Of a stretch of DNA of 64,000 nt, positions 1 through 64,000 are shown in pieces; positions within the stretch are counted from its first letter, which is position 1, and each line of letters opens with the position of its first letter. A model generated the notes under the pieces. It did not search any database. It saw only the letters and a list, made by a program, of their open reading frames with translations, and was not told where the DNA came from. Made by a program: the position numbers and the translations under genes. This DNA is from Actinomyces radicidentis (GTDB taxonomy: Bacteria > Actinomycetota > Actinomycetes > Actinomycetales > Actinomycetaceae), in the NCBI RefSeq assembly GCF_001553565.1, contig NZ_CP014228.1, forward strand, positions 2,108,001 through 2,172,000, in the 5' to 3' direction.

Positions 1-2
1 TC

Positions 3-917
3 ATCGCCACCGTCCTCGGCTACGCGATCGCGAACCTCTCGGAGCTGCGCACCCCGCGCGCCAGCGGCGTGCTCCTCCTCTTCCTCATCGTGGGCCTGGG
101 CCTCATCGGCTTCCTCGATGACTTCGAGAAGATCTCCAAGCAGCGCTCGCTGGGCCTGACGCCCTGGCAGAAGATGCTCGGCCAAGCCTTCATCGGCATC
201 ACCTTCTCCGTGTGCGGCCTGTTCTTCGCCGACCGCAACGGCCTCACCCCAGCCTCGACCCGGATCTCCTTCGCGCGGGACACGAACCTCGACCTCGCCT
301 TCGCGGGCGTCGGGCTGGGGATCGTCCTGTTCATCCTGTGGTCGAACTTCCTCATCACCGCCTGGTCCAACGCCGTCAACCTCACCGACGGCCTCGACGG
401 CCTCGCGGCCGGGTCCTCCGCCATGGTCTTCGGCGCCTACACGCTCATCGGCGTGTGGCAGACGAACCAGTCCTGCCTCTACGGGCACGCCGACGTCGTC
501 GTCACCACCTGCTACCAGGTGCGCGACCCGCGCGACCTCGCCATGGTGGCCGCGGCCCTCATGGGCGCCTGCTTCGGCTTCCTGTGGTGGAACGCCTCCC
601 CGGCCAAGATCTTCATGGGGGACACCGGCTCCCTCGCCCTCGGCGGCGCGCTCGCCGGGCTGTCGATCCTCACGCGCACGGAGTTCCTCGCCGTCGTCCT
701 CGGCGGGCTCTTCCTGGCCGAGGTCATGAGCGACGTCATCCAGATCGCCTCCTTCAAGTCCACCGGTAAGCGCGTCTTCCGCATGGCCCCCCTCCACCAC
801 CACTTCGAGCTGGGCGGCTGGAGCGAGGTCAACGTCGTCATCCGCTTCTGGATCATCGCCGGCGTCTGCGTCGTCGCCGGCCTGGGCATCTTCTACACCG
901 AGTTCCTCCTCTCCTGA
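3..917 (+). CDS. mraY: MraY, phospho-N-acetylmuramoyl-pentapeptide transferase (5' partial)
   Basis: Transfers phospho-MurNAc-pentapeptide from UDP to undecaprenyl phosphate at the inner membrane, making lipid I. The reading frame is open from the first bases, so the start lies left of the window; about 304 codons remain of a usual 340-370. Visible signatures are the DDFEK Mg/UDP-binding motif near 117-131, NLTDGLDGLAAG near 379-414, FMGDTGS near 613-633 and the terminal HHHFELGG near 796-819, with several hydrophobic helices between. Family identity is certain. It is followed by a strong hairpin, so it is probably the last gene of an upstream transcription unit. Confidence 0.97.
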   Translation: MATVLGYAIANLSELRTPRASGVLLLFLIVGLGLIGFLDDFEKISKQRSLGLTPWQKMLGQAFIGITFSVCGLFFADRNGLTPASTRISFARDTNLDLAFAGVGLGIVLFILWSNFLITAWSNAVNLTDGLDGLAAGSSAMVFGAYTLIGVWQTNQSCLYGHADVVVTTCYQVRDPRDLAMVAAALMGACFGFLWWNASPAKIFMGDTGSLALGGALAGLSILTRTEFLAVVLGGLFLAEVMSDVIQIASFKSTGKRVFRMAPLHHHFELGGWSEVNVVIRFWIIAGVCVVAGLGIFYTEFLLS

Positions 918-923
918 GACAGT

Positions 924-969
924 GCGCACGACCCCTCGCGCACGATCCGCTGCGCGAGGGGTCGTGCGC
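924..969 (+). terminator. Hairpin terminator between mraY and murD
   Basis: A perfect 19-bp stem (924-942 with 951-969) and an 8-base loop lie just after the mraY stop. There is no U tract, as is common for actinobacterial terminators. The remaining stretch 970-1237 before murD holds no gene that I can support and probably carries the murD promoter, although I see no clear hexamers. Confidence 0.8.
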
Positions 970-1237
970 GCCCGCTCGGCGCGGCACGCGAGCCCCGTAC
1001 GGGCCCGTGCGGACCCGCTGCGCGCGTGACGTCGACCGCCCCGCGCGTGTGGCTCCACCTCCCTCCCAGGTCGATGGGGGAGCATCGGACCAGGCGCCGG
1101 GTCTCGCCCGACGCCGCCCGACGCCCCGCCGCCGACCCGCCAGCGCGGGCCGCCGTGCCGACGACGCACCTTCCGAGCCCCCCGGCGCCCGGCCGCACGG
1201 CCCCGCCGGCCGCACACAGACAGGAACGAGAGACCCC

Positions 1238-2752
1238 GTGACGAGCAGCGGCACCAGCACCCTGAGCACGAGCGACCTCGCCGGCGCGCGCGTCGGCGTC
1301 GTCGGCCTGGGCCGCACCGGACTCGCCGTCGTCGACGTCCTCACCGCCCTCGGCGCGCAGGTCACCGTCCTCGACGCCCGCGAGAGCGCCGTCGACGAGG
1401 CCCGCGCCGCCCACCCCGGCCTCGCCGAAGCCGTCTCGGGCGACGACGACGCCGTCGCCGAGGCCGCCACCTCCTCGGACCTCCGCCTCCTCGTCGTCTC
1501 GCCCGGCGTCCCCGCCACCGGCCCCGTCCTCACCGGCGCCGCCGCCGCGGGTCTGGAGACCTGGAGCGAGATCGAGCTCGCCTGGCGCCTCCAGCAGGCC
1601 CGCGACCGCGAGACCGGCCGCACCGTCCCGTGGATCGCCGTCACCGGCACCGACGGCAAGACGACGACCGTCGGCATGCTCTCCGCCATCCTCACCGCCG
1701 CCGGTCTCAACGCCCCGGCCGTCGGCAACATCGGCGTCCCGACCATCAGCGTCGTCGCCGAGGGACGCGCCGACGCCCTCACCGTCGAGCTCTCCAGCTT
1801 CCAGCTCCACACGACCCGCACGCTCAGCCCGCTTGCCGCGGCCTGCCTCAACCTGGCCCCCGACCACCTCGACTGGCACGGCGGCTACGAGGCCTACGGC
1901 GCCGACAAGGCCCGCATCTACGAGCACGCCCAGCGCGCCGCCGTCTACAACGTCGCCGACCCCGCCACCCAGGCCATGGTCGACGGCGCCGACGTCGTCG
2001 AGGGCTGCTACGCCGTCGGATTCACGCTCGGCGTGCCCGCCCTCGGACAGGTCGGCGTCGTCGAGGACATCTTTGTCGACCGCGCGATGCACGCCGACCG
2101 CTTCCGCGCCGGCCTCGAGCTCGCCACCCTCGAGGACCTCGCCCACCTCGCCCCCGGCGGCGAGGCCGACCGCCTCCCCGCCCACGTCGCCGCCGACGCG
2201 CTGGCCGCCTCCGCCCTCGCCATGGCGCACGACGCCGTCGCCGCTGACCCCGCCGCCGTGCGCGAGGGCCTGCGCACCTTCCGCCCCGGCGCCCACCGCC
2301 TCGTCACCGTCGGCAGCGCCGACGGCGTCACCTGGGTCGACGACTCCAAGGCCACCAACCCCCACTCCGCCCAGGCCGCCCTCACGAGCCTGCCCGAGGG
2401 CACCGGCGTGTGGATCGCCGGCGGCGACGACAAGGGCGCCGACTTCCACGAGCTCGTCCGCGCCGTCCGCCCGGCCCTGCGCGGCGTCGTCGTCATCGGC
2501 CGCGACGAGGGGCCGCTGCTGGCCGCCCTCGCCGACGAGGCCCCCGACGTCCCCCTCACGCGAGTCCCCGACGGCACCTCCCAGGCCGTCATCGACGGCG
2601 CCGTCGAGGTCGCCGCCGCCATGGCGCAGGACGGCGACACCGTCATGCTCGCCCCCGCCTGCGCCTCCTGGGACCAGTTCACCTCCTACGGCGAGCGCGG
2701 CGACATGTTCGCCGCCGCCGTCGCCCGCCGGACCGCCGGGGAGCGCGGATGA
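1238..2752 (+). CDS. murD: MurD, UDP-N-acetylmuramoylalanine-D-glutamate ligase
   Basis: Cytoplasmic Mur ligase adding D-Glu to UDP-MurNAc-L-Ala. The GTG start is chosen because the Rossmann motif VGVVGLGRTG follows shortly after and AGGAA lies about 11 nt upstream; the frame is open further upstream but is only Arg/Pro-rich noise there. The 504-residue protein shows the ATP-binding GTDGKTTT loop at about residues 134-141, the NLAPDHLDWHG block near 206-216 and the C-terminal DDSKATNPHSA motif near 368-378. The length fits actinobacterial MurD. Its last base triplet overlaps the ftsW start (ATGA), so the two are translationally coupled. Confidence 0.96.
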   Translation: MTSSGTSTLSTSDLAGARVGVVGLGRTGLAVVDVLTALGAQVTVLDARESAVDEARAAHPGLAEAVSGDDDAVAEAATSSDLRLLVVSPGVPATGPVLTGAAAAGLETWSEIELAWRLQQARDRETGRTVPWIAVTGTDGKTTTVGMLSAILTAAGLNAPAVGNIGVPTISVVAEGRADALTVELSSFQLHTTRTLSPLAAACLNLAPDHLDWHGGYEAYGADKARIYEHAQRAAVYNVADPATQAMVDGADVVEGCYAVGFTLGVPALGQVGVVEDIFVDRAMHADRFRAGLELATLEDLAHLAPGGEADRLPAHVAADALAASALAMAHDAVAADPAAVREGLRTFRPGAHRLVTVGSADGVTWVDDSKATNPHSAQAALTSLPEGTGVWIAGGDDKGADFHELVRAVRPALRGVVVIGRDEGPLLAALADEAPDVPLTRVPDGTSQAVIDGAVEVAAAMAQDGDTVMLAPACASWDQFTSYGERGDMFAAAVARRTAGERG

Positions 2753-4182
2753 GTCCCGCCCGCACCAGCCGTCCCGCCGCCCGGCAGGGGCGGCGCCCCG
2801 CACCGCGCACGGCGTCTCGCACCGCGACCTCCGGGAGCACGGCCTCCGCCACGAGCACGGCGTCCGCGGTCAGCGCCTCGGAGCCGCAGGATCCCCGCCG
2901 CCCCCGTCGCAGGCTGCGGCCGGGGTCGCCCGCCGCCTGGTGGCACCGCGTCTCCGGACCGGACGGCCCCGTGCGCGGCGAGAGCCCCGTCGTCACCTAC
3001 TACGTGCTGCTCGTCGCGACCTTCATGCTGCTCTTCATCGGCCTCATGATGGTCTACTCCGTCCAGTCGGTCTCCAGCGCCGCCTCGGGGACGAACAGCC
3101 TCGTCGCCTACGCCAAGTACCTCGTCTTCGCCGTCGTCGGCGTCGTCGGCATGCTCACCGTCTCCCGGGCCCGCATGTCCACGCTCAAGAAGGGTGCCTG
3201 GTGGGTCATGGCTCTCGCCCTCATCCTCCAGTGCCTCGTGTTCGTGCCCGGCGTCGGCATCGACATCATGGGAAACTCGAACTGGATCAAGCTGCCCGGC
3301 GGCTTCACCCTCCAGCCCTCGGAGTTCATCAAGCTCGGCCTGTGCCTCGTCCTGGGACGCACCGCGTGGAAGCACGCCGCGGACATGCGCGGCGGCGTGC
3401 GCTCCTGGGCGGAGACGAAGCCCTTCCTCCTGCGCGTCGGCGTGCCCGTCGGCCTCGGCGTCGGCCTCGTCCTCGCCGGCGGCGACATGGGAACCTCGAT
3501 CATCATCGTCATGGCCGCCTTCGGCGCGCTGTGGATGGCCGGGCTGTCGCGCCGGTGGTTCGTCGGCGTCGGCTCCCTCGGGCTGCTCGGCTTCGCCGTC
3601 ATCTCCACCGTCAAGACGAGCCGTCGTGCCCGCATCACCGCCTGGCTCAACCCCGACGGCTCCGACCCCCTCGGCCTGGCCTACCAGCCGAACCATGCCC
3701 GCTACGCCCTCGGCACCGGCGGGCTCCTCGGCGTCGGCCCCGGCGGGTCCCGCCAGAAGTGGGGCTACCTCACCCAGGCGGACTCCGACTACATCTTCGC
3801 GATCGTCGGCGAGGAGCTCGGCCTCGTCGGCACCGTCCTCGTCATCGCCCTCTTCGTCGCCGTCGCCTGGTGCTGCGTGCGCATCATGCGGCGCAGCCGC
3901 GACCGCTTCTCCGTCGTCACCGCGGCCGGCCTCATGACCTGGATCGTCGGCCAGGCCCTCGTCAACATGTGCGTCGTCACCGGGCTCCTCCCCGTGCTCG
4001 GCGTGCCTCTGCCCCTCATCAGCGCCGGCGGCTCCGCCCTCATCGCGGTCCTCGGCGGCATCGGCGTCCTCCTCGCGCTCGCGCGCCACGAGCCCGGGGC
4101 CGAGGAGGCCCTCTCCGCCCGTGCCGGCTCCGTGCGCCGCACCCTGTCCGTCATCACCCCCCGCAGGAGGAACCGTGCCTGA
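2749..4182 (+). CDS. ftsW: FtsW, SEDS-family septal peptidoglycan polymerase
   Basis: Polytopic membrane glycosyltransferase that polymerises lipid II at the septum with a class B PBP. ATG overlaps the murD stop (ATGA). The 477-residue protein begins with about 80 residues of Thr/Ser/Ala/Arg-rich low-complexity cytoplasmic sequence, then about ten hydrophobic helices. SEDS signatures visible are LQPSEFIKL near 187-195, WLNPDGSDP near 298-306, GEELGLVG near 355-362 and PLPLISAGGSA near 420-430. It lies between murD and murG, the usual dcw position of ftsW rather than rodA, which fixes the name. Confidence 0.95.
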   Translation: MSPARTSRPAARQGRRPAPRTASRTATSGSTASATSTASAVSASEPQDPRRPRRRLRPGSPAAWWHRVSGPDGPVRGESPVVTYYVLLVATFMLLFIGLMMVYSVQSVSSAASGTNSLVAYAKYLVFAVVGVVGMLTVSRARMSTLKKGAWWVMALALILQCLVFVPGVGIDIMGNSNWIKLPGGFTLQPSEFIKLGLCLVLGRTAWKHAADMRGGVRSWAETKPFLLRVGVPVGLGVGLVLAGGDMGTSIIIVMAAFGALWMAGLSRRWFVGVGSLGLLGFAVISTVKTSRRARITAWLNPDGSDPLGLAYQPNHARYALGTGGLLGVGPGGSRQKWGYLTQADSDYIFAIVGEELGLVGTVLVIALFVAVAWCCVRIMRRSRDRFSVVTAAGLMTWIVGQALVNMCVVTGLLPVLGVPLPLISAGGSALIAVLGGIGVLLALARHEPGAEEALSARAGSVRRTLSVITPRRRNRA

Positions 4183-5419
4183 CACGCCCCAGAACGAGCC
4201 CACCGGATCCCGGCCGCTGCGGGTCCTCCTCGCGGGCGGCGGCACCGCCGGCCACGTCAACCCGCTGCTGGCCACCGCGGCCGCCCTGCGCGCCCCGGCC
4301 ACCGGGGGAGACCCCGCCACCGAGATCCTCGTCCTCGGCACCCGGCAGGGCCTCGAGTCCCGCCTCGTCCCCGAGGCCGGCTACGAGCTCTCCTACGTCC
4401 CGCGCGTGCCCCTGCCGCGGCGCACCAGCCTCGACCTCCTGCGCCTGCCGGTGCGCCTGCGCCAGGCGGTCGCCACCGCCGGGCGCGCCATCGAGGCGGT
4501 CGGCGCCGACGTCGTCGTCGGCTTCGGCGGCTTCGTCTCCACCCCCGCCTACCTGGCCGCCCGCCGGGCCGGCGTGCCCGTCGTCATCCACGAGCAGAAC
4601 GCCCGCCCGGGCCTCGCCAACCGCCTCGGGGCACGCTGGGCCGCTGCCGTCGCCCTCACCTTCGCCTCGACGCCCCTCAAGGCCGCCTCGGGCACCACCG
4701 CCGTCACCGGTCTGCCCCTGCGGCCCGCCGTCGGCGAGCTCGTCGCCCAGCGCGGCACCGAGGAGGGCGCCCGCGTCGCCCGCCTCACCGGGGCGACCGC
4801 CCTCGGCCTCGACCCCGAGGCCACCACCCTCCTCATCACCGGAGGCTCGCTCGGCGCCCAGCACCTCAACGAGGTCGTCGCCGCGGCCCTCGGAGACCTC
4901 CCCGAGGGCCTGCAGGTCCTCCACCTCACCGGCAAGGGCAAGGACGAGCCCGTCCGCACCGCCCTCACCGAGGCCGTCGACGCCGGCCGCGCACCCGCGG
5001 ACCTCGCCCGGCGCTACCACGTCCTCGACTACCTCACGGCCATGGAGCAGGCCTACGCCTGCGCCGACGGCGTCATCTGCCGCTCCGGCGCAGGCACGGT
5101 CGCCGAGCTCACCGCCCTCGGCCTGCCCGCCCTCTACGTCCCCCTGCCCATCGGCAACGGCGAGCAGCGCCTCAACGCCGCCGACGTCGTCGCCGCCGGG
5201 GGAGGCCGACTCGTCGCCGACGGCGACCTCGTCCCCGCGGACGTCGCCGGCTTCGCCACCGAGCTCGCCGACGACGAGCGCCGCACGACCACGGCCCGCG
5301 CCGCCGCCTCCACCGGCGTGCGCGACGGCGCGGCCCGTCTCGCGGCGCTCGTGCGCGCCACCGCCCAGCAGGCTCAGGGCGCCTCGGCGTCCGAGCAGAA
5401 GAAGGAGAAGAACGCGTGA
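4175..5419 (+). CDS. murG: MurG, UDP-GlcNAc:lipid I N-acetylglucosaminyltransferase
   Basis: Peripheral membrane GT-B enzyme that converts lipid I to lipid II. The GTG at 4175 is preceded by AGGAGG (4165-4170) at a 4-nt spacing and overlaps the end of ftsW by 8 nt; the open frame upstream of it is not used. The 414-residue product shows GGGTAGHVNPLL near residues 19-30, HEQNARPGLAN near 138-148, GGSLGAQHLNE near 225-235 and the UDP-GlcNAc site CRSGAGTVAELTALG near 305-320. It ends in a short basic KKEKNA tail. The stop overlaps the murC start (GTGA). Confidence 0.96.
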   Translation: MPDTPQNEPTGSRPLRVLLAGGGTAGHVNPLLATAAALRAPATGGDPATEILVLGTRQGLESRLVPEAGYELSYVPRVPLPRRTSLDLLRLPVRLRQAVATAGRAIEAVGADVVVGFGGFVSTPAYLAARRAGVPVVIHEQNARPGLANRLGARWAAAVALTFASTPLKAASGTTAVTGLPLRPAVGELVAQRGTEEGARVARLTGATALGLDPEATTLLITGGSLGAQHLNEVVAAALGDLPEGLQVLHLTGKGKDEPVRTALTEAVDAGRAPADLARRYHVLDYLTAMEQAYACADGVICRSGAGTVAELTALGLPALYVPLPIGNGEQRLNAADVVAAGGGRLVADGDLVPADVAGFATELADDERRTTTARAAASTGVRDGAARLAALVRATAQQAQGASASEQKKEKNA

Positions 5420-6918
5420 GCACCACGACGAGCGGAACCGAGCCGGAGGACGCCGCGCTCACGGGGCGCGCCTTCCACCTCATCGGCGTCGGCGGCGCCG
5501 GCATGAACGTCGTCGCCCAGCTCCTCGCCTCCCGCGGCGCGCGAGTCACCGGCTCCGACGCGAACGGCGGCCCCGCCTTCGAGCACCTGCGCGAGCTCGG
5601 GCTGGACGTGAGCCTCGGCCACGACGCCGCCCACCTGCCCGAGGACGCCACGGTCGTCGTCTCCACCGCGATCAAGGAGAGCAACCCGGAGCTCGCGGCC
5701 GCCCGCGCACGCGGCCAGGAGGTCATCCACCGCTCCCAGGCCCTCGCCCTGGCCGCCGAGGGCCGCGCCTTCGTCGCCGTCGCCGGCGCCCACGGCAAGA
5801 CCACCACCTCCGGGATGCTCGCCGAGGCCCTCACCGCCGCCGGCGCGGACCCTTCCTTCGCTATCGGCGGGGCCGTCCGGGCGCTCGGCACCGGGGCGCA
5901 CCTCGGCACCGGCCCCGCCTTCGTCGCCGAGGCCGACGAGTCCGACAAGTCCTTCCTCAACTACGCGCCGACCATCGAGGTCGTCACCAACGTCGAGCCC
6001 GACCACCTCGACAACTACGGCACCGCCGAGGCCTTCGAGGCCGCCTTCGTCGACTTCGCCGCCCGCCTCGTGCCCGGCGGCCTCCTCGTCGCCTGCGCCG
6101 ACGACCCCGGCGCCCACCGACTCGCCGTCGCCGCCGCGGCGGACGGCCACCGCGTCCTCACCTACGGCACCACCTCCGCCGCCGACGCGCCCCACGGCCC
6201 CGTGCCGGGCGCCGAGGGCCACGTCCGCCTCGAGATCACCGGCCGCCGAGGCTCCGGCACCACCGCCCGCCTCACCCGCACCGGCGCCGACGGCGCCACG
6301 ACCGCCGGCCCGGTCGACCTCGAGCTGACCGTCCCCGGCGACCACGTCGCCCTCGACGCCGCCGGGGCCTGGGCCGCGGGCCTCGAGCTCGGCGTCGCCC
6401 CCGAGGCCATGGCCGCCGGCCTCGCCGAGTTCGGCGGCACCGGCCGCCGCTTCGAGGACCGCGGTGAGGCCGACGGCGTCCGCGTCGTCGACGACTACGC
6501 CCACCACCCCACCGAGGTCGCCGCCCTCCTCGCCACCGCCCGCGAGGTCGCTGCCGAGCGCGGCGGACGCGTCCTCGCCCTCTTCCAGCCGCACCTGTTC
6601 TCCCGCACCCGCAACTTCGCCGACCGCTTCGCCACGGCCCTCGAGGGCGCCGACGTCGTCGTGCTCGCCCCGATCTACCCGGCCCGCGAGGTCCAGGAGG
6701 ACTTCCCCGAGGTGACCGGCGCCACCGTCGCCGACCTCGTGCCCGGAGCCCGCTACGTCGCCGAGCGCGCCGCCGCCGCCGAGGCCGTCGCGGACGCCGC
6801 GCGCCCCGGCGACCTCCTCCTCACCGTCGGCGCCGGCGACGTCACCGAGCTGGCCGACGTCGTCCTGGCGCGCCTGCGGCGTCGCGAGTCCCTCACCGGG
6901 GAGACCACCGCCCGATGA
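5416..6918 (+). CDS. murC: MurC, UDP-N-acetylmuramate-L-alanine ligase
   Basis: Cytoplasmic Mur ligase adding L-Ala to UDP-MurNAc. The GTG start overlaps the murG stop by 4 nt and has AAGGAG about 9 nt upstream. In 500 residues it shows the N-terminal Rossmann motif IGVGGAGM, the P-loop GAHGKTTT near 125-132, EADESDKSFL near 174-183, EPDHLDNYGT near 195-204 and the C-terminal DDYAHHPTEV motif near 358-367. Its length is normal for actinobacteria. It stands between murG and ftsQ in a tightly overlapping operon. Confidence 0.96.
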   Translation: MSTTTSGTEPEDAALTGRAFHLIGVGGAGMNVVAQLLASRGARVTGSDANGGPAFEHLRELGLDVSLGHDAAHLPEDATVVVSTAIKESNPELAAARARGQEVIHRSQALALAAEGRAFVAVAGAHGKTTTSGMLAEALTAAGADPSFAIGGAVRALGTGAHLGTGPAFVAEADESDKSFLNYAPTIEVVTNVEPDHLDNYGTAEAFEAAFVDFAARLVPGGLLVACADDPGAHRLAVAAAADGHRVLTYGTTSAADAPHGPVPGAEGHVRLEITGRRGSGTTARLTRTGADGATTAGPVDLELTVPGDHVALDAAGAWAAGLELGVAPEAMAAGLAEFGGTGRRFEDRGEADGVRVVDDYAHHPTEVAALLATAREVAAERGGRVLALFQPHLFSRTRNFADRFATALEGADVVVLAPIYPAREVQEDFPEVTGATVADLVPGARYVAERAAAAEAVADAARPGDLLLTVGAGDVTELADVVLARLRRRESLTGETTAR

Positions 6919-8075
6919 GGAAGCCGGTTCGTCCGCGTCCGGGGAGCCAGGGCTCGCCCGAGGACGCCCCCGAGGAGCTCGTCCGACCCGGCCGCGCCCC
7001 CGCCGCGGGGACGGCGGGCACCGCCGACTCCGGGGACTCCGCCGACTCGTCCGGCTCGGCCGACTCCGCCGACGGCACCGGCCGGTTCGCTCGCGCGTCC
7101 CGCCGCGGTCGCACGGGCACCGCGCCCTCGGCCTCCTCGAGCCGCTCGACCGCCTCCGCGGCCTCGAGCGCGGAGCCGCCGTCGGCCACGACGCCGGAGC
7201 TCCCGCCGCGCCGCGATCCCGACGCCCTGGAGCCCGGGCGCCGCTCCCTGAGCCTCTTCGGGCGCCGCGCCGGCCGCGGCGCGGTCGCCACCGGCGAGGA
7301 GCGGGGGAGCGGGACCGTCGCCCCGCCCGCCGACCGTGTCGTCTCGACCGGCCTCACCGACCGCCTCGAGGAGCGCCGCCGGGCTCTGCGCTCGCTGCGC
7401 CTGCGCCGCCTCGGCGCCGGGGCGGGCGCCGTCGTCCTCGTCGCGGTGCTCGTCTGGGCGCTCCTGTTCTCCCCGCTGCTCGCCCTGCGCACCTCGGCCG
7501 TCTCGGTCAAGGGCTCGGACGGCACCGTGACGCCCGCCCAGGTCCGCAAGGTCCTCGAGGCGGACGAGGGCACCTCGATCCTCCGGCTCAGCACCGGGCG
7601 CGTCGAGGAGGAGGTGACCGACGCCCTCGTGCGCGTGCGCTCGGCCCAGGTCTCCCGCGACCCGCTCCACGGTCTCACCGTCACCCTCACGATGCGCGTT
7701 CCCGTCGCCGCCCAGCAGACGGACGCCGGCTGGAAGGTGATGGACGGCGACGGCGTCGTGCTCGAGACCGCCGAGGAGCAGCCCAGCGGCGTCGTCATCG
7801 TCGCCGCCGCGGACGGCCAGGACGCGCTCACCGGCACCCAGGTCAAGGCCGTCGCCAAGGCCGTCGGGTCCCTCGACAAGACGACCCGCGGCCAGGTCGC
7901 CCAGGGCACGGCCTCCTCGACCGGGCAGGTGACCCTCACCCTCACCTCGGGGGCGACGGTCGTGTGGGGGGACACCTCCGAGTCCGCGCTCAAGGCGCGG
8001 GTCCTGGCGGTGCTGCTCGAGCAGGGCGCGCAGACCTACGACGTCTCGAGCCCCCGCACCCCGACGACCTCCTAA
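6915..8075 (+). CDS. ftsQ: FtsQ/DivIB, divisome POTRA protein with long cytoplasmic N-terminus
   Basis: Single-pass divisome protein linking early and late division proteins. ATG overlaps the murC stop (ATGA). Of 386 residues the first 165 or so are cytoplasmic low complexity, including an Asp/Ser/Ala run near residues 36-55, and are much longer than in most FtsQ. One membrane helix lies near 168-190, followed by a POTRA domain beginning LRTSAVSVKGSDG and an FtsQ beta domain. The C-terminus is not otherwise unusual. Followed by a strong hairpin, so it is the likely end of the murD-ftsQ transcript. Confidence 0.92.
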   Translation: MRKPVRPRPGSQGSPEDAPEELVRPGRAPAAGTAGTADSGDSADSSGSADSADGTGRFARASRRGRTGTAPSASSSRSTASAASSAEPPSATTPELPPRRDPDALEPGRRSLSLFGRRAGRGAVATGEERGSGTVAPPADRVVSTGLTDRLEERRRALRSLRLRRLGAGAGAVVLVAVLVWALLFSPLLALRTSAVSVKGSDGTVTPAQVRKVLEADEGTSILRLSTGRVEEEVTDALVRVRSAQVSRDPLHGLTVTLTMRVPVAAQQTDAGWKVMDGDGVVLETAEEQPSGVVIVAAADGQDALTGTQVKAVAKAVGSLDKTTRGQVAQGTASSTGQVTLTLTSGATVVWGDTSESALKARVLAVLLEQGAQTYDVSSPRTPTTS

Positions 8076-8091
8076 GGGGGCGGGCGGGGCC

Positions 8092-8135
8092 CACGGGACC
8101 GGCCGTCCGGCGGGACCGCCCCGGCCGGTCCCGTG
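8092..8135 (+). terminator. Hairpin terminator after ftsQ
   Basis: A perfect 14-bp GC-rich stem (8092-8105 with 8122-8135) separated by a 16-base loop lies 16 nt after the ftsQ stop and separates the mur/ftsQ unit from ftsZ. Confidence 0.75.
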
Positions 8136-8205
8136 CGGCGCGCGGGGGATCGGCGGGCGAGAGGACGGACACGCCGCGCCCGGATGGCGCGAGCGGTGCG
8201 AGCGC

Positions 8206-8271
8206 GATAACGTTGCCCCCGTCATCGACGGAATGACATAAGTATAAACCTTCACCTGAGGTTGAGGGTTG
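8206..8271 (+). promoter_or_regulatory. ftsZ promoter region and 5' leader palindrome
   Basis: GATAACGT at 8206-8213 and an AT-rich TATAAA at 8243-8248 are candidate -10 elements in an otherwise GC-rich gap. Immediately after comes an imperfect palindrome, AACC-T-TCA-CCT (8247-8257) facing AGGT-TGA-GGGTT (8259-8271). It would lie at the start of the ftsZ transcript or over its start site and could be an operator or leader hairpin. The assignment is by eye only. Confidence 0.45.
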
Positions 8272-8320
8272 GCACCGGGGCTCCACCAGGGGAGTCCCAC
8301 TGAGCTCGTGGAGGCAGACA

Positions 8321-9637
8321 GTGGCTGAGTCGCAGCACTACCAGGCAGTCATCAAGGTGGTGGGCGTCGGCGGCGGCGGCGTCAACGCCGTCAACCGCAT
8401 GATCGAGGCCGGCCTTCGCGGCGTCGAGTTCATCGCGGTCAACACCGACGCGCAGGCCCTGCTCATGTCCGACGCCGACACCAAGCTCGACGTCGGCCGC
8501 GACCTCACCCGCGGCCTCGGCGCCGGCGCCGACCCCTCGATCGGCCGCAAGGCCGCCGAGGACCACGAGGACGACATCAAGGAGGCCCTCGACGGCGCCG
8601 ACATGGTCTTCGTGACCGCCGGCGAGGGAGGCGGCACCGGCACCGGCGCCGCGCCCGTCGTCGCCAAGGTCGCCCGGGCGCTGGGCGCCCTCACCATCGG
8701 CGTCGTCACCCGCCCCTTCGCCTTCGAGGGCCGCCGCCGCGCCAACCAGGCCGAGGACGGCGTCCAGAACCTCCGCGACGAGGTCGACACCCTCATCGTC
8801 ATCCCCAACGACCGCCTCCTGCAGATCGCGGACCGTAACATCTCCGTGGTCGACGCCTTCAAGCAGGCCGACCAGGTCCTCCTCCAGGGTGTTCAGGGCA
8901 TCACCGAGCTCATCACCACCCCCGGCCTCATCAACGTCGACTTCAACGACGTCAAGTCCGTCATGCAGGACGCCGGCAGCGCCCTCATGGGCATCGGCTC
9001 CGCCACCGGCGAGGACCGCGCCCTCACCGCGACCGAGCAGGCCATCGCCTCCCCGCTGCTGGAGACCAGCATCGACGGCGCCCACGGCGTCCTGCTCTTC
9101 TTCCAGGGCGGCAGCGACCTCGGCCTCTTCGAGATCTCCGAGGCCGCCAACCTCGTCCGCGAGTCCGTCCACCCCGAGGCCAACATCATCTTCGGCAACG
9201 TCGTCGACGGCGCCCTCGGCGACGAGGTCCGCGTCACCGTCATCGCCGCCGGCTTCGACGAGGAGCCCGTCGCCGCGGGCAAGGCCGAGAAGACCGCCGC
9301 GGTCGCCCAGTCCGCGCAGTCCCCGGCCCAGCCGGCCCAGCGCCCGGCCCAGACGCGCTCCACCTCGAGCCTGCGCCCGGCCCCGTCGGCGGCCTCCGCG
9401 TCGCTCGCCGGCTACTCCCGAGCCTCCGTCGTCGAGCCCCCGGCCGTCCGCTCGGCCCAGTCGGCCGCCGCCGCCCCGGGCTACCGCACGGCCGCCCCGA
9501 GCGCCGCCTCCAGCGAGGTCCCGGCCTACGTCGACGACGCCGCCCCGGCGCAGCGCCGTCCCGAGCTCGACGTCCCGCCGGTCATCGGCCGCGACGCCGA
9601 GCCCGACGACATCGACCTGCCGGACTTCCTGCGCTGA
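8321..9637 (+). CDS. ftsZ: FtsZ, tubulin-like cell division GTPase
   Basis: Forms the cytokinetic Z-ring. The GTG start has GGAGG (8310-8314) 6 nt upstream. The 438-residue protein carries [14 protein letters not shown] near residues 10-23, the tubulin signature GGGTGTGAA near 104-112, NDRLLQI, and DFNDVKSVM (the T7 loop) near 207-215. After residue about 315 comes an Ala/Pro/Ser/Gln linker of about 110 residues, then the conserved C-terminal peptide DIDLPDFLR used by SepF and other partners. It has its own promoter region behind the ftsQ terminator. Confidence 0.98.
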
Positions 9638-9715
9638 CCGCACGCCTCCCCGACGCCCGGCGACGGCCCACCTGGAGGGCCACGACCGACCGGTGCGCCG
9701 CGCGGACGGCCGTGT

Positions 9716-9721
9716 GACACT
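9716..9721 (+). promoter_or_regulatory. Putative -10 of a leaderless pgeF transcript
   Basis: GACACT ends exactly 6 nt before the pgeF ATG and no Shine-Dalgarno sequence is seen. The A at position 2, T at position 6 and 6-nt gap match the same pattern at dnaE, hisD, recQ and other genes in this window. Confidence 0.45.
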
Positions 9722-9727
9722 GGTGCC

Positions 9728-10564
9728 ATGCGCACCAGCACCACGCGTGACGACCTCCTCATCGAGGTCGACCTGGGCCCCCGTGCCCGCGGGTACTTCA
9801 CGACCCGCGGCACGGGGGCCCCGTCCGTCCCCGAGACCTCCGATGATGCGGGGGAGGGCGACTACGCCGGCCTCAACCTCGCCGCCCACGTCGGCGACGA
9901 CCCCGCCCGCGTCGCCGCCTCCCGCCGCCTCCTCGAGGAGGCCCTCGGCCTCGAGCCCGGCGGGATCGCCTGGATGAACCAGGTCCACTCCGCCACCGTC
10001 GCGCGCGCGGTGCCCGGGGACGTCCCGACCGCCGACGCCCTCCTCCTCGACCTGCGCGGTGGCGACGGCGCCCACCCGCAGGCGGCCGCCGTCCTTGTCG
10101 CGGACTGCGTGCCCCTCCTCCTGGCCTCCGACGACGGCGCCGTCGTCTCCGCCGTCCACGCCGGCCGTTGCGGCATGCTCGACGGCGTCGTCGAGGCGGC
10201 CCTCGGAGCCATGGCCGAGGCGGGTGTCGAGCCGGCCTCCGTCCACGCGGCCATCGGGCCCTGCGTGTGCGGACGCTGCTACGAGGTCCCCGCGGCCATG
10301 CGCGACGACGCCGGGCTCGTCGAGCCCGCCAGCGCCTCGACGACGAGCTGGGGCACCCCGGCTCTTGACGTCGCCGCCGGCGTGCTCGCCCAGCTCGAGC
10401 GCAGCGGCGTCACCTCCATCTCGCGCGTGGGCGTCGGCGCCCACGCGGGGGAGGGGCCCTGGTGCACCCTCGAGGACGAGCGCTTCTACTCCTACCGCCG
10501 TGACGGCGTCACCGGCCGGATCGCCGGCGTCGTCGTCGCCGCCCCGCCGGACCGGCAGGGCTGA
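9728..10564 (+). CDS. pgeF: PgeF/YfiH-family peptidoglycan editing factor (purine nucleoside phosphorylase fold)
   Basis: Member of the DUF152/laccase-domain family, which includes E. coli PgeF (YfiH), credited with removing misincorporated L-Ser from peptidoglycan precursors and also reported as a purine nucleoside phosphorylase. The 278-residue protein shows the metal-site motifs NQVHS near residue 80, DCVPLLL near 122, VHAGRCGM near 142 and GPCVCGRCYEV near 179, with conserved His and Cys present. It is in the canonical slot between ftsZ and sepF. ATG has no SD but a -10-like GACACT 6 nt upstream, so it is probably leaderless. Confidence 0.9.
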   Translation: MRTSTTRDDLLIEVDLGPRARGYFTTRGTGAPSVPETSDDAGEGDYAGLNLAAHVGDDPARVAASRRLLEEALGLEPGGIAWMNQVHSATVARAVPGDVPTADALLLDLRGGDGAHPQAAAVLVADCVPLLLASDDGAVVSAVHAGRCGMLDGVVEAALGAMAEAGVEPASVHAAIGPCVCGRCYEVPAAMRDDAGLVEPASASTTSWGTPALDVAAGVLAQLERSGVTSISRVGVGAHAGEGPWCTLEDERFYSYRRDGVTGRIAGVVVAAPPDRQG

Positions 10565-10627
10565 GCGCCCCGCCGGGGCCCAGGGGCCGGCAGGGCTCGA
10601 GCGCGTGACGGCGGGCGCCGGCTCGGG

Positions 10628-10654
10628 CGTGACCTGCGCCCCGCCCAGGTCACG
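10628..10654 (+). terminator. Weak hairpin after pgeF
   Basis: A perfect 9-bp stem (CGTGACCTG at 10628-10636 with 10646-10654) and a 9-base loop lie 63 nt after pgeF. It could be a terminator, or a regulatory palindrome upstream of sepF. Confidence 0.4.
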
Positions 10655-10697
10655 ATGACACGCCGGGGCGAGATGAGGTCCCGGTTTCCGCGCAGCC

Positions 10698-10705
10698 GAT
10701 AACGT
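10698..10705 (+). promoter_or_regulatory. sepF promoter element GATAACGT
   Basis: GATAACGT, containing the -10-like TAACGT, lies about 48 nt before sepF. The same octamer preceded by C occurs 115 nt before ftsZ (8206-8213). No clear -35 is visible. Confidence 0.4.
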
Positions 10706-10752
10706 CTGCGTGTCCGGGCCGCCAGGGATCCGGACGGACAAGGAGCCGAACG

Positions 10753-11253
10753 ATGAGCGCGCTGCGCAAGATGACGAACTTCCTGGGCTACTCAGAGCCC
10801 GCCGAGGACTCCTACGCGGACGAGCGCTACGCCCCCGCCGAGGAGGGCTACGCCGAGGACGGGTACGCCCACGCGGGCGCCTCCTCGTACCTGCCCGAGC
10901 AGGAGACCGGCGAGTACGAGGCCTACGACTCCTACGAGGACGAGTCCGTGCCGCAGCCCGTCGCCGTCCCGGACCTGCGCCGCATCGTCACGGTGCACCC
11001 CTCTACGTACAACGAGGCCCGCGTCATCGGCGAGTCCTTCCGCGACGGCGTCCCGGTCATCGTCAACCTCACCAACATGAGCGAGTCCGACGCCCGCCGC
11101 ATGGTCGACTTCTCCGCCGGCCTCGTCTTCGGCCTCCACGGCGCCATCGAGCGCGTCACCCCGCGCGTCTTCCTCCTCACCCCCGCCAGCGTCGAGATCG
11201 ACGGCGGCGACGGCGCCGAGGAGCCCCACGGCCGCTTCTTCAACCAGTCCTGA
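10753..11253 (+). CDS. sepF: SepF, FtsZ membrane anchor and ring assembly protein
   Basis: Cytoplasmic protein that bundles FtsZ and, in actinobacteria lacking FtsA, tethers it to the membrane. AAGGAG lies 8 nt before the ATG. In 166 residues there is a short N-terminal amphipathic segment ([12 protein letters not shown]), then an acidic Tyr/Ala/Glu-rich linker with repeated YA(E/D) units near residues 19-62, then the SepF core from about 72 with VIVNLTNM near 101 and [13 protein letters not shown] near 125-137. Its partner ftsZ lies two genes upstream. Confidence 0.95.
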
Positions 11254-11268
11254 GCGAGGGCGCCGCAC

Positions 11269-11574
11269 TTGAGCGTCCTCTCACCGATCCTCTCGATCAT
11301 CTCGAGCCTCCTGGGGCTCTACCTGCTCGTCCTCCTGGTGCGCGTCATCCTGGACTGGATCCAGCTCTTCGCGCGCCAGTGGCGTCCGAGCGGCGTCGTC
11401 CTCGTCATCGCGAACGTCGTCTACGGACTCACCGATCCTCCGCTCAACTGGCTCCGTCGGGTCGTGCCCGTGCTCCGCATGGGCGCCATGGGGATCGACC
11501 TGTCCTTCCTGGTGCTGTACTTCGCCGTCGTGCTCGTCCAGAACCTCCTGGGCTTCACCGCGCGGCTCGTGTGA
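11269..11574 (+). CDS. YggT-family membrane protein
   Basis: Small membrane protein of 101 residues with two hydrophobic hairpins near residues 7-30 and 77-98 and the conserved middle PPLNWLRRVVP. YggT proteins lie beside sepF and wag31 in actinobacteria and cyanobacteria and have been linked to division-ring or cell-shape function, but the biochemical role is not settled. The start is TTG at 11269 with GAGGG at 11256-11260; no ATG gives the complete first helix. Confidence 0.85.
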   Translation: MSVLSPILSIISSLLGLYLLVLLVRVILDWIQLFARQWRPSGVVLVIANVVYGLTDPPLNWLRRVVPVLRMGAMGIDLSFLVLYFAVVLVQNLLGFTARLV

Positions 11575-11781
11575 CCCGACGCGGCGCGCAGCGGACTCCT
11601 CCCGTCCGCGACCCGGGTCGCCGTCCCTCCGACGCCCTCGCCGAGATCCTCGGCGGGGGCGTCGTCGTCACAGGCTCCTCCCAGCGCCCTGATGGGGCCC
11701 CGCAAGGGTTTCGGGTACGCTGTTGTCACGAGCGGCTACCGGTCGCACGAGCAATCTTCCGCACAACATGAGGTGACGACT

Positions 11782-12477
11782 ATGACGCTGCTTGCAGACG
11801 ACGTCCTCAACAAGAAGTTCACGGCGACCAAGTTCCGCGAGGGCTACGAGCAGGACGAGGTCGACGAGTTCCTCGACGAGGTCGTCGAGGCCATGCGTCA
11901 GCTCGAGGCCGAGAACGCCGACCTCAAGGCCAAGCTCGAGGCCGCCAACGCGCGCGTCGAGGAGCTCAGCGAGGGCGGCTCCACCGCCTCCGCCGTGACC
12001 CCCGTCGAGGAGACCAGCGCCGTCGCCGACGAGCCCGCCGAGGTCGTCGTCGAGGAGGAGGTCGTCGAGGAGACCGCCGAGCCGGTCGCCGAGACCTCCG
12101 CCCAGCAGGCCGCCCCCGTCGCGGCCGCCCCCGTCGCGGCCGCCGCCCCCGCGGCCGCCAGCTCCGCCCCGACCGACGCCGCCGGCATGCTCGAGCTCGC
12201 CCAGCGTCTCCACGACGAGCACGTCGCCAACGGCAAGGCCGAGGAGGAGCGCCTCATCTCCGAGGCCAAGGCCTCCAGCGAGCAGATCCTCAAGGACGCC
12301 GAGGACCAGCGCAACCGCACCCTCGCCCAGCTCGAGAAGGAGCGCTCCGGCCTCGAGCACAAGATCGACGAGCTGCGCCGCTTCGAGTCGGACTACCGCA
12401 CCCGCCTCAAGAGCTACCTCAACAACCTGCTCACCCACGTCGAGGACGGCGACGACTCCGCCTCGCCGAGCCTGTGA
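11782..12477 (+). CDS. wag31: Wag31/DivIVA, polar growth and septum-site scaffold
   Basis: Coiled-coil scaffold that recruits the polar growth machinery of actinobacteria. The ATG at 11782, with GAGGTGAC 4-11 nt upstream, begins the conserved [13 protein letters not shown]; an open frame upstream is ignored because it is outside the family. The 231-residue protein has the DivIVA lipid-binding domain (residues 1-60 with [17 protein letters not shown]), a Glu/Val/Ala low-complexity linker about 68-133, and a second coiled coil about 139-220. It lies in the usual position downstream of sepF-yggT. Confidence 0.94.
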
Positions 12478-12545
12478 GCCCCTCGCGGCGCTGAACCGCC
12501 CCGCCCTTGCCCGGCTGGCGAGCCGGCACCGCACCCACCGTCGAA

Positions 12546-12581
12546 CGAGGGCGGCGACCCGCACCCGGGTCGCCGCCCTCG
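12546..12581 (+). terminator. Terminator between wag31 and lspA
   Basis: A perfect 15-bp stem (12546-12560 with 12567-12581) with a 6-base loop, placed 68 nt after the wag31 stop and just before the lspA ribosome binding site. Confidence 0.8.
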
Positions 12582-12611
12582 CCGCAGCCACCGCCCCTGG
12601 AGGACCACCAC

Positions 12612-13781
12612 GTGACCACCGAGCCCGAGCAGCACGGCTCCCGACGACGCGCCCACGGCCAACGCGCCAAGGGCCCGGCCGACGCCGGACCCGCGACGAC
12701 CCGGACCTCCCGGCCCCGCAGCTCCAGCGCCTCGCACGGCGCCGACGCCGAGCCCTTCGCCCGGACGCACCCGGCACCCGGCGGCCGGGCCGTGCTCGCC
12801 CTCCTGTGGGGCGTCGCGGTGGCCGTCGTCGCCGCCGACCAGCTCACCAAGCTGTGGGCCGTCGCCGCCCTGTCCGACGGGCACCGCGTCAACGTCCTCG
12901 GCGACTGGCTCACCCTCTACCTCATCCGCAATCCCGGGGCCGCCTTCTCCTTCGCGACCGGGCAGACGTGGATCTTCACCATCATCGCGGTCGCGGTGGC
13001 CGTCATCGTCGTCCGGGTCTCCCACCGGCTGGCCTCGCGGGCCTGGGCCGTCACCCTCGGCCTCGTCCTGGGCGGCGCCGTCGGCAACCTCATCGACCGC
13101 CTCGTGCGCAGCCCCGGTGTCCTCCGCGGCCACGTCGTCGACTTCATCTCCTACGGGAGCCTCTTCATCGGCAACGTCGCCGACATCGCCATCGTCGTCG
13201 CCGCCTTCACCATCATGGCCCTCTCGCTCGTGGGCCTCGGCCTCGACGGCTCCCGCGCCTCGGGCGAGCGCCGCGACGGGGAGAAGGCCGCCGTCGCCGT
13301 GCTCGGCGAGGGCGCCGCCAGCCCCCGCAGCGCCTCGAGCGCGTCCACGGCCGAGGCCGCGGAGCCCGCCGCCGGGGACCGCCCCGCCCTCGAGCTCGCC
13401 GACGCGGCGGGCGAGACGGCCGACGGCGCCGCGGGCGCGGCCGACCAGCGGCCCGGCGAGGACCCGGACCTCGGCTCCAACGGCCTCGAGGACGCCGAGG
13501 ACGCCGAGGAGACCCGCGCAGCCGACGGGCTCGCCCCCGAGGAGGCCGAGCAGGACCGCGCCGCCGACGCGGCCACGGGGCACGACGACGCCGCGACCGC
13601 CGTCGGCCGGAGCCTCGACGAGGACGTCACCGGCGTCGAGCACGCCAGCCTCGAGTCCGAGCCCGACGAGGCCCTCGACCCCGTCGAGGCCCCGGGGGAC
13701 GGCCCGTCGCAGGACGCCGTCGCCGCTCAGCGCCGCCGCGCCGAGGCCCTCGAGTCCGAGGACGAGGTGCCACTGCCGTGA
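12612..13781 (+). CDS. lspA: LspA, prolipoprotein signal peptidase with long acidic C-terminal tail
   Basis: Membrane aspartyl protease that removes lipoprotein signal peptides after diacylglycerol transfer. The GTG at 12612 has GGAGGA 7 nt upstream. The core shows DQLTKLW near residue 77, NPGAAFSF near 107-114, GNLIDRL with the first catalytic Asp near 158-164, and NVADIAI with the second near 187-193. The protein is 389 residues where 160-200 is usual: about 55 Arg/Ser-rich residues precede the first helix and about 170 acidic Ala/Glu/Asp/Gly-rich residues follow the last. The tail's role is unknown. The stop overlaps the next start (GTGA). Confidence 0.93.
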
Positions 13782-14698
13782 GCCTGCGCCTCATGCCCGT
13801 GCCCGACGGCTTCGTCGGCGAGCGCGTCGACGTCGCCCTGTCCCGCATGACCGGCCTGTCCCGCTCCAAGGTCGGCGAGCTCTGCGCCGACGGCGGCGTG
13901 CGCGAGGGCGGCCGCGCGCTGGGCAAGTCCGACCGGCTCACCGAGGGCGCCCTCCTCGAGGTGGACCTGCCCGACCCGAGGCCTGCCGAGCCCGTCGCCA
14001 CGCCCGTCGAGGGCATGGGGATCCTCTACGAGGACGAGGACGTCGTCGTCGTCGACAAGCCCGCCGGCGTCGCCGCCCACCCCTCCATGGGCTGGGACGG
14101 CCCCGACGTCCTCGGCGCCCTCAAGGCTATGCACGTGCGGGTCGCGACCTCCGGCGCCGCCGAGCGCCAGGGCATCGTCTCCCGCCTCGACGTCGGCACC
14201 TCCGGCTGCATGATCGTCGCCAAGGGGGAGCGCGCCTACTCCGTGCTCAAGCAGGCCTTCCGCGAGCACACGGTCGAGAAGATCTACCACGCCCTCGTCC
14301 AGGGGCACCTCGACCCCACCTCCGGCACCATCGACGCCCCCATCGGGCGCCACCCCAGCCGCGAGTGGAAGATGGCGATCATCGACGGCGGGCGCGAGTC
14401 CGTCACCCACTACGACGTCATCGAGTCGATGCCCGCCGCCGACCTCGCCGAGGTCCACCTCGAGACGGGGCGCACGCACCAGATCCGCGTCCACATGTCC
14501 GCCGTCGGGCACCCCTGCGTCGGCGACGAGACCTACGGGGCCGACGCCGAGCTCACCGCCCGCACGGGGCTCGTGCGCCAGTGGCTCCACGCGCGCCGGC
14601 TCGGGATCGCGCACCCCATCACGGGGGAGTGGATGGTCTTCGAGTCCGAGTACCCCGACGACCTCGCCCACGCCCTCGACGTCCTCCGTCTGCCCTGA
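13778..14698 (+). CDS. rluD: RluA/RluD-family pseudouridine synthase
   Basis: Isomerises uridine to pseudouridine in rRNA; RluD acts on 23S helix 69, though the exact target here is unproven. The GTG start overlaps the lspA stop by 4 nt. The 306-residue protein has an S4 RNA-binding domain at about 14-75 ([18 protein letters not shown]), then the catalytic domain with the block SRLDVGTSG near 137-145 holding the catalytic Asp, and [11 protein letters not shown] near 231-241. The usual HRLD is SRLD here. lspA-rluD is a standard actinobacterial pair. Confidence 0.92.
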
Positions 14699-14716
14699 GG
14701 CGCGCCCTCTCCCTCC

Positions 14717-14820
14717 AGATCGGGACATCCTGACCTCGAGATCGGGACATCGTGGCGGTCCGGTGGCGCGTCCCTCCCCACCCCTCACCGAGTTCGGTCG
14801 ATCGGCGCGCCGAGCTCAGT
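14717..14820 (+). repeat. Left end of a 2.8-kb inverted-repeat-bounded unit
   Basis: A 38-bp segment (14717-14754) holds two direct copies of AGATCGGGACATC separated by 9 bp. After a 33-bp gap comes a second block starting CCGAGTTCGGTCGATC (14788-14820). Both blocks recur in inverted orientation and inverted order at 17440-17552; the 38-bp part is identical. The layout resembles transposon ends with tandem binding sites. Confidence 0.8.
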
Positions 14821-14877
14821 CGGTCGAGGCGGCGTGCCGGTCGACGGCGCCGCCTGGCACGATCCGGACGCGACAGG

Positions 14878-14883
14878 CAGGAT
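14878..14883 (+). promoter_or_regulatory. Putative -10 of a leaderless acetyltransferase transcript
   Basis: CAGGAT ends exactly 6 nt before the ATG at 14890. No clear SD at a proper distance is seen. Confidence 0.4.
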
Positions 14884-14889
14884 GACGGC

Positions 14890-15516
14890 ATGACCGCGAG
14901 CGACGTCCTCAACCCCGAGCACCCCGGACACCCCGCGCTGCGGATCGAGCCGCTGACCGCCGTCGTCGAGCCCATCGTCTTCGCCACCGCCCGCGGGGAC
15001 GACGCCGACCCCGCCCTCGACCGGATGCGCCAGGGCGTCGCCGACGTGCGCCTCGAGGTCTTCGTCGGCGAGCAGGACATCCCCTTCATCGAGGAGATCG
15101 ACGCGCGCGACTTCGAGCCGACCACCTGGCACGTCCTCGCCTCAGGTGCCGACGGCGTCCCGCTCGGTGCCGCCCGGCTCCTCGTCGAGCCGGAGCACCC
15201 GGGGCGGGTCCACCTCGGGCGCCTCGCCGTCCGTCTCACGACCCGCCGGACCGGGCTCGGCGCGCTCCTCGTGGCCGCCGTCGAGGAGGCCGCCCTCGAG
15301 CACGCCGCCGCACCGCTGGATGCCGAGGCCGCCGCCGCGGCCGGCGTCGCGCCCGGAACCCGCGGCGTCACGGTCGTCCTGTCGGCGCAGGAGCAGGCGA
15401 TGGGCTTCTACGAGCGCTGCGGCTACCGCACGATGACGGGCGAGCGCTACCTCGACGCCGGCATCTGGCACCAGGACATGGCGCGGACCTTCGCTGTCGC
15501 AGGGGCGTTGTCCTAG
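14890..15516 (+). CDS. ElaA-like GNAT N-acetyltransferase
   Basis: Predicted acetyl-CoA dependent N-acetyltransferase, substrate unknown. The 208-residue protein matches the ElaA pattern: a conserved R followed by VFVGEQDIPFIEEID near residues 57-71, THWHVLA-like TWHVLA, then the core strand VHLGRLAV near 110-117 and the acetyl-CoA loop TRRTGLGALL near 120-130, ending with the GFYERCGY motif near 174-181. An upstream in-frame extension is Arg-rich noise, so the start is ATG 14890. The stop overlaps by a few bases the end of the convergent gene on the other strand. It lies inside the inverted-repeat unit. Confidence 0.8.
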   Translation: MTASDVLNPEHPGHPALRIEPLTAVVEPIVFATARGDDADPALDRMRQGVADVRLEVFVGEQDIPFIEEIDARDFEPTTWHVLASGADGVPLGAARLLVEPEHPGRVHLGRLAVRLTTRRTGLGALLVAAVEEAALEHAAAPLDAEAAAAAGVAPGTRGVTVVLSAQEQAMGFYERCGYRTMTGERYLDAGIWHQDMARTFAVAGALS

Positions 15517-16361
15517 GCCTCCCGGATGAGCACCGGACGGACCAAGACGCGAGTTTCGTCCGAGTCATCCTCGGCGGGGGCGAACCCACAGACCCGGCCC
15601 AAGATCCTGACTCGAGGATTCAGAGCGTGAATGGAATCAACCCATGGCTGCCGTCTCTCTGGCGTATTGAGGTTATTCATGCGCGTCTCAAGGATATGGT
15701 CGAATTTGTCGCACGGGGTGAAAGGGAGGTCGACTTCCTCGCCCTCAATTTCGTCCTCAGCCTCGATCGCCTCCGTGGGGAAGTCGTAGTCGGTGGCGAG
15801 AATGCGAGTGAGTCCTTCCGGGCTGGATGGGAACCATCCTTCCGCCTCAATTCGTTGCTTCCGAATATCCCTAGACCATCCGCTGTAGTTGTCGGCGGAC
15901 CCGAGCGCCTGGAGGCGTATCGGGGTAGTCGATGGCGACGCCCGATGCCATAATTTCTCCAGCCACCTTGGGTGGGAGTGCCGAAGAACCGCGTCGCCGC
16001 AGCCCATGTACATCGTCACTTCGTACCGCTCGGAGTACGCGACGTTAAGGACTGGGACGCAGCCATGGCTCCAACCGCGCACATCTGTGTGGACATAAGT
16101 TCCAATGGTGCCCTCGTCAACTTCCTCGATCGGAGTGAGATTGACTCTGCTTAGGATGTATCGGGTGAGTGACTCGTCGTCTGGCTGGTGCTTGTCGATG
16201 ACGGATGTGCCTATCGATGTCGCCGCCTCGATCGAAATTCTGGGTAGAGCTGCGGAAGAATTTCCCGAGACAGATGTGCTATTGGATACTTCTTGAGCCC
16301 ATTGGTCGATCGATATGCCGGTCGCTTCCTCGAATGCGCGACCTGATAGACAGAGTGACAT
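15513..16361 (-). CDS. Hypothetical protein, AT-richer than its surroundings
   Basis: I do not recognise this 282-residue protein. The reading frame is credible: GAGGAG precedes the ATG by about 8 nt, and the hydrophobic/charged pattern is that of a soluble globular protein. It is visibly less GC-rich and uses codons (TCG, AAT, ATA, TTG) rare in its neighbours, so it is likely acquired. Features visible: no signal peptide, one possible CGDAVLRHSHPRWLEKLWHR segment near residues 121-140, an acidic stretch EAEDEIEGEE near 201-210, and scattered Cys. It sits between the acetyltransferase and reductase genes inside the inverted-repeat unit. Confidence 0.65.
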   Translation of the reverse strand: MSLCLSGRAFEEATGISIDQWAQEVSNSTSVSGNSSAALPRISIEAATSIGTSVIDKHQPDDESLTRYILSRVNLTPIEEVDEGTIGTYVHTDVRGWSHGCVPVLNVAYSERYEVTMYMGCGDAVLRHSHPRWLEKLWHRASPSTTPIRLQALGSADNYSGWSRDIRKQRIEAEGWFPSSPEGLTRILATDYDFPTEAIEAEDEIEGEEVDLPFTPCDKFDHILETRMNNLNTPERRQPWVDSIHALNPRVRILGRVCGFAPAEDDSDETRVLVRPVLIREA

Positions 16362-16461
16362 TGCCGCGCTCCTCTGCGGTGCCGGATTGAACTAACGCTG
16401 ATACTAATGACCTGTCCTGTAGGTTGGCAACGTGATTGTCTCGGCGGACGGGAGGGCTGGC

Positions 16462-17412
16462 ATGAGGATCGTCGTCATCGGGGCCGGAGGCATCGGCGGC
16501 TGGCTCGGAGCACGGCTCGCGGCCGCCGGCGAGGACGTCGGCTTCCTCGTCCACGGGGCGACGCTCGAGGCGCTGCGCGCCGGCGGGCTGACGCTGCTGG
16601 GCCCGGACGGGGAGACGGTGGCCAGGGCCGAGCGCCCCCTCGCCTCCGATGACGCGAGCTCCCTCCTCGATGCCCTGGGCGGACATCCAGACGCCGTCCT
16701 CGTCACCACCAAGGTCGACGCCATCGCCGACCTCGGCCCCGCCCTCCGTACCCTCACCGGTCCGGAGACCACAGTCATCTCGACGCAGAACGGCGTCGAC
16801 GCGCCGCACCTGCTGGCCGACGTCGTCGGCGCCGAGCACGTCGTCCCCGGCGTCGCCCGTGTCTACGCCCAGGCCGTCGAGCGCGGCACCATCGCTCTGC
16901 GCTCCGGGCTCGAGTCCCTCCAGGTGGGGGAGTCGGACGGCTCGCGAAGCCCGCGCGTCGATCGGCTCGTCGCGGCGCTGCGGGTGGCCGGGCTGCGCTC
17001 GAGCACCCCGGACTCGATCCTCGCCGAGCTGTGGCGCAAGGCCGCCTTCGTCGTCCCCCAGGGCGGCCTCGGCGCCGCCGTCGACGCCCCCATCAGCGAG
17101 CTGCGGACCACCTACCGCGACGCCTACCGCGCCATGATCCAGGAGATCGTCGATGTCGCCGCCGCGCAGGGACACGCGCTCGCGGCCCCCGGCGAGGCAC
17201 CCTACGCCGACCAGGTCCTGGCCTTCGCCGACGAGCAGCCCGCCGACGCCACCACCTCCATGCAGCGCGACATCGCCGCCGGGCTGCCCAGCGAGCTTGA
17301 CGCCCAGGTCGGGGCCGTCCGCAGGGCGGGCGACGACGCCGGGGCGCCCACGCCGGTCCACGACGTCGTCGCCGGGGTCCTCGGGCCGCGCGAGGCAGCC
17401 GCGCGGGGCTGA
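16462..17412 (+). CDS. PanE/ApbA-family 2-dehydropantoate 2-reductase
   Basis: Predicted NADPH-dependent ketopantoate reductase (pantothenate synthesis) or a related 2-oxoacid reductase. ATG at 16462 with GGAGGG 7 nt upstream begins directly at the Rossmann motif MRIVVIGAGGIGGWLG. The 316-residue protein has TQNGVDAP near 113-120 and the conserved Lys of the C-terminal domain in ELWRKAAF near 190-197, plus TSMQRDIAAGLPSELD near 264-279 with the conserved substrate-binding Ser/Glu. The specific substrate is inferred from family only. It lies at the right end of the inverted-repeat unit. Confidence 0.82.
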   Translation: MRIVVIGAGGIGGWLGARLAAAGEDVGFLVHGATLEALRAGGLTLLGPDGETVARAERPLASDDASSLLDALGGHPDAVLVTTKVDAIADLGPALRTLTGPETTVISTQNGVDAPHLLADVVGAEHVVPGVARVYAQAVERGTIALRSGLESLQVGESDGSRSPRVDRLVAALRVAGLRSSTPDSILAELWRKAAFVVPQGGLGAAVDAPISELRTTYRDAYRAMIQEIVDVAAAQGHALAAPGEAPYADQVLAFADEQPADATTSMQRDIAAGLPSELDAQVGAVRRAGDDAGAPTPVHDVVAGVLGPREAAARG

Positions 17413-17439
17413 GCCTCGGCGTACTGAGCCGGTCCGCGG

Positions 17440-17552
17440 ACCGAGCTCACCGCGCGGATCGACCGAACTCGGCACAGGGACGCGCGGGCGGCAGAGCCCG
17501 GGCGCCCGCTGGCGCACGATGTCCCGATCTCGAGGTCAGGATGTCCCGATCT
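17440..17552 (-). repeat. Right end of the 2.8-kb inverted-repeat-bounded unit
   Basis: 17515-17552 is the exact reverse complement of 14717-14754, with the same twice-repeated GATGTCCCGATCT separated by 9 bp. 17440-17472 is a diverged reverse complement of 14788-14820. The gap between blocks is 42 bp against 33 bp on the left. No clear target duplication flanks the outer edges. Confidence 0.8.
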
Positions 17553-17683
17553 CGGCGAGGCTGGGAGGCGGGCGTGCGGTTTCTCGCACGGACCGCCACC
17601 GCCACGGGAATACCGCGCCATGACGCCGAGAACCCGCCCAGCGCCGTCGCCGACCGCCCCTCCCGCGGGCCGCCCGCTGACCC

Positions 17684-17689
17684 TAGGAT
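17684..17689 (+). promoter_or_regulatory. -10 box of a leaderless dnaE transcript
   Basis: TAGGAT ends 6 nt before the dnaE ATG, placing the start point on or next to the A of the ATG. There is no SD. Confidence 0.55.
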
Positions 17690-17695
17690 GCAGCC

Positions 17696-20600
17696 ATGGC
17701 GGACACGAGCAGTGAGGCGACCCAGGAGACCGGACCCAAGGACGACTTCGTCCACCTCCACGTCCACACCGACTACTCGATGCTCGACGGCGCCGGCAAG
17801 ATCAAGGACTACGTCGCCGAGGCCAAGCGCCTCGGCCAGCCCGCCCTCGCCATCACCGACCACGGCTACATGTTCGGCGCCTACGAGTTCTACGACGCCT
17901 GCAAGTCCGCCGGCATCAAGCCCATCATCGGCGTCGAGGCCTACATGACGCCCGGCACCTCCCGCTTCGACAAGACCCGCGTCTTCTGGGGCGACGAGTC
18001 CCAGCGCTCCGACGACGTCTCCGCCCGCGGCTCCTACACGCACATGACGCTGCTGTCCCGCAACGACGAGGGCCTCCACAACCTCATGCGCCTGGACTCC
18101 TACGCCTCCCTCGAGGGCCAGTTCGGCAAGAGCCCGCGCATGGACCGCGAGCTCCTCGGCCGCTACGGCGGCGGCCTCATCGGCACCTCCGGCTGCCCCT
18201 CCTCCGAGATCCAGACCCGCCTGCGCCTGGGCCAGTGGGACGAGGCCCTGCGCTGCGCCGGCGAGCTCCAGGACATCTTCGGCAAGGAGTTCTTCTACGT
18301 CGAGCTCATGGATCACGGGCTCGAGATCGAGCGTCGCGTCACCAAGGACCTCCTGCGCCTCGCCAAGGAGATCGGCGCCCCGCTCGTCGCCACGAACGAC
18401 TCCCACTACGTGCGCCCCGACGACCGCGTCGTCCAGGACGCCATGCTGTGCATCAACTCCGGAAGCGTCCTCACCGACCCGGACCGCTTCCACTTCGACG
18501 GCGACTCCTACTACCTGCGCCCCGGCCGCGAGATGCGCGAGCTCTTCAAGGAGATGCCCGAGGCCTGCGACAACACCCTCCTCGTCGCCGAGCAGTGCGA
18601 CGTCCACTACCAGAGCGTCGACGAGGGCGCCTCCTTCATGCCCGCCTTCCCCGTCCCCGAGGGCGAGACCATGGAGTCCTGGTTCATCAAGGAGTGCTGG
18701 AAGGGGATGGACAAGCGCTTCAACGGCAACATCCCCGACGACTGCCGCGCGCAGGCCGAGTACGAGATCGGCGTCATCGTCCAGATGGGCTTCCCCGGCT
18801 ACTTCCTCGTCGTCGCGGACTACATCAACTGGGCCAAGGACCACGGCATCCGCGTCGGACCGGGCCGAGGCTCGGGCGCAGGCTCCATCGTCGCCTACGC
18901 CATGGGCATCACGGAGCTCAACCCCCTCAACCACGGCCTCATCTTCGAGCGCTTCCTCAACCCCGAGCGCATCTCGATGCCCGACATCGACGTCGACTTC
19001 GACGAGCGCCGGCGCGAGGAGGTCATCGAGTACGTCAAGGACAAGTACGGCGGGGACAAGATCTCCCAGGTCGTCACCTACGGCGTCATCAAGGCCAAGC
19101 AGTCCCTCAAGGACTCCAGCCGCGTCATGGGCTACCCCTACGCCGTCGGCGACCGGCTCACCAAGGCGATGCCGCCCTCCATCCAGGGCAAGGACATCTC
19201 CATCAACGGCATCTTCAACCCGCAGGACAAGCGCTACGGAGAGGCCGAGGAGTTCCGCAAGCTCCACGCCGAGGACCCCGACGCGCAGAAGATCGTCGAC
19301 CTCGCCCGCGGCCTGGAGGGCATGACCCGCCAGTGGGGCGTCCACGCCTGCGCCGTCATCATGTCCTCCGCGACGCTCACCGACGTCATCCCCATGATGC
19401 AGCGCCTCCAGGACGGTGCCTACATCACGCAGTTCGACTACCCGACCTGCGAGCACCTCGGCCTGCTCAAGATGGACTTCCTGGGCCTGCGCAACCTCAC
19501 GGTCATCTCCGACGCCCTGGAGAACATCGTCGCCAACGGCAAGGACGCGGTCGACATCGACCACATCGAGCTCGACGACCGCGAGACCTACCAGATGCTC
19601 TCCCGCGGCGAGACCCTCGGCGTCTTCCAGCTCGACGGCGGCGGCATGCGCACCCTCCTGCGTCTCATGAAGCCCGACAACTTCGAGGACATCTCCGCCG
19701 TCGGCGCCCTCTACCGCCCCGGCCCCATGGGCGCGGACTCCCACACGAACTACGCGCTGCGCAAGAACGGGCTCCAGGAGATCGTCCCGATCCACCCCGA
19801 GCTCAAGGACGCCCTCGAGCCCATCCTGTCGACGACCTACGGCCTCATCGTCTACCAGGAGCAGGTCATGAAGATCGCCCAGGAGCTCGCGGGCTTCTCC
19901 CTGGGCAAGGCCGACAAGCTCCGCAAGGCCATGGGCAAGAAGAAGCCCGAGATCCTGGCCAAGGAGTTCGTCGGCTTCCGGCAGGGCATGCTGGACAACG
20001 GCTACTCCGAGGAGTCCATCCAGACCCTGTGGGACGTCGTGGTCCCGTTCTCCGCCTACGCCTTCAACAAGGCGCACTCCGCGGCCTACGGCGTCGTCAC
20101 CTACTGGACCGCCTTCCTCAAGTGCCACTACCCGACCGAGTACATGGCCGCGATCCTCACGTCCCAGAAGGACAACAAGGACAAGCTCGCCGTCTACCTC
20201 GGCGAGTGCCGCCACATGGGCATCCAGGTCCTCCCGCCGGACGTCAACGACTCCCGCGCCCAGTTCTCCGCCGTCGGGGACGACATCCGCTTCGGCCTGG
20301 CCGCGATCCGCAACGTCGGCACGAACGTCGTCGACGGGATCATCGCCGCCCGCGAGGAGAAGGGCGCCTTCGAGAGCTTCGAGGACTTCCTCGACAAGGT
20401 GCCCGCGGTCGTCTGCAACAAGCGCACCATCGACTCCCTCATCAAGGCCGGCGCCTTCGACTCCCTCGGTCAGACCCGTCGCAGCCTCCAGGCCTGCCAC
20501 GAGGAGTTCGTCGACGAGGTCATCGGCGTCAAGCGCAACGAGGCCGCCGGCCAGTTCGACCTGTTCGCCTCGATCATGGGCGGCGACGACGCCGGCGCCG

Positions 20601-21295
20601 ACGACGTCTTCGGCAACGGCCCGGTCTTCTCCACCGAGGTCCCGAACCTGCCCGAGTGGGACAAGAAGGACAAGCTCGCCTACGAGCGCGACATGCTCGG
20701 CCTCTACGTCTCCGACCACCCGCTCCTGGGCCTCGAGGGCGTCCTGGGCAAGCTCGCCGACGTCGAGATCGCGGACCTCATCGAGAACGAGGAGCGGCCC
20801 GACGGCGCCATGGTGACCGTCGCCGGCCTCATCACGTCGCTGCAGCGCAAGACGACGAAGCAGGGCAACCTCTGGGCCATCGCCCAGATCGAGGACCTCG
20901 GCGGCTCCGTGGAGGCGCTGTTCTTCCCGAGCACGTACCAGACGGTCTCGACGATGCTGGCGCCGGACACCGTGGTGACCGTGCGCGGGCGCCTCAACCG
21001 CCGCGACGGCCAGGTGGCGCTCTACGCGCAGGAGATGACCATCCCGGACGTCTCCTCCGCGACGCACGAGGCCGTCACCATCACCCTGCCGACGAACCGC
21101 TGCACCGGGCCGCTCGTGGAGCGTCTGCGCGACGTCCTCACGAAGCACCCGGGGATGTCGACGGTGCGCCTCAACCTCACGAGCCCCGGTCGTGAGGTGC
21201 GCACGCAGCTCGACAACTCGCTGCGTGTCGAGGCCTCGCAGGCCTTCTACTCCGACATCAAGGCGCTGCTCGGACCGGGCTGCCTCAAGCACTGA
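17696..21295 (+). CDS. dnaE: DnaE1, DNA polymerase III alpha subunit
   Basis: Replicative DNA polymerase catalytic subunit. The 1199-residue protein begins after about 15 residues with the PHP domain (HLHVHTDYSMLDGAG), then the C-family polymerase core with GPGRGSGAGSIVAYA near 387-401, the catalytic PDIDVDF near 427-433, HACAVIM near 550, and the fingers with AYAFNKAHSAAY near 786-797. A helix-hairpin-helix region follows near 880-935, then an OB fold with VTVAGLITS near 1041-1049. The start is ATG 17696, supported by the PHP position and the -10 box. It is separated from rluD by the repeat-bounded insert, although the two are often near neighbours in actinobacteria. Confidence 0.98.
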   Translation: MADTSSEATQETGPKDDFVHLHVHTDYSMLDGAGKIKDYVAEAKRLGQPALAITDHGYMFGAYEFYDACKSAGIKPIIGVEAYMTPGTSRFDKTRVFWGDESQRSDDVSARGSYTHMTLLSRNDEGLHNLMRLDSYASLEGQFGKSPRMDRELLGRYGGGLIGTSGCPSSEIQTRLRLGQWDEALRCAGELQDIFGKEFFYVELMDHGLEIERRVTKDLLRLAKEIGAPLVATNDSHYVRPDDRVVQDAMLCINSGSVLTDPDRFHFDGDSYYLRPGREMRELFKEMPEACDNTLLVAEQCDVHYQSVDEGASFMPAFPVPEGETMESWFIKECWKGMDKRFNGNIPDDCRAQAEYEIGVIVQMGFPGYFLVVADYINWAKDHGIRVGPGRGSGAGSIVAYAMGITELNPLNHGLIFERFLNPERISMPDIDVDFDERRREEVIEYVKDKYGGDKISQVVTYGVIKAKQSLKDSSRVMGYPYAVGDRLTKAMPPSIQGKDISINGIFNPQDKRYGEAEEFRKLHAEDPDAQKIVDLARGLEGMTRQWGVHACAVIMSSATLTDVIPMMQRLQDGAYITQFDYPTCEHLGLLKMDFLGLRNLTVISDALENIVANGKDAVDIDHIELDDRETYQMLSRGETLGVFQLDGGGMRTLLRLMKPDNFEDISAVGALYRPGPMGADSHTNYALRKNGLQEIVPIHPELKDALEPILSTTYGLIVYQEQVMKIAQELAGFSLGKADKLRKAMGKKKPEILAKEFVGFRQGMLDNGYSEESIQTLWDVVVPFSAYAFNKAHSAAYGVVTYWTAFLKCHYPTEYMAAILTSQKDNKDKLAVYLGECRHMGIQVLPPDVNDSRAQFSAVGDDIRFGLAAIRNVGTNVVDGIIAAREEKGAFESFEDFLDKVPAVVCNKRTIDSLIKAGAFDSLGQTRRSLQACHEEFVDEVIGVKRNEAAGQFDLFASIMGGDDAGADDVFGNGPVFSTEVPNLPEWDKKDKLAYERDMLGLYVSDHPLLGLEGVLGKLADVEIADLIENEERPDGAMVTVAGLITSLQRKTTKQGNLWAIAQIEDLGGSVEALFFPSTYQTVSTMLAPDTVVTVRGRLNRRDGQVALYAQEMTIPDVSSATHEAVTITLPTNRCTGPLVERLRDVLTKHPGMSTVRLNLTSPGREVRTQLDNSLRVEASQAFYSDIKALLGPGCLKH

Positions 21296-21340
21296 CGGTG
21301 CGGCGGGCGACGGCGCGCCAGGGGCCGCCCGGGCTGGATT

Positions 21341-21417
21341 GCGCCGAACTCGTCCCTTCCGTCCCGAGGCCCACAGCAAGGATGGTGGTCTCGGAGCGGA
21401 ACCCACGAGTTGAGCGC
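21341..21417. repeat. 77-bp palindromic (REP-like) element, copy 1
   Basis: Imperfect palindrome whose arms GCGCCGAACTCGTCCC... and ...GAACCCACGAGTTGAGCGC pair over about 30 bp around a conserved centre, CCACAGCAAGGATGGTGG. It lies 46 bp after dnaE and 110 bp before the interrupted nuclease gene. It matches the element at 23973-24049 in length and centre, while arm bases differ in compensating pairs. Confidence 0.75.
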
Positions 21418-21770
21418 GATGACCGGGTGGAGCGCCGGGGCTCCCCAAGTCCAGCTCGTGAGCACCGGGTCCCCAGAACCGCATCGCCGGACGTCGCGTG
21501 TGCGACCCGCTCACCAGGATGTCCGGCATGAGCCTTGATGCGCCGCCATCCCTGCCCTTGCCGCGTCTCCGCTTCGCCTCAGAGGCACCGGGTGCCCGGC
21601 CCGGAGACCTCGACGGTGCACGGGTGGTCATGCGCGGATGCGTCCTTGTGCCCCGCCCCGACCGGGCGCTGTGGGAGCAGCAGCGCGAGATGACCTTGGC
21701 CCGCGCCCTCGCAGCCCTGCGATCATGCCCCTCCGCCCGGGCCCTCACGCACGAGAGCGCTGCGCTGCTC

Positions 21771-23161
21771 GGTCAAGTCCCTTGTTGTGGTGTTCTTTCA
21801 GGCGGTCAGGGGCAGGGGTTGGGTGTCGTTGGTGAGGGTGTGGGTGAGTCGTTGCATGGAGGTCTGGGACAGGTAGCGGCGTTCGCCGTACTGCCACTCC
21901 TCGTGCTGCTCGAGCAGGACGGCGCCGATGAGGCGGGTCACGGAGTCTGGGTTGGGGAAGACCTGGACGACGTCGGCGCGGCGCTTGATCTCGGCGTTGA
22001 CGCGTTCGATGGGGTTGTTGGACCAGATCTTCTTCCAGTGCTCGGTGGGGAAGGCGGCGAACGCGGTCAGGTCAGCCTCGGCGGCCTCGAGCATGTCGGC
22101 GATGTCCGGGAAGGTGCCTCTCAGGGAGTCGGTGACCTGGTGGTAGGTGGCGCGCACGGCCTGGGGGCTGGTCTGGGCGAACACCGTGGAGATGAGGGCG
22201 TTGACGGGCTTGGAGCGTGCTGATCCCAGGCGGGAGGTGATGTTGCGGGCGAAGTGCACGCGGCAGCGCTGCCAGGCCGCGCCGGGCAGGATCGCCTTGA
22301 CGGCGGCCTTCAGGCCGGCGTGGGAGTCGGACACGACCAGGGCGACACCCTCGGGCCGGGAGGGCCCGCACACGGCCAGGCCCCGCTCGCGCAGGGAGCG
22401 CAGGAAGCTGGTCCAGAAGTCGGTGGACTCGCTGTCGCCCACGGCCATGCCCAGGATCTCGCGGCGCCCGGCGGCGGAGACCCCTACCGCGACGACGGTG
22501 GCCTGGGAGACGACGCGGTGTCCGACGCGCACGTCGAGGTAGGTGGCGTCCAGGTAGAGGTAGGGGAACCAGGTGTGGTCCAGAGGCCGGTTCAGGAAGG
22601 CACCGACCGTCTGGTCGATGTCGGCGCAGATCCGTGAGACCTGGGACTTGGAGATGCCGGACTCGCAGCCCAGGGCCTTGACCAGGTCATCGACCTTGCG
22701 GGTGGAGACCCCCTCGACCCAGGCGGTGGCGATCACCGCGTACAGGGCCTTGTCGACCCTCCTGCGCGGGGACAGCAGGGACGGGAAGAAGGAACCCCGG
22801 CGCAGCTTGGGGATGGCCAGGTCGACCTCCCCGGCAGTGGTCGCCACCGTCTTGGAGCGCGTCCCATTGCGGCGCGTGATGCGATCCGGGGTGCGCTCGT
22901 AGCGGGAGGCGCCGATCACCGCTTCGGCTTCGGCGTCGATGAGGTCCTGCAGTCCGGCGGCCAGCAGACGGCGGAACATCTCGTCGCGTGAGGCCTCAGG
23001 GTCGGCCAGGAGTTCCCCGATCAAGGCGGACAAGGCAGACTGATGGTGGGTCATCGCGGGTCCCTTCAGATGGTTCTTGGCGGAATCACACCCGCGATGA
23101 CCCCCAGCCACCTCGACCAGCGGCCCCCGCGGGAATTGCCACCACGCTAAGGGACACACCC
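21771..23161 (-). mobile_element. IS256-family insertion sequence, copy 1
   Basis: A 1391-bp element bounded by GGTCAAGTCCC (left) and GGGACACACCC (right), imperfect inverted repeats sharing GTCCCTT and GTGGTG. It is flanked by the 8-bp target duplication CGCTGCTC at 21763-21770 and 23162-23169. It contains one transposase gene on the minus strand. The second copy at 33766-35156 has the same length and, as far as I compared, the same sequence. Confidence 0.95.
21798..23054 (-). CDS. IS256-family (mutator-type) DDE transposase, copy 1
   Basis: Cuts and joins the ends of its IS. The 418-residue protein starts MTHHQSALSALI; an ORF extension further upstream is outside the element and was excluded. 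Mutator signatures are visible: LYLDATYLDVR near residues 168-178 with the first catalytic Asp, the block VVSDSHAGLKAA near 237-248 with the second Asp, CRVHFARN near 259-266, and NPIERVNAEIKRR near 344-356 with the catalytic Glu. The family is usually 390-430 residues, so it appears complete and possibly active. Confidence 0.95.
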   Translation of the reverse strand: MTHHQSALSALIGELLADPEASRDEMFRRLLAAGLQDLIDAEAEAVIGASRYERTPDRITRRNGTRSKTVATTAGEVDLAIPKLRRGSFFPSLLSPRRRVDKALYAVIATAWVEGVSTRKVDDLVKALGCESGISKSQVSRICADIDQTVGAFLNRPLDHTWFPYLYLDATYLDVRVGHRVVSQATVVAVGVSAAGRREILGMAVGDSESTDFWTSFLRSLRERGLAVCGPSRPEGVALVVSDSHAGLKAAVKAILPGAAWQRCRVHFARNITSRLGSARSKPVNALISTVFAQTSPQAVRATYHQVTDSLRGTFPDIADMLEAAEADLTAFAAFPTEHWKKIWSNNPIERVNAEIKRRADVVQVFPNPDSVTRLIGAVLLEQHEEWQYGERRYLSQTSMQRLTHTLTNDTQPLPLTA

Positions 23162-23972
23162 CGCTGCTCCACGGTCTTCCGCTGCTCAACCCCGAGCCCG
23201 ACGTGCGCGTGGCAGTGCCGAGCCTGCCGAGAACAGGACGGCGCAGTCTGGGACGGGCTCTGTACTCGGACTCCCGGGGAAGCACGTGGGGCCGGGAGGT
23301 CTCGCTCGTCCGGAGCAGCCGGTCGCTGGAGGACGACGACGTCACCCGGGTCGCAGGCCTCCCGGTGACGACCCTCCGACGGACGGTCGTCGACTGCGCT
23401 ATGGACCTTCCATCGCGGGAGGCGATCTGCGTCGTCGACGCCGGGCTCCGTCGGTTGTGTGAGCCGGACCGGTGGACTGGGCGTTGTGCGATCGACCCGG
23501 ACGATGAACGAGCGCGGCTTCTGAACCTCCTCGAGTCGCTGCCTGCGCGCCGCGGCGTTCGACGGGCGCGTGCCGTGCTGGGCTTCGCCAGCCCGTGGGC
23601 CGAGTCTCCGGGGGAGAGCGTCCTGCGATGGCGGCTCGCGGTGGATGGGCTTCCCGATCCCGTTCTCCAGCAGGTGGTCGAGGACCGTGCGCACCGGTGG
23701 TTCATCGATCTCGCCTGGCCGGCCTCGGGGCTCGCCGTCGAGTTCGACGGGTACGCCAAGTACGGGACCGCCGAGGACCTGCGAGCCGAGAAGCGGCGCG
23801 AGCTGCGGCTGCAGGCGCTGGGATGGACGGTGCTCCGGTTCGACTGGGCCGGGATCGGGCGCTCCGATGAGCTGACGGCGCGGGTTCGTGCGCACCTGGC
23901 GCCGGGTGAGGCTCCTGCTCCGGTGCGCACCTATCTGCGCGCGTAGGCGATCCAGCACGGCGCGGTGCGAAG

Positions 23973-24049
23973 ACGCCGAACTCGTACTTTTCGCCCCGAG
24001 ACCCACAGCGAGGACGGTGGTCTCGCAGCGAAAGGTACGAGTTCGGCGT
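23973..24049. repeat. 77-bp palindromic (REP-like) element, copy 2
   Basis: Near-perfect palindrome: ACGCCGAACTCGTACTTTTC... against ...GAAAGGTACGAGTTCGGCGT, around the centre CCACAGCGAGGACGGTGG. It starts 26 bp after the interrupted nuclease gene. Same length and centre orientation as 21341-21417, with paired base changes in the arms that preserve the hairpin. It might also act as a terminator between two convergent genes. Confidence 0.8.
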
Positions 24050-24074
24050 GCGGAGGCGGGCGGGGAGCCGGCGC

Positions 24075-24329
24075 TCAGTCGCGGAGGGCGACGACGGCGC
24101 CGTCGGCACCGGTGGGGAGGTCGACCTCGACGACGTCGCCGTCGGACAGGTGGTGCCCGCGCCGGGTCTCGACCTCGCCGTTGACGAGGACGTCGCCGGA
24201 CTGGACCGCGACCCGCGCCTCCGAGCCGTCCTCGACGAGGTTCGCGAGCTTGAGGAACTGGCCGAGCTTGATCTCGCCGCGCACGGGCACGGACGGGTAC
24301 GCGGGGTCAGGGGCCTGGGGAGTCGTCAT
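24075..24329 (-). CDS. Small S4-domain RNA-binding protein
   Basis: The 84-residue protein is a single S4 RNA-binding fold of the YbcJ/RqcP-like small-protein type: IKLGQFLKLANLVEDGSEARVAV near 20-42, then LVNGEVETRRGHHLSDGD near 48-65. Such proteins bind structured RNA or ribosomal subunits; the exact partner is unknown. The ATG at 24329 has no SD but a -10-like GAGACT (24341-24336) 6 nt upstream, so it is probably leaderless. Confidence 0.8.
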   Translation of the reverse strand: MTTPQAPDPAYPSVPVRGEIKLGQFLKLANLVEDGSEARVAVQSGDVLVNGEVETRRGHHLSDGDVVEVDLPTGADGAVVALRD

Positions 24330-24368
24330 GGCGTCAGTCTCCCAGAGATGACGCGTTCGCCAGAAGCC

Positions 24369-24401
24369 GGGCGGCTCGGGGCGAACCGCCCCGAGCCGCC
24401 C
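24369..24401. terminator. 15-bp hairpin between divergent genes
   Basis: Perfect 15-bp GC-rich stem (24369-24383 with 24387-24401) and a 3-base loop. It lies upstream of both flanking genes, so it does not end either; it may insulate the promoters or be left from a lost gene. The rest of 24402-24827 holds no gene I can support; TAGGAT at 24592-24597 is a possible promoter element. Confidence 0.5.
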
Positions 24402-24827
24402 GCAGAAGGCCCGGCACCGTCACCGGCCGTCGTTGCCCGCTGCCCGCCGCCCGCTGCACTGGCCGGCGCCTTTCGCCCGTCGTCCCGTGGTGCGCCGACC
24501 GGCCGTGCTCCGTGCTCGCCGTGGGCATACCAAGCACCCGTGCTCGTGCCCGACTGGTGAGAAGCCGCGTGCGAGCGACCAATGGTCACAATAGGATCAC
24601 GGCGTACGGGGTGCTCCCTCGCGTCCCGTACCTCTGATTCGACGACCGGTTTTCCCTGCGAACCGTCCGCTCCCGGGACTCGGGGTGCGCGCGGACCCGG
24701 GACGCCTCGGGGACCGTCGCGCCGAACCAGGTCCCGCGCAGCGGCCGTGCGTGATGCGCGCCAGCGGGGGTGCGCTGCGACGCGCTCCGCCGGCAGGCTC
24801 CGGGAGCAGGTGGGGGAGGATGGGGTC

Positions 24828-25289
24828 ATGGCCCCGTCCTCCCCCACCTTCGCGTCCGGGGACCTCCCCGCCGGCGACACCGGATCCGACGCCGCCGGCC
24901 GTCCGGGCACGCCGGCCGCCGATCCGCCGCTCTCCACCTCCGACCTCGCCCTCACCGAGGGGGAGCGGTACCCCGTCGGCGAGCGGCTCTTCACGCTGAC
25001 ACCGCGCCTCGCCGAAGCGGCCCGCCGCGCCCGCGCCGCGCTCATCGAGGCGGCCCGGCACGGCGAGGTCCTCACCTACGGCGAGCTCTCCGAGGAGATC
25101 GACGGCATGGTCCTGCCCCGGCACATGGGGCCGCTCATGCACATGCTCGGCCACGACTGCCGCCTGCGCGACGAGCCCCTCCTGCCCGCCCTCGTCATCA
25201 ACAAGGCGAAGGGCGAGGTCGGTTCCGACGACGACGCGTGGGCCGCCCCGGAGCGCCTCGAGGTCTGGGAGTACTGGGCGGAGCGCTGA
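24828..25289 (+). CDS. Hypothetical protein with a TYGELS-type small winged-helix-like domain
   Basis: 153-residue soluble protein; I cannot assign a function. After about 50 Pro/Ala/Ser-rich residues comes a compact domain with GEVLTYGELSEEIDG near 80-94, MLGHDCRLRDEPLLPALVINKAKGEVG near 105-132 and a terminal LEVWEYWAER. The pattern of (L/I)TYGEL followed by a C-containing helix and LPAL(V/I)(V/I)NK recalls the DNA-binding fold of alkyltransferase-like proteins, but no PCHR active site is present. ATG has GAGGAT 6 nt upstream, which could serve as -10 or, with GGGGGAGGA, as SD. Confidence 0.65.
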   Translation: MAPSSPTFASGDLPAGDTGSDAAGRPGTPAADPPLSTSDLALTEGERYPVGERLFTLTPRLAEAARRARAALIEAARHGEVLTYGELSEEIDGMVLPRHMGPLMHMLGHDCRLRDEPLLPALVINKAKGEVGSDDDAWAAPERLEVWEYWAER

Positions 25290-25299
25290 GGCTGGGCTC

Positions 25300-26898
25300 T
25301 CAGAACACCTCGACGGCGGTGCCCTCCACGGGCAGCCCGGCGATGAAGCGCTCGAGGTAGCGGGCGTACTCGGCGACCTCCTCGGGCGTCGCCGTCAGCG
25401 TCACCGACTCGTCGTCGGCGAAGACGGTCTCCTCGAGCCAGTCCTCCAGCGTGGCGCCCTCGCCGTGCAGCGTGTAGGCGGCGAGCAGCGCCATGCCCCA
25501 GGCCCCGCCCTCGGTGGCCGACGTGCCCACGGACACGGGCGTGTCGAAGGCCGCGGCGAGGACGCGCTGGGGGATCTCCGGCGTCCTGAAGATGCCGCCG
25601 TGGGCGCGCATCGAGTCGATCGGCACGTCGGCGGAGCGACGCAGCACCTGCACGCCGTAGGCCATTGACGCGAAGAGCGCGAAGAGGTGGGAGCGCATGA
25701 GGCCGGCCAGTGACAGGTGCGCGTCGGGTCGGCGCATCGTGAGCGGGCGGCCCTCCGCGAGGCCGACGAGCGCGTCGCCGGACAGGAAGTTGTAGGACAT
25801 GACCCCGGCCGTGTCCATCGTCCCCGTGGCCGCCTCGCCGAGAAGCACGTCGAAGAGCCGGCCGCGCTGGACGGGGTGCCCGATGGCAGCGGCGAACTGG
25901 GAGAAGACCTCCACCCAGGCGTTGAGGTCGGAGGTGCAGTTGTTGGCATGCGCCATGGCGACCGGTGCCCCCGACGGCGTGGCGACGAGGTCGATCTCGG
26001 TGATGAGGCTGCGCAGCGGCTGCTCGAGGACGATCATCGCGAAGGCGCTCGTGCCGGCGGAGACGTTGCCGGTGCGCGGTCGGACGGCGTTCGTGGCGAC
26101 CATGCCGGTGCCAGCGTCGCCCTCGGGCGGAACGACGACGGCGCCCGGCCGGAGCTCTCCGCTGGGGTCGAGCAGGGCTGCGCCGTCGGCCGTGAGCGCG
26201 CCGACGCGCTCGCCCGCGACGGCGATGGTGGGCAGGACCTCGGCCAGGTGCCAGGGCAGGCCGCGGTCGGCGACGGCGTCGTCGAAGGCGGTGATCATGC
26301 CGGCGTCGAAGGAGCGGCCGTCGGCGCCGATGGGGAAGACGCCGGAGGCCTCGCCGACGCCGAGGACGTGGTCGCCGGTGAGACGCCAGGTGACGTAGCC
26401 GGCGAGCGTCGTGATCCGGTCGATGCGAGCGACGTGCTCCTCGCCGTCGACGACGGCGTGGTGGAGGTGCGCGATGGACCAGCGCTGCGGGATATTGAGG
26501 CCGAAGAGCTCGGAGAGGGCCGCGGCGGAGTCGCCCGTGATGGTGTTGCGCCAGGTGCGGAAGCCGGTGAGGAGCTCGCCGTCGGCGCCCAGGGGGAGGT
26601 AGCCGTGCATCATTCCGGAGACGCCGAGGGCGCCGACGGTCGTGATCGGCGAGCCGTAGCGCTCGCGGTAGGCGGCGGCGAGCGTGGCGTAGGCGTCCTG
26701 GAGGCCGGAGACGACGGCCTCGATGCGGTAGGTCCAGATCCCGTCGACGAACTCGTTCTCCCAGTCGTGCCCACCGGTCGCAAGGACGGCGCCGTCGGCG
26801 TCGACGAGGACGGCCTTGATGCGGGTGGAGCCGAACTCGATGCCGAGCGAGGCGCTCGTGAGGTCGGGGGAGTCGGGGTGTGAGGGCGTGGTGGTCAT
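25300..26898 (-). CDS. FGGY-family carbohydrate kinase
   Basis: Predicted ATP-dependent sugar kinase (ribulokinase/xylulokinase type), substrate not determinable from sequence. The 532-residue protein shows the N-terminal phosphate-1 loop GIEFGSTRIKAVL near residues 19-31, a GVSGMMHGYLP block near 92-102, the substrate-region motif GNVSAGTSAFAM near 276-287, and the adenosine-site motif GTSATEGGAWGMALLAAY near 457-474. CGGAG lies a few bases before the ATG. It is divergent from the broken MFS transporter, and the two could have formed a sugar or polyol uptake and phosphorylation pair. The gap 26899-27204 has no gene. Confidence 0.85.
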   Translation of the reverse strand: MTTTPSHPDSPDLTSASLGIEFGSTRIKAVLVDADGAVLATGGHDWENEFVDGIWTYRIEAVVSGLQDAYATLAAAYRERYGSPITTVGALGVSGMMHGYLPLGADGELLTGFRTWRNTITGDSAAALSELFGLNIPQRWSIAHLHHAVVDGEEHVARIDRITTLAGYVTWRLTGDHVLGVGEASGVFPIGADGRSFDAGMITAFDDAVADRGLPWHLAEVLPTIAVAGERVGALTADGAALLDPSGELRPGAVVVPPEGDAGTGMVATNAVRPRTGNVSAGTSAFAMIVLEQPLRSLITEIDLVATPSGAPVAMAHANNCTSDLNAWVEVFSQFAAAIGHPVQRGRLFDVLLGEAATGTMDTAGVMSYNFLSGDALVGLAEGRPLTMRRPDAHLSLAGLMRSHLFALFASMAYGVQVLRRSADVPIDSMRAHGGIFRTPEIPQRVLAAAFDTPVSVGTSATEGGAWGMALLAAYTLHGEGATLEDWLEETVFADDESVTLTATPEEVAEYARYLERFIAGLPVEGTAVEVF

Positions 26899-27204
26899 CC
26901 GAGTGCTCCGTTGCGTCGACGATGAGGTCCTCGCGCCGATGGTAGGCGAGCCGACGCCCCGATGTGAGCGTTCAACCTCGGTGGCGGAGCCGGGGGAGCG
27001 GGCGGCCGGTCACCTCTGTCGCCGGGCGACCGGCCGGCGAGCTCCGATGCCGTGCAGCCCGGTCCTACCGCACCGGCTCACGGGACGATGTTTCCGACGC
27101 GTGACGACCTCGCGACCACCCGACCCGCCCCTGAAACCTGCTCATGATGTCCTGCGAGACGGCAGCGTCACGCCCGGCGGCGTACCCCTTCCCGGAGGTG
27201 AACG

Positions 27205-28556
27205 ATGTCGTCAGAACCGGTGGTCCACGCCTCGAGCGACTCAGGCACGCCGCGCTCAACACCCTGCGCGGCTGCCTCGGCAACCTCGTCGAGTCGTTCG
27301 ACGTGTACACGTACACGGTCTTCGTGACCTACTTCGAGGCCCAGTTCTTCGACCCGGCGGACAAGAACTCAACGATCTACGCCTATGCCGTCTTCGCCAT
27401 CACCTTCCTCATGCGGCCGCTCGGCTCGTGGTGGTTCGGGCGCTTCGCGGACCGTCACGGCCGCCGCGCCTCCCTCAGCCTCTCGGTGACGATCATGGCG
27501 GGGGCGAGCCTCGTCGTCGCCTGCCTGCCGACCCGCGCCTCGATCGGCGCGTGGGCGGCGGTGCTGCTCATCTGCTGCCGCCTCGTCCAGGGCTTCACCA
27601 CCGGCGGCGAGTACGGCACCTCCGCCACGTACATGTCGGAGACCGCGACCCGCGACCGACGCGGCTTCCTCTCGAGCTTCCAGTACGTCACCCTCGTCGG
27701 CGGGCAGGCCCTGGCGCAGCTGGTCCTCCTCATCCTCACGAGCGTCCTCACCGACGACCAGCTCCACGCCTGGGGCTGGCGCATCCCCTTCGTCATCGGA
27801 GGCCTCGGCACCTTCGTCGTCCTGTGGATCCGCCGCTCCATGGAGGAGTCGCTGTCCGAGGGCCACCTCCAGGAGATCGCCGAGGGCAAGGACCGCCAGT
27901 CCGGCTCCCTGTCCGAGCTGCTCACGCACTACTGGCGCCCGCTGCTGCTGGTCTTCCTCATCACCCTGGGCGGGACGATCGCCTTCTACGTCTACTCGGT
28001 CAATGCCCCCGCCATGGTCAAGGCGGCCTACGAGGGCAGCGCCGGCACGGCCACGTGGATCAACCTCGCGGCGCTCGTCATCCTCATGGTCCTCCAGCCG
28101 GTCTACGGCCTCATCTCGGACAGGATCGGCCGCAAACCGCTGCTCGTCCTCTTCGGCTGCGGCGCGCTGGTCTACACCTACGTGCTCATCCACTTCCTGC
28201 CCCGCACGACGACCCCGGCGGCCAGCCTCCTGCTGCTCGTGGGCGCCTACGTCTTCCTCACCGGCTACACCTCGATCAACGCCCTGGTGAAGGCGGAGCA
28301 GTTCCCGGCGCACGTGCGCGCCCTGGGCGTGGGCCTCGGCTACGGGCTCGCGAACTCGATCTTCGGCGGCACCGCCCCGATGATCTAGGAGTGGGCCAAG
28401 CCCCGTGACGCCGTCGGCACCTTCATCGGATACGTGACGGTCTGCGTCGCGATCTCGCTCGTCGTCTACGTCTTCTTCCTGACGAACAAGGGCGACACGC
28501 ACCTCGACGCCGAGCAGGGCCACTCCTTCCGCCGCGACTGGGTGCCCGACGACGAC
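27205..28556 (+). pseudogene. MHS-type major facilitator transporter, frameshifted and interrupted by a stop
   Basis: Twelve-helix metabolite:H+ symporter family. The body reads in one frame (LGNLVESFDVYTY near 27280-27320, FADRHGRRAS, QGFTTGGEYG, DRIGRKPLL) and ends at TAG 28386-28388 just before the last helix; the same frame continues EWAKPRDAVGTFIGYVT after it. A Tyr codon to TAG fits. The only good SD-start (GGAGGTG then ATG 27205) is in another reading frame, so a 1-bp shift near 27220-27245 is likely. Beyond 28556 the frame runs through a hairpin, suggesting a third lesion. Substrate unknown. Confidence 0.7.
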
Positions 28557-28599
28557 GGGCGGGGTGTCCGCGGGCACGTGACCCGTGGACGCCCCGCCC
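28557..28599. terminator. Bidirectional hairpin between convergent genes
   Basis: An 18-bp stem with two G-T or mismatch positions (28557-28574 with 28582-28599) and a 7-base loop. It lies after the broken transporter and before the end of the minus-strand gene. Confidence 0.65.
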
Positions 28600-28612
28600 G
28601 TACGTTCAGGCC

Positions 28613-29065
28613 TCAGCCGCGGTCGACGGCGTCTGGCGCCGGCTCGACGGCGCTCTCAGACGCGCTCTCGTCCCACTCATCGGTGTCGGTCTCGTCCCCG
28701 AGCTCGAGGTTGAGCACGAGGGCGCGTTCCCCGCCGGGCTCGCTCACGCGCAGCGCGTGGCGGGCGACGTCGAAGACCGCCTCCCCGCCGTCGGCGGCGA
28801 GGGCGACGGCCCGGGCGAGGCGCTCGGCGTCGTGGTGCCGGCCGACGACGTCGACGGTGCGGGTCCCGACGGCGTCGACGCGCTCGCCGGCCAGTCGGAC
28901 GGCGTGAGCGCCGTCGGCGCTCAGCGAGACGGGGACGACGTCGTCGGACTGACGGACGAGGCGGGCCTGGATCCAGTGGGTGTCGTGCCCGGGGCGGTAG
29001 CTGCCGCAGCCGGAGCCTCCGCAGGGTTCGGAGGGGCGGGTGGGCGTGAGGGTGCCGGTCATCGG
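28613..29065 (-). CDS. Hypothetical protein with N-terminal Cys-rich PGHD motif
   Basis: 150-residue protein of unknown function. AAGGAG lies 7 nt before the ATG at 29065, which fixes the start; a longer reading frame upstream is not used. It begins with CGGSGCGSYRPGHDTHW near residues 14-30, a short Cys/His cluster of the C-G-x-x-C...PGHD(A/T) kind seen in many actinobacterial small proteins and probably binding a metal. The middle is rich in Val/Asp/Ala, and the last 25 residues are acidic. It is convergent with the broken transporter. Confidence 0.7.
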   Translation of the reverse strand, partial: PMTGTLTPTRPSEPCGGSGCGSYRPGHDTHWIQARLVRQSDDVVPVSLSADGAHAVRLAGERVDAVGTRTVDVVGRHHDAERLARAVALAADGGEAVFDVARHALRVSEPGGERALVLNLELGDETDTDEWDESASESAVEPAPDAVDRG

Positions 29066-29341
29066 CGTTCTCCTTGTTCGCGATCTTCCGCTCGCGGTCG
29101 CGGGCGGCGGATCTTCCTCCGGAGGCACCGGGCGCGATGACCGGTTGCCAGCCGACGAGCCGGAGGGCTTGGCGTCGGACTTCTTGATCCGCCGCAGAGT
29201 CTGCCACAGGCCCGTGCCGGGCAGCGGGGCTCGTCATCAAGGTGCAACCCGGAGCGGCCCTGCCTGAAACACGGCTGGCGTGTCATGACGGAGCCCGATG
29301 AGGCGCCCCTCACGTTCCCGACCCCTGGAAGGACCCCCGTC

Positions 29342-30877
29342 ATGCCGACCACGCCGCTTCCCCAGGCGACCGCCGACGACGTCCTGGCCATCTCCGAGCA
29401 GCTCGGCCTCGGCATCAGCCGCGACGACGCCCCCGAGTACGCCTGGCTCGTCACCGAGCAGTCCCGCGCCTACGAGGCCGTCGCCGACTGGGACGCGACC
29501 GGCGGCACCTACACCGAGGACCGCTGCTTCACGATCCCGGACGACGCGGACAACCCCCAGCACGCCTGGTCCTGCCGCACCGAGATCACCGCCACCGGGC
29601 CCGAGGCGGCCGGCGGGCCCCTCGCTGGGAGGAGCGTCGCGATCAAGGACTCGATCCCCGTCGCCGGCGTGCCCTTCTACAACGGCTCCAACCTCTTCGA
29701 CGGCTACATCCCCGACTTCGACGCCGAGGTCGTCACCCGGCTGCTCGCCGCCGGCGCCACCATCACCGGCAAGACCCACACCGAGTACCTGTGCCTGTCC
29801 GGCGACTCCCACACGAACCACTTCGCGGACACGCAGAACCCGTGGCGGGAGGGCTTCTCCGCCGGAGGCTCCTCCTCGGGATCCGGCGTCGTCGTGGCGC
29901 TCGGCGAGGCGGACATGGCCCTCGGCGCCGACCAGGGCGGCTCCATCCGCTGCCCGGCGTCCCTGTGCGGGATCGTCGGCCTCAAGCCCACCTAAGGGCT
30001 CGTGCCGTACACGGGGATCGCGACGCTGGAGGGCAGCTTCGACCACGTGGGGCCCATGACGGCGACCGTCGCCGACAACGCGCTGCTGCTCTCCGTGCTC
30101 GCCGGCCCCGACGGCGTCGACCCGCGGCAGGTCGGTCACGAGCCCGACGACTACCTCGGGGCGCTCGACGGCGGGGTCGAGGGGCTGCGGATCGGCGTCC
30201 TCAAAGAGGGCTTCGAGCAGCCCGACGCCGACACGCGCGTCAACAGCAAGGTGCGCGACGCCGTGCGCGTCCTCGAGCGGCTGGGCGCGACCGTCGTCGA
30301 GGTGTCCGTGCCCCGGCACGCCGACGGGCTCGCGCTGTGGACCCCGATCGGTTACGACGGCGTCACCGCCACCGTCTTCCAGGGCGGCGGCATCGGCATC
30401 GGGCGCGACGACTACTACCCGACCTCCCTCATGCAGTGGGCATTCGACCACGCGGACCGGCTCGCCGACGCCCCGCCGAGCGTCAAGATGTACTTCCTGA
30501 CCTCGACCTTCGCCCGCCGGCACATTGGGAACGTCGGCTACGGGCACGCGATCAACGCCGGCCGGGAGCTGAGGCGCGCCTACGACGCCGTCCTGGCCGA
30601 CGTCGACGTCCTCGTCATGCCGACGACGCCGACCACCGCCCGCCCGCTCATCGAGCGGGGGAGCGCCACCATCAGCGAGGAGGTCGCCGCCGCCGTCCCG
30701 CAGCTGAGCAATACCTGCCCCTTCGACATCACCCACCACCCGGGGCTGTCGATCCCGGCCGGCGAGGTCGACGGGCTGCCGGTCGGGATGATGCTCGTCG
30801 GAAAGCACTACGACGAGGCGACGCTGTACCGGGTGGCCGCCGCGTACGAGGCGACGGGGGAGGGGAGGTATCGGTGA
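29342..30877 (+). pseudogene. Amidase-signature enzyme with an in-frame nonsense codon
   Basis: GatA/AmiE-fold amide hydrolase. AAGGA precedes ATG 29342. The first part has the catalytic Lys in VAIKDSI near 29634-29654 and the Ser-cisSer nucleophile loop SAGGSSSGSG near 29860-29890. At 29993-29995 a TAA falls in the highly conserved GLKPT(Y)GLVPYTG block, exactly at the Tyr; the same frame then continues uninterrupted to 30877 with the rest of the fold (VMPTTPT, FDITHHPGLSIPAG). A single-base change from TAC or TAT explains it. If not restored by readthrough the enzyme is dead, since the C-terminal half is lost. Confidence 0.85.
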
Positions 30878-31084
30878 GGGGCCTGAGCCGCCGATGCGGA
30901 GAGCCCCAAGGATCGGAGCACGTGCAAGCTCCGGGCCGCGCGCCGTGACTCCGGTGCCGCGAGCATGAACCATCGATGTTGATCAGATTGATGCAGGGTA
31001 TGTCTCCCATCGGGCTTCCCGGTTGCGTATCGTGAGAGGCTGGCCGGAATCGTCTGGCCGTTCCATTCAAGTCGAGGACGACAG

Positions 31085-32938
31085 ATGGCAGCCCATGCAA
31101 AGGTTCGGTACACCGCCGTAGGCCGGGACGGTGCGCGCGCGGTCCTCACACTGACGAGCGATGAGCAGCTCATTGAGGAGTGGGCCGGGCTCGATGCGGA
31201 GCCCACGTTCTCCGGCGCCGCGCGTCTCGTCGGCAATGCGGCCCTGTGCGCGCGTCTCCATCAGTACGTCGCGGCGAAGAAGGCGCAGCGCGTTGCGGCG
31301 CAGGGCCTCGACGCGGTCGGTCAGGGGGAGGAAGCAGCAGCCGAGGAGGTGATGGAAGCGCTCACCGGAATCGAGGACGATTCGGCCCGCGAGACCTTCA
31401 CCGAGGAGGAGCTGGAAGAGGCACCCAGTTGGTTCGAGAACCTGTGGCACGAGGTCAAGACCGAGAAGGTCGAGCTTGACGTCGTCCTCGCCTGGCTGAG
31501 CGCCGAGACGGAGGCTGCGGAGAATTCGCTCCTCCAGGTTGCCGAGATCCTGGGATACGGCGAGTGGGTCTCTGATGAGCGCGATCGTGAGGCCTGGTGC
31601 TCGGCCTGCCTGCAGCGCACCGTCCACAAGTTCCTCGCGATCCCAGGACCCTGGTACGACGCCTGGTGCTGCCGCGGCTGCGGCGTCATCACGACCCGTT
31701 GCGCGGTCCCGGCCTGCGCGAACATGTCCGTGCGTGGGATGGGACCGACAGGGACCCGGGCCATGGCTGTGCCGATGTGCGCCGAGCACACCCATGAGAT
31801 CCCTGACTTCGAGGCGAGTGGGTATCGAATTGAGGACCTCGAGCACTGGAAGGACCTGTTCGAGTACAAGCGCAAGGACGTCGGCAGGATCGCCAAGCGG
31901 GGAGCCGTTGCGGCCGGAGTCACTGTGGTGGCCGTCCCGCTGGCTGTCGTGGCCGCACCCGCCATCGGAGGTGCCGTTGGGGTTGCCACCTCGGCTGTCG
32001 GGAGCGGTGCGACGCTCTCCGGAGCTGCAGCGGTGAACCACGGGCTTGCGCTTCTCGGTGGTGGCACCATCGCCTCCGGGGGACTGGGCATGGCAGGAGG
32101 AACGCTCGTCATCGCCGCGGCTGGTGGTGCTGTGGGAGGCGCCTACGGCATGCGCGTCGGGACTGCCTATCTCGGGGAGGACGCTTCTTTCACGATTGAG
32201 TGCGTTCGAGATGGTGATGGGCCGGCCGTCGTCTACTCGAGCGGCTTCCTCACTGAGTCCGATGACGCTTGGTCCCGGTGGAAGCGGCTCATTGACACCG
32301 CTTACCCCGAGAATCCGGTCTACCGGGTGAGCTGGGGAGCCAAGGAGCGCAAGGACCTTGCGGCGCTCGCGGGCAAGGGCGCTGCGGGACATCGCGGAGT
32401 TGGCGCCGTCGCAATGGCTGCGCTGCGGGCGACCCGGCTCGCCGTCGCGAAGATCGCCCCGTTCGCGGTGCTGTCGACCGCAGTGGAGGTCGCTGCGAAC
32501 CCCTGGACGGTGGCGCAGCGCAACGCGTCGGCCGCCGGCACGACCCTTGCCTCGATCCTCCGGCGCACTGAGAACAAGGAGGGCTTCATCCTCGTGGGAC
32601 ACAGCCTGGGTGCGGCTCTCATGACCGCAGCGATCGTCGGGCTCGCTGAGGACGACGAGACCTCGCCTGTGGTTGACGCGCACCTCTTGGGAGCAGCGAC
32701 GTCGACGGAGATCGATGGCGAGCTCCTGGCTGCCGGCGTGACCGGCAAGGTCAGGAACTATTTCTCCCGCCGTGACAAGGTCCTTGCCGCGCTGTACAGG
32801 ATGGCCTCTCTCGGCGGCGAGGCCGCCGGCGCAGTGGGCTTCAAGAGAGCGTCCGGGCGCGTGGTGAATATCGATGTGTCCGCAGAGGTTCCGAAGCACT
32901 CGGACTACGTAATGAACCTCGGGCTGAGGACGGAGTGA
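31085..32938 (+). CDS. Zinc-ribbon, membrane and DUF726-type alpha/beta hydrolase protein
   Basis: 617-residue three-part protein. Residues 1-160 are helical and acidic. Residues about 170-240 hold a Cys/His cluster (CSAC, CCRGCG, CAVPAC, CAEH) typical of metal-binding ribbons. Residues about 268-365 are long, hydrophobic and Gly/Ala-rich and likely form membrane segments. From about 380 on the sequence matches the DUF726/TMCO4 hydrolase pattern: VYSSGFL, YRVSWGAKE near 420, the nucleophile elbow GHSLGAA near 504-510, LLGAATS near 535. Predicted membrane-associated lipase or esterase; physiological role unknown. GAGGA lies about 6 nt before the ATG. It stands alone. Confidence 0.75.
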   Translation: MAAHAKVRYTAVGRDGARAVLTLTSDEQLIEEWAGLDAEPTFSGAARLVGNAALCARLHQYVAAKKAQRVAAQGLDAVGQGEEAAAEEVMEALTGIEDDSARETFTEEELEEAPSWFENLWHEVKTEKVELDVVLAWLSAETEAAENSLLQVAEILGYGEWVSDERDREAWCSACLQRTVHKFLAIPGPWYDAWCCRGCGVITTRCAVPACANMSVRGMGPTGTRAMAVPMCAEHTHEIPDFEASGYRIEDLEHWKDLFEYKRKDVGRIAKRGAVAAGVTVVAVPLAVVAAPAIGGAVGVATSAVGSGATLSGAAAVNHGLALLGGGTIASGGLGMAGGTLVIAAAGGAVGGAYGMRVGTAYLGEDASFTIECVRDGDGPAVVYSSGFLTESDDAWSRWKRLIDTAYPENPVYRVSWGAKERKDLAALAGKGAAGHRGVGAVAMAALRATRLAVAKIAPFAVLSTAVEVAANPWTVAQRNASAAGTTLASILRRTENKEGFILVGHSLGAALMTAAIVGLAEDDETSPVVDAHLLGAATSTEIDGELLAAGVTGKVRNYFSRRDKVLAALYRMASLGGEAAGAVGFKRASGRVVNIDVSAEVPKHSDYVMNLGLRTE

Positions 32939-33765
32939 TCTTCTGCAGGTCCCTGCCGGGGCGGCCAGTGGTGCTTCTCGTTTCAGACGTGGGACGCTGA
33001 AAGAGCGGGGCCTTGAGGCGGCGCTCGGGGGAGATGAGCTCCTGGGGCGTGATGATGCCAGCCTGCACGAGGTCGCTCGGAGGACGGGATTCGCTACGCC
33101 AGGCGTACTGCTCAAGCGTTGGGCAGGTCGAGTCGGTGGACGTCGGAGGCCGGTGCGTCGGTGACCTGGGGTGCGTTGAATGCTGCGTGCGAGGCAGTAC
33201 TCGCGCGGCGCTTCTCCGTCAGCGTGCGGTGGTGGCGAAGACAGGCAACGCCGAGAACGAAAGCCAGCAGCATCGTTCCGATGACGGTGCCGATGTTGTC
33301 ACCGTGGTTGTCCTGGAATGGCCCGCTGATTCCAGTCGTGATCAAGAGCCAGCCCAGAATGAACCAACGCCACCGCTTCCAGGACGACGGCTCGGCCCCG
33401 GTAGCCGGCGTCGAACTGGCTACGGACGGATTACTGAGGCCGTATGCCCGGGTCGCATTGCCTGGTACGGAGGCTGTGGATGATGCCGTGGATCTGACGG
33501 AGCCGTTCCCACATGTGTCGCGCGCTTGCGGTGTCCGGTGCTTCACATCGCAACCCAAGTGTGTGTAGACGAGCGCTCGTTTGGACCTCCGGCGACCCGA
33601 GCGCATCGCAGTCGTAATCGCCCTCTCGACCCGGTGGTAGGACGCCGATGAGACCGGGCGCTTGACCTGCGAGATCGTGTACGAGGCTCGACGCACGGGC
33701 TTCGGTACCACGGCCTTTCGGACGACGCGCTTCGCGGAGCGGACTGGGTGCGCCGCGCGGCGTAC

Positions 33766-35156
33766 GGTCAAGTCCCTTGTTGTGGTGTTCTTTCAGGCGG
33801 TCAGGGGCAGGGGTTGGGTGTCGTTGGTGAGGGTGTGGGTGAGTCGTTGCATGGAGGTCTGGGACAGGTAGCGGCGTTCGCCGTACTGCCACTCCTCGTG
33901 CTGCTCGAGCAGGACGGCGCCGATGAGGCGGGTCACGGAGTCTGGGTTGGGGAAGACCTGGACGACGTCGGCGCGGCGCTTGATCTCGGCGTTGACGCGT
34001 TCGATGGGGTTGTTGGACCAGATCTTCTTCCAGTGCTCGGTGGGGAAGGCGGCGAACGCGGTCAGGTCAGCCTCGGCGGCCTCGAGCATGTCGGCGATGT
34101 CCGGGAAGGTGCCTCTCAGGGAGTCGGTGACCTGGTGGTAGGTGGCGCGCACGGCCTGGGGGCTGGTCTGGGCGAACACCGTGGAGATGAGGGCGTTGAC
34201 GGGCTTGGAGCGTGCTGATCCCAGGCGGGAGGTGATGTTGCGGGCGAAGTGCACGCGGCAGCGCTGCCAGGCCGCGCCGGGCAGGATCGCCTTGACGGCG
34301 GCCTTCAGGCCGGCGTGGGAGTCGGACACGACCAGGGCGACACCCTCGGGCCGGGAGGGCCCGCACACGGCCAGGCCCCGCTCGCGCAGGGAGCGCAGGA
34401 AGCTGGTCCAGAAGTCGGTGGACTCGCTGTCGCCCACGGCCATGCCCAGGATCTCGCGGCGCCCGGCGGCGGAGACCCCTACCGCGACGACGGTGGCCTG
34501 GGAGACGACGCGGTGTCCGACGCGCACGTCGAGGTAGGTGGCGTCCAGGTAGAGGTAGGGGAACCAGGTGTGGTCCAGAGGCCGGTTCAGGAAGGCACCG
34601 ACCGTCTGGTCGATGTCGGCGCAGATCCGTGAGACCTGGGACTTGGAGATGCCGGACTCGCAGCCCAGGGCCTTGACCAGGTCATCGACCTTGCGGGTGG
34701 AGACCCCCTCGACCCAGGCGGTGGCGATCACCGCGTACAGGGCCTTGTCGACCCTCCTGCGCGGGGACAGCAGGGACGGGAAGAAGGAACCCCGGCGCAG
34801 CTTGGGGATGGCCAGGTCGACCTCCCCGGCAGTGGTCGCCACCGTCTTGGAGCGCGTCCCATTGCGGCGCGTGATGCGATCCGGGGTGCGCTCGTAGCGG
34901 GAGGCGCCGATCACCGCTTCGGCTTCGGCGTCGATGAGGTCCTGCAGTCCGGCGGCCAGCAGACGGCGGAACATCTCGTCGCGTGAGGCCTCAGGGTCGG
35001 CCAGGAGTTCCCCGATCAAGGCGGACAAGGCAGACTGATGGTGGGTCATCGCGGGTCCCTTCAGATGGTTCTTGGCGGAATCACACCCGCGATGACCCCC
35101 AGCCACCTCGACCAGCGGCCCCCGCGGGAATTGCCACCACGCTAAGGGACACACCC
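33766..35156 (-). mobile_element. IS256-family insertion sequence, copy 2
   Basis: 1391-bp element with the same ends as copy 1 (GGTCAAGTCCC and GGGACACACCC), flanked by the 8-bp target duplication CGGCGTAC at 33758-33765 and 35157-35164. It has the same orientation as copy 1, 10.6 kb away. Confidence 0.95.
33793..35049 (-). CDS. IS256-family (mutator-type) DDE transposase, copy 2
   Basis: 418 residues with the same translation as the copy at 21798-23054, including the catalytic motifs LYLDATYLDVR, VVSDSHAG and NPIERVNAE. The identity of the two copies and their intact target duplications indicate recent transposition. The CDS begins at ATG 35049; upstream in-frame codons lie partly outside the element. 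Confidence 0.95.
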   Translation of the reverse strand: MTHHQSALSALIGELLADPEASRDEMFRRLLAAGLQDLIDAEAEAVIGASRYERTPDRITRRNGTRSKTVATTAGEVDLAIPKLRRGSFFPSLLSPRRRVDKALYAVIATAWVEGVSTRKVDDLVKALGCESGISKSQVSRICADIDQTVGAFLNRPLDHTWFPYLYLDATYLDVRVGHRVVSQATVVAVGVSAAGRREILGMAVGDSESTDFWTSFLRSLRERGLAVCGPSRPEGVALVVSDSHAGLKAAVKAILPGAAWQRCRVHFARNITSRLGSARSKPVNALISTVFAQTSPQAVRATYHQVTDSLRGTFPDIADMLEAAEADLTAFAAFPTEHWKKIWSNNPIERVNAEIKRRADVVQVFPNPDSVTRLIGAVLLEQHEEWQYGERRYLSQTSMQRLTHTLTNDTQPLPLTA

Positions 35157-35200
35157 CGGCGTACGGAACGAGGGACGAAGGTGCGGGAGAGGAAGCCCAT

Positions 35201-35524
35201 GAGCGCATTCTGGTCGAGGTGACGCGACCTTTATTCGACTTTCGAATGAAGGTGTGACCGTCGTCGCCTGTGAGATCTGCCGCTCTCGGTGCGTGCGAGG
35301 TCAGCACACCTGGATGGTTGTTTCCTGACGATGGAGGGGCCTCATCGTGTGTGGCGGTAGACCCGAGTTTCTGCCCTGCTCAGCCAGAAGCTGCGCCGCT
35401 CGGCTTCTGGGCTGTAACGCGGGGGCAAGTGGCCCGGCTGGCTCGCAGCGTGGTGCGGTCTCGCGGCGCATATCGGTGACAGACTCCGACTGTTTCCCGC
35501 GTTCCCGACGACGAAGAGGTTCCC
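35201..35524 (+). promoter_or_regulatory. Upstream region of the hsd operon
   Basis: 324 bp without a gene. It is more AT-rich at its left (35220-35260) and contains a small hairpin, CCAGAAGC at 35389-35396 paired with GCTTCTGG at 35403-35410, followed by TGTAAC (35412-35417), a possible -10. The hsd promoter is probably here, but I cannot place it with confidence. Confidence 0.3.
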
Positions 35525-37081
35525 GTGTCCAAGGAGACCGAGCGCGCCGCGCTCCACAAGGCGATCTGGCAGGTGGCCAACGACCTGCGTGGCAGCGTGG
35601 ACGGCTGGGACTTCAAGGCCTACGTCCTGGGCTTCCTCTTCTACCGGTTCATCTCGGAGAACCTCACCGAGTACATCAACCGCACCGAGCGCGATGCCGG
35701 CGACCCGGAGTTCGACTACCGCCTCCTGCCCCGCGAGGACGCCGAGTACGCCCGCGCCGGCATCGTGGAGGAGAAGGGGTTCTTCATCCTCCCCGAGGAC
35801 CTCTTCGCCAACGTGCGCGAGCGTGCTGGCCGGGACGAGAACCTGAACGAGAGCCTTGAGCGGATCTTCAAGAACATCGAGGCGTCAGCGATGGGTGCCG
35901 GCTCCGAGTCGGACTTGCGCGGTCTCTTCGATGACATCGACGTCAACTCGAAGAAGCTCGGGAACACGGTTGCCCAGCGCAACGCGAAGCTCGTCAAGCT
36001 GCTGAATGCCATCGGGGAGCTCAATCTCGACTACGGAGACTCGGCGATCGACACCTTCGGCGACGCCTACGAGTTCCTGATGACGATGTACGCCTCCTCG
36101 GCCGGGAAGTCCGGTGGCGAGTTCTTCACGCCTCAGGAGGTCAGCGAGGTCTTGGCGAAGATCGCAGCGAACGGGCGCTCTCGACTCAACCGCGTATACG
36201 ACCCCGCCTGCGGCTCGGGCTCCCTGCTGTTGAAGTTCGCGAACGTGGTCGGTAAGGACAACGTGGGCGGCTTCTACGGGCAGGAGGTCAACCTGACGAC
36301 CTACAACCTGTGCCGCATCAACATGTTCCTCCATGACGTGAACTTCGAGAGCTTCGACATCGCGCTGGGGGACACGCTCGTGGAGCCGGCGCACTGGGAC
36401 GCGGAGCCCTTCGACGCGATCGTCTCCAACCCGCCGTACTCGACGAAGTGGATCGGTAAGGACGACCCGACGCTGATCAACGACCCGCGCTTCTCCCCAG
36501 CGGGCGTGCTGGCTCCGAAGTCGAAGGCGGACCTGGCCTTCACGATGCACATGCTGTCCTGGCTGGCTGAGGACGGTACGGCGGCGATCGTCGAGTTCCC
36601 GGGCGTGCTGTACCGCGGCGCGGCTGAGGGGAAGATCCGCCAGTACCTGGTGGAGAACAACTTCGTCGACGCCGTCGTCCAGCTCCCGCCGGACCTATTC
36701 TTCGGGACGACGATCGCGACCTGCGTCATCGTGCTCAAGAAATCCAAGGCAGACAACAGCGTGCTGTTCTTGGACGCCTCGAAGGAGTTCGTGCGCGAGG
36801 GCAACAAGAACAAGCTCTCTCCGGAGAACCAGGCGATGATCCTGGGGACGCTGGGGGAGCGATCCGATGTCGATCACGTCGCCGCGCTGGTCCCCGCCGA
36901 GCGCATCGCGGAGAACGGCTTCAACCTGTCGGTGTCCTCCTACGTTGAGGAGGAAGACACACGCGAGGAGGTCGACATCGTCGAGCTGAACGCTCGCATC
37001 CAGCAGATTGTCCAGCGCGAGAACGAGTTGCGCGCCAGCATCGACGCGATCATCGCCGACCTCGAGGGGGAAGCGAAGTGA
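35525..37081 (+). CDS. hsdM: HsdM, type I restriction-modification DNA methyltransferase subunit
   Basis: N6-adenine methyltransferase subunit of a type I enzyme (M2S or R2M2S). The 518-residue protein starts with GTG 35525 behind GAAGAGG. It has the N-terminal HsdM helical domain with WDFKAYVLGFLFYRF near 26-40, the SAM-binding motif I YDPACGSGSLL near 223-233, and the catalytic motif IV NPPY near 304-307. It lacks nothing visible and ends in a coiled-coil-like segment that would contact HsdS. The stop overlaps the hsdS start (GTGA). Confidence 0.95.
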   Translation: MSKETERAALHKAIWQVANDLRGSVDGWDFKAYVLGFLFYRFISENLTEYINRTERDAGDPEFDYRLLPREDAEYARAGIVEEKGFFILPEDLFANVRERAGRDENLNESLERIFKNIEASAMGAGSESDLRGLFDDIDVNSKKLGNTVAQRNAKLVKLLNAIGELNLDYGDSAIDTFGDAYEFLMTMYASSAGKSGGEFFTPQEVSEVLAKIAANGRSRLNRVYDPACGSGSLLLKFANVVGKDNVGGFYGQEVNLTTYNLCRINMFLHDVNFESFDIALGDTLVEPAHWDAEPFDAIVSNPPYSTKWIGKDDPTLINDPRFSPAGVLAPKSKADLAFTMHMLSWLAEDGTAAIVEFPGVLYRGAAEGKIRQYLVENNFVDAVVQLPPDLFFGTTIATCVIVLKKSKADNSVLFLDASKEFVREGNKNKLSPENQAMILGTLGERSDVDHVAALVPAERIAENGFNLSVSSYVEEEDTREEVDIVELNARIQQIVQRENELRASIDAIIADLEGEAK

Positions 37082-38313
37082 GCCGTATCGACGACATGGT
37101 CCGGGAGTTGGGCCCGGACGGTGTTGAGTTCCGCGCGCTCGGCGAAGTTGCTGCGCTGCGACGCGGGAGCGGAATGCCCAAGTCGGCCTTCTCCGATGAC
37201 GGCGTCCCTGCCATTCACTACGGTCATATCTACACGCGCTATGGCATCTACACCAGGTCGGCGAAAGCCCACGTGCCGACGGATGCGGCGGAGTCACTAC
37301 AGCCTGTGCATCCGGGCGAACTGGTGATCGCCAACACTAGCGAGAATCTTGAAGACGTCGGCAAGGCCGTTGCCTGGTTGGGAGACTCGGATGCCGTCAC
37401 GGGTGGCCACGCCACGGTGGTGTCGTCCGATGTGCTCGACCCGAAGTTCCTCTCCTATTACGTTCGGACGCCTGCCTTCTTCGCGCAGAAGCGCCGCTTC
37501 GCGTTCGGTACGAAGGTGATCGAGTTGTCCGCGGTGAATCTCGCGAAGATACCCTTTCCGGTCCCGCCGATGTCCATCCAGCGTGAGATCGTTGGGATCC
37601 TGGATCAGTTCACGGAGCTCGAGGCGGAGCTCGAGGCGGAGCTCGAGGAGAGAAGGCGGCAGTACACCCGCGTGGCCGACGAAATCATCTGGCGTCGTGA
37701 CGGTGCGACGCCCGTCGCGCCGCTCGACGAACTTGGAGCGCTCAGGCGTGGCCGTCGGTTTACTCGGGCTGACTTCGTCAGCGAGGGGATCTCCGCGATC
37801 CACTACGGTGAGGTCTATACGACGTACGGAACCTCGACGGCGCACGCTGTTTCTTCTGTACGCAAGGATCTGGCGCCGTCCCTGCGCTATGCCAAACCTG
37901 GTGATGTGATCATTGCCGGTGTGGGGGAGACTGTTGCGGATGTGGGTATCGGTGTCGCCTGGCTTGGAGATGTGCCTGTCGCATTCCACGATGACTCCTT
38001 CGCATTCACGTCTCAGCTTGATCCCCGTTATGTGTCGCACGTCTTTCGGACGCCTCATTACCACAGGGCCAAGGAGTCCTTCGTGTCGCGTGCAAAGGTG
38101 AAGCGTCTCGGGGCCAACGGCCTTGGGCGGATTGAGATCCCTGTCCCGAACCAGGAGCGCCAGATCTGGATCGCGGATCAACTCGATGCCCTTGAGGCAC
38201 TTCACGCCGACCTAGGCTCAGGCTTGCCCGCTGAGATCGTCGCACGTCGCCAGCAGTACGAGTACTACCGGGACAAGCTCCTCACCTTCCCGGAGAGGAA
38301 GGACCACGCATGA
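37078..38313 (+). CDS. hsdS: HsdS, type I restriction specificity subunit with tandem ELEA spacer
   Basis: Determines DNA recognition by HsdM and HsdR. The 411-residue protein has two target recognition domains, about 15-165 and 225-375, each followed by a helical spacer. The two domains look alike: LRRGSGMPKSAF...AIHYGHIYTRYG against LRRGRRFTRADF...AIHYGEVYTTYG. The central spacer contains the 12-bp DNA repeat GAGCTCGAGGCG at 37615-37650, giving ELEAELEAELEE at residues 180-191. In EcoR124-type enzymes, copy changes in such a 4-residue repeat alter the spacing of the recognition site. Start and stop both overlap neighbours by 4 nt. Confidence 0.92.
   Translation: MSRIDDMVRELGPDGVEFRALGEVAALRRGSGMPKSAFSDDGVPAIHYGHIYTRYGIYTRSAKAHVPTDAAESLQPVHPGELVIANTSENLEDVGKAVAWLGDSDAVTGGHATVVSSDVLDPKFLSYYVRTPAFFAQKRRFAFGTKVIELSAVNLAKIPFPVPPMSIQREIVGILDQFTELEAELEAELEERRRQYTRVADEIIWRRDGATPVAPLDELGALRRGRRFTRADFVSEGISAIHYGEVYTTYGTSTAHAVSSVRKDLAPSLRYAKPGDVIIAGVGETVADVGIGVAWLGDVPVAFHDDSFAFTSQLDPRYVSHVFRTPHYHRAKESFVSRAKVKRLGANGLGRIEIPVPNQERQIWIADQLDALEALHADLGSGLPAEIVARRQQYEYYRDKLLTFPERKDHA
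37615..37650 (+). repeat. Three 12-bp tandem repeats inside hsdS
   Basis: Units 37615-37626 and 37627-37638 are identical (GAGCTCGAGGCG); 37639-37650 differs by one base. Gain or loss keeps the reading frame. Confidence 0.85.
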
Positions 38314-39266
38314 CCGGCAAGCACATCGAGCTCTTCCTCGTTGACGGAGAGGCAGGCGGCCTACGAACCGCCGACGTCTCCGGCTGGACCGGACACCTCC
38401 TGGCCGGCCCACGCTCCGACCTCAAGTGCCTCCTCGACCGCCCCGAAGCATCCGGCAACGGCGCCTACGTCCTACTCGGCGACGACCCCGACTGCGTCGA
38501 GAACCTCCGCTGCTATATCGGCAAGACCGAGTCCTTCACCAACCGATTCCGCGACCACGACCGCAAGAAGGACTGGTGGGACCGCGCCGTCCTCATCACG
38601 TCCCGCGACGCGTCCTTCAACGAGGGTCACTGGAGCGAGGTCGAGTCGCGCCTCCTGGAGATCGCTGCTGCCGCTGAGCGCTGCACCCTTGACGACAACA
38701 AGCAGACGCCCCAACCGCGACGGCTCTCCGAGGCGCAGAAGTCCGACGTCGAGGACTTCCTCGTCCAGCTCCGCACCATCCTCCCCGTGCTCGGCGTCAA
38801 CATCCTCCGCACCTCGAACGCACGGAGCATCGCTGAGGAGACGCCGGCCCCCGCCGTCGAGCACTCGCCGATCTTCACGCTCTCCGTGCCACGCCGTGGG
38901 ATCACCGCCCGAGGAGAAGTCGTCGGAGACGAGTTCCTCCTCCTCGAAGGATCTGTCATCAGCCCGCGCTGGACCGGGCGAGCCTCAAGCGAGGCCACCC
39001 AGCGCAGCTACGCCGCTATGAGCGCCCGCCACGCCAAGCTCGTCGCCGACGGGTCCCTCCAGGTCCACGGCGACACCGCCGTCGTCACTCGTGACATCCC
39101 CTTCGGGTCCCCGTCGCTCGCCGGCGCCATCGCCACCGGCCGCGCCTGCAACGGCCGCACCGCCTGGATCTGGGACGGCGGCACGTACGCCGACTGGGAG
39201 AACCGCGGGCTCGGCGACGCGGCCCCCGAGGTGTCGTCGCCGGCCCCAGATGAGGAGGACGCATGA
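38310..39266 (+). CDS. GIY-YIG nuclease family protein with C-terminal DUF4357-like region
   Basis: 318-residue protein with a GIY-YIG-like module at about residues 50-120: GAYVLLGDD (the GIY strand), LRCYIGKTESFTNRFRDH (the YIG strand with the following Arg), and WSEVESRLLEIA carrying the conserved Glu. The C-terminal part near 190-305 resembles DUF4357 (FTLSVPRRGITARGEV..., SYAAMSARHAKLVADGSL). Proteins of this kind are found beside type I and type III restriction genes, but no role has been established; it could nick DNA or regulate HsdR. It overlaps hsdS and hsdR by 4 nt each, so it is an integral operon member. Confidence 0.8.
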   Translation: MTGKHIELFLVDGEAGGLRTADVSGWTGHLLAGPRSDLKCLLDRPEASGNGAYVLLGDDPDCVENLRCYIGKTESFTNRFRDHDRKKDWWDRAVLITSRDASFNEGHWSEVESRLLEIAAAAERCTLDDNKQTPQPRRLSEAQKSDVEDFLVQLRTILPVLGVNILRTSNARSIAEETPAPAVEHSPIFTLSVPRRGITARGEVVGDEFLLLEGSVISPRWTGRASSEATQRSYAAMSARHAKLVADGSLQVHGDTAVVTRDIPFGSPSLAGAIATGRACNGRTAWIWDGGTYADWENRGLGDAAPEVSSPAPDEEDA

Positions 39267-42200
39267 GCGTGCGCGAAGCCCCCGCCGTCGGCATCGAGCC
39301 CGTCATCCTCACCGACGAGGCCACCGTCGTTGGCGAGTACGAGCCCGCCAAGCACGAGGACATCGGCTACCAGTCCGAAGCCCAGCTCGAAGACTCCTTC
39401 ATCAAGCAGCTCCAGGCTCAGGCCTACGGGTACGTCACCCTCGACACCGAGGAGGCGCTCGTCGCCAACCTGCGCCGCCAACTGGAGGCCCTCAACGACT
39501 ATCGATTCACCGACGACGAGTGGAAGCGCTTCCTCGAGCACTCCGTGGCCGCCGCCAACGACTCCGTCATCGACAAGGCCCGCCGCATCCAGGAGGACCA
39601 CGTCCAGGTCCTCACCCGCGACACCGGCGAGTCCAAGAACATCCGCCTCATCGACAAGACCAACATCCACAACAACCGGCTCCAGGTCACCAACCAGTAC
39701 GTCGCCGTCGGCGGCGCCCACGAGAACCGCTACGACGTCACGATCCTCGTCAACGGGCTCCCGCTCGTGCACGTCGAGCTCAAGCGCCGCGGCGTGCCCA
39801 TCCGCGAGGCCTTCAACCAGATCAACCGCTACCAGCGCGACTCCTTCTGGGCCGGCACCGGCCTGTTCGGCTACGTCCAGGTCTTCGTCATCTCCAACGG
39901 CACCCACACCAAGTACTACTCGAACACCACACGCCTCGACCACGTCACCGAGGACAAGGGCACGCGCCGGCAGGCCAAGGCGGCGTCGTCGGACTCCTTC
40001 GAGTTCACCTCCTGGTGGTCCGACGCCCGCAACCAGCCGATCACGGACCTCATCGACTTCACGCGGACCTTCCTCGCCAAGCGCACGATCCTGGCGATCC
40101 TCACCCGCTACTGCGTCCTCACCACCGCCAAGAAACTCATGGTGATGCGCCCCTACCAGATCGCCGCCACCGAGGCGATCCTCCAGCGCATCAACACCTC
40201 CGCACTCAACAAGCAGACCGGGACCATCGCCGCCGGTGGCTACGTCTGGCACACCACCGGCTCCGGCAAGACTCTCACCTCCTTCAAGACCGCCAAGCTC
40301 GCCGCAGGACTGGCCGGCGTGGACAAGGTGCTCTTCGTCGTCGACCGCAAGGACCTCGACCACCAGACCATCAAGGAGTACAACCGCTTCGCCGCCGGTA
40401 CCGTCGCCGCCAACCAGTCCACGAGCCAGCTCGCCGCCCAGATCGAGGACCCCGACGTCCGCATCATCGTCACCACGATCCAGAAGCTCTCCAACTTCGT
40501 CGGCCGGCACCGCAAGCACTCCGTCTACGACGGGCACGTCGTCCTCATCTTCGACGAGTGCCACCGCAGCCAGTTCGGCGACATGCACACCGCCATCACC
40601 AAGGCCTTCCGGAACTACCACCTCTTCGGCTTCACCGGGACGCCCATCTTCGCCGCCAACGCCGGTACCTCCGGCGGCTACGACTTGCGCACCACCGCCC
40701 AGGCCTTCGGGGACCAACTCCATACCTACACGATCGTCGACGCCATCCGGGACAACAACGTCCTGCCCTTCCACATCGACTACATCGACACAATCCGCAC
40801 CGCCGACGGCGTCACCGACGCCGAGGTCTCCGGGATCAACACCGAGGCTGCGCTCCTCGCCCCCGAGCGCATCGGCCAGGTGGTCGCCTACATCCGCGAG
40901 CACTTCGACCAGAAGACCCGCCGCAACGCCTCCTACAGCCTCGGCGAGCAGCGTGTGCGCGGTTTCAACTCGCTCTTCGCTACCGCCTCCATCCGGGCCG
41001 CCCGCCTCTACTACGACGAGTTCAAGCGTCAGCAGGCCGGGCTTCCTGCGGGCCAGCGGCTCACTGTCGGCATCATCTATTCCTACGCGCCCAACGCCGA
41101 CGCGCCCGGCGAGGTGGTGGCCGACGAGGCGATGGACACGGCCGGACTCACCGCCGACGACCGCGAGTTCCTCGAGCGCGCCATCGAGGACTACAACGAG
41201 ACCTTCTCGATGAGCTGCTCGACGGATGCGAACGGGTTCGAGGCCTACTACGAGGACCTCTCGGAGCGGCTCGCCACCAAGCAGATCGACCTCGTCATCG
41301 TGGTCAACATGTTCCTCACGGGCTTCGACTCCAAGAGCCTCAACACCCTGTGGGTCGACAAGAACCTGCGCACCCACGGCCTCATCCAGGCCTTCTCGCG
41401 GACCAACCGCATCCTCAACGCCGTCAAGTCCTACGGGAACATCGTCTGCTTCCGCGACCTCCAGGCCGAGACCGATGAGGCGATCTCGCTGTTCGGGAAC
41501 CGCGAGGCCGGTGGGCTCGTTCTCCTCAAGCCCTACCAGGAGTACCTGCAGGAGTACATCGAGCGGGTTACTGAGCTGCGGGCCGGGTTCGAGCCCGGGG
41601 GCGTCATCGCCTCCGAGGACGCCCAGAAGGAGTTCATCACCCTCTTCGGCAAGATCCTGCGCCTGCGCAACATCCTCACGAGCTTCGACGACTTCGTCGG
41701 TCAGGACGTCCTCGACCGAGGCGAATTCGCCGACTACCGCAGCGTGTACGTCGACCTCTACCACGAGCTCCGGCCCCGGAACGAGGCTGAGAAGGAGGTC
41801 ATCAACGACGACCTTGTCTTCGAGATCGAGCTCGTTAAACAGGTCGAGGTCAACGTCGACTACATCCTCATGCTCGTCGACAAGCACCGCGAGCAGCAGG
41901 GCACTGGTGAGGACCGGGAGATCCCGGTCGAGATCGAGCGCGCCATCGCCTCCAGCCCGTCACTTCGGAACAAGAAGGACCTCATCGAGGACTTCGTCCG
42001 CTCAGTCTCCGCACGTGGCGACCTGGACGCCCAGTGGCAGGAGTACGTGGCGAAACGACGCGACGAGGAGCTCGCCCGAATCATCGCGGAGGAGGCGCTA
42101 CGCGCCGAGGCCGCGACGGCGCTCGTCGACGCCGCGCTGCGCGGAGACGCCGAGATCGGGAACGAGGGAACCGCGATTACCCGTGTGCTGCCGCCGGTCT

Positions 42201-42307
42201 CGAGGTTCCGGAGGCCGGCAAGCGGCGAGGGGACCCTGGACGAGAAGAAGCATCGCGTGGTCGAGCAGCTGCGGGAGTTCGTGGACAGGTTCCGGGGGCT
42301 CAATTGA
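39263..42307 (+). CDS. hsdR: HsdR, type I restriction endonuclease/translocase subunit
   Basis: Motor and nuclease subunit. The 1014-residue protein has the N-terminal PD-(D/E)XK nuclease with DVTILVNGLPLVHVELKRRG near residues 155-174, then a superfamily 2 helicase: Walker A TGSGKT near 331-336, motif II DECHR near 431-435, FTGTPIF near 455-461, and the second RecA domain with VVNMFLTGFDSKSLNTLWVDK near 675-695. A helical C-terminus binds HsdMS. Its length is normal. ATG overlaps the GIY-YIG stop; its own stop overlaps a fifth gene (TTGA). Confidence 0.95.
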   Translation: MSVREAPAVGIEPVILTDEATVVGEYEPAKHEDIGYQSEAQLEDSFIKQLQAQAYGYVTLDTEEALVANLRRQLEALNDYRFTDDEWKRFLEHSVAAANDSVIDKARRIQEDHVQVLTRDTGESKNIRLIDKTNIHNNRLQVTNQYVAVGGAHENRYDVTILVNGLPLVHVELKRRGVPIREAFNQINRYQRDSFWAGTGLFGYVQVFVISNGTHTKYYSNTTRLDHVTEDKGTRRQAKAASSDSFEFTSWWSDARNQPITDLIDFTRTFLAKRTILAILTRYCVLTTAKKLMVMRPYQIAATEAILQRINTSALNKQTGTIAAGGYVWHTTGSGKTLTSFKTAKLAAGLAGVDKVLFVVDRKDLDHQTIKEYNRFAAGTVAANQSTSQLAAQIEDPDVRIIVTTIQKLSNFVGRHRKHSVYDGHVVLIFDECHRSQFGDMHTAITKAFRNYHLFGFTGTPIFAANAGTSGGYDLRTTAQAFGDQLHTYTIVDAIRDNNVLPFHIDYIDTIRTADGVTDAEVSGINTEAALLAPERIGQVVAYIREHFDQKTRRNASYSLGEQRVRGFNSLFATASIRAARLYYDEFKRQQAGLPAGQRLTVGIIYSYAPNADAPGEVVADEAMDTAGLTADDREFLERAIEDYNETFSMSCSTDANGFEAYYEDLSERLATKQIDLVIVVNMFLTGFDSKSLNTLWVDKNLRTHGLIQAFSRTNRILNAVKSYGNIVCFRDLQAETDEAISLFGNREAGGLVLLKPYQEYLQEYIERVTELRAGFEPGGVIASEDAQKEFITLFGKILRLRNILTSFDDFVGQDVLDRGEFADYRSVYVDLYHELRPRNEAEKEVINDDLVFEIELVKQVEVNVDYILMLVDKHREQQGTGEDREIPVEIERAIASSPSLRNKKDLIEDFVRSVSARGDLDAQWQEYVAKRRDEELARIIAEEALRAEAATALVDAALRGDAEIGNEGTAITRVLPPVSRFRRPASGEGTLDEKKHRVVEQLREFVDRFRGLN

Positions 42308-43227
42308 CTGTAGAAGGCATCCCACTAACGACGGTTGGGATCCCGCTCGCATCGCTGCTCGTCTCCGTCCTCGCGTTGTGGCGTGCGTGGAGGTCGGGCC
42401 GCGAGTCGAATGCGGAGTTTCTCCACGAGATGAGGAAGCAATGGCTCTCGGTGCAACATGACTGGAATATTTGCTTGCTCGTCGCGTTTGGGTCTGCCCA
42501 CCATTATGCTGATGCGACACGGGATGAGCGAGATGCGGCCGAAAGGTTGCGCGTGTCATTCGACGATGAAAGATGGTATGAGGCAAGTCTTGAACTGAGA
42601 GGGCATGTTCGTCGCGTGACTGATTTGATTGCCGAATGCGGTGAGGCGCTTGTGTCTAGCCGTTGGTCGGTCCGGGATTTGTATGAGGTGCTCGGTGCTG
42701 ATGTGGGGCGCCATCACAGGCTACTTAGGACGCTGGCTCATCTCAGCGGAGGAACGCCGTGTGATGAGCTCTTTGTTCAAGCGACGGAATTCAATGCCCA
42801 TGAAAGGAATGATCGCATTCTCCTCGTGGCTTTCCTTGTGCGCGCGGAGCAATGTCGCAGGGGAGATACGTACGCGCATTTTGTCGCCGAACTGGCTCGA
42901 GAACTTCGCGGTGATTGGCGTAGGCCGCTACGGGCGTGTTGTTCGCGCCTTGGTGTGGGGGGATCGTTCCGACGGCTGCCGAGAGGGGTAAAGTATTCTC
43001 TTTGGCGTGCGGCGCACCCCAAACTCTCGTCGGCGTATCTTCAGCCCGACGAGCCAATCGTTGGTGGTGCGGATCGTAGCCTGTTTCGTCGGTGGTATGA
43101 GCCGCGAATAGTTCAGGGGTTGCGTATTCGTCTGCTCCGTGAGAAGTCTCAGGGGTATGGATTGCGGGAGCGTGAGACATGGGAGAGGTTGCTTCGTGCT
43201 GTGAGAATGAGGGTAGTGGGCGAATAG
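42304..43227 (+). CDS. Membrane-anchored protein, fifth gene of the hsd operon
   Basis: 307-residue protein I do not recognise. The start is TTG 42304, overlapping the hsdR stop; the frame upstream of it is only hsdR shadow. It has one N-terminal membrane helix (PLASLLVSVLALWRAW, about residues 11-26) and then a cytoplasmic, Arg/Glu-rich helical domain (EFLHEMRKQWLSVQHDW near 34-50). It is AT-richer and uses rarer codons than hsdMSR, implying a different origin. The coupling to hsdR suggests that it works with the restriction system, for example as membrane anchor, effector or sensor, but this is inference only. Confidence 0.7.
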   Translation: MTVEGIPLTTVGIPLASLLVSVLALWRAWRSGRESNAEFLHEMRKQWLSVQHDWNICLLVAFGSAHHYADATRDERDAAERLRVSFDDERWYEASLELRGHVRRVTDLIAECGEALVSSRWSVRDLYEVLGADVGRHHRLLRTLAHLSGGTPCDELFVQATEFNAHERNDRILLVAFLVRAEQCRRGDTYAHFVAELARELRGDWRRPLRACCSRLGVGGSFRRLPRGVKYSLWRAAHPKLSSAYLQPDEPIVGGADRSLFRRWYEPRIVQGLRIRLLREKSQGYGLRERETWERLLRAVRMRVVGE

Positions 43228-43282
43228 GCTTACGCGGAGATTCGTTCGTGAAGTCGAAATGGACGTAGGATAGGTTTTCATT

Positions 43283-43408
43283 TTGAAAAGTTCATTTGTC
43301 CCAGTCGTCGCCGTCACCCGCGGCGGCCCCGCCGATCCCCCGACTGTCGAGTCCCTCCACCTGGTCGCCGTCGTCGCCCTCGTGCTGGACGGCTCGTTGC
43401 TGGGGTAG
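43283..43408 (+). pseudogene. Fragment of an asparaginase gene
   Basis: Translates as a 41-codon frame ending in TAG. Its middle, VAVTRGGPA...PTVESLHL...VVAL...DGS, repeats the first 40 codons of the complete asparaginase gene at 44468, with several substitutions. It marks the right edge of the hsd region. The rest of 43409-43592 contains one hydrophobic run (TTYAAILLFLLLLLVQRA, about 43416-43469) of unknown origin and no gene I can support. Confidence 0.7.
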
Positions 43409-43592
43409 TCACCCTCGCGACCACCTACGCGGCGATACTTCTCTTCCTCCTGCTCCTCCTCGTGCAGCGCGCGCACCGGTACCCGCACCGTCGCCCTGGC
43501 GGACATGGACTTCGCGACGGTCGCGTGGGCTCAGGGACGTCGCTGAGGCGCGGTACCGAGACCCGCTCCAGGTGTCGTGCCTGTTCGAGCCG

Positions 43593-44315
43593 TCAGGAGC
43601 GCTGCGCCAACACCCCGACCGTCGTGCTCGGCTGCTCCGCGCAGACCTCGATCTCGGCCGCAGCCGTGAGTGACTCCGTCTGGTTCGGCGGGTAGATGAC
43701 GACGCTCGACGCCGTGGTGGACGTGCAGCCGGCGATGATCCCGGGATTCGTCACCCTCAGCGGTGCGACCGCCGAGGCGCCCGGTGCTAGCGCGACGGTC
43801 ACGCCTTCGGCGGCCTCCCGCTCGGCCGGTTCGCCCATCTGAGCCCCTGAGGCGTCGGTGAAGCTCACCCCGGGGAAGCCCGTGAGCGTGCACTCCGCGG
43901 AGCCTGTGTTCGTGAGGGCGACGTCCCAGTAGACGGAGCCGGCCGCACCGCCTCCCTCGGCGGGTGTCACCTCAGCGCTCACGGAGCCGGTGGCGCACGG
44001 GCTCGAGACCTGCGTGCCCGCGGCGTCGCTCGCGTCGACCTGGGGCGCGCCGTCATCGGACGCTCCGCTGTCGGGCTCCACGGCGGCGTCCGGCGGCGTG
44101 GTGGCGGGGGACGCTGAGCCTGACGGCTCCGCTCCGCCCGCGATGGCCGTCGTCGCCGCGGAGGTGCTCTCGGCCGGGGCAGCGCTCTCGTGCCCTGAGG
44201 TCCCCGCGCCGCACCCGGCCAGTGCGAGCGCCGTGAGTGAACCGAGCGCGACTGCCGTGGCGGCTCGGTGCGGGGAGCGTCCTTGCTTCGTGCGTGTTCT
44301 GCGTGCTGGTTCCAT
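43593..44315 (-). CDS. Secreted lipoprotein with DUF4232 domain
   Basis: 240-residue exported protein. The N-terminus is basic (ARRTRTKQGRSPHR), followed by a hydrophobic stretch and the lipobox LALAGC with the lipidated Cys near residue 35. A Ser/Ala/Thr/Pro-rich linker of about 65 residues leads to a DUF4232 beta domain with VYWDVALTNTGSAECTLTGFPGV and PGIIAGC. Its function is unknown; it probably faces the cell wall. ATG 44315 has GGAGGG immediately before it (too close for a normal SD) and TACCGT 7 nt upstream as a possible leaderless -10; a GTG 9 nt earlier is an alternative start. Confidence 0.8.
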   Translation of the reverse strand: MEPARRTRTKQGRSPHRAATAVALGSLTALALAGCGAGTSGHESAAPAESTSAATTAIAGGAEPSGSASPATTPPDAAVEPDSGASDDGAPQVDASDAAGTQVSSPCATGSVSAEVTPAEGGGAAGSVYWDVALTNTGSAECTLTGFPGVSFTDASGAQMGEPAEREAAEGVTVALAPGASAVAPLRVTNPGIIAGCTSTTASSVVIYPPNQTESLTAAAEIEVCAEQPSTTVGVLAQRS

Positions 44316-44454
44316 GCCCTCCACGGTACGAGACCCGGGACACGTTCTGGAGGGGAGTGCGGCCCCTGGCCGTCAGCACGGCGGCCTGTGAGAATGCGCC
44401 GAACGTCCTTGCGACGGCTGTCGGGACGGGCGGCCGGGCGGGCACCGCCGCTCG

Positions 44455-44460
44455 TAGTCT
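44455..44460 (+). promoter_or_regulatory. Putative -10 of a leaderless asparaginase transcript
   Basis: TAGTCT ends 7 nt before the GTG at 44468; no SD is seen. Confidence 0.4.
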
Positions 44461-44467
44461 CAGTGCT

Positions 44468-45442
44468 GTGAACCCCAGCGCCTTCGTCCCCGTCGCCGCC
44501 GTCACCCGCGGCGGCCCCGCCGAGCACCCGACCGTCGAGTCCCTTCACCTGGGCGCCGTCGTCGCCCTCGCACAGGACGGCTCCGTCGCCTACTCGGCCG
44601 GCGACCCGGAGGTCCCCGTCTTCGCCCGTTCCTCCCTCAAGCCGCTCTTCGCCGTCGGGATGCTGCGCGCCGGCCTCGAGGGTGACGAACGCCAGCTGGC
44701 GCTGGCCTGCGCCAGCCACAACGGCGGCGCCGAGCACCTCGACGTCGTCCGCAGCCTCCTCGCCCGCTACGGCCTCACCGAGGCGGACCTGCGCAACACG
44801 CCGGGTGTGCCCCTCGGGAAGGCCGAGCGCCGCGCCTTCAACCGCAGCGGCCAGACGCCCGACTCCCTCCACCAGAACTGCTCCGGCAAGCACGCCGCCA
44901 TGCTCGCCACCGCCGTCGCCCTCAGCGCCGACCCTGCTAGCTACCTCGACCACGACGGCCCGGTCGCCACCCTCGTGCGCGACTCCGTCGAGCGCCTCAC
45001 CGGTGCCACGATCGACCCGGCCACCGTCACTCGCGACGGCTGCGGCGCCGAGGTCTACCCGCTCCCGCTCATCTCGCTCGCCCGCGCCTACGCCCGCCTC
45101 ACCGCCGCCGAGCCCGGCACGCCCGAGCACGCCGTCGCAGACGCCATGGCCGCCCACCCCGACCTCATCGCGGGGGAGGGGCGCGAGGCCACCGCCATCA
45201 TGCGCACCATTCCCGGCTCCATCGCCAAGGACGGCGCCGAGGGCTTCTTCGCGCTCGGTCTGCCCGGCGGGGCCGCCGTCGCCGTCAAGATCGCCGACGG
45301 CGCCATGCGCGCCGCCGTACCCGCGATGATCCCCGCGCTACGAGCCCTGGGCGTCCCCGAGGACCAGCTCGCGGCGCTCCCCACTCGCCCCGTCCTCGGC
45401 TGGGGACAGCCCGTCGGCGCCGTCGCCGGGCTCAGCACCTGA
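44468..45442 (+). CDS. Asparaginase (Rhizobium etli AsnA-type, PF06089)
   Basis: Predicted L-asparagine amidohydrolase of the family unrelated to E. coli type I/II enzymes. In 324 residues it shows AVVALAQDGSVAYSAGDP near 29-46, the Ser/Lys motif FARSSLKPLFA near 50-60, LACASHNG near 80-87, NCSGKHAAMLA near 139-149 and RDGCGAEVYPLPL near 191-203, the conserved blocks of this family. The frame is open upstream, but the family start and the -10 element favour GTG 44468. Cytoplasmic. It is followed 88 bp later by a hydrolase gene. Confidence 0.88.
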   Translation: MNPSAFVPVAAVTRGGPAEHPTVESLHLGAVVALAQDGSVAYSAGDPEVPVFARSSLKPLFAVGMLRAGLEGDERQLALACASHNGGAEHLDVVRSLLARYGLTEADLRNTPGVPLGKAERRAFNRSGQTPDSLHQNCSGKHAAMLATAVALSADPASYLDHDGPVATLVRDSVERLTGATIDPATVTRDGCGAEVYPLPLISLARAYARLTAAEPGTPEHAVADAMAAHPDLIAGEGREATAIMRTIPGSIAKDGAEGFFALGLPGGAAVAVKIADGAMRAAVPAMIPALRALGVPEDQLAALPTRPVLGWGQPVGAVAGLST

Positions 45443-45530
45443 GGGTGCCAGAGTGCCCGCGTCGCCTCCTCGTACGAGGCGCCCCCGGCGTAGCCTGGCG
45501 CTGTCCACCCGCCTGATAGAGAGGTCAGCC

Positions 45531-46493
45531 ATGGCCCTGTACGAAGTCCCCTTCGCCTCCTCCAACGGCCGAGACGAGATCCAGGCCTGGATCTACACGC
45601 CCGCCTGCGAGCCCCGCGCCGTCGTCCAGCTCATCCACGGGCTCGGCGAGCACTCCCGCCGCTACATCCACCTCATCGCCACACTCCTCGAGCACGGTTT
45701 CGTCGTCGCCGCTGACGACCACGCCGGCCACGGTGCCACCGCCATGAGGTCCGGCGTCTGGCAGGACTCCGGTGAGAACGGCACCGACGTCGCCGTCGAC
45801 GACGAGCAGAGCCTGCGTGGCATCGTCACCGAGCGCTTCCCCGACCTGCCCTACATCGTCTTCGGGCACTCCTGGGGCTCGATGATCGCCCGCGCCCTCA
45901 CCGCCGAGCACCCCGATGGCATCGCCGGCGCTGTCTACTGCGGGCCCGTCGCCCACATGCGCGGCCTTGAGGACCCCGCCATGGAGCGGGCCCTCGACGC
46001 CGCCATCGCCGAGCGCGGGGGAGAGGCCCTCGACACCGATGGGATCAGCGGCGGCATGTTCATCGGCGCCAACGACCGCTACGGCGAGGGTGTCCCGCCT
46101 ACTGCCTGGGTCGCCCTCGACGAGGGCGTCGTCGCCGACCACGCCGCCGACCCGCTCAACAACTTCGGCGCCACGATGTCCCTGCGCTTCGCGAAGTCCT
46201 TCTGCGACCTCTACCGCCGCTGCTACGGCACCGCCTGGGCCGAGTCCATGCCGCGCGAGGTCCCCGTCCTCATCATCGCCGGCGCCCAGGACCCCGCCGG
46301 GAACTTCGGCGAGGGCGCCTACGCCCTCGCCAACTCCCTGTGGCTCGCCGGCTCGCGCGACGTGCGCACTCGCGTGTGGACCGGCGTTCGCCATGAGATC
46401 CACAACGAGCCGACGACGCGCGCTGAGGTCGAGGCGGAGGTCGTCGCCTTCGTCGAGCGCTGCGCCGGGACCGGCGCCCCGCAGACCGTCTGA
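45531..46493 (+). CDS. Alpha/beta hydrolase (monoacylglycerol lipase-like, Hydrolase_4)
   Basis: 320-residue cytoplasmic serine hydrolase. The oxyanion strand block is LIHGLGEHSRRY near residues 33-44, the nucleophile elbow is GHSWGS near 112-117, and the catalytic His is in RHEIHNE near 288-294. The DHAGHG motif near 64-69 is typical of lysophospholipase and monoglyceride-lipase types. GAGAGGT lies before the ATG. The exact substrate is unknown. It shares its reading frame with the antitoxin remnant after the stop but is not fused to it. Confidence 0.85.
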   Translation: MALYEVPFASSNGRDEIQAWIYTPACEPRAVVQLIHGLGEHSRRYIHLIATLLEHGFVVAADDHAGHGATAMRSGVWQDSGENGTDVAVDDEQSLRGIVTERFPDLPYIVFGHSWGSMIARALTAEHPDGIAGAVYCGPVAHMRGLEDPAMERALDAAIAERGGEALDTDGISGGMFIGANDRYGEGVPPTAWVALDEGVVADHAADPLNNFGATMSLRFAKSFCDLYRRCYGTAWAESMPREVPVLIIAGAQDPAGNFGEGAYALANSLWLAGSRDVRTRVWTGVRHEIHNEPTTRAEVEAEVVAFVERCAGTGAPQTV

Positions 46494-46598
46494 GCGGCTC
46501 GCCGGACCGATCGCCGCCTCCACGCCGCCCGCGTCTCCGAGCTCTCAGGCCGCGCCCGTGAGCGCTACGCCGACGTCCTGCGGCGCCTGGGCGAATGA
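46494..46598 (+). pseudogene. C-terminal remnant of an antitoxin gene upstream of doc
   Basis: The 34 codons before the Doc start read RLHAARVSELSGRARERYADVL... and stop in an ATGA overlap with the toxin start, the usual layout for an antitoxin-toxin pair. No start codon exists between the hydrolase stop and this segment, so only the tail survives. The antitoxin family cannot be named from this piece. Confidence 0.6.
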
Positions 46599-46969
46599 GT
46601 GCCACCTACCTCGGCCTGGAGGACCTGCTCGCGCTCGCGGACGACCTCGGCGTCCTCCAGGTGCGCGACCTCGGTCTGCTCGCCTCTGCCGCCCAACGGC
46701 CAGCCACCTCCCTGTACGGGGAGGAGGTCTACCCGGCGCTCGCGGACAAGGCGGCAGTCGTCCTCGAGTCCATCGTCAGGAACGACCCGCTCATCGACGG
46801 CAACAAGCGCCTCGGCTGGCTCTCCATGGTGGTCTTCCTCGGGCTCAACGGCGTCGACCTCGACGTCGAGGATGATGACGCCTACGAGATCGTGATCTCA
46901 GTGGCCGAGGGGTGCAGGGCCTGGCAGGCTACGGCCGCCTGGCTTCGCGAGCACGGTGTCGGCGACTGA
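46595..46969 (+). CDS. Doc/Fic-family toxin with the catalytic His replaced
   Basis: 124-residue death-on-curing homologue. Active Doc kinases of EF-Tu carry the motif H-x-F/L-x-D-G-N-K-R. Here the segment is NDPLIDGNKRLGW, so residue 64 is Asp (GAC, 46784-46786) where His is expected; the other motif residues (Asp68, Gly, Asn, Lys, Arg) are intact. A single CAC to GAC change explains it. The loss of the His, together with the truncated antitoxin, suggests that the toxin is inactive and tolerated. Its ATG overlaps the antitoxin stop. Confidence 0.8.
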   Translation: MSATYLGLEDLLALADDLGVLQVRDLGLLASAAQRPATSLYGEEVYPALADKAAVVLESIVRNDPLIDGNKRLGWLSMVVFLGLNGVDLDVEDDDAYEIVISVAEGCRAWQATAAWLREHGVGD

Positions 46970-47074
46970 GCCTCGCCGGCGCCGTCGCGCGCGCGAGTCG
47001 ACATTGGCCGTCCGCCGCACAGGCCTTGCCAAAAGCGGCCTTGATCATCGGTATAACCGTTTTGCGGGGGAGTG

Positions 47075-47093
47075 TTAGGTAACGCTAACCTTC
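47075..47093 (+). promoter_or_regulatory. DtxR/IdeR-type iron box
   Basis: TTAGGTAACGCTAACCTTC is a 19-bp near-palindrome close to the DtxR/IdeR consensus (TTAGGTTAG-C-CTAACCTAA). It lies 36 bp before the substrate-binding protein start and after a possible -10 TATAAC (47052-47057), placed to block transcription when iron is plentiful. Confidence 0.8.
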
Positions 47094-47129
47094 TGAGTTG
47101 TCCATCCGGAACGATCCCAAGGAGAACCC

Positions 47130-48362
47130 GTGCGACGCCGAACCATGCTGCTCGCCCTGCCCCTGCCCGCCCTCCTCGCCGCCTGCGGCAGCGCCGAGCC
47201 CGCCCGCCGTCGCGAGCCCAGCCCGACCGTCGCCGCCCCCGAGGGCACCTCCGGCTCTACGACCACCGCCACCGCCGACGCCGCCAAGGGGGTCCCCACC
47301 GCCGACGGCTCCTTCACCCTCACCGACGTCGCAGGCCGCGCCATCTCCTTCGCCGCACAGCCCTCCCGCATCGTCCTCGGCGAGTCCCGGCACTCCTACT
47401 CCCTCGCCTTCCTCAACAAGACCAAGCCCCTCGACAAGGTCGTCGCCTGGGGCAAGGACCTCCAGAAGGCCGCGCCCGACTTCTACGACCGGCTCCTCAC
47501 CGCCGCACCCGAGGCCGCCGACCTGCCCACCATCGGCTCCGTCCAGGCGGGTGACCTCACCGTCGAGTCCCTCGTCGCCCACCGCCCCGACGTCATCCTC
47601 CTCGGCCTCGACGCCTACGAGGCGGCCCGCAGCGCAGGCCTCACCGACCAGCTCGACGCACAGGGCCTCACCTACGTCGTCACCGACTTCCGCCGTGACC
47701 CCGCCCGCAACACCGAGATCTCCGTCCGGCTCATCGGCGCACTCGTCGACCGCCGCGACGAGGCCGAGCGCTTCGTCAGCTATTACCACGAGCAGGTCGA
47801 CCCCGTCCTCGCCGCCGCGAAGAAGATCACCGACCGCTCCACCACCCTCCTGTGGCGCAGCCCCGGCGTGTCCGACCCCTGCTCCACCTTCGCCGAGTCC
47901 AACCTCGGTCAGATCGTCACCGCCGCCGGCGGCACCAACATCGCCGACGAGCTCCTCTCCGGCCAGGAGGGCGTCCTCACCCCCGAGCAGGTCATCGCCT
48001 CGGACCCGGCGGTCATCATCGCCACCGGCGGCCAGTGGGGCGAGCTCAAGCGCAAGGACACCGCCGCCACCAGCTACGTCCACCTCGGCTACGAGGCTGA
48101 CGCCGAAGCCGCCCGCGCCAGCCTCGACCAGCTCCGCGACCAGCCCGGCTTCGACCGGCTCTCCGCCTTCGCCAACAAGCGCGTCTTCGGCATCTACCAC
48201 CAGCTCTACGACGCCCCCTACAACTTCCTCGCCTACCTCGCCTTCGCCGCCTGGCAGAGCCCCGACGCCTTCAAGTCGCTGGACCCCGACGCCGTCTGGA
48301 CCGACTTCCACGAGCGCTTCATGCCCTGGAAGGCGCAGGGCGTCTTCGCGATCGGGCTGTGA
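47130..48362 (+). CDS. Iron-siderophore ABC transporter substrate-binding lipoprotein
   Basis: Extracellular binding protein of a ferric-siderophore importer. GTG start with AAGGAG 5-6 nt upstream. In 410 residues it has a signal peptide and lipobox LLAACG (Cys near residue 19), a Ser/Thr-rich linker to about 60, then a FecB/BtuF-type fold: VAGRAISFAAQPSRIVL near 69-85, TVESLVAHRPDVILLGLDA near 145-163, and TPEQVIASDPAVIIATGG near 287-304. First gene of the operon, behind the iron box. The exact siderophore cannot be inferred. Confidence 0.9.
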   Translation: MRRRTMLLALPLPALLAACGSAEPARRREPSPTVAAPEGTSGSTTTATADAAKGVPTADGSFTLTDVAGRAISFAAQPSRIVLGESRHSYSLAFLNKTKPLDKVVAWGKDLQKAAPDFYDRLLTAAPEAADLPTIGSVQAGDLTVESLVAHRPDVILLGLDAYEAARSAGLTDQLDAQGLTYVVTDFRRDPARNTEISVRLIGALVDRRDEAERFVSYYHEQVDPVLAAAKKITDRSTTLLWRSPGVSDPCSTFAESNLGQIVTAAGGTNIADELLSGQEGVLTPEQVIASDPAVIIATGGQWGELKRKDTAATSYVHLGYEADAEAARASLDQLRDQPGFDRLSAFANKRVFGIYHQLYDAPYNFLAYLAFAAWQSPDAFKSLDPDAVWTDFHERFMPWKAQGVFAIGL

Positions 48363-48363
48363 G

Positions 48364-49407
48364 GTGAACGCCGTCGCCTCCTACCGCCGACGCACCGCCC
48401 GCAGGGCCGCCATCCTCATCGGCCTCGCCGTCGTCGTGGCCGCGGGCCTCGTCCTAGCGCTCATGGTCGGGCCCCTGCCGCTCGGCGCCGACGACGTGCT
48501 GCGCTCCCTCCTGAGACCGGGCGCCGACCCCAGCGCCGACGACGTCGTGCGCCAGCTCCGGCTGCCGCCCGCGGTCCTCGCGGTCCTCGTCGGCGCCGCC
48601 CTCTCGCTCGCCGGCGCGCAGATGCAGGTCCTCCTGCAGAACCCGCTCGCCGAGCCCTTCACCCTCGGGGTCTCCGCCGCCTCGGCGCTCGGCGCGGCCC
48701 TCGCCATCAGCGCCGGTCTCGCCCTCCCGCTCCACCCCGGCGCCACCGTGCCCGCGGCTGCGCTCGCGGGAGGCCTCACCGCCTCCCTCGTCATCTCGCT
48801 GGTCTCCCGGATGCCCGGTGTCACACGGGAGACGACCGTCCTGCTGGGCATCGCCCTGGTGCTCAGCTGCCAGGCGCTCCTCGCGCTCGTCCAGTACCGG
48901 GCGTCCACGGAGAGCCTCCAGCAGATCGTCTTCTGGTCCATGGGCTCGCTCATGCGCGGACGCTGGAACGCGGTGTGGACCGTCGGCGCGGCCCTCGCCG
49001 TCGTCGCCCCGGCCTTCTGGGTCAACGGCTGGCGCCTCACCGCCCTCAGCCTCGGGGAGCAGCGCGCCGCAGCCATGGGCGTCGACGTCGGGCGCACCCG
49101 CACCCGCGGGCTCGTCGGCGTGTGCGTCCTCGCCTCGCTCTCCGTCGCCTTCGTCGGCGTCATCGGCTTCATCGGGCTCGTCGGACCCCACGTGGCTCGC
49201 GGGCTCGTCGGCGAGGACCAGCGCTTCCTCATCCCCGCCTCGATGCTGTGCGGCGCGGCGCTCCTCACCGGCGCGCACGTCCTGTCCCAGGTGCTCGTGC
49301 CCGGCGTTGCCGTTCCCGTCGGGATCGTCACCGCGCTCGTGGGCGTCCCGGTCTTCCTCGCCATCGTGCTCGGACGCGTCGGTGTGCGCAGGAGGGCAGG
49401 AGCATGA
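48364..49407 (+). CDS. Iron-siderophore ABC transporter permease (FecCD family)
   Basis: 347-residue membrane protein with about nine to ten hydrophobic helices. FecCD signatures visible: LRLPPAVLAVLVGAALSLAGA near 62-82, QNPLAEPFTLGVSAASALGA near 88-107, the coupling-helix region RTRGLVGVCVLASL and GVIGFIGLVGPHVARGLVG near 262-280. The start is GTG 48364, 1 nt after the preceding stop, so it is translationally coupled. The next gene overlaps by 4 nt (ATGA). A single permease gene implies a homodimer. Confidence 0.9.
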   Translation: MNAVASYRRRTARRAAILIGLAVVVAAGLVLALMVGPLPLGADDVLRSLLRPGADPSADDVVRQLRLPPAVLAVLVGAALSLAGAQMQVLLQNPLAEPFTLGVSAASALGAALAISAGLALPLHPGATVPAAALAGGLTASLVISLVSRMPGVTRETTVLLGIALVLSCQALLALVQYRASTESLQQIVFWSMGSLMRGRWNAVWTVGAALAVVAPAFWVNGWRLTALSLGEQRAAAMGVDVGRTRTRGLVGVCVLASLSVAFVGVIGFIGLVGPHVARGLVGEDQRFLIPASMLCGAALLTGAHVLSQVLVPGVAVPVGIVTALVGVPVFLAIVLGRVGVRRRAGA

Positions 49408-50153
49408 GCCTCGAGATACGAGACCTGTCCTTCGCCTACGGCCGGCGTCGCGTCATCCACGACCTGAGCGTCCGGTGGGAGCCCGGGCAGGTCGTCGGGC
49501 TCCTCGGACCCAACGGCTGCGGCAAGACCACCCTCATCAGCTGCCTCGCCCAGCTGCGCCGTCATCGCGGCACGATCACCTTCGACGGACTCACCGGCGA
49601 GGCGATGCGCGAGGTCATCGGCTACGCCCCGCAGGGCCTGCCTTGCGACGCCGCGCTCACCGCGCTCGAGTCCGTCCTCGTCGCCTCACGGCGCGGACCC
49701 GTGTGGCGCACCAGCGACGCGGACCTCGACGCCGCGCACAGTGCCCTGGAGCGCACGGGCGCGGCCGCGCTCGCGGACCGCTCCCTCGCCCGGCTCTCCG
49801 GCGGTCAGCGCCAGCTCGTCGCCCTGGCCCAGGCGCTCGTCCGCGAGCCGCGCCTCCTGCTCCTCGACGAGCCGACCTCAGCGCTCGACCTGGCCCATCA
49901 GGTCGGCGTCCTCGACGCCGTGCGACGGCGCACCACGCAGGGGGAGGGACGCCTCGCCGTCGTCGCCCTCCACGACCTCAACCTCGCCGCCCGCGCCTGC
50001 GACCGCCTCGCCCTCATGGACGGAGGCCGGATCGCCGCCGAGGGCGCGCCCGCGGAGGTCCTGCGTCCCGGTCTCATCGAGTCCGTCTACGGGCTTGAGA
50101 CCCACGTCGTGGCCGACGGCGAGCACCTCATGGTCGCGCCCGGACCCGGATGA
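49404..50153 (+). CDS. Iron-siderophore ABC transporter ATP-binding protein
   Basis: 249-residue ATPase of the importer. Walker A GPNGCGKTT at about residues 36-44, Q-loop GYAPQGLP near 73-80, ABC signature LSGGQ near 132-136, Walker B LLLLDEPTSALD near 151-162, H-loop VALHDLN near 188-194. ATG overlaps the permease stop, with AGGAGGGCAGGAG just upstream. It shares the iron-box promoter. Downstream lies a strong bidirectional terminator. Confidence 0.93.
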   Translation: MSLEIRDLSFAYGRRRVIHDLSVRWEPGQVVGLLGPNGCGKTTLISCLAQLRRHRGTITFDGLTGEAMREVIGYAPQGLPCDAALTALESVLVASRRGPVWRTSDADLDAAHSALERTGAAALADRSLARLSGGQRQLVALAQALVREPRLLLLDEPTSALDLAHQVGVLDAVRRRTTQGEGRLAVVALHDLNLAARACDRLALMDGGRIAAEGAPAEVLRPGLIESVYGLETHVVADGEHLMVAPGPG

Positions 50154-50214
50154 GGTCCGTCTGAGCCCGCCCCCGGGCCCGCAGCAGAGGGCCCCGGCCC
50201 CGGGGCTGACAGCT

Positions 50215-50264
50215 CCTCGGTCCGGTGGTGCCGTCCTCCCGACGGCGGTGCCACCGGACCGAGG
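50215..50264. terminator. Bidirectional terminator after the iron-uptake operon
   Basis: 14-bp perfect outer stem (CCTCGGTCCGGTGG at 50215-50228 with 50251-50264) plus an inner imperfect stem. It lies between the plus-strand iron operon and the minus-strand ADP-ribosylglycohydrolase gene. Confidence 0.75.
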
Positions 50265-50327
50265 CTCCCGGCGGCGCGGCGGGCGTCGACTGGCGCACCG
50301 AGTGCACGCCGGCTCGCCCGCCTCGAC

Positions 50328-51413
50328 TCACGCCAGCCCCGCCAGCGCCGTCGCCCGGGCGAGCTCGCGCAGGTCCGCCCCTCGCCGCTCGAGCCCGTCG
50401 CAGCGCCGAGGCAGCCCGTGGACCGCGTCAGCCCACTCGGCCGGAACCGCGCCCGCCCCGAGGTAGCTGCCCGCCATCGCCCCGGCGATCGCCGCGACCG
50501 TGTCCTTGTCCTGCGACCCCTCGAGGGCGTGGCGCAGGACGGCGGTCATCCATCGCGCCGACGTCGCCGCCCGGTCGACCGAGAAGAAGCCCTCGTCGCG
50601 CGCCGAGTAGTTCGCCTGCGTGAAGGCCAGGACCGCCTTGCCGAGCGCGTCCACCGTGAAGCCGTCCGAGGTCGGCGCGCCCGCCACGGCCCTCACGGCC
50701 GGGTCGTAGGCGCCGCCGTCGAAGAGCTCGTGCCAGTAGCCCTGCCGCTCAGCCGGCAGCAGCTCGATCGCGCGCAGCACCGGTGCCCCTGAGTACGGCA
50801 TCCCCGCCCACTCCGGGCCCGCGACGTTCGCCCGGACGACCTCCGCCTGCAGGACGCAGGAGTCCCCGGCGAGCGGGTCCGCGTGCGTGAGCCCGGCGAC
50901 CGCGCGCGCCGCGGCCGCCGTCGCCTCCGGGGCGCCCAGCCGCGTGAGCCCGACGATCCCGTTGCGCATGAGGGCTCCGTTGCCGGCCGTGCGGCCCGTG
51001 CTCGCGTGCAGTGAGGCGGCGGCCTCCCGCATGCGCGCGGCGATGCCGGGCTCGTCGCGGGTGGCGGCGACGGCGCCGATGACCTGCCGCGTCTGGGTGC
51101 CGACGTCGGTCGCGCCGTCCTCGATCATCCAGCGGCACCAGCCGCGGGCGATCTCGTCGAGAGCCTCCTCGCTCGTGAGGTCAGCGCCGGTGGCTGCGAC
51201 CTCGGCGACGTAGAGCGCCATCTGCGTGTCGTCGCTCCACTCGGCCGGCGCGTAGTCGCCGTAGCCGCCACCGAGCATCTCGGGCGCCCCGGTGAGCGGG
51301 ACGTCGCCGGGCTCGTAGGGCACGCCCATCGCGTCGCCGACCGCCTGCGCGAGGAGCACGCCCTCGGCGCGGTCGAGCTGGGACGGCGTGAGCGCGGGGG
51401 AGGAGCTGGCCAT
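50328..51413 (-). CDS. ADP-ribosylglycohydrolase family protein
   Basis: Predicted hydrolase removing ADP-ribose from proteins, nucleic acids or small molecules. The 361-residue protein has the family metal-binding blocks: GDAMG near residues 26-30, SDDTQM near 60-65, GNGALMRN near 144-151, and SQDKDTVAAIAGAMAG near 300-315. The two-metal active site looks complete. ATG 51413 has no SD, but TAACCT (51425-51420) lies exactly 6 nt upstream, so it is probably leaderless. The gap 51414-51698 to the next gene holds nothing I can support. Confidence 0.9.
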   Translation of the reverse strand: MASSSPALTPSQLDRAEGVLLAQAVGDAMGVPYEPGDVPLTGAPEMLGGGYGDYAPAEWSDDTQMALYVAEVAATGADLTSEEALDEIARGWCRWMIEDGATDVGTQTRQVIGAVAATRDEPGIAARMREAAASLHASTGRTAGNGALMRNGIVGLTRLGAPEATAAAARAVAGLTHADPLAGDSCVLQAEVVRANVAGPEWAGMPYSGAPVLRAIELLPAERQGYWHELFDGGAYDPAVRAVAGAPTSDGFTVDALGKAVLAFTQANYSARDEGFFSVDRAATSARWMTAVLRHALEGSQDKDTVAAIAGAMAGSYLGAGAVPAEWADAVHGLPRRCDGLERRGADLRELARATALAGLA

Positions 51414-51698
51414 GGTGCCAGGTTAGGTAAGGGGCGCGCGGGCGGTGTTGGGGCGGAGGGCGCGGGCCGCGAAGCGGCGCTGAGGACTGCGCTGCCTTCA
51501 AGAGGCGGCAGCTCGAGAGCTGTGGAGCCCTGAGCCCCGCAAAGGGCCGCAGGTTCTCCACAGGGTGCGGCAGGACGGTGGCTGCGGGCAGGAAGGTCTC
51601 GATATGGTCACGCAAGCGCGACCGGTCGCCGGCTCTCCTGGCTCGGGCGACGGGTCGCGCCCCCACACTGCCCGAGATCCCCAACGGTGGAGGCCCCC

Positions 51699-52385
51699 GT
51701 GCTCCCCTTCTCCCGATCGACCGCCCACGCCCCGACGCCGGCGACGGCGACGCGCCGGCGGCGCGCGAGCGCCCTCGCCGTGGCGACGGCCCTAGCCGCC
51801 AGCGCGGCGGCGTGCTCGAGCGACGGGACGGTGACGGGGTCCTTGCCGAGTCCGAGCGTGGATCCCTATGACGTCGCCGCCTCGGTGCAGGCGAGCGAGA
51901 GCGCCACGGCGGCCGTCTCCCTGTCGGCGGAGGACGCAGCCCTTCGGGCGACGGCGCTCGCCATGGAGGCTCCGGACAAGCCCGCGCAGATGAGCGAGAA
52001 CTCCCCCGAGGGCGCGGTGGCCGCGGCCGAGTACTTCATCAGCCTCTACCCCTACGTCTACGCGACCGGCGACCTCACCGAGTGGGACGCGACTTGCGAG
52101 CCAACATCGAAGCTCTGCTCATCGGTATCCAATTACGTAAGGGAATTGCACGCCGAAGGCGGCTGGGGCGATCCGTGGACCCAGACGATAAAGACGGCAC
52201 GCTCGACAGAAACTGACGACGCAGGAACGCTCATCATTGAGCTGACTCTCGACTCCGACAAAATGGTCCGTTACCGCGGCGACGGGACCACGGAATCGGA
52301 TTCGGCAGCGGAAGATCAGGTCTTCCGAGGGAGGTTTCTCTGGAGCGGCAGCGCATGGATCCTCCAGGTCGGCGAGTTCAAGTGA
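51699..52385 (+). CDS. DUF6318-type lipoprotein
   Basis: 228-residue exported protein. GTG 51699 has GGAGG 5 nt upstream; an earlier in-frame GTG (51687) lacks an SD. A basic stretch RRRRAS is followed by a hydrophobic segment and the lipobox ASAAAC (Cys near residue 39). The conserved core near 100-160 includes SPEGAVAAAEYFISLYPYVY and SNYVRELHAEGG. Function unknown. From about 52100 the codon use turns markedly AT-richer, continuing into the next gene. The stop overlaps the next start (GTGA). Confidence 0.8.
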   Translation: MLPFSRSTAHAPTPATATRRRRASALAVATALAASAAACSSDGTVTGSLPSPSVDPYDVAASVQASESATAAVSLSAEDAALRATALAMEAPDKPAQMSENSPEGAVAAAEYFISLYPYVYATGDLTEWDATCEPTSKLCSSVSNYVRELHAEGGWGDPWTQTIKTARSTETDDAGTLIIELTLDSDKMVRYRGDGTTESDSAAEDQVFRGRFLWSGSAWILQVGEFK

Positions 52386-53311
52386 TTGCCAAGCTCTTGT
52401 CGACTGTGGCAGTTGCAGTCCTAGTCACTCCGTTCGTAAGTCCAGGAGGAATGACGGCTCACTTGCCCACCGCGTTTTCCGGTCGAGGCGAGAACGACAC
52501 CATTGCTGTCTCGGAAGATTCGACAACTCAGAGTTCAGGAACTCCTCAGGCACTTACGCCGTTGACGGGCCCATACACATCGGTCGGCGAAGTCCCGACG
52601 GGCTCCTACTCGTACCAGAGCGCTGCGAGCACCTACGTCTCCGCCCCGAAGAGCCACTACGTGGGTCCCCGCTCAGTGGTCGAGTCCACGATCTCGGCCG
52701 CCGGCCTGCCCTGCCTGACCCCAGCCCAGATCTCCACCTCCAGCGGCGCACGCCAGGCCGGCTGCACCCGCACAGTCCCCACCGCGACCCCAGCCGACCC
52801 CGCCGACCCCGCCCAGCCCGCGGCAGCGGCGGCAGCCGCCCGGGCGCCCGAGCCCATCGTCATCACCAGCACCGACGTCTCCCACCTCCTCGTCGACGGC
52901 TCCGGCATCACCCGCCAACCACCCGGCAGCCAGGTCCTGGTCAACCTCGACGCCATCGTCTACACCACCGACGCCCCACGCACCCTGACCACCCAAGTCA
53001 ACGCAACCCCGGTCACCGTCCAGGCGACACCCACGAGCTACACCTGGACCTGGGGCGACGGCACCACCACGACAACCACGGACCCCGGCGCCGCCTACCC
53101 CAACCAGACCGTCACCCACCGCTACGCCTCCACCGCCCAGGACGTCACGATCACCCTCACCACCACCTGGACGGCCACCTTCACCCCAGACGGCCAGGAC
53201 ACCCAACCCGTCACCGGCACCATCACCACCACCGACACCACCGCACCCTTCGACGTCGTCCGCACCATCTCCTACCTCACCGACGACGCCGAGGAAGCAC
53301 AGGGCCACTGA
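52382..53311 (+). CDS. Secreted protein with a PKD-like domain
   Basis: 309-residue protein starting at GTG 52382, which overlaps the DUF6318 stop; a longer start at ATG 52355 is possible but would overlap more. A signal-peptide-like segment (LLSTVAVAVLVTPFVSP) is followed by a Ser/Thr-rich region, an Ala/Pro-rich segment near residues 133-153, and a C-terminal PKD-like beta sandwich with the hallmark YTWTWGDGT near 219-227 and VTHRYAS near 242-248. The product is probably exposed at the cell surface, with the lipoprotein as its partner. Early codons are AT-richer; the later part is very GC-rich with few codon choices. Confidence 0.75.
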   Translation: MIAKLLSTVAVAVLVTPFVSPGGMTAHLPTAFSGRGENDTIAVSEDSTTQSSGTPQALTPLTGPYTSVGEVPTGSYSYQSAASTYVSAPKSHYVGPRSVVESTISAAGLPCLTPAQISTSSGARQAGCTRTVPTATPADPADPAQPAAAAAAARAPEPIVITSTDVSHLLVDGSGITRQPPGSQVLVNLDAIVYTTDAPRTLTTQVNATPVTVQATPTSYTWTWGDGTTTTTTDPGAAYPNQTVTHRYASTAQDVTITLTTTWTATFTPDGQDTQPVTGTITTTDTTAPFDVVRTISYLTDDAEEAQGH

Positions 53312-53403
53312 ATGTCAACCGGTCGGTAGAAATCGCGCGTCCGACCGTGCCATCCTTGGCCCAGCGCACGCTGCGTCGTCGTCGCACCGCGAAGGAGCCA
53401 CCC

Positions 53404-55821
53404 GTGACCGCCCAGCCCGTCCAGATCCCCACCGGTACGCCTGCCCCGACCGCGGGCACCCCTGAGCCCGCCCTCACCCGCCACCCGCAGGCCGACGGCC
53501 CCGAGCTCGTCACCACCTCCGCGCCCGTCATCGAGGTCGACGGCCACCTCTTCAAGGACCTCGCCCGCACGGGCGAGCTCCTGCCCTACGAGGACTGGCG
53601 CCTGACCGCGGACGAGCGCGCCACCGACCTCGCCGGCCGCCTCAGCGTCGAGCAGATCGCCGGCCTCATGCTCTACTCGCCCCACCAGCCCGTCCCCAAC
53701 CACGGCGACGGTCCCTTCCCCGGCACCTACTCCGGCGGCAGGACCTTTGCCGAGGCCGGCGTCCCCGCCTGGTCCCTCACCGACCAGCAGCGCACCATGC
53801 TCACCGAGGACCACGTCCGACACGTCCTGGCCATCACGCTCCAGGACACCGACACCGCGGCCCGCTGGAACAACGCCCTCCAGGCCCTCGCCGAGTCCAC
53901 CGGCCTCGGCGTCCCCGTCAACACCTCCACCGACCCCCGCAACGGCGCCGCCGAGGCCACCGGCGCCGAGTTCGCCACCCAGGCCGCCGACGTCTCCCGC
54001 TGGCCCGAGGGCCTCGGCATGGCCGCCCTCTTCGACCCCGACCGTGTCCGCGAGTACGCCGCGATCATCTCCCGCGAGTACCGGGCCCTCGGCATCACCA
54101 CCGCGCTGGGTCCCCAGATCGACATCTCCACCGAGCCCCGCTGGATGCGCCTCCAGGACACCTGGGGCCCCCACTCCGGCCTCGTCAGCGACTACACGCG
54201 CGCCTACTGCGACGGCATGCAGACCTCCGAGCCCGCCGGCGAGCAGCCCGGCGCCGCCTTCGGCATCCCCAACGCCGTGCCCTCGACCACCGACGCCGGC
54301 TGGGGTTCCGCGAGCGTCGCCACCATGGTCAAGCACTGGCCCGGCGGCGGCTCCGGCGAGGCCGGCCGCGACGCCCACTACGGCTTCGGCAAGTTCGCCG
54401 TCTACCCCGGGCGCAACGAGGCCGACCACCTGCGCAGCTTCATCGGCGCCGCCTTCGAGCTCGACGGCCCCACCGGCACCGCCAGCGCCGTCATGCCCCA
54501 CTACACGATCTCAGTGGGCTACGAGACCCCCGACGGCGAGCGCACCAACGACCCCGCCGCCACCGACGGCACCGCCGAGACCGGCCGCGCCAACTCCTAC
54601 AACCGCACCATCGTCCACGACATGCTCCGTGAGAGCTACGGCTACGACGGCGTCGTCTGCACCGACTGGGGCATCACCGCGGACCCCGACCCCGAGATCG
54701 GCAGCTTCGGCCAGCGCTGCTACGGCGTCGAGGACCTCACTGTCGCCCAGCGCCACGCCCTCGCCATCGACAACGGCGTCGACCAGTTCGGTGGCAACTC
54801 CGAGGCCGCCCCCGTCATCGAGGCCTTCCGCATCATCGCCGAGCGCGACGGCGAGGAGGCGGCCCGCGCCCGCTTCGAGGCCAGCGCCACCCGCCTCCTG
54901 CGCACCTTCTTCCGCGCCGGCCTCTTTGAGAACCCTTACCTCGACCCGGCCGTCTCGACCGCCGTCGTCGGCTCGAAGCCCTTCGCCGACGCCGCCCCCG
55001 CCGCCCAGCGCGACAGCCCCGTCCTGCTCAAGAACGGCTCTGACGGCGCCCCCGTTCTGCCGCTCGGCGACGACGTCGCGCGCGTCCACGTCCCCACCAG
55101 GCACGTCGACGCCGGGGTCGGCTTCATGCGCTTCCCCAAGCCCGCGCGCGACATCGACCCCTACGTCGCAGCCTCGAGCTCCTACGAGCGCACCGAGGAC
55201 CCGGCCGAGGCCGACGCCGCCGTCGTCCTCATCGAGTCCCCGCTCACCGACCCCTACTCGATCGAGGACCGCGAGAACGGCGGCAACGGCTACCTGCCGA
55301 TCTCGCTCCAGTACCGGCCCTACACGGCGAGCACCGCCCGCGCGGAGTCCCTCGTCCAGGGCGACTACCGCGAGGCGGAGCACCCGAACCGCTCCTACCG
55401 GGGCAAGACCGCCACGGCCCTCAACGAGTCCGACCTCGACGCCGTCCTCGCCGCCCGCGAGGCCATGGGGGACAAGCCCGTCATCGTCGTCGTGCGCATG
55501 CACAACCCGGCCGTCCTCGCCGAGCTCGAGCCCTACGCCGACGCGATCGTCGTCGACTTCGGCGTCCAGCAGGAGAACGTCTGGGAGCTCCTGCGCGGCG
55601 GCTTCGAGCCGAGCGGCCTCCTGCCGATTACCCTGCCCGCCTCGATGGAGACGGTCGAGGCGCACGCCGAGGACCTGCCCTTCGACTACGAGCCCCACAC
55701 CGACGCCGCTGGCCACGCCTACGCCTACGCCTTCGGCTACGGCCTGGACTGGGACGGAGTCATCGACGACGAGCGCACCGCCCGCTACACCGCGACCTAC
55801 ACGGACCAGCCGACCGCCTGA
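53404..55821 (+). CDS. Glycoside hydrolase family 3 protein
   Basis: 805-residue enzyme, predicted beta-glucosidase or beta-xylosidase type; the sugar is unknown. GTG 53404 has AAGGAG 7 nt upstream. There is no signal peptide, so it should be cytoplasmic. Domain 1 (TIM barrel) has VNTSTDPRNG near residues 177-186, MVKHWPGGGSGE near 308-319 and the catalytic nucleophile Asp in VCTDWGI near 418-424. The C-terminal alpha/beta sandwich contains VLLKNGSDGAPVLPL near 539-553. It is in a separate transcription unit; no transporter is linked here. Confidence 0.9.
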   Translation: MTAQPVQIPTGTPAPTAGTPEPALTRHPQADGPELVTTSAPVIEVDGHLFKDLARTGELLPYEDWRLTADERATDLAGRLSVEQIAGLMLYSPHQPVPNHGDGPFPGTYSGGRTFAEAGVPAWSLTDQQRTMLTEDHVRHVLAITLQDTDTAARWNNALQALAESTGLGVPVNTSTDPRNGAAEATGAEFATQAADVSRWPEGLGMAALFDPDRVREYAAIISREYRALGITTALGPQIDISTEPRWMRLQDTWGPHSGLVSDYTRAYCDGMQTSEPAGEQPGAAFGIPNAVPSTTDAGWGSASVATMVKHWPGGGSGEAGRDAHYGFGKFAVYPGRNEADHLRSFIGAAFELDGPTGTASAVMPHYTISVGYETPDGERTNDPAATDGTAETGRANSYNRTIVHDMLRESYGYDGVVCTDWGITADPDPEIGSFGQRCYGVEDLTVAQRHALAIDNGVDQFGGNSEAAPVIEAFRIIAERDGEEAARARFEASATRLLRTFFRAGLFENPYLDPAVSTAVVGSKPFADAAPAAQRDSPVLLKNGSDGAPVLPLGDDVARVHVPTRHVDAGVGFMRFPKPARDIDPYVAASSSYERTEDPAEADAAVVLIESPLTDPYSIEDRENGGNGYLPISLQYRPYTASTARAESLVQGDYREAEHPNRSYRGKTATALNESDLDAVLAAREAMGDKPVIVVVRMHNPAVLAELEPYADAIVVDFGVQQENVWELLRGGFEPSGLLPITLPASMETVEAHAEDLPFDYEPHTDAAGHAYAYAFGYGLDWDGVIDDERTARYTATYTDQPTA

Positions 55822-55956
55822 CGGCGCGCGGCCCGAGCGCGCAGAGCGCGGGGCCGGGGCGGAACGCTCACCGAGAGCCCCCGGCCCGGCCCCGTCGCGC
55901 TCCGGGTGCGTCCCGCAGCGCAGCGCCGCGGCTGCGGCCGGAGCCCCGCCGTCGGC

Positions 55957-56850
55957 TCAAGACGCGGAGGAGGGGATCCGCAGCGGGCTCAACCCCGGGT
56001 CGCGGAGAAGACCCTCGACGCCGTGGGCGTGCCAGACGGCGACCGCCGACGCGATGGCGCTCGCCGGGCCGTGGATCCGCAGGGGCTCCGTGGAGCTGAA
56101 CTCCATGAACAGCGTCTCCGCCTCCAGGTGCGGGAAGAACGCGACCGTCTGGTCGAAGTGGAACGACAGCCACATGCCGTCGAGCCGGTGCACGAGGACT
56201 CGGCGGTCCGTGATGAGGAACTCCGTGCTCTGGGTCTCCCGCCACTGCTCGGCGGCCTGCCTGACCACCGCCGACCTGCTCGCCCGGTTCCCGGCCGCGG
56301 TGAGGAGGAGCCCCGACGCCACGAACAGCGGCGAACCCATGAACAGCCCAGTGGTCCGCGTGTACGAGACGGTCGTCCCGTAGTACCGCGAGTAGGTCGA
56401 GGGGCCGTGGAAGAGCACGCGTTCGTCCCGGGGGAGGTTGATGCCCCACGGGTGCCCGAGATCCATGGAGCGCGGGCCGGCGAGGTCCCGGATGACGGCC
56501 TGCGCCTGGTCCACCGTGCGGCGTCGCCCCTCCATGACGGCCAGCGCTCGAGCCTCGACCTTGTTCCTGTGCCCGGCGCGGAAGCGGCGGGTACGCCAGA
56601 GGCGATGGGCGCAGACCCACGCGTTGACGCCTCCGCGAATGAGCAGGTATCCGCCCAGGATGATCGGGATGAGCGGCGAGAGCGCCAGGGCCGCGTCATG
56701 GCCGCCCTCGCGGACGGACAGGTCCATGAGGTTGTACGCGACGGCGCCCGACACCACCGCGAGGGTGAGCGGGACGGCCCATCGTAGGTGGTCGGGGACG
56801 CTCGGAGGGCTCGGGATGGCCGGGCGCGGGATCGTGAGGAGGTGACGCAT
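55957..56850 (-). CDS. Membrane protein with a PH-like cytoplasmic region
   Basis: 297-residue protein of unknown function. Two hydrophobic helices lie near residues 24-42 and 57-72, a basic segment follows (RLWRTRRFRAGHRNK), and another hydrophobic hairpin lies near 168-188. The C-terminal half has TEFLITDRRVLVHR near 209-222 and a WLSFHFD strand, similar to bacterial PH-like domains. ATG 56850 has GAGG about 5 nt upstream. It ends in a convergent gap with the GH3 gene. Confidence 0.65.
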   Translation of the reverse strand: MRHLLTIPRPAIPSPPSVPDHLRWAVPLTLAVVSGAVAYNLMDLSVREGGHDAALALSPLIPIILGGYLLIRGGVNAWVCAHRLWRTRRFRAGHRNKVEARALAVMEGRRRTVDQAQAVIRDLAGPRSMDLGHPWGINLPRDERVLFHGPSTYSRYYGTTVSYTRTTGLFMGSPLFVASGLLLTAAGNRASRSAVVRQAAEQWRETQSTEFLITDRRVLVHRLDGMWLSFHFDQTVAFFPHLEAETLFMEFSSTEPLRIHGPASAIASAVAVWHAHGVEGLLRDPGLSPLRIPSSAS

Positions 56851-57032
56851 GGGGGCCTCGTGAACCGTGGAAGGGGAATGTCACAGAAGAATAACGATGG
56901 GCGCTGCGCGCGTCGGAGCGGTCTTGCGATGCGTCGGACGCGGACCGGTGGAGCCGACCCGCGCACCGACACCTGAGACCGGCCGGGACCGGCGCTCGTT
57001 GAGACCGCTCTGAGCGCCCGGACCCGCCCCGA

Positions 57033-57038
57033 TACGAT
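57033..57038 (+). promoter_or_regulatory. -10 box of a leaderless hisD transcript
   Basis: TACGAT ends exactly 6 nt before the hisD ATG, with no SD. Confidence 0.55.
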
Positions 57039-57044
57039 GCGACC

Positions 57045-58400
57045 ATGCTGAGCCGCATCGACCTGCGTGAGACCGACCTGACCGCCCGCGAGCTCGCCGA
57101 GGCCCTGCCGCGCGCCGAGCTCGACGTCGCCAAGGCCCTCGACGCAGTCACCCCGACCATCGAGGACGTCCGCGACCGCGGCGCCGCCGCCCTGCGCGAC
57201 GCCGCCGAGCGCTTCGACCACGTCCGCCCCGAGCACCTCCGCGTGCCCGCCGAGGCGATCGGCCAGGCCCTCGAGACCCTCGACCCAGCCGTCCGCGAGG
57301 CCCTCGAGCTCTCCATCGCCCACAACCGCGAGGGGCACCGCGCCCAGCTGCCCACCGAGGTCCGCACCGAGATCGTCCGCGGCGGCGTCGTCACCCAGCG
57401 GTGGATCCCCGTGCGCCGCGTCGGCCTCTACGTGCCCGGCGGGCTGGCCGTCTACCCGAGCTCCGTCGTCATGAACGCCGTCGCCGCCCAGGTCGCCGGC
57501 GTCGAGCAGATCGCGCTCGCCTCCCCGCCCCAGGAGCGCTTCGGCGGCCTGCCCCACCCGACGATCCTCGCCGCCTGCGCCCTCCTCGGCGTCACCGAGG
57601 TCTACGCCGCCGGCGGCGCCCAGGCCATCGCCATGCTCGCCTACGGCGCCAAGGCGGAGAACGACGTCGACCGCGCCGACATCACCGCCGCCGGCGGCAA
57701 CGGCGACGTGCTGTGCGAGCCCGTCGACGTCATCACCGGCCCCGGCAACGTCTACGTCGCCGCCGCCAAGCGGGCCGTGCGCGGCGTCGTCGGCATCGAC
57801 GCCGAGGCCGGCCCCACCGAGATCGCCGTGCTCGCCGACGCCACCGCCGACCCCGAGCTCGTCGCCGCGGACCTCCTCAGCCAGGCCGAGCACGACCCCA
57901 ACGCCGGCTCCGTCCTCATCACCGACTCGCCCGAGCTCGCCGACGCCGTCGACGCCGCCCTCGCTCGACGCGCCGACGCCACCAAGCACACCGAGCGCGT
58001 CCACGTCGCCCTCGGCGGCGACCAGTCCGGCATCGTCCTCGTGCGCGACCTCGAGCAGGGGATCGCCGTCGCCGACGCCTACGCCGCCGAGCACCTCGAG
58101 ATCCAGACCACCGACGCCCCCGCCGTCGCCCACCGCATCCGCAACGCCGGCGCGATCTTCGTCGGCCCCTACTCGCCGGTGCCGCTGGGCGACTACCTCG
58201 CCGGCTCGAACCACGTCCTGCCCACCGGCGGCACGTCGCGCTTCGCTGCGGGCCTGAGCGTCATGGCCTTCATCAAGCCGGTCCAGCTCATCGAGTACGA
58301 CGCCGACGCCCTCGAGGCGATGACGGAGCCGCTCACCGCGCTCGCCGAGTCCGAGGACCTGCCCGCGCACGGCGAGGCCGCCCGCGCCCGTCGACGCTGA
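57045..58400 (+). CDS. hisD: HisD, histidinol dehydrogenase
   Basis: Last enzyme of histidine synthesis, oxidising L-histidinol to L-histidine with NAD. The 451-residue protein has the family signature near 230-265 ([26 protein letters not shown]), [12 protein letters not shown] near 278-289 with the Zn-ligand region, and [12 protein letters not shown] near 346-357 with the catalytic Glu/His pair. It is leaderless by the -10 position. The other his genes are not adjacent: corA follows in the opposite direction. 58401-58616 holds no gene. Confidence 0.96.
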
Positions 58401-58616
58401 GCACCAGGAGTCGGCCGGCGGCGCCGGGCGCCGCGCTCCCTGCCACCGCCCTGTGCACTGAGCACCGCGCAAACCGTGATGCTCACGGCAAACTGCGACG
58501 CCGTCGGCGCCACGTTCTGCCGAGAGCGCCACGGTGTGCGAGGAGACCTCGAGCGGGCGCGTATGCGGCCGTCTGGAGCTGCGCCGCGGTGCTGAGCGGG
58601 CCGCACGGGGCAGCGG

Positions 58617-59600
58617 TCAGATCCAGCCGTTCCGCTTCATGATCGCGTACACGATCGCCGCCGGCACGATGACGAGCAGCGTGCTCAGCACCAGCCCGGT
58701 GCGCGTCCCGTTGCCCGGGTAGGGCACGTTCTGGCCGAACCATCCCGTGACCAGCGTCGGGATCGAGATGACGGCCGCCCAGCCCGCGAGCTTCTTCATG
58801 ACGTTGTTGAGGCGCTGGTCCTGGAGCGACAGGTGCGTCTCGAAGACGGAGGTGACCATGTCGCGCAGCGACTCCGTCCACTCGGCGGCGCGGAGCATGT
58901 GGTCGGTGAGGTCCGCGTAATAGGGGTCGAGCTCGCGCACCTCCTCGGGGCGGTGGCGCCAGATGACGTTGATGACCTCGCGCATCGGCAGGACCACGCG
59001 GCGCAGCGTGACGAGCTTGGTCCGCACGTCGTAGGCCTGGCGCTGGAACGCCGTCGAGTGCGAGCTCGGTGAGAAGAGGTCGTCCTCGAGCGCCTCGATG
59101 GCGTCGTCGAGCTTCTGGACCGTGTCGAAGTAGCCGTCGACGATGACGTCGAGGAGCGCGTGAACGAGCGTCGGCGTTCCCAGGCGGAGGAGGTCCCGGT
59201 TCGCCTTGATCTGCGAGAGGACGGAGGCCATGTTGAGCGCGTCCGTGGTGCGCACGGTGACGAGGCCGCCGGGGAAGGCGAAGCCGGCCACCTTGCTCAG
59301 CTCGTCCTCCTCGTCGCCGTCGGTCGTGGCGAACATCCGCAGTGTCGCGTAGGTGACGAAGTAGGTGTAGTCGTCGAGCTGCTGGGCCTTGGGCCGCTCG
59401 TGCGGGGCGACGGCGTCCTCGATGGCGTTCCGGTCGACGCCGAGCTCGTCGGCGAGGACGGCGAGATCGTCCTTGGAGGGGTGGACCAGGTCCGCCCAGA
59501 GGAGCACGTCCGGGTCGGCGAGCGCCTCGCTGACGCCGGAGATGTCGGTGGGGGCGTCCGTGGGGACGCCGTCGCGCCAGGCGAGTGCTCGGAAGGTCAT
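58617..59600 (-). CDS. CorA-family divalent cation transporter
   Basis: Magnesium or cobalt channel-like transporter of the CorA (2-TM-GxN) superfamily. The 327-residue protein has a large cytoplasmic N-terminal funnel, with FPGGLVTVRTTDA near 108-120, and two C-terminal helices. The pore motif reads FGQN (in TGWFGQNVPYPGN, near 292-304) instead of the canonical GMN; this variant is known in CorA-like proteins but may alter selectivity. The start is ATG 59600 with CACCAT 6 nt upstream; the open frame beyond is ignored because it overlaps recQ and lacks similarity. Confidence 0.85.
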   Translation of the reverse strand: MTFRALAWRDGVPTDAPTDISGVSEALADPDVLLWADLVHPSKDDLAVLADELGVDRNAIEDAVAPHERPKAQQLDDYTYFVTYATLRMFATTDGDEEDELSKVAGFAFPGGLVTVRTTDALNMASVLSQIKANRDLLRLGTPTLVHALLDVIVDGYFDTVQKLDDAIEALEDDLFSPSSHSTAFQRQAYDVRTKLVTLRRVVLPMREVINVIWRHRPEEVRELDPYYADLTDHMLRAAEWTESLRDMVTSVFETHLSLQDQRLNNVMKKLAGWAAVISIPTLVTGWFGQNVPYPGNGTRTGLVLSTLLVIVPAAIVYAIMKRNGWI

Positions 59601-59676
59601 GAGGGCATGGTGCCACCGCGGTGCCCGGGCGCTCGCGGCGGGCGGGTCGACCGCGGTGTGATGCTCGTCGGCCCCC

Positions 59677-61992
<2,316 letters not shown>

Positions 61993-62017
61993 GCCGCCAC
62001 GCTAACGCGCCCCTCCG

Positions 62018-62137
62018 ACAGGAATCTGAAGGCCTTAGGGCTGTGACGCAGAACGTACAGGTTCCTGTCATACCTGCTTGACAAGGTTCGACAGGAACCT
62101 GTAACTTCGTCTCCATCAAAAACCGACAGGTACCCGT
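62018..62137 (+). promoter_or_regulatory. MarR promoter with four operator-like repeats
   Basis: Four copies of ACAGG-nn-CCTGT-like palindromes lie at 62018-62029 (ACAGGAATCTGA), 62057-62068 (ACAGGTTCCTGT), 62091-62102 (ACAGGAACCTGT) and 62126-62137 (ACAGGTACCCGT), spaced 34-39 bp centre to centre. TTGACA (62078-62083) and TGTAAC (62100-62105), 16 bp apart, form a promoter with the third site between them. The first site lies near the divergent recQ promoter, so both genes may be controlled. Confidence 0.8.
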
Positions 62138-62170
62138 AGAAAGGTGCCCAGCACGACCCAGGAGAACCCC

Positions 62171-63154
62171 ATGACGACCATGGACCCGAACCAGAACACC
62201 AACGCCCACCCCGACGACGCCACCGCCGACGCCACTGCTGCCGCTCAGGGGCAGCGTCCGGACCGCTCCGGCGTCGAGACCCGCCTCCACCGCCTCCAGC
62301 GCCTCGTGCGCCGTCGCCGCCACGAGCAGCGCGGCCCCCGCGGCGCGGGCCCCTTCGGCGACGCCACCCGCGGTCGCGGCCGCGTCATCGCCGCCCTCCA
62401 GATGCAGAGCCCCATCCCCACCCGCGAGCTGGCCTACCTGCTCGACATCCGCCAGCAGTCCCTCAACGAGCTCCTCAAGAAGCTCGAGGGCGACGGCCTC
62501 GTCGAGCGCACCCCCTCCGAGAAGGACAAGCGCGTCATGCTCGTCTCCCTCACCGACGCCGGTCGCGCCGCCGAGGTCGGGCGCGGGCGAGCCGACTACC
62601 TCACCGTCCTCACCGACGAGGAGGCCGCCCAGCTCGCCGGCCTCCTCGACAAGATCATCGACTCCCTCGAGGCCGAGCTCGGCGTCGCCGCCGACGAGGA
62701 CCCCGCCGACTGGCAGGCCGAGGCCCGCCGCCGCATGGGCGACGATCGCTTCGAGGCCATGATGCGGATGCGCGAGGAGGGCTTCGGGCCCCGTCGCTTC
62801 GGTCCCGGCCCCTTCGGTCGCGACGGCGGACCCGACGGCGGCCCTCACGGCCACCACGACGGCCCCCACGGCCACCATGGCCGCCACGGTGAGCGTGATG
62901 ATCACGAGGGCGGCCCGCGCGGCGGTCGCGGCGCGCACCGCGGCTCCTGGGAGCCCGACGGCGGCCCCCTCGGCGAGGGCGGGGCGCACGACGGGCGGCG
63001 TCGCGGCCAGCTCGGCCCCGGCTTGCCCGGCGGCGAGATCCCGGAGCGCGGCGCCCGAGAGTTCCGCGGCGGACGCCGAGGTCGCGGCGATCGCGGGCGC
63101 GGCTTCGGCCGCCAGGGCCGCTCCGGCCTCGAGGGCTGGGGCGAGCGCGCCTGA
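62171..63154 (+). CDS. MarR-family regulator with long Gly/Arg/His-rich tail
   Basis: Winged-helix repressor, 327 residues. ATG 62171 has AGGAG 6 nt upstream; an earlier ATG is 27 nt before. Residues about 70-160 form the MarR fold: RVIAALQMQSPIPTRELA, the recognition helix QQSLNELLKKLEGDGLVER near 90-108, and the wing KDKRVMLVSLT. From about 200 a tail of 125 residues is rich in Gly, Arg, His and Asp (for example HGHHDGPHGHHGRHG), perhaps binding metal or nucleic acid. The operators upstream imply autoregulation. Confidence 0.88.
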   Translation: MTTMDPNQNTNAHPDDATADATAAAQGQRPDRSGVETRLHRLQRLVRRRRHEQRGPRGAGPFGDATRGRGRVIAALQMQSPIPTRELAYLLDIRQQSLNELLKKLEGDGLVERTPSEKDKRVMLVSLTDAGRAAEVGRGRADYLTVLTDEEAAQLAGLLDKIIDSLEAELGVAADEDPADWQAEARRRMGDDRFEAMMRMREEGFGPRRFGPGPFGRDGGPDGGPHGHHDGPHGHHGRHGERDDHEGGPRGGRGAHRGSWEPDGGPLGEGGAHDGRRRGQLGPGLPGGEIPERGAREFRGGRRGRGDRGRGFGRQGRSGLEGWGERA

Positions 63155-63193
63155 CGCCGCCGGGCCCGGCGGGCCCACGCCGTCCCACCATCG

Positions 63194-63254
63194 GCCAGAC
63201 CTCCCTGGACCAGCACGACGCCGACGGCGCCCGGCTCGTCCAGGGAGGTCTGGC
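63194..63254 (+). terminator. Long-loop hairpin terminator after marR
   Basis: A perfect 17-bp stem (63194-63210 with 63238-63254) encloses a 27-base loop, 39 nt after the marR stop. Confidence 0.75.
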
Positions 63255-63380
63255 TCGTCCGCGCTCAACGGCGTGCGGCCATGACCGAACCCCGCCCTCG
63301 CCGCGCCCTGTCTCGCTCCGCGGGAGCGTCGCGCCGTGACTTGCGACGCACCCGCCGTCGGCGGTTATGCTCCGCCCATC

Positions 63381-63466
63381 ACCATCCCGAGCGGCCGAGA
63401 GACCTGGCTCCCCGACGCCGCAGCAACCACGCCGTCCGGCGGGGTGCTCCAGCCAGGAACGATGGA
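63381..63466 (+). ncRNA. SAM riboswitch (S-box/SAM-I type)
   Basis: Matches the S-box layout: closing P1 stem ACCATC (63381-63386) with GATGG (63461-63465), GAGCGGC followed by GAGAGAC near 63389-63402, P2 GCGGC with GCCGC (63391-63395 and 63417-63421), the invariant GCAACC (63423-63428) and GGTGCT (63442-63447). It would turn off the following MetE-like gene when S-adenosylmethionine is high. A hairpin CCCCTGC (63541-63547) with GCAGGGG (63565-63571) downstream could belong to the expression platform. Confidence 0.85.
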
Positions 63467-63474
63467 AGGCGACC

Positions 63475-63588
63475 ATGCAGACCACCCGATGCGAGGCCGA
63501 CGCCCCCGGCGCCTGTCCCCGTACCGCGAGGACGGAGCTTCCCCTGCCCGCGCAGCCGCGCGTCGCAGGGGCGGTCATGCCCCGCTGA
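63475..63588 (+). CDS. Possible 37-residue leader peptide after the SAM riboswitch
   Basis: ATG 63475 follows GGAAGG and opens 37 codons (MQTTRCEADAPGACPRTA...) with two Cys. It starts 9 nt after the riboswitch and ends 108 nt before the MetE-like start. It could be a regulatory leader ORF or chance. Confidence 0.3.
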   Translation: MQTTRCEADAPGACPRTARTELPLPAQPRVAGAVMPR

Positions 63589-63695
63589 GGCGCCCGGTCG
63601 TCTCAGCCCCAAGCCGCACGCGCCCGACGAGGGCGGCGCGGCGCCGGTCCCCACCGCCAGCCCGCGGCACCGCCGCAGCCACGAACAGGACCACC

Positions 63696-64000
63696 ATGAC
63701 CACGCGAATCCGCACCACCCACGTCGGCTCCCTCCCTCGCACCCAGGCCCTCACCGACGCCAAGGACAGCTACCTCGCCGGCTCCCTCGGCCGAGCCTCC
63801 CTCGACGAGGTCGTCGCCACCGAGACCGCCGGCGTCGTCAAGCGCCAGATCGACCTCGGCCTCGACGTCGTCAATGACGGCGAGTACGGCCACATCGCCG
63901 TCGGCGGCGACTACACCGCCTGGATGCTCTACGCCTACCGGCGCGTCTCCGGCGTCACCCCGCAGGACCCCGCCCACCCCGACTACGTCCCCGCGACCAT
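63696..64000 (+). CDS. MetE-like cobalamin-independent methionine synthase-fold protein (3' partial)
   Basis: Starts at ATG with AGGA upstream and continues past the right edge; about 101 residues are visible. It begins TTRIRTTHVGSLPRTQAL, the opening of the C-terminal MetE/UROD-fold family (as in YxjG/YxjH-type short proteins), followed by LGLDVVNDGEYGH with the family's NDGE motif. Such proteins transfer methyl groups to homocysteine or related acceptors. The SAM riboswitch in front supports a role in methionine metabolism. It begins directly in the catalytic-type domain, unlike full-length MetE. Confidence 0.82.
   Translation, partial: MTTRIRTTHVGSLPRTQALTDAKDSYLAGSLGRASLDEVVATETAGVVKRQIDLGLDVVNDGEYGHIAVGGDYTAWMLYAYRRVSGVTPQDPAHPDYVPAT

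Follow-up and report, generated by a model that had tools for sequence, protein, structure and literature searches.

Genes of a Vsr/DUF559-type nuclease family are bracketed by matched pairs of palindromes in Actinomyces and in some other actinobacteria. The window, by which we mean the whole 64,000-nt stretch of the Actinomyces radicidentis genome that was analysed, probably contains an interrupted version of a compact unit, a nuclease gene with a palindrome on either side, which would be a REP-like system with a homing-type nuclease in place of the transposase. In the literature accessible to us, REP-like palindromes have so far been tied to HuH RAYTs, and here the same arrangement is found around an unrelated nuclease. 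This points to a candidate function for a protein family that is widespread in actinobacteria and labelled in databases as hypothetical, DUF559 or AbiEi-like. A literature search, with subscription papers mostly outside its coverage, returned no description of nuclease genes between matched palindromes.

The split nuclease gene and the palindrome pair of the window

The site is defined by dnaE (DNA polymerase III alpha; 17696..21295, + strand) as its left neighbour and a small S4-domain gene (24075..24329, - strand) as its right neighbour. Between them, a reading made from the sequence alone had reconstructed an AbiEi/DUF559-like gene. An AbiEi-like/Vsr-type nuclease gene is indeed present, but it is not continuous, since a 1391-bp insertion sequence of the IS256 family (21771..23161, - strand) splits it into an N-terminal piece (21528..21770, + strand) to the left of the element and a C-terminal piece with the Vsr/DUF559-like catalytic domain (23170..23946, + strand). 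The transposase ORF of the element (about 21798-23060) matched PF00872 with an E-value of 1.9e-124 in a Pfam search, and the element is flanked by the 8-bp target duplication CGCTGCTC (left copy 21763..21770, right copy 23162..23169). A further copy of this insertion sequence seems to reside in the same genome at L048 (1-690, G000:9000-9689), judging from a frame start there that carries the N-terminal sequence of the transposase.

The N-terminal nuclease piece alone had no match in Pfam or NCBIfam; it is 43-50% identical to the nucleases at the same site in three other Actinomyces genomes (G014, G038 and G045). The C-terminal remnant matched PF18741 and DUF559, both under the Pfam cut-offs, which likens this domain weakly to the DUF559/MTES_1575 REase (PF04480, PF18741). 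The founding MTES_1575 protein is described as a giant helicase fusion (PMC3710099). Foldseek gave no match at E <= 0.001, and the fold assignment comes from a second structure aligner: a Vsr-like catalytic fold, with the acidic residues conserved in alignments A2 and A3. In this fold and these residues, and in being an optional gene at a conserved site, the nuclease is like the EDxHD/Vsr-like homing endonucleases such as I-Bth0305I. Unlike these, it is fused to an AbiEi-like part, and palindromic ends are unmentioned for those endonucleases in the accessible parts of the sources. The fusion to a nuclease also sets it apart from the AbiEi of the AbiE type IV toxin-antitoxin system, and at the window locus no AbiEii toxin gene lies directly beside it, the neighbours being dnaE and the S4 gene.

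Two palindromes of the same length, 77 bp, had been claimed on either side of the gene, and both were confirmed, at 21341..21417 (upstream, + strand) and 23973..24049 (downstream, + strand). They are 81% alike across 75 nt in a pairwise alignment. The downstream copy is well preserved and nearly perfect, with arms 90% complementary across 31 nt (covariance model, 104.9 bits), and the upstream copy is more worn and partly degraded (covariance model R1, 96.7 bits); DNA folding of the + strand gave z-values of -9.46 and -3.45, respectively (200 shuffles each). The common centre that had been noticed was borne out as well, as the exact CCACAGCnAGGAnGGTGG occurs in both palindromes and at just these two sites in the 3.05-Mb genome (one contig). 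No match to the element was found in Rfam at gathering thresholds. A SAM-IV riboswitch (RF00634, 29077-29189, - strand) and a second SAM riboswitch, of the SAM family (RF00162, 63379-63468, + strand), also lie in the window.

A covariance model of the two window copies detected 17 genomic sites at E below 0.01, all of 77 bp. Across these 17 copies, 89.5% of cells were paired and two-sided changes occurred in 14 of 29 pairs; the two-sided cells numbered 31, against 11.8 (sd 2.8) in shuffles, and were far above slid controls. The paired arm changes proposed from the two window copies hold as covariation over the 17 genomic copies, but between the window copies themselves compensatory changes make up only some of the differences. 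Chance palindromes were ruled out by dinucleotide shuffles, single-base shuffles and the slid-partner control. Fourteen of the 15 copies other than the window pair lie outside kept ORFs, the fifteenth overlapping a frame of 118 codons that is itself doubtful (simple ORF caller), and no nuclease was seen among the neighbours of these 15 copies in their own genome. Taken alone, these nuclease-free copies would come near to palindromes spread between unrelated genes, which would speak against a link with the nuclease.

A weaker match of the palindrome model in the same genome is 118 bp long, its arms being similar and its middle longer (L005 2434-2551, G000 1070544-1070661), and it adjoins another nuclease-like gene (weak PF18741 match). 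A single palindrome family for all nucleases was considered and rejected, several R1 matches in other genomes having different arms (e.g. L024, L028).

Matched palindrome pairs around the nuclease family

Nuclease loci were obtained by a genus profile search with an alignment of the dnaE-site nucleases, which gave matches in at least 47 of 49 Actinomyces genomes. From the higher-scoring matches listed, 110 loci (30 + 80) were taken, and one without a match (L243) was dropped to leave 109. The thresholds of the palindrome finder were set by hand, and 163 kb of shuffled sequence yielded no palindrome of score 14. Palindromes lay at most 500 bp away on both sides of 48 of these 109 nuclease loci, which again come from the higher-scoring matches listed. 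In 47 of the 48 two-sided loci the same palindrome stood on both sides, with a median score of 57 within a locus and 8 between loci.

A matched pair was thus present around 47 of 109 nucleases versus 1 of 144 control genes in Actinomyces (genes of 200-450 aa, 400 kb, 20 genomes), and looser thresholds raised the nuclease count to 52 and 56 of 109 with the controls still at 1 of 144. The co-occurrence that the sequence-only reading had proposed to check is found when any palindrome is counted, and is not one with the 77-bp element itself, 15 of whose 17 copies are elsewhere. Since loci of related species are not independent, the 28 palindrome families into which the 47 pairs fall are the better count. 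The median palindrome length was 69 nt, and the pairs were direct at 26 loci, inverted at 15 and tied at 6.

No clear pair was found at 62 of the 109 loci, and the eight rows of the tree's most divergent branch include none with two palindromes. Worn palindromes account for some of the pairless loci (L149, by eye), perhaps not for all. The window locus itself (L139) was scored as not bracketed because the insertion sequence pushes its upstream palindrome away. As a second control, 30 loci were collected by means of the PF18741 model, all but one with a frame longer than 1100 codons, and six palindromes were present in their 97 kb. Two other arrangements were seen: at L258 (G040:C1:300001-320000), four similar palindromes lie inside 15 kb and surround ordinary-looking genes, and at L179 (2879-2993 and 4426-4542, G012) a nuclease has a downstream palindrome that is matched by yet another one beyond the neighbouring gene.

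Across the class, relatives of the nuclease at E <= 1e-20 were detected in 160 of the 296 genomes sampled (window genome included) and in 79 of 115 genera. Among the best matches from other genera (one per genome, n = 29), 7 of 29 loci were bracketed at the genus thresholds, and relaxing these with a span of 600 bp brought the count to 12 of 29. Of 146 control genes, taken from 20 stretches in as many of these genomes, none was bracketed at any setting. The clearest of these pairs were at L273 (score 71), L282 (42), L293 (38) and L292 (36). Weak ones among the 12 looser pairs were at L285 (score 20) and L281 (score 22), and the L289 and L291 pairs consist of long repeated tracts. The idea that a REP/RAYT-like arrangement has here been built on a Vsr/DUF559-type nuclease is therefore supported beyond the window locus by bracketing in both genus and class, and by the absence of a Y1 transposase: PF01797 was found in 0 of 49 Actinomyces genomes at E <= 0.001, and the same search was positive in 5 of 14 control genomes. 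For the same reason a RAYT acting in trans is disfavoured.

Palindrome families, nuclease lineages and dispersed copies

The palindrome type goes with the nuclease lineage. Nucleases of at least 80% identity had a palindrome in common in 23 of 23 pairs, those of 60-80% in 6 of 28 and those below 60% in 1 of 1030. As each nuclease lineage has its specific palindrome, one covariance model cannot reveal the association. In one clade of dnaE-site nucleases, changes were common to both arms and to both copies of each genome (GCACCC in G014, GTGCCC in G038), and palindrome identity was 0.98, 1.00 and 0.88 within the locus versus 0.80-0.89 between species. Higher identity within loci than between species was seen in five of nine groups, which had been assembled on nuclease similarity with a shared genomic position confirmed for the dnaE group only; of the other four, L166/L179/L138 and L175-L177 were partly reversed, L230/L231 was a tie and the L187 group was mixed. 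The 28 enzyme-palindrome combinations provide a ready set for studies on the co-evolution of DNA recognition.

Solo copies of two palindrome families, one of them the 77-bp element, occur dispersed in related genomes. The palindrome of the dnaE-site clade was present (pattern search, up to 3 mismatches) in 19, 14 and 10 copies in G014, G045 and G038, which have an intact gene, and in 8, 6, 6 and 2 copies in G047, G012, G030 and G005, in which no intact close relative of the gene was found; the 42 other genomes had zero copies, and the reversed pattern gave none. With up to 19 copies in a genome that has the intact nuclease, the enzyme cannot simply be cutting that duplex without restraint. We considered whether one solo copy was a fresh insertion by comparing G047 with G014. 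The copy is common to the clade, and in three genomes it is adjoined by 6-7 kb of other DNA, which indicates a rearrangement beside the palindrome and not a fresh insertion. This adjoining DNA is present in G014, G030 and G012 and absent in G047, G038 and G045 (L349-L353, L358, L360, L361).

The window genome also carries a second nuclease of the family, L202 (G000:748112-749116), in an open frame and between a different matched palindrome pair. Among the 49 genomes, the L202 palindrome is represented by its own two copies only, so that dispersal is not general and bracketing is independent of a genome rich in the repeat.

These data bear on the view that the gene is passive, REP/MITE-like palindromes being spread by some other factor and intergenic islands collecting both. 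Nine stretches around other palindrome copies in six genomes held no nuclease, and the 400 kb of control stretches contained 4 matched pairs that enclose ordinary-looking genes, as such a view would expect. It is disfavoured by the gap between controls (1 of 144 and 0 of 146) and nucleases (47 of 109 and 7 of 29), by the L202 pair in the same genome with no other copy in 49 genomes, by the way palindrome identity tracks nuclease identity, and by the missing Y1 transposase. We regard it as distinctly improbable.

The better fit is a REP-like unit built on the nuclease. In REP/RAYT systems the enzyme gene lies between two palindromes, more copies are scattered and the palindrome type tracks the enzyme type (PMC2817692, PMC3733652, PMC8266576); REPs are also described where the enzyme gene is missing, and loss of the enzyme with retention of the REPs has been suggested (PMC6006769). 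The nuclease loci resemble these systems (TnpAREP, REPtron), as far as the accessible text of those reports describes them, in the bracketed gene, the type-specific palindromes and the repeats where the enzyme is absent. They differ in the enzyme, a PD-(D/E)XK Vsr-type nuclease where the RAYT is a HuH Y1 transposase, in palindrome length (median 69 nt versus 20-40 bp; PMC3733652) and in copy number (2-19 versus usually over 100 per genome; PMC2817692). The pairs are also of mixed orientation, compared with the inverted palindromes with a GTAG-type head of REP/RAYT. Dispersal of further copies, another trait of REP/RAYT systems, is seen for two palindrome families and not for a third (L202).

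Occupancy of the dnaE-S4 site and a possible homing unit

The S4 gene was found in all 49 genomes and the dnaE-S4 site was resolved in 41. Five of the 41 resolved sites hold a nuclease (one split by the insertion sequence), two hold remnants (G005, G025) and 34 hold none; 13 of these 34 contain 0.8-2.4 kb of other DNA. The site nucleases of G014, G038 and G045 are 45-48% identical to the C-terminal piece of the window and have the opposite orientation, and each lies between two near-identical palindromes with a sequence quite unlike that of the window. The site nuclease of G022 has a third palindrome. The three site palindromes are unrelated, their best alignment scores being 6.5-11 versus 47 for the two copies of the window.

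G047 is sister to G014 (99/98) within a seven-genome clade (100/100) in which the sites of G014, G038 and G045 are filled. Its own site lacks a nuclease, and one palindrome stands exactly at the junction. The left flank of this palindrome matches the left copy of G014 at 31 of 35 positions and the right flank matches the right copy at 53 of 57 (6 gap positions), compared with 36 of 57 and 28 of 45 in the cross comparisons. This single palindrome is the product expected from recombination between two copies, which needs only ordinary repeat recombination, and the structure would equally serve as a homing target. The sequence-only reading had suggested looking for empty sites: 34 of 41 resolved sites are free of the gene and the one in G047 has the exact single palindrome, but most gene-free sites are also without a palindrome, so that a solo palindrome present beforehand is no more than a putative landing site.

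The main rival explanation gives the palindromes a regulatory or insulating role around an ordinary accessory gene, with the upstream one as an operator bound by the AbiEi-like domain and the downstream one as a transcription end. AbiEi is autoregulatory. An operator and a terminator would have no need for near-identity over their full length, as is found in 47 of 48 two-sided loci, and they would explain neither the palindromes scattered through the genomes of a lineage nor the one copy at the exact junction of a gene-free site. We therefore consider this rival unlikely.

Recognition, cutting and homing by the nuclease itself are what we infer for the unit proposed above. The AbiEi-like N-terminal part would recognise the cognate palindrome, either as a duplex or as an extruded hairpin, and the C-terminal domain, similar to Vsr and I-Bth0305I, would nick or cut it. 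Repair of the break from a copy with both palindromes and the nuclease gene could then bring the unit to a further palindrome (homing). The same repair might keep the flanking copies alike and occasionally leave solo palindromes, resulting in REP-like behaviour, and recombination between the two palindrome copies would delete the nuclease gene.

Alternatively, the unit could be an addiction or anti-phage module in which the palindromes protect the host, in line with the self-protection suggested by the sequence-only reading, or act as a decoy for the nuclease. The AbiEi models of the PADLOC defence library do match the C-terminal remnant weakly (E down to 6.4e-07), and many palindromes are tolerated in genomes with an intact gene. 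However, no toxin or methylase gene directly adjoins the nuclease at the window site, with dnaE and the S4 gene as its neighbours, and the gene is absent from the dnaE-S4 site in most genomes. We give this alternative little weight.

More tentatively than for the REP-like unit in the window, we suggest that the homing nuclease and its palindromes represent an undescribed transposase-free mobile unit: a self-spreading nuclease gene flanked on each side by the palindrome that its product recognises, which may home into solo copies of that palindrome, have its copies converted alike and seed REP-like families. Enzyme and palindrome would then co-change fast, to give a nearly private pair in each lineage. 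Such a unit offers a testable explanation of how dispersed palindromes arise where RAYTs are lacking, and if the enzymes are specific for long palindromes, they could become new sequence-specific DNA tools.

Comparisons between sister species bear on movement of the gene. The site of G036 has no nuclease, and the C-terminus of its dnaE is 99% identical to that of the window; the best nuclease match between the window genome and this sister is 50% (122/244; 3/6 versus 4/6 of the matches listed were compared). This disparity fits horizontal turnover. The nuclease tree, several of whose branches are long, shows the dnaE-site occupants interleaved with other nucleases instead of forming one exclusive clade, and the nuclease of the window is sister to L149 of G036; repeated arrival at the site is therefore likely, not proven. 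The mobilisation once proposed for this locus accordingly agrees with the optional presence of the gene, the exact single-palindrome site and the poor nuclease similarity between sister species, while the acting mechanism is a matter of inference. G022, which is filled, and G015, which has neither nuclease nor palindrome, are likewise sisters in the tree (100/100), and their dnaE sides are 97.4% identical over 3.6 kb. For both filled and empty sister sites (G022/G015 and window/G036), the junctions are too divergent to tell whether the unit is flanked by a target-site duplication. In G030, the dnaE-S4 site (L304, G030:C1:2078500-2085500) carries two copies of a stretch that comprises the palindrome and part of the S4 gene; they are spaced 2.45 kb apart, and some 1.7 kb of DNA separates them.
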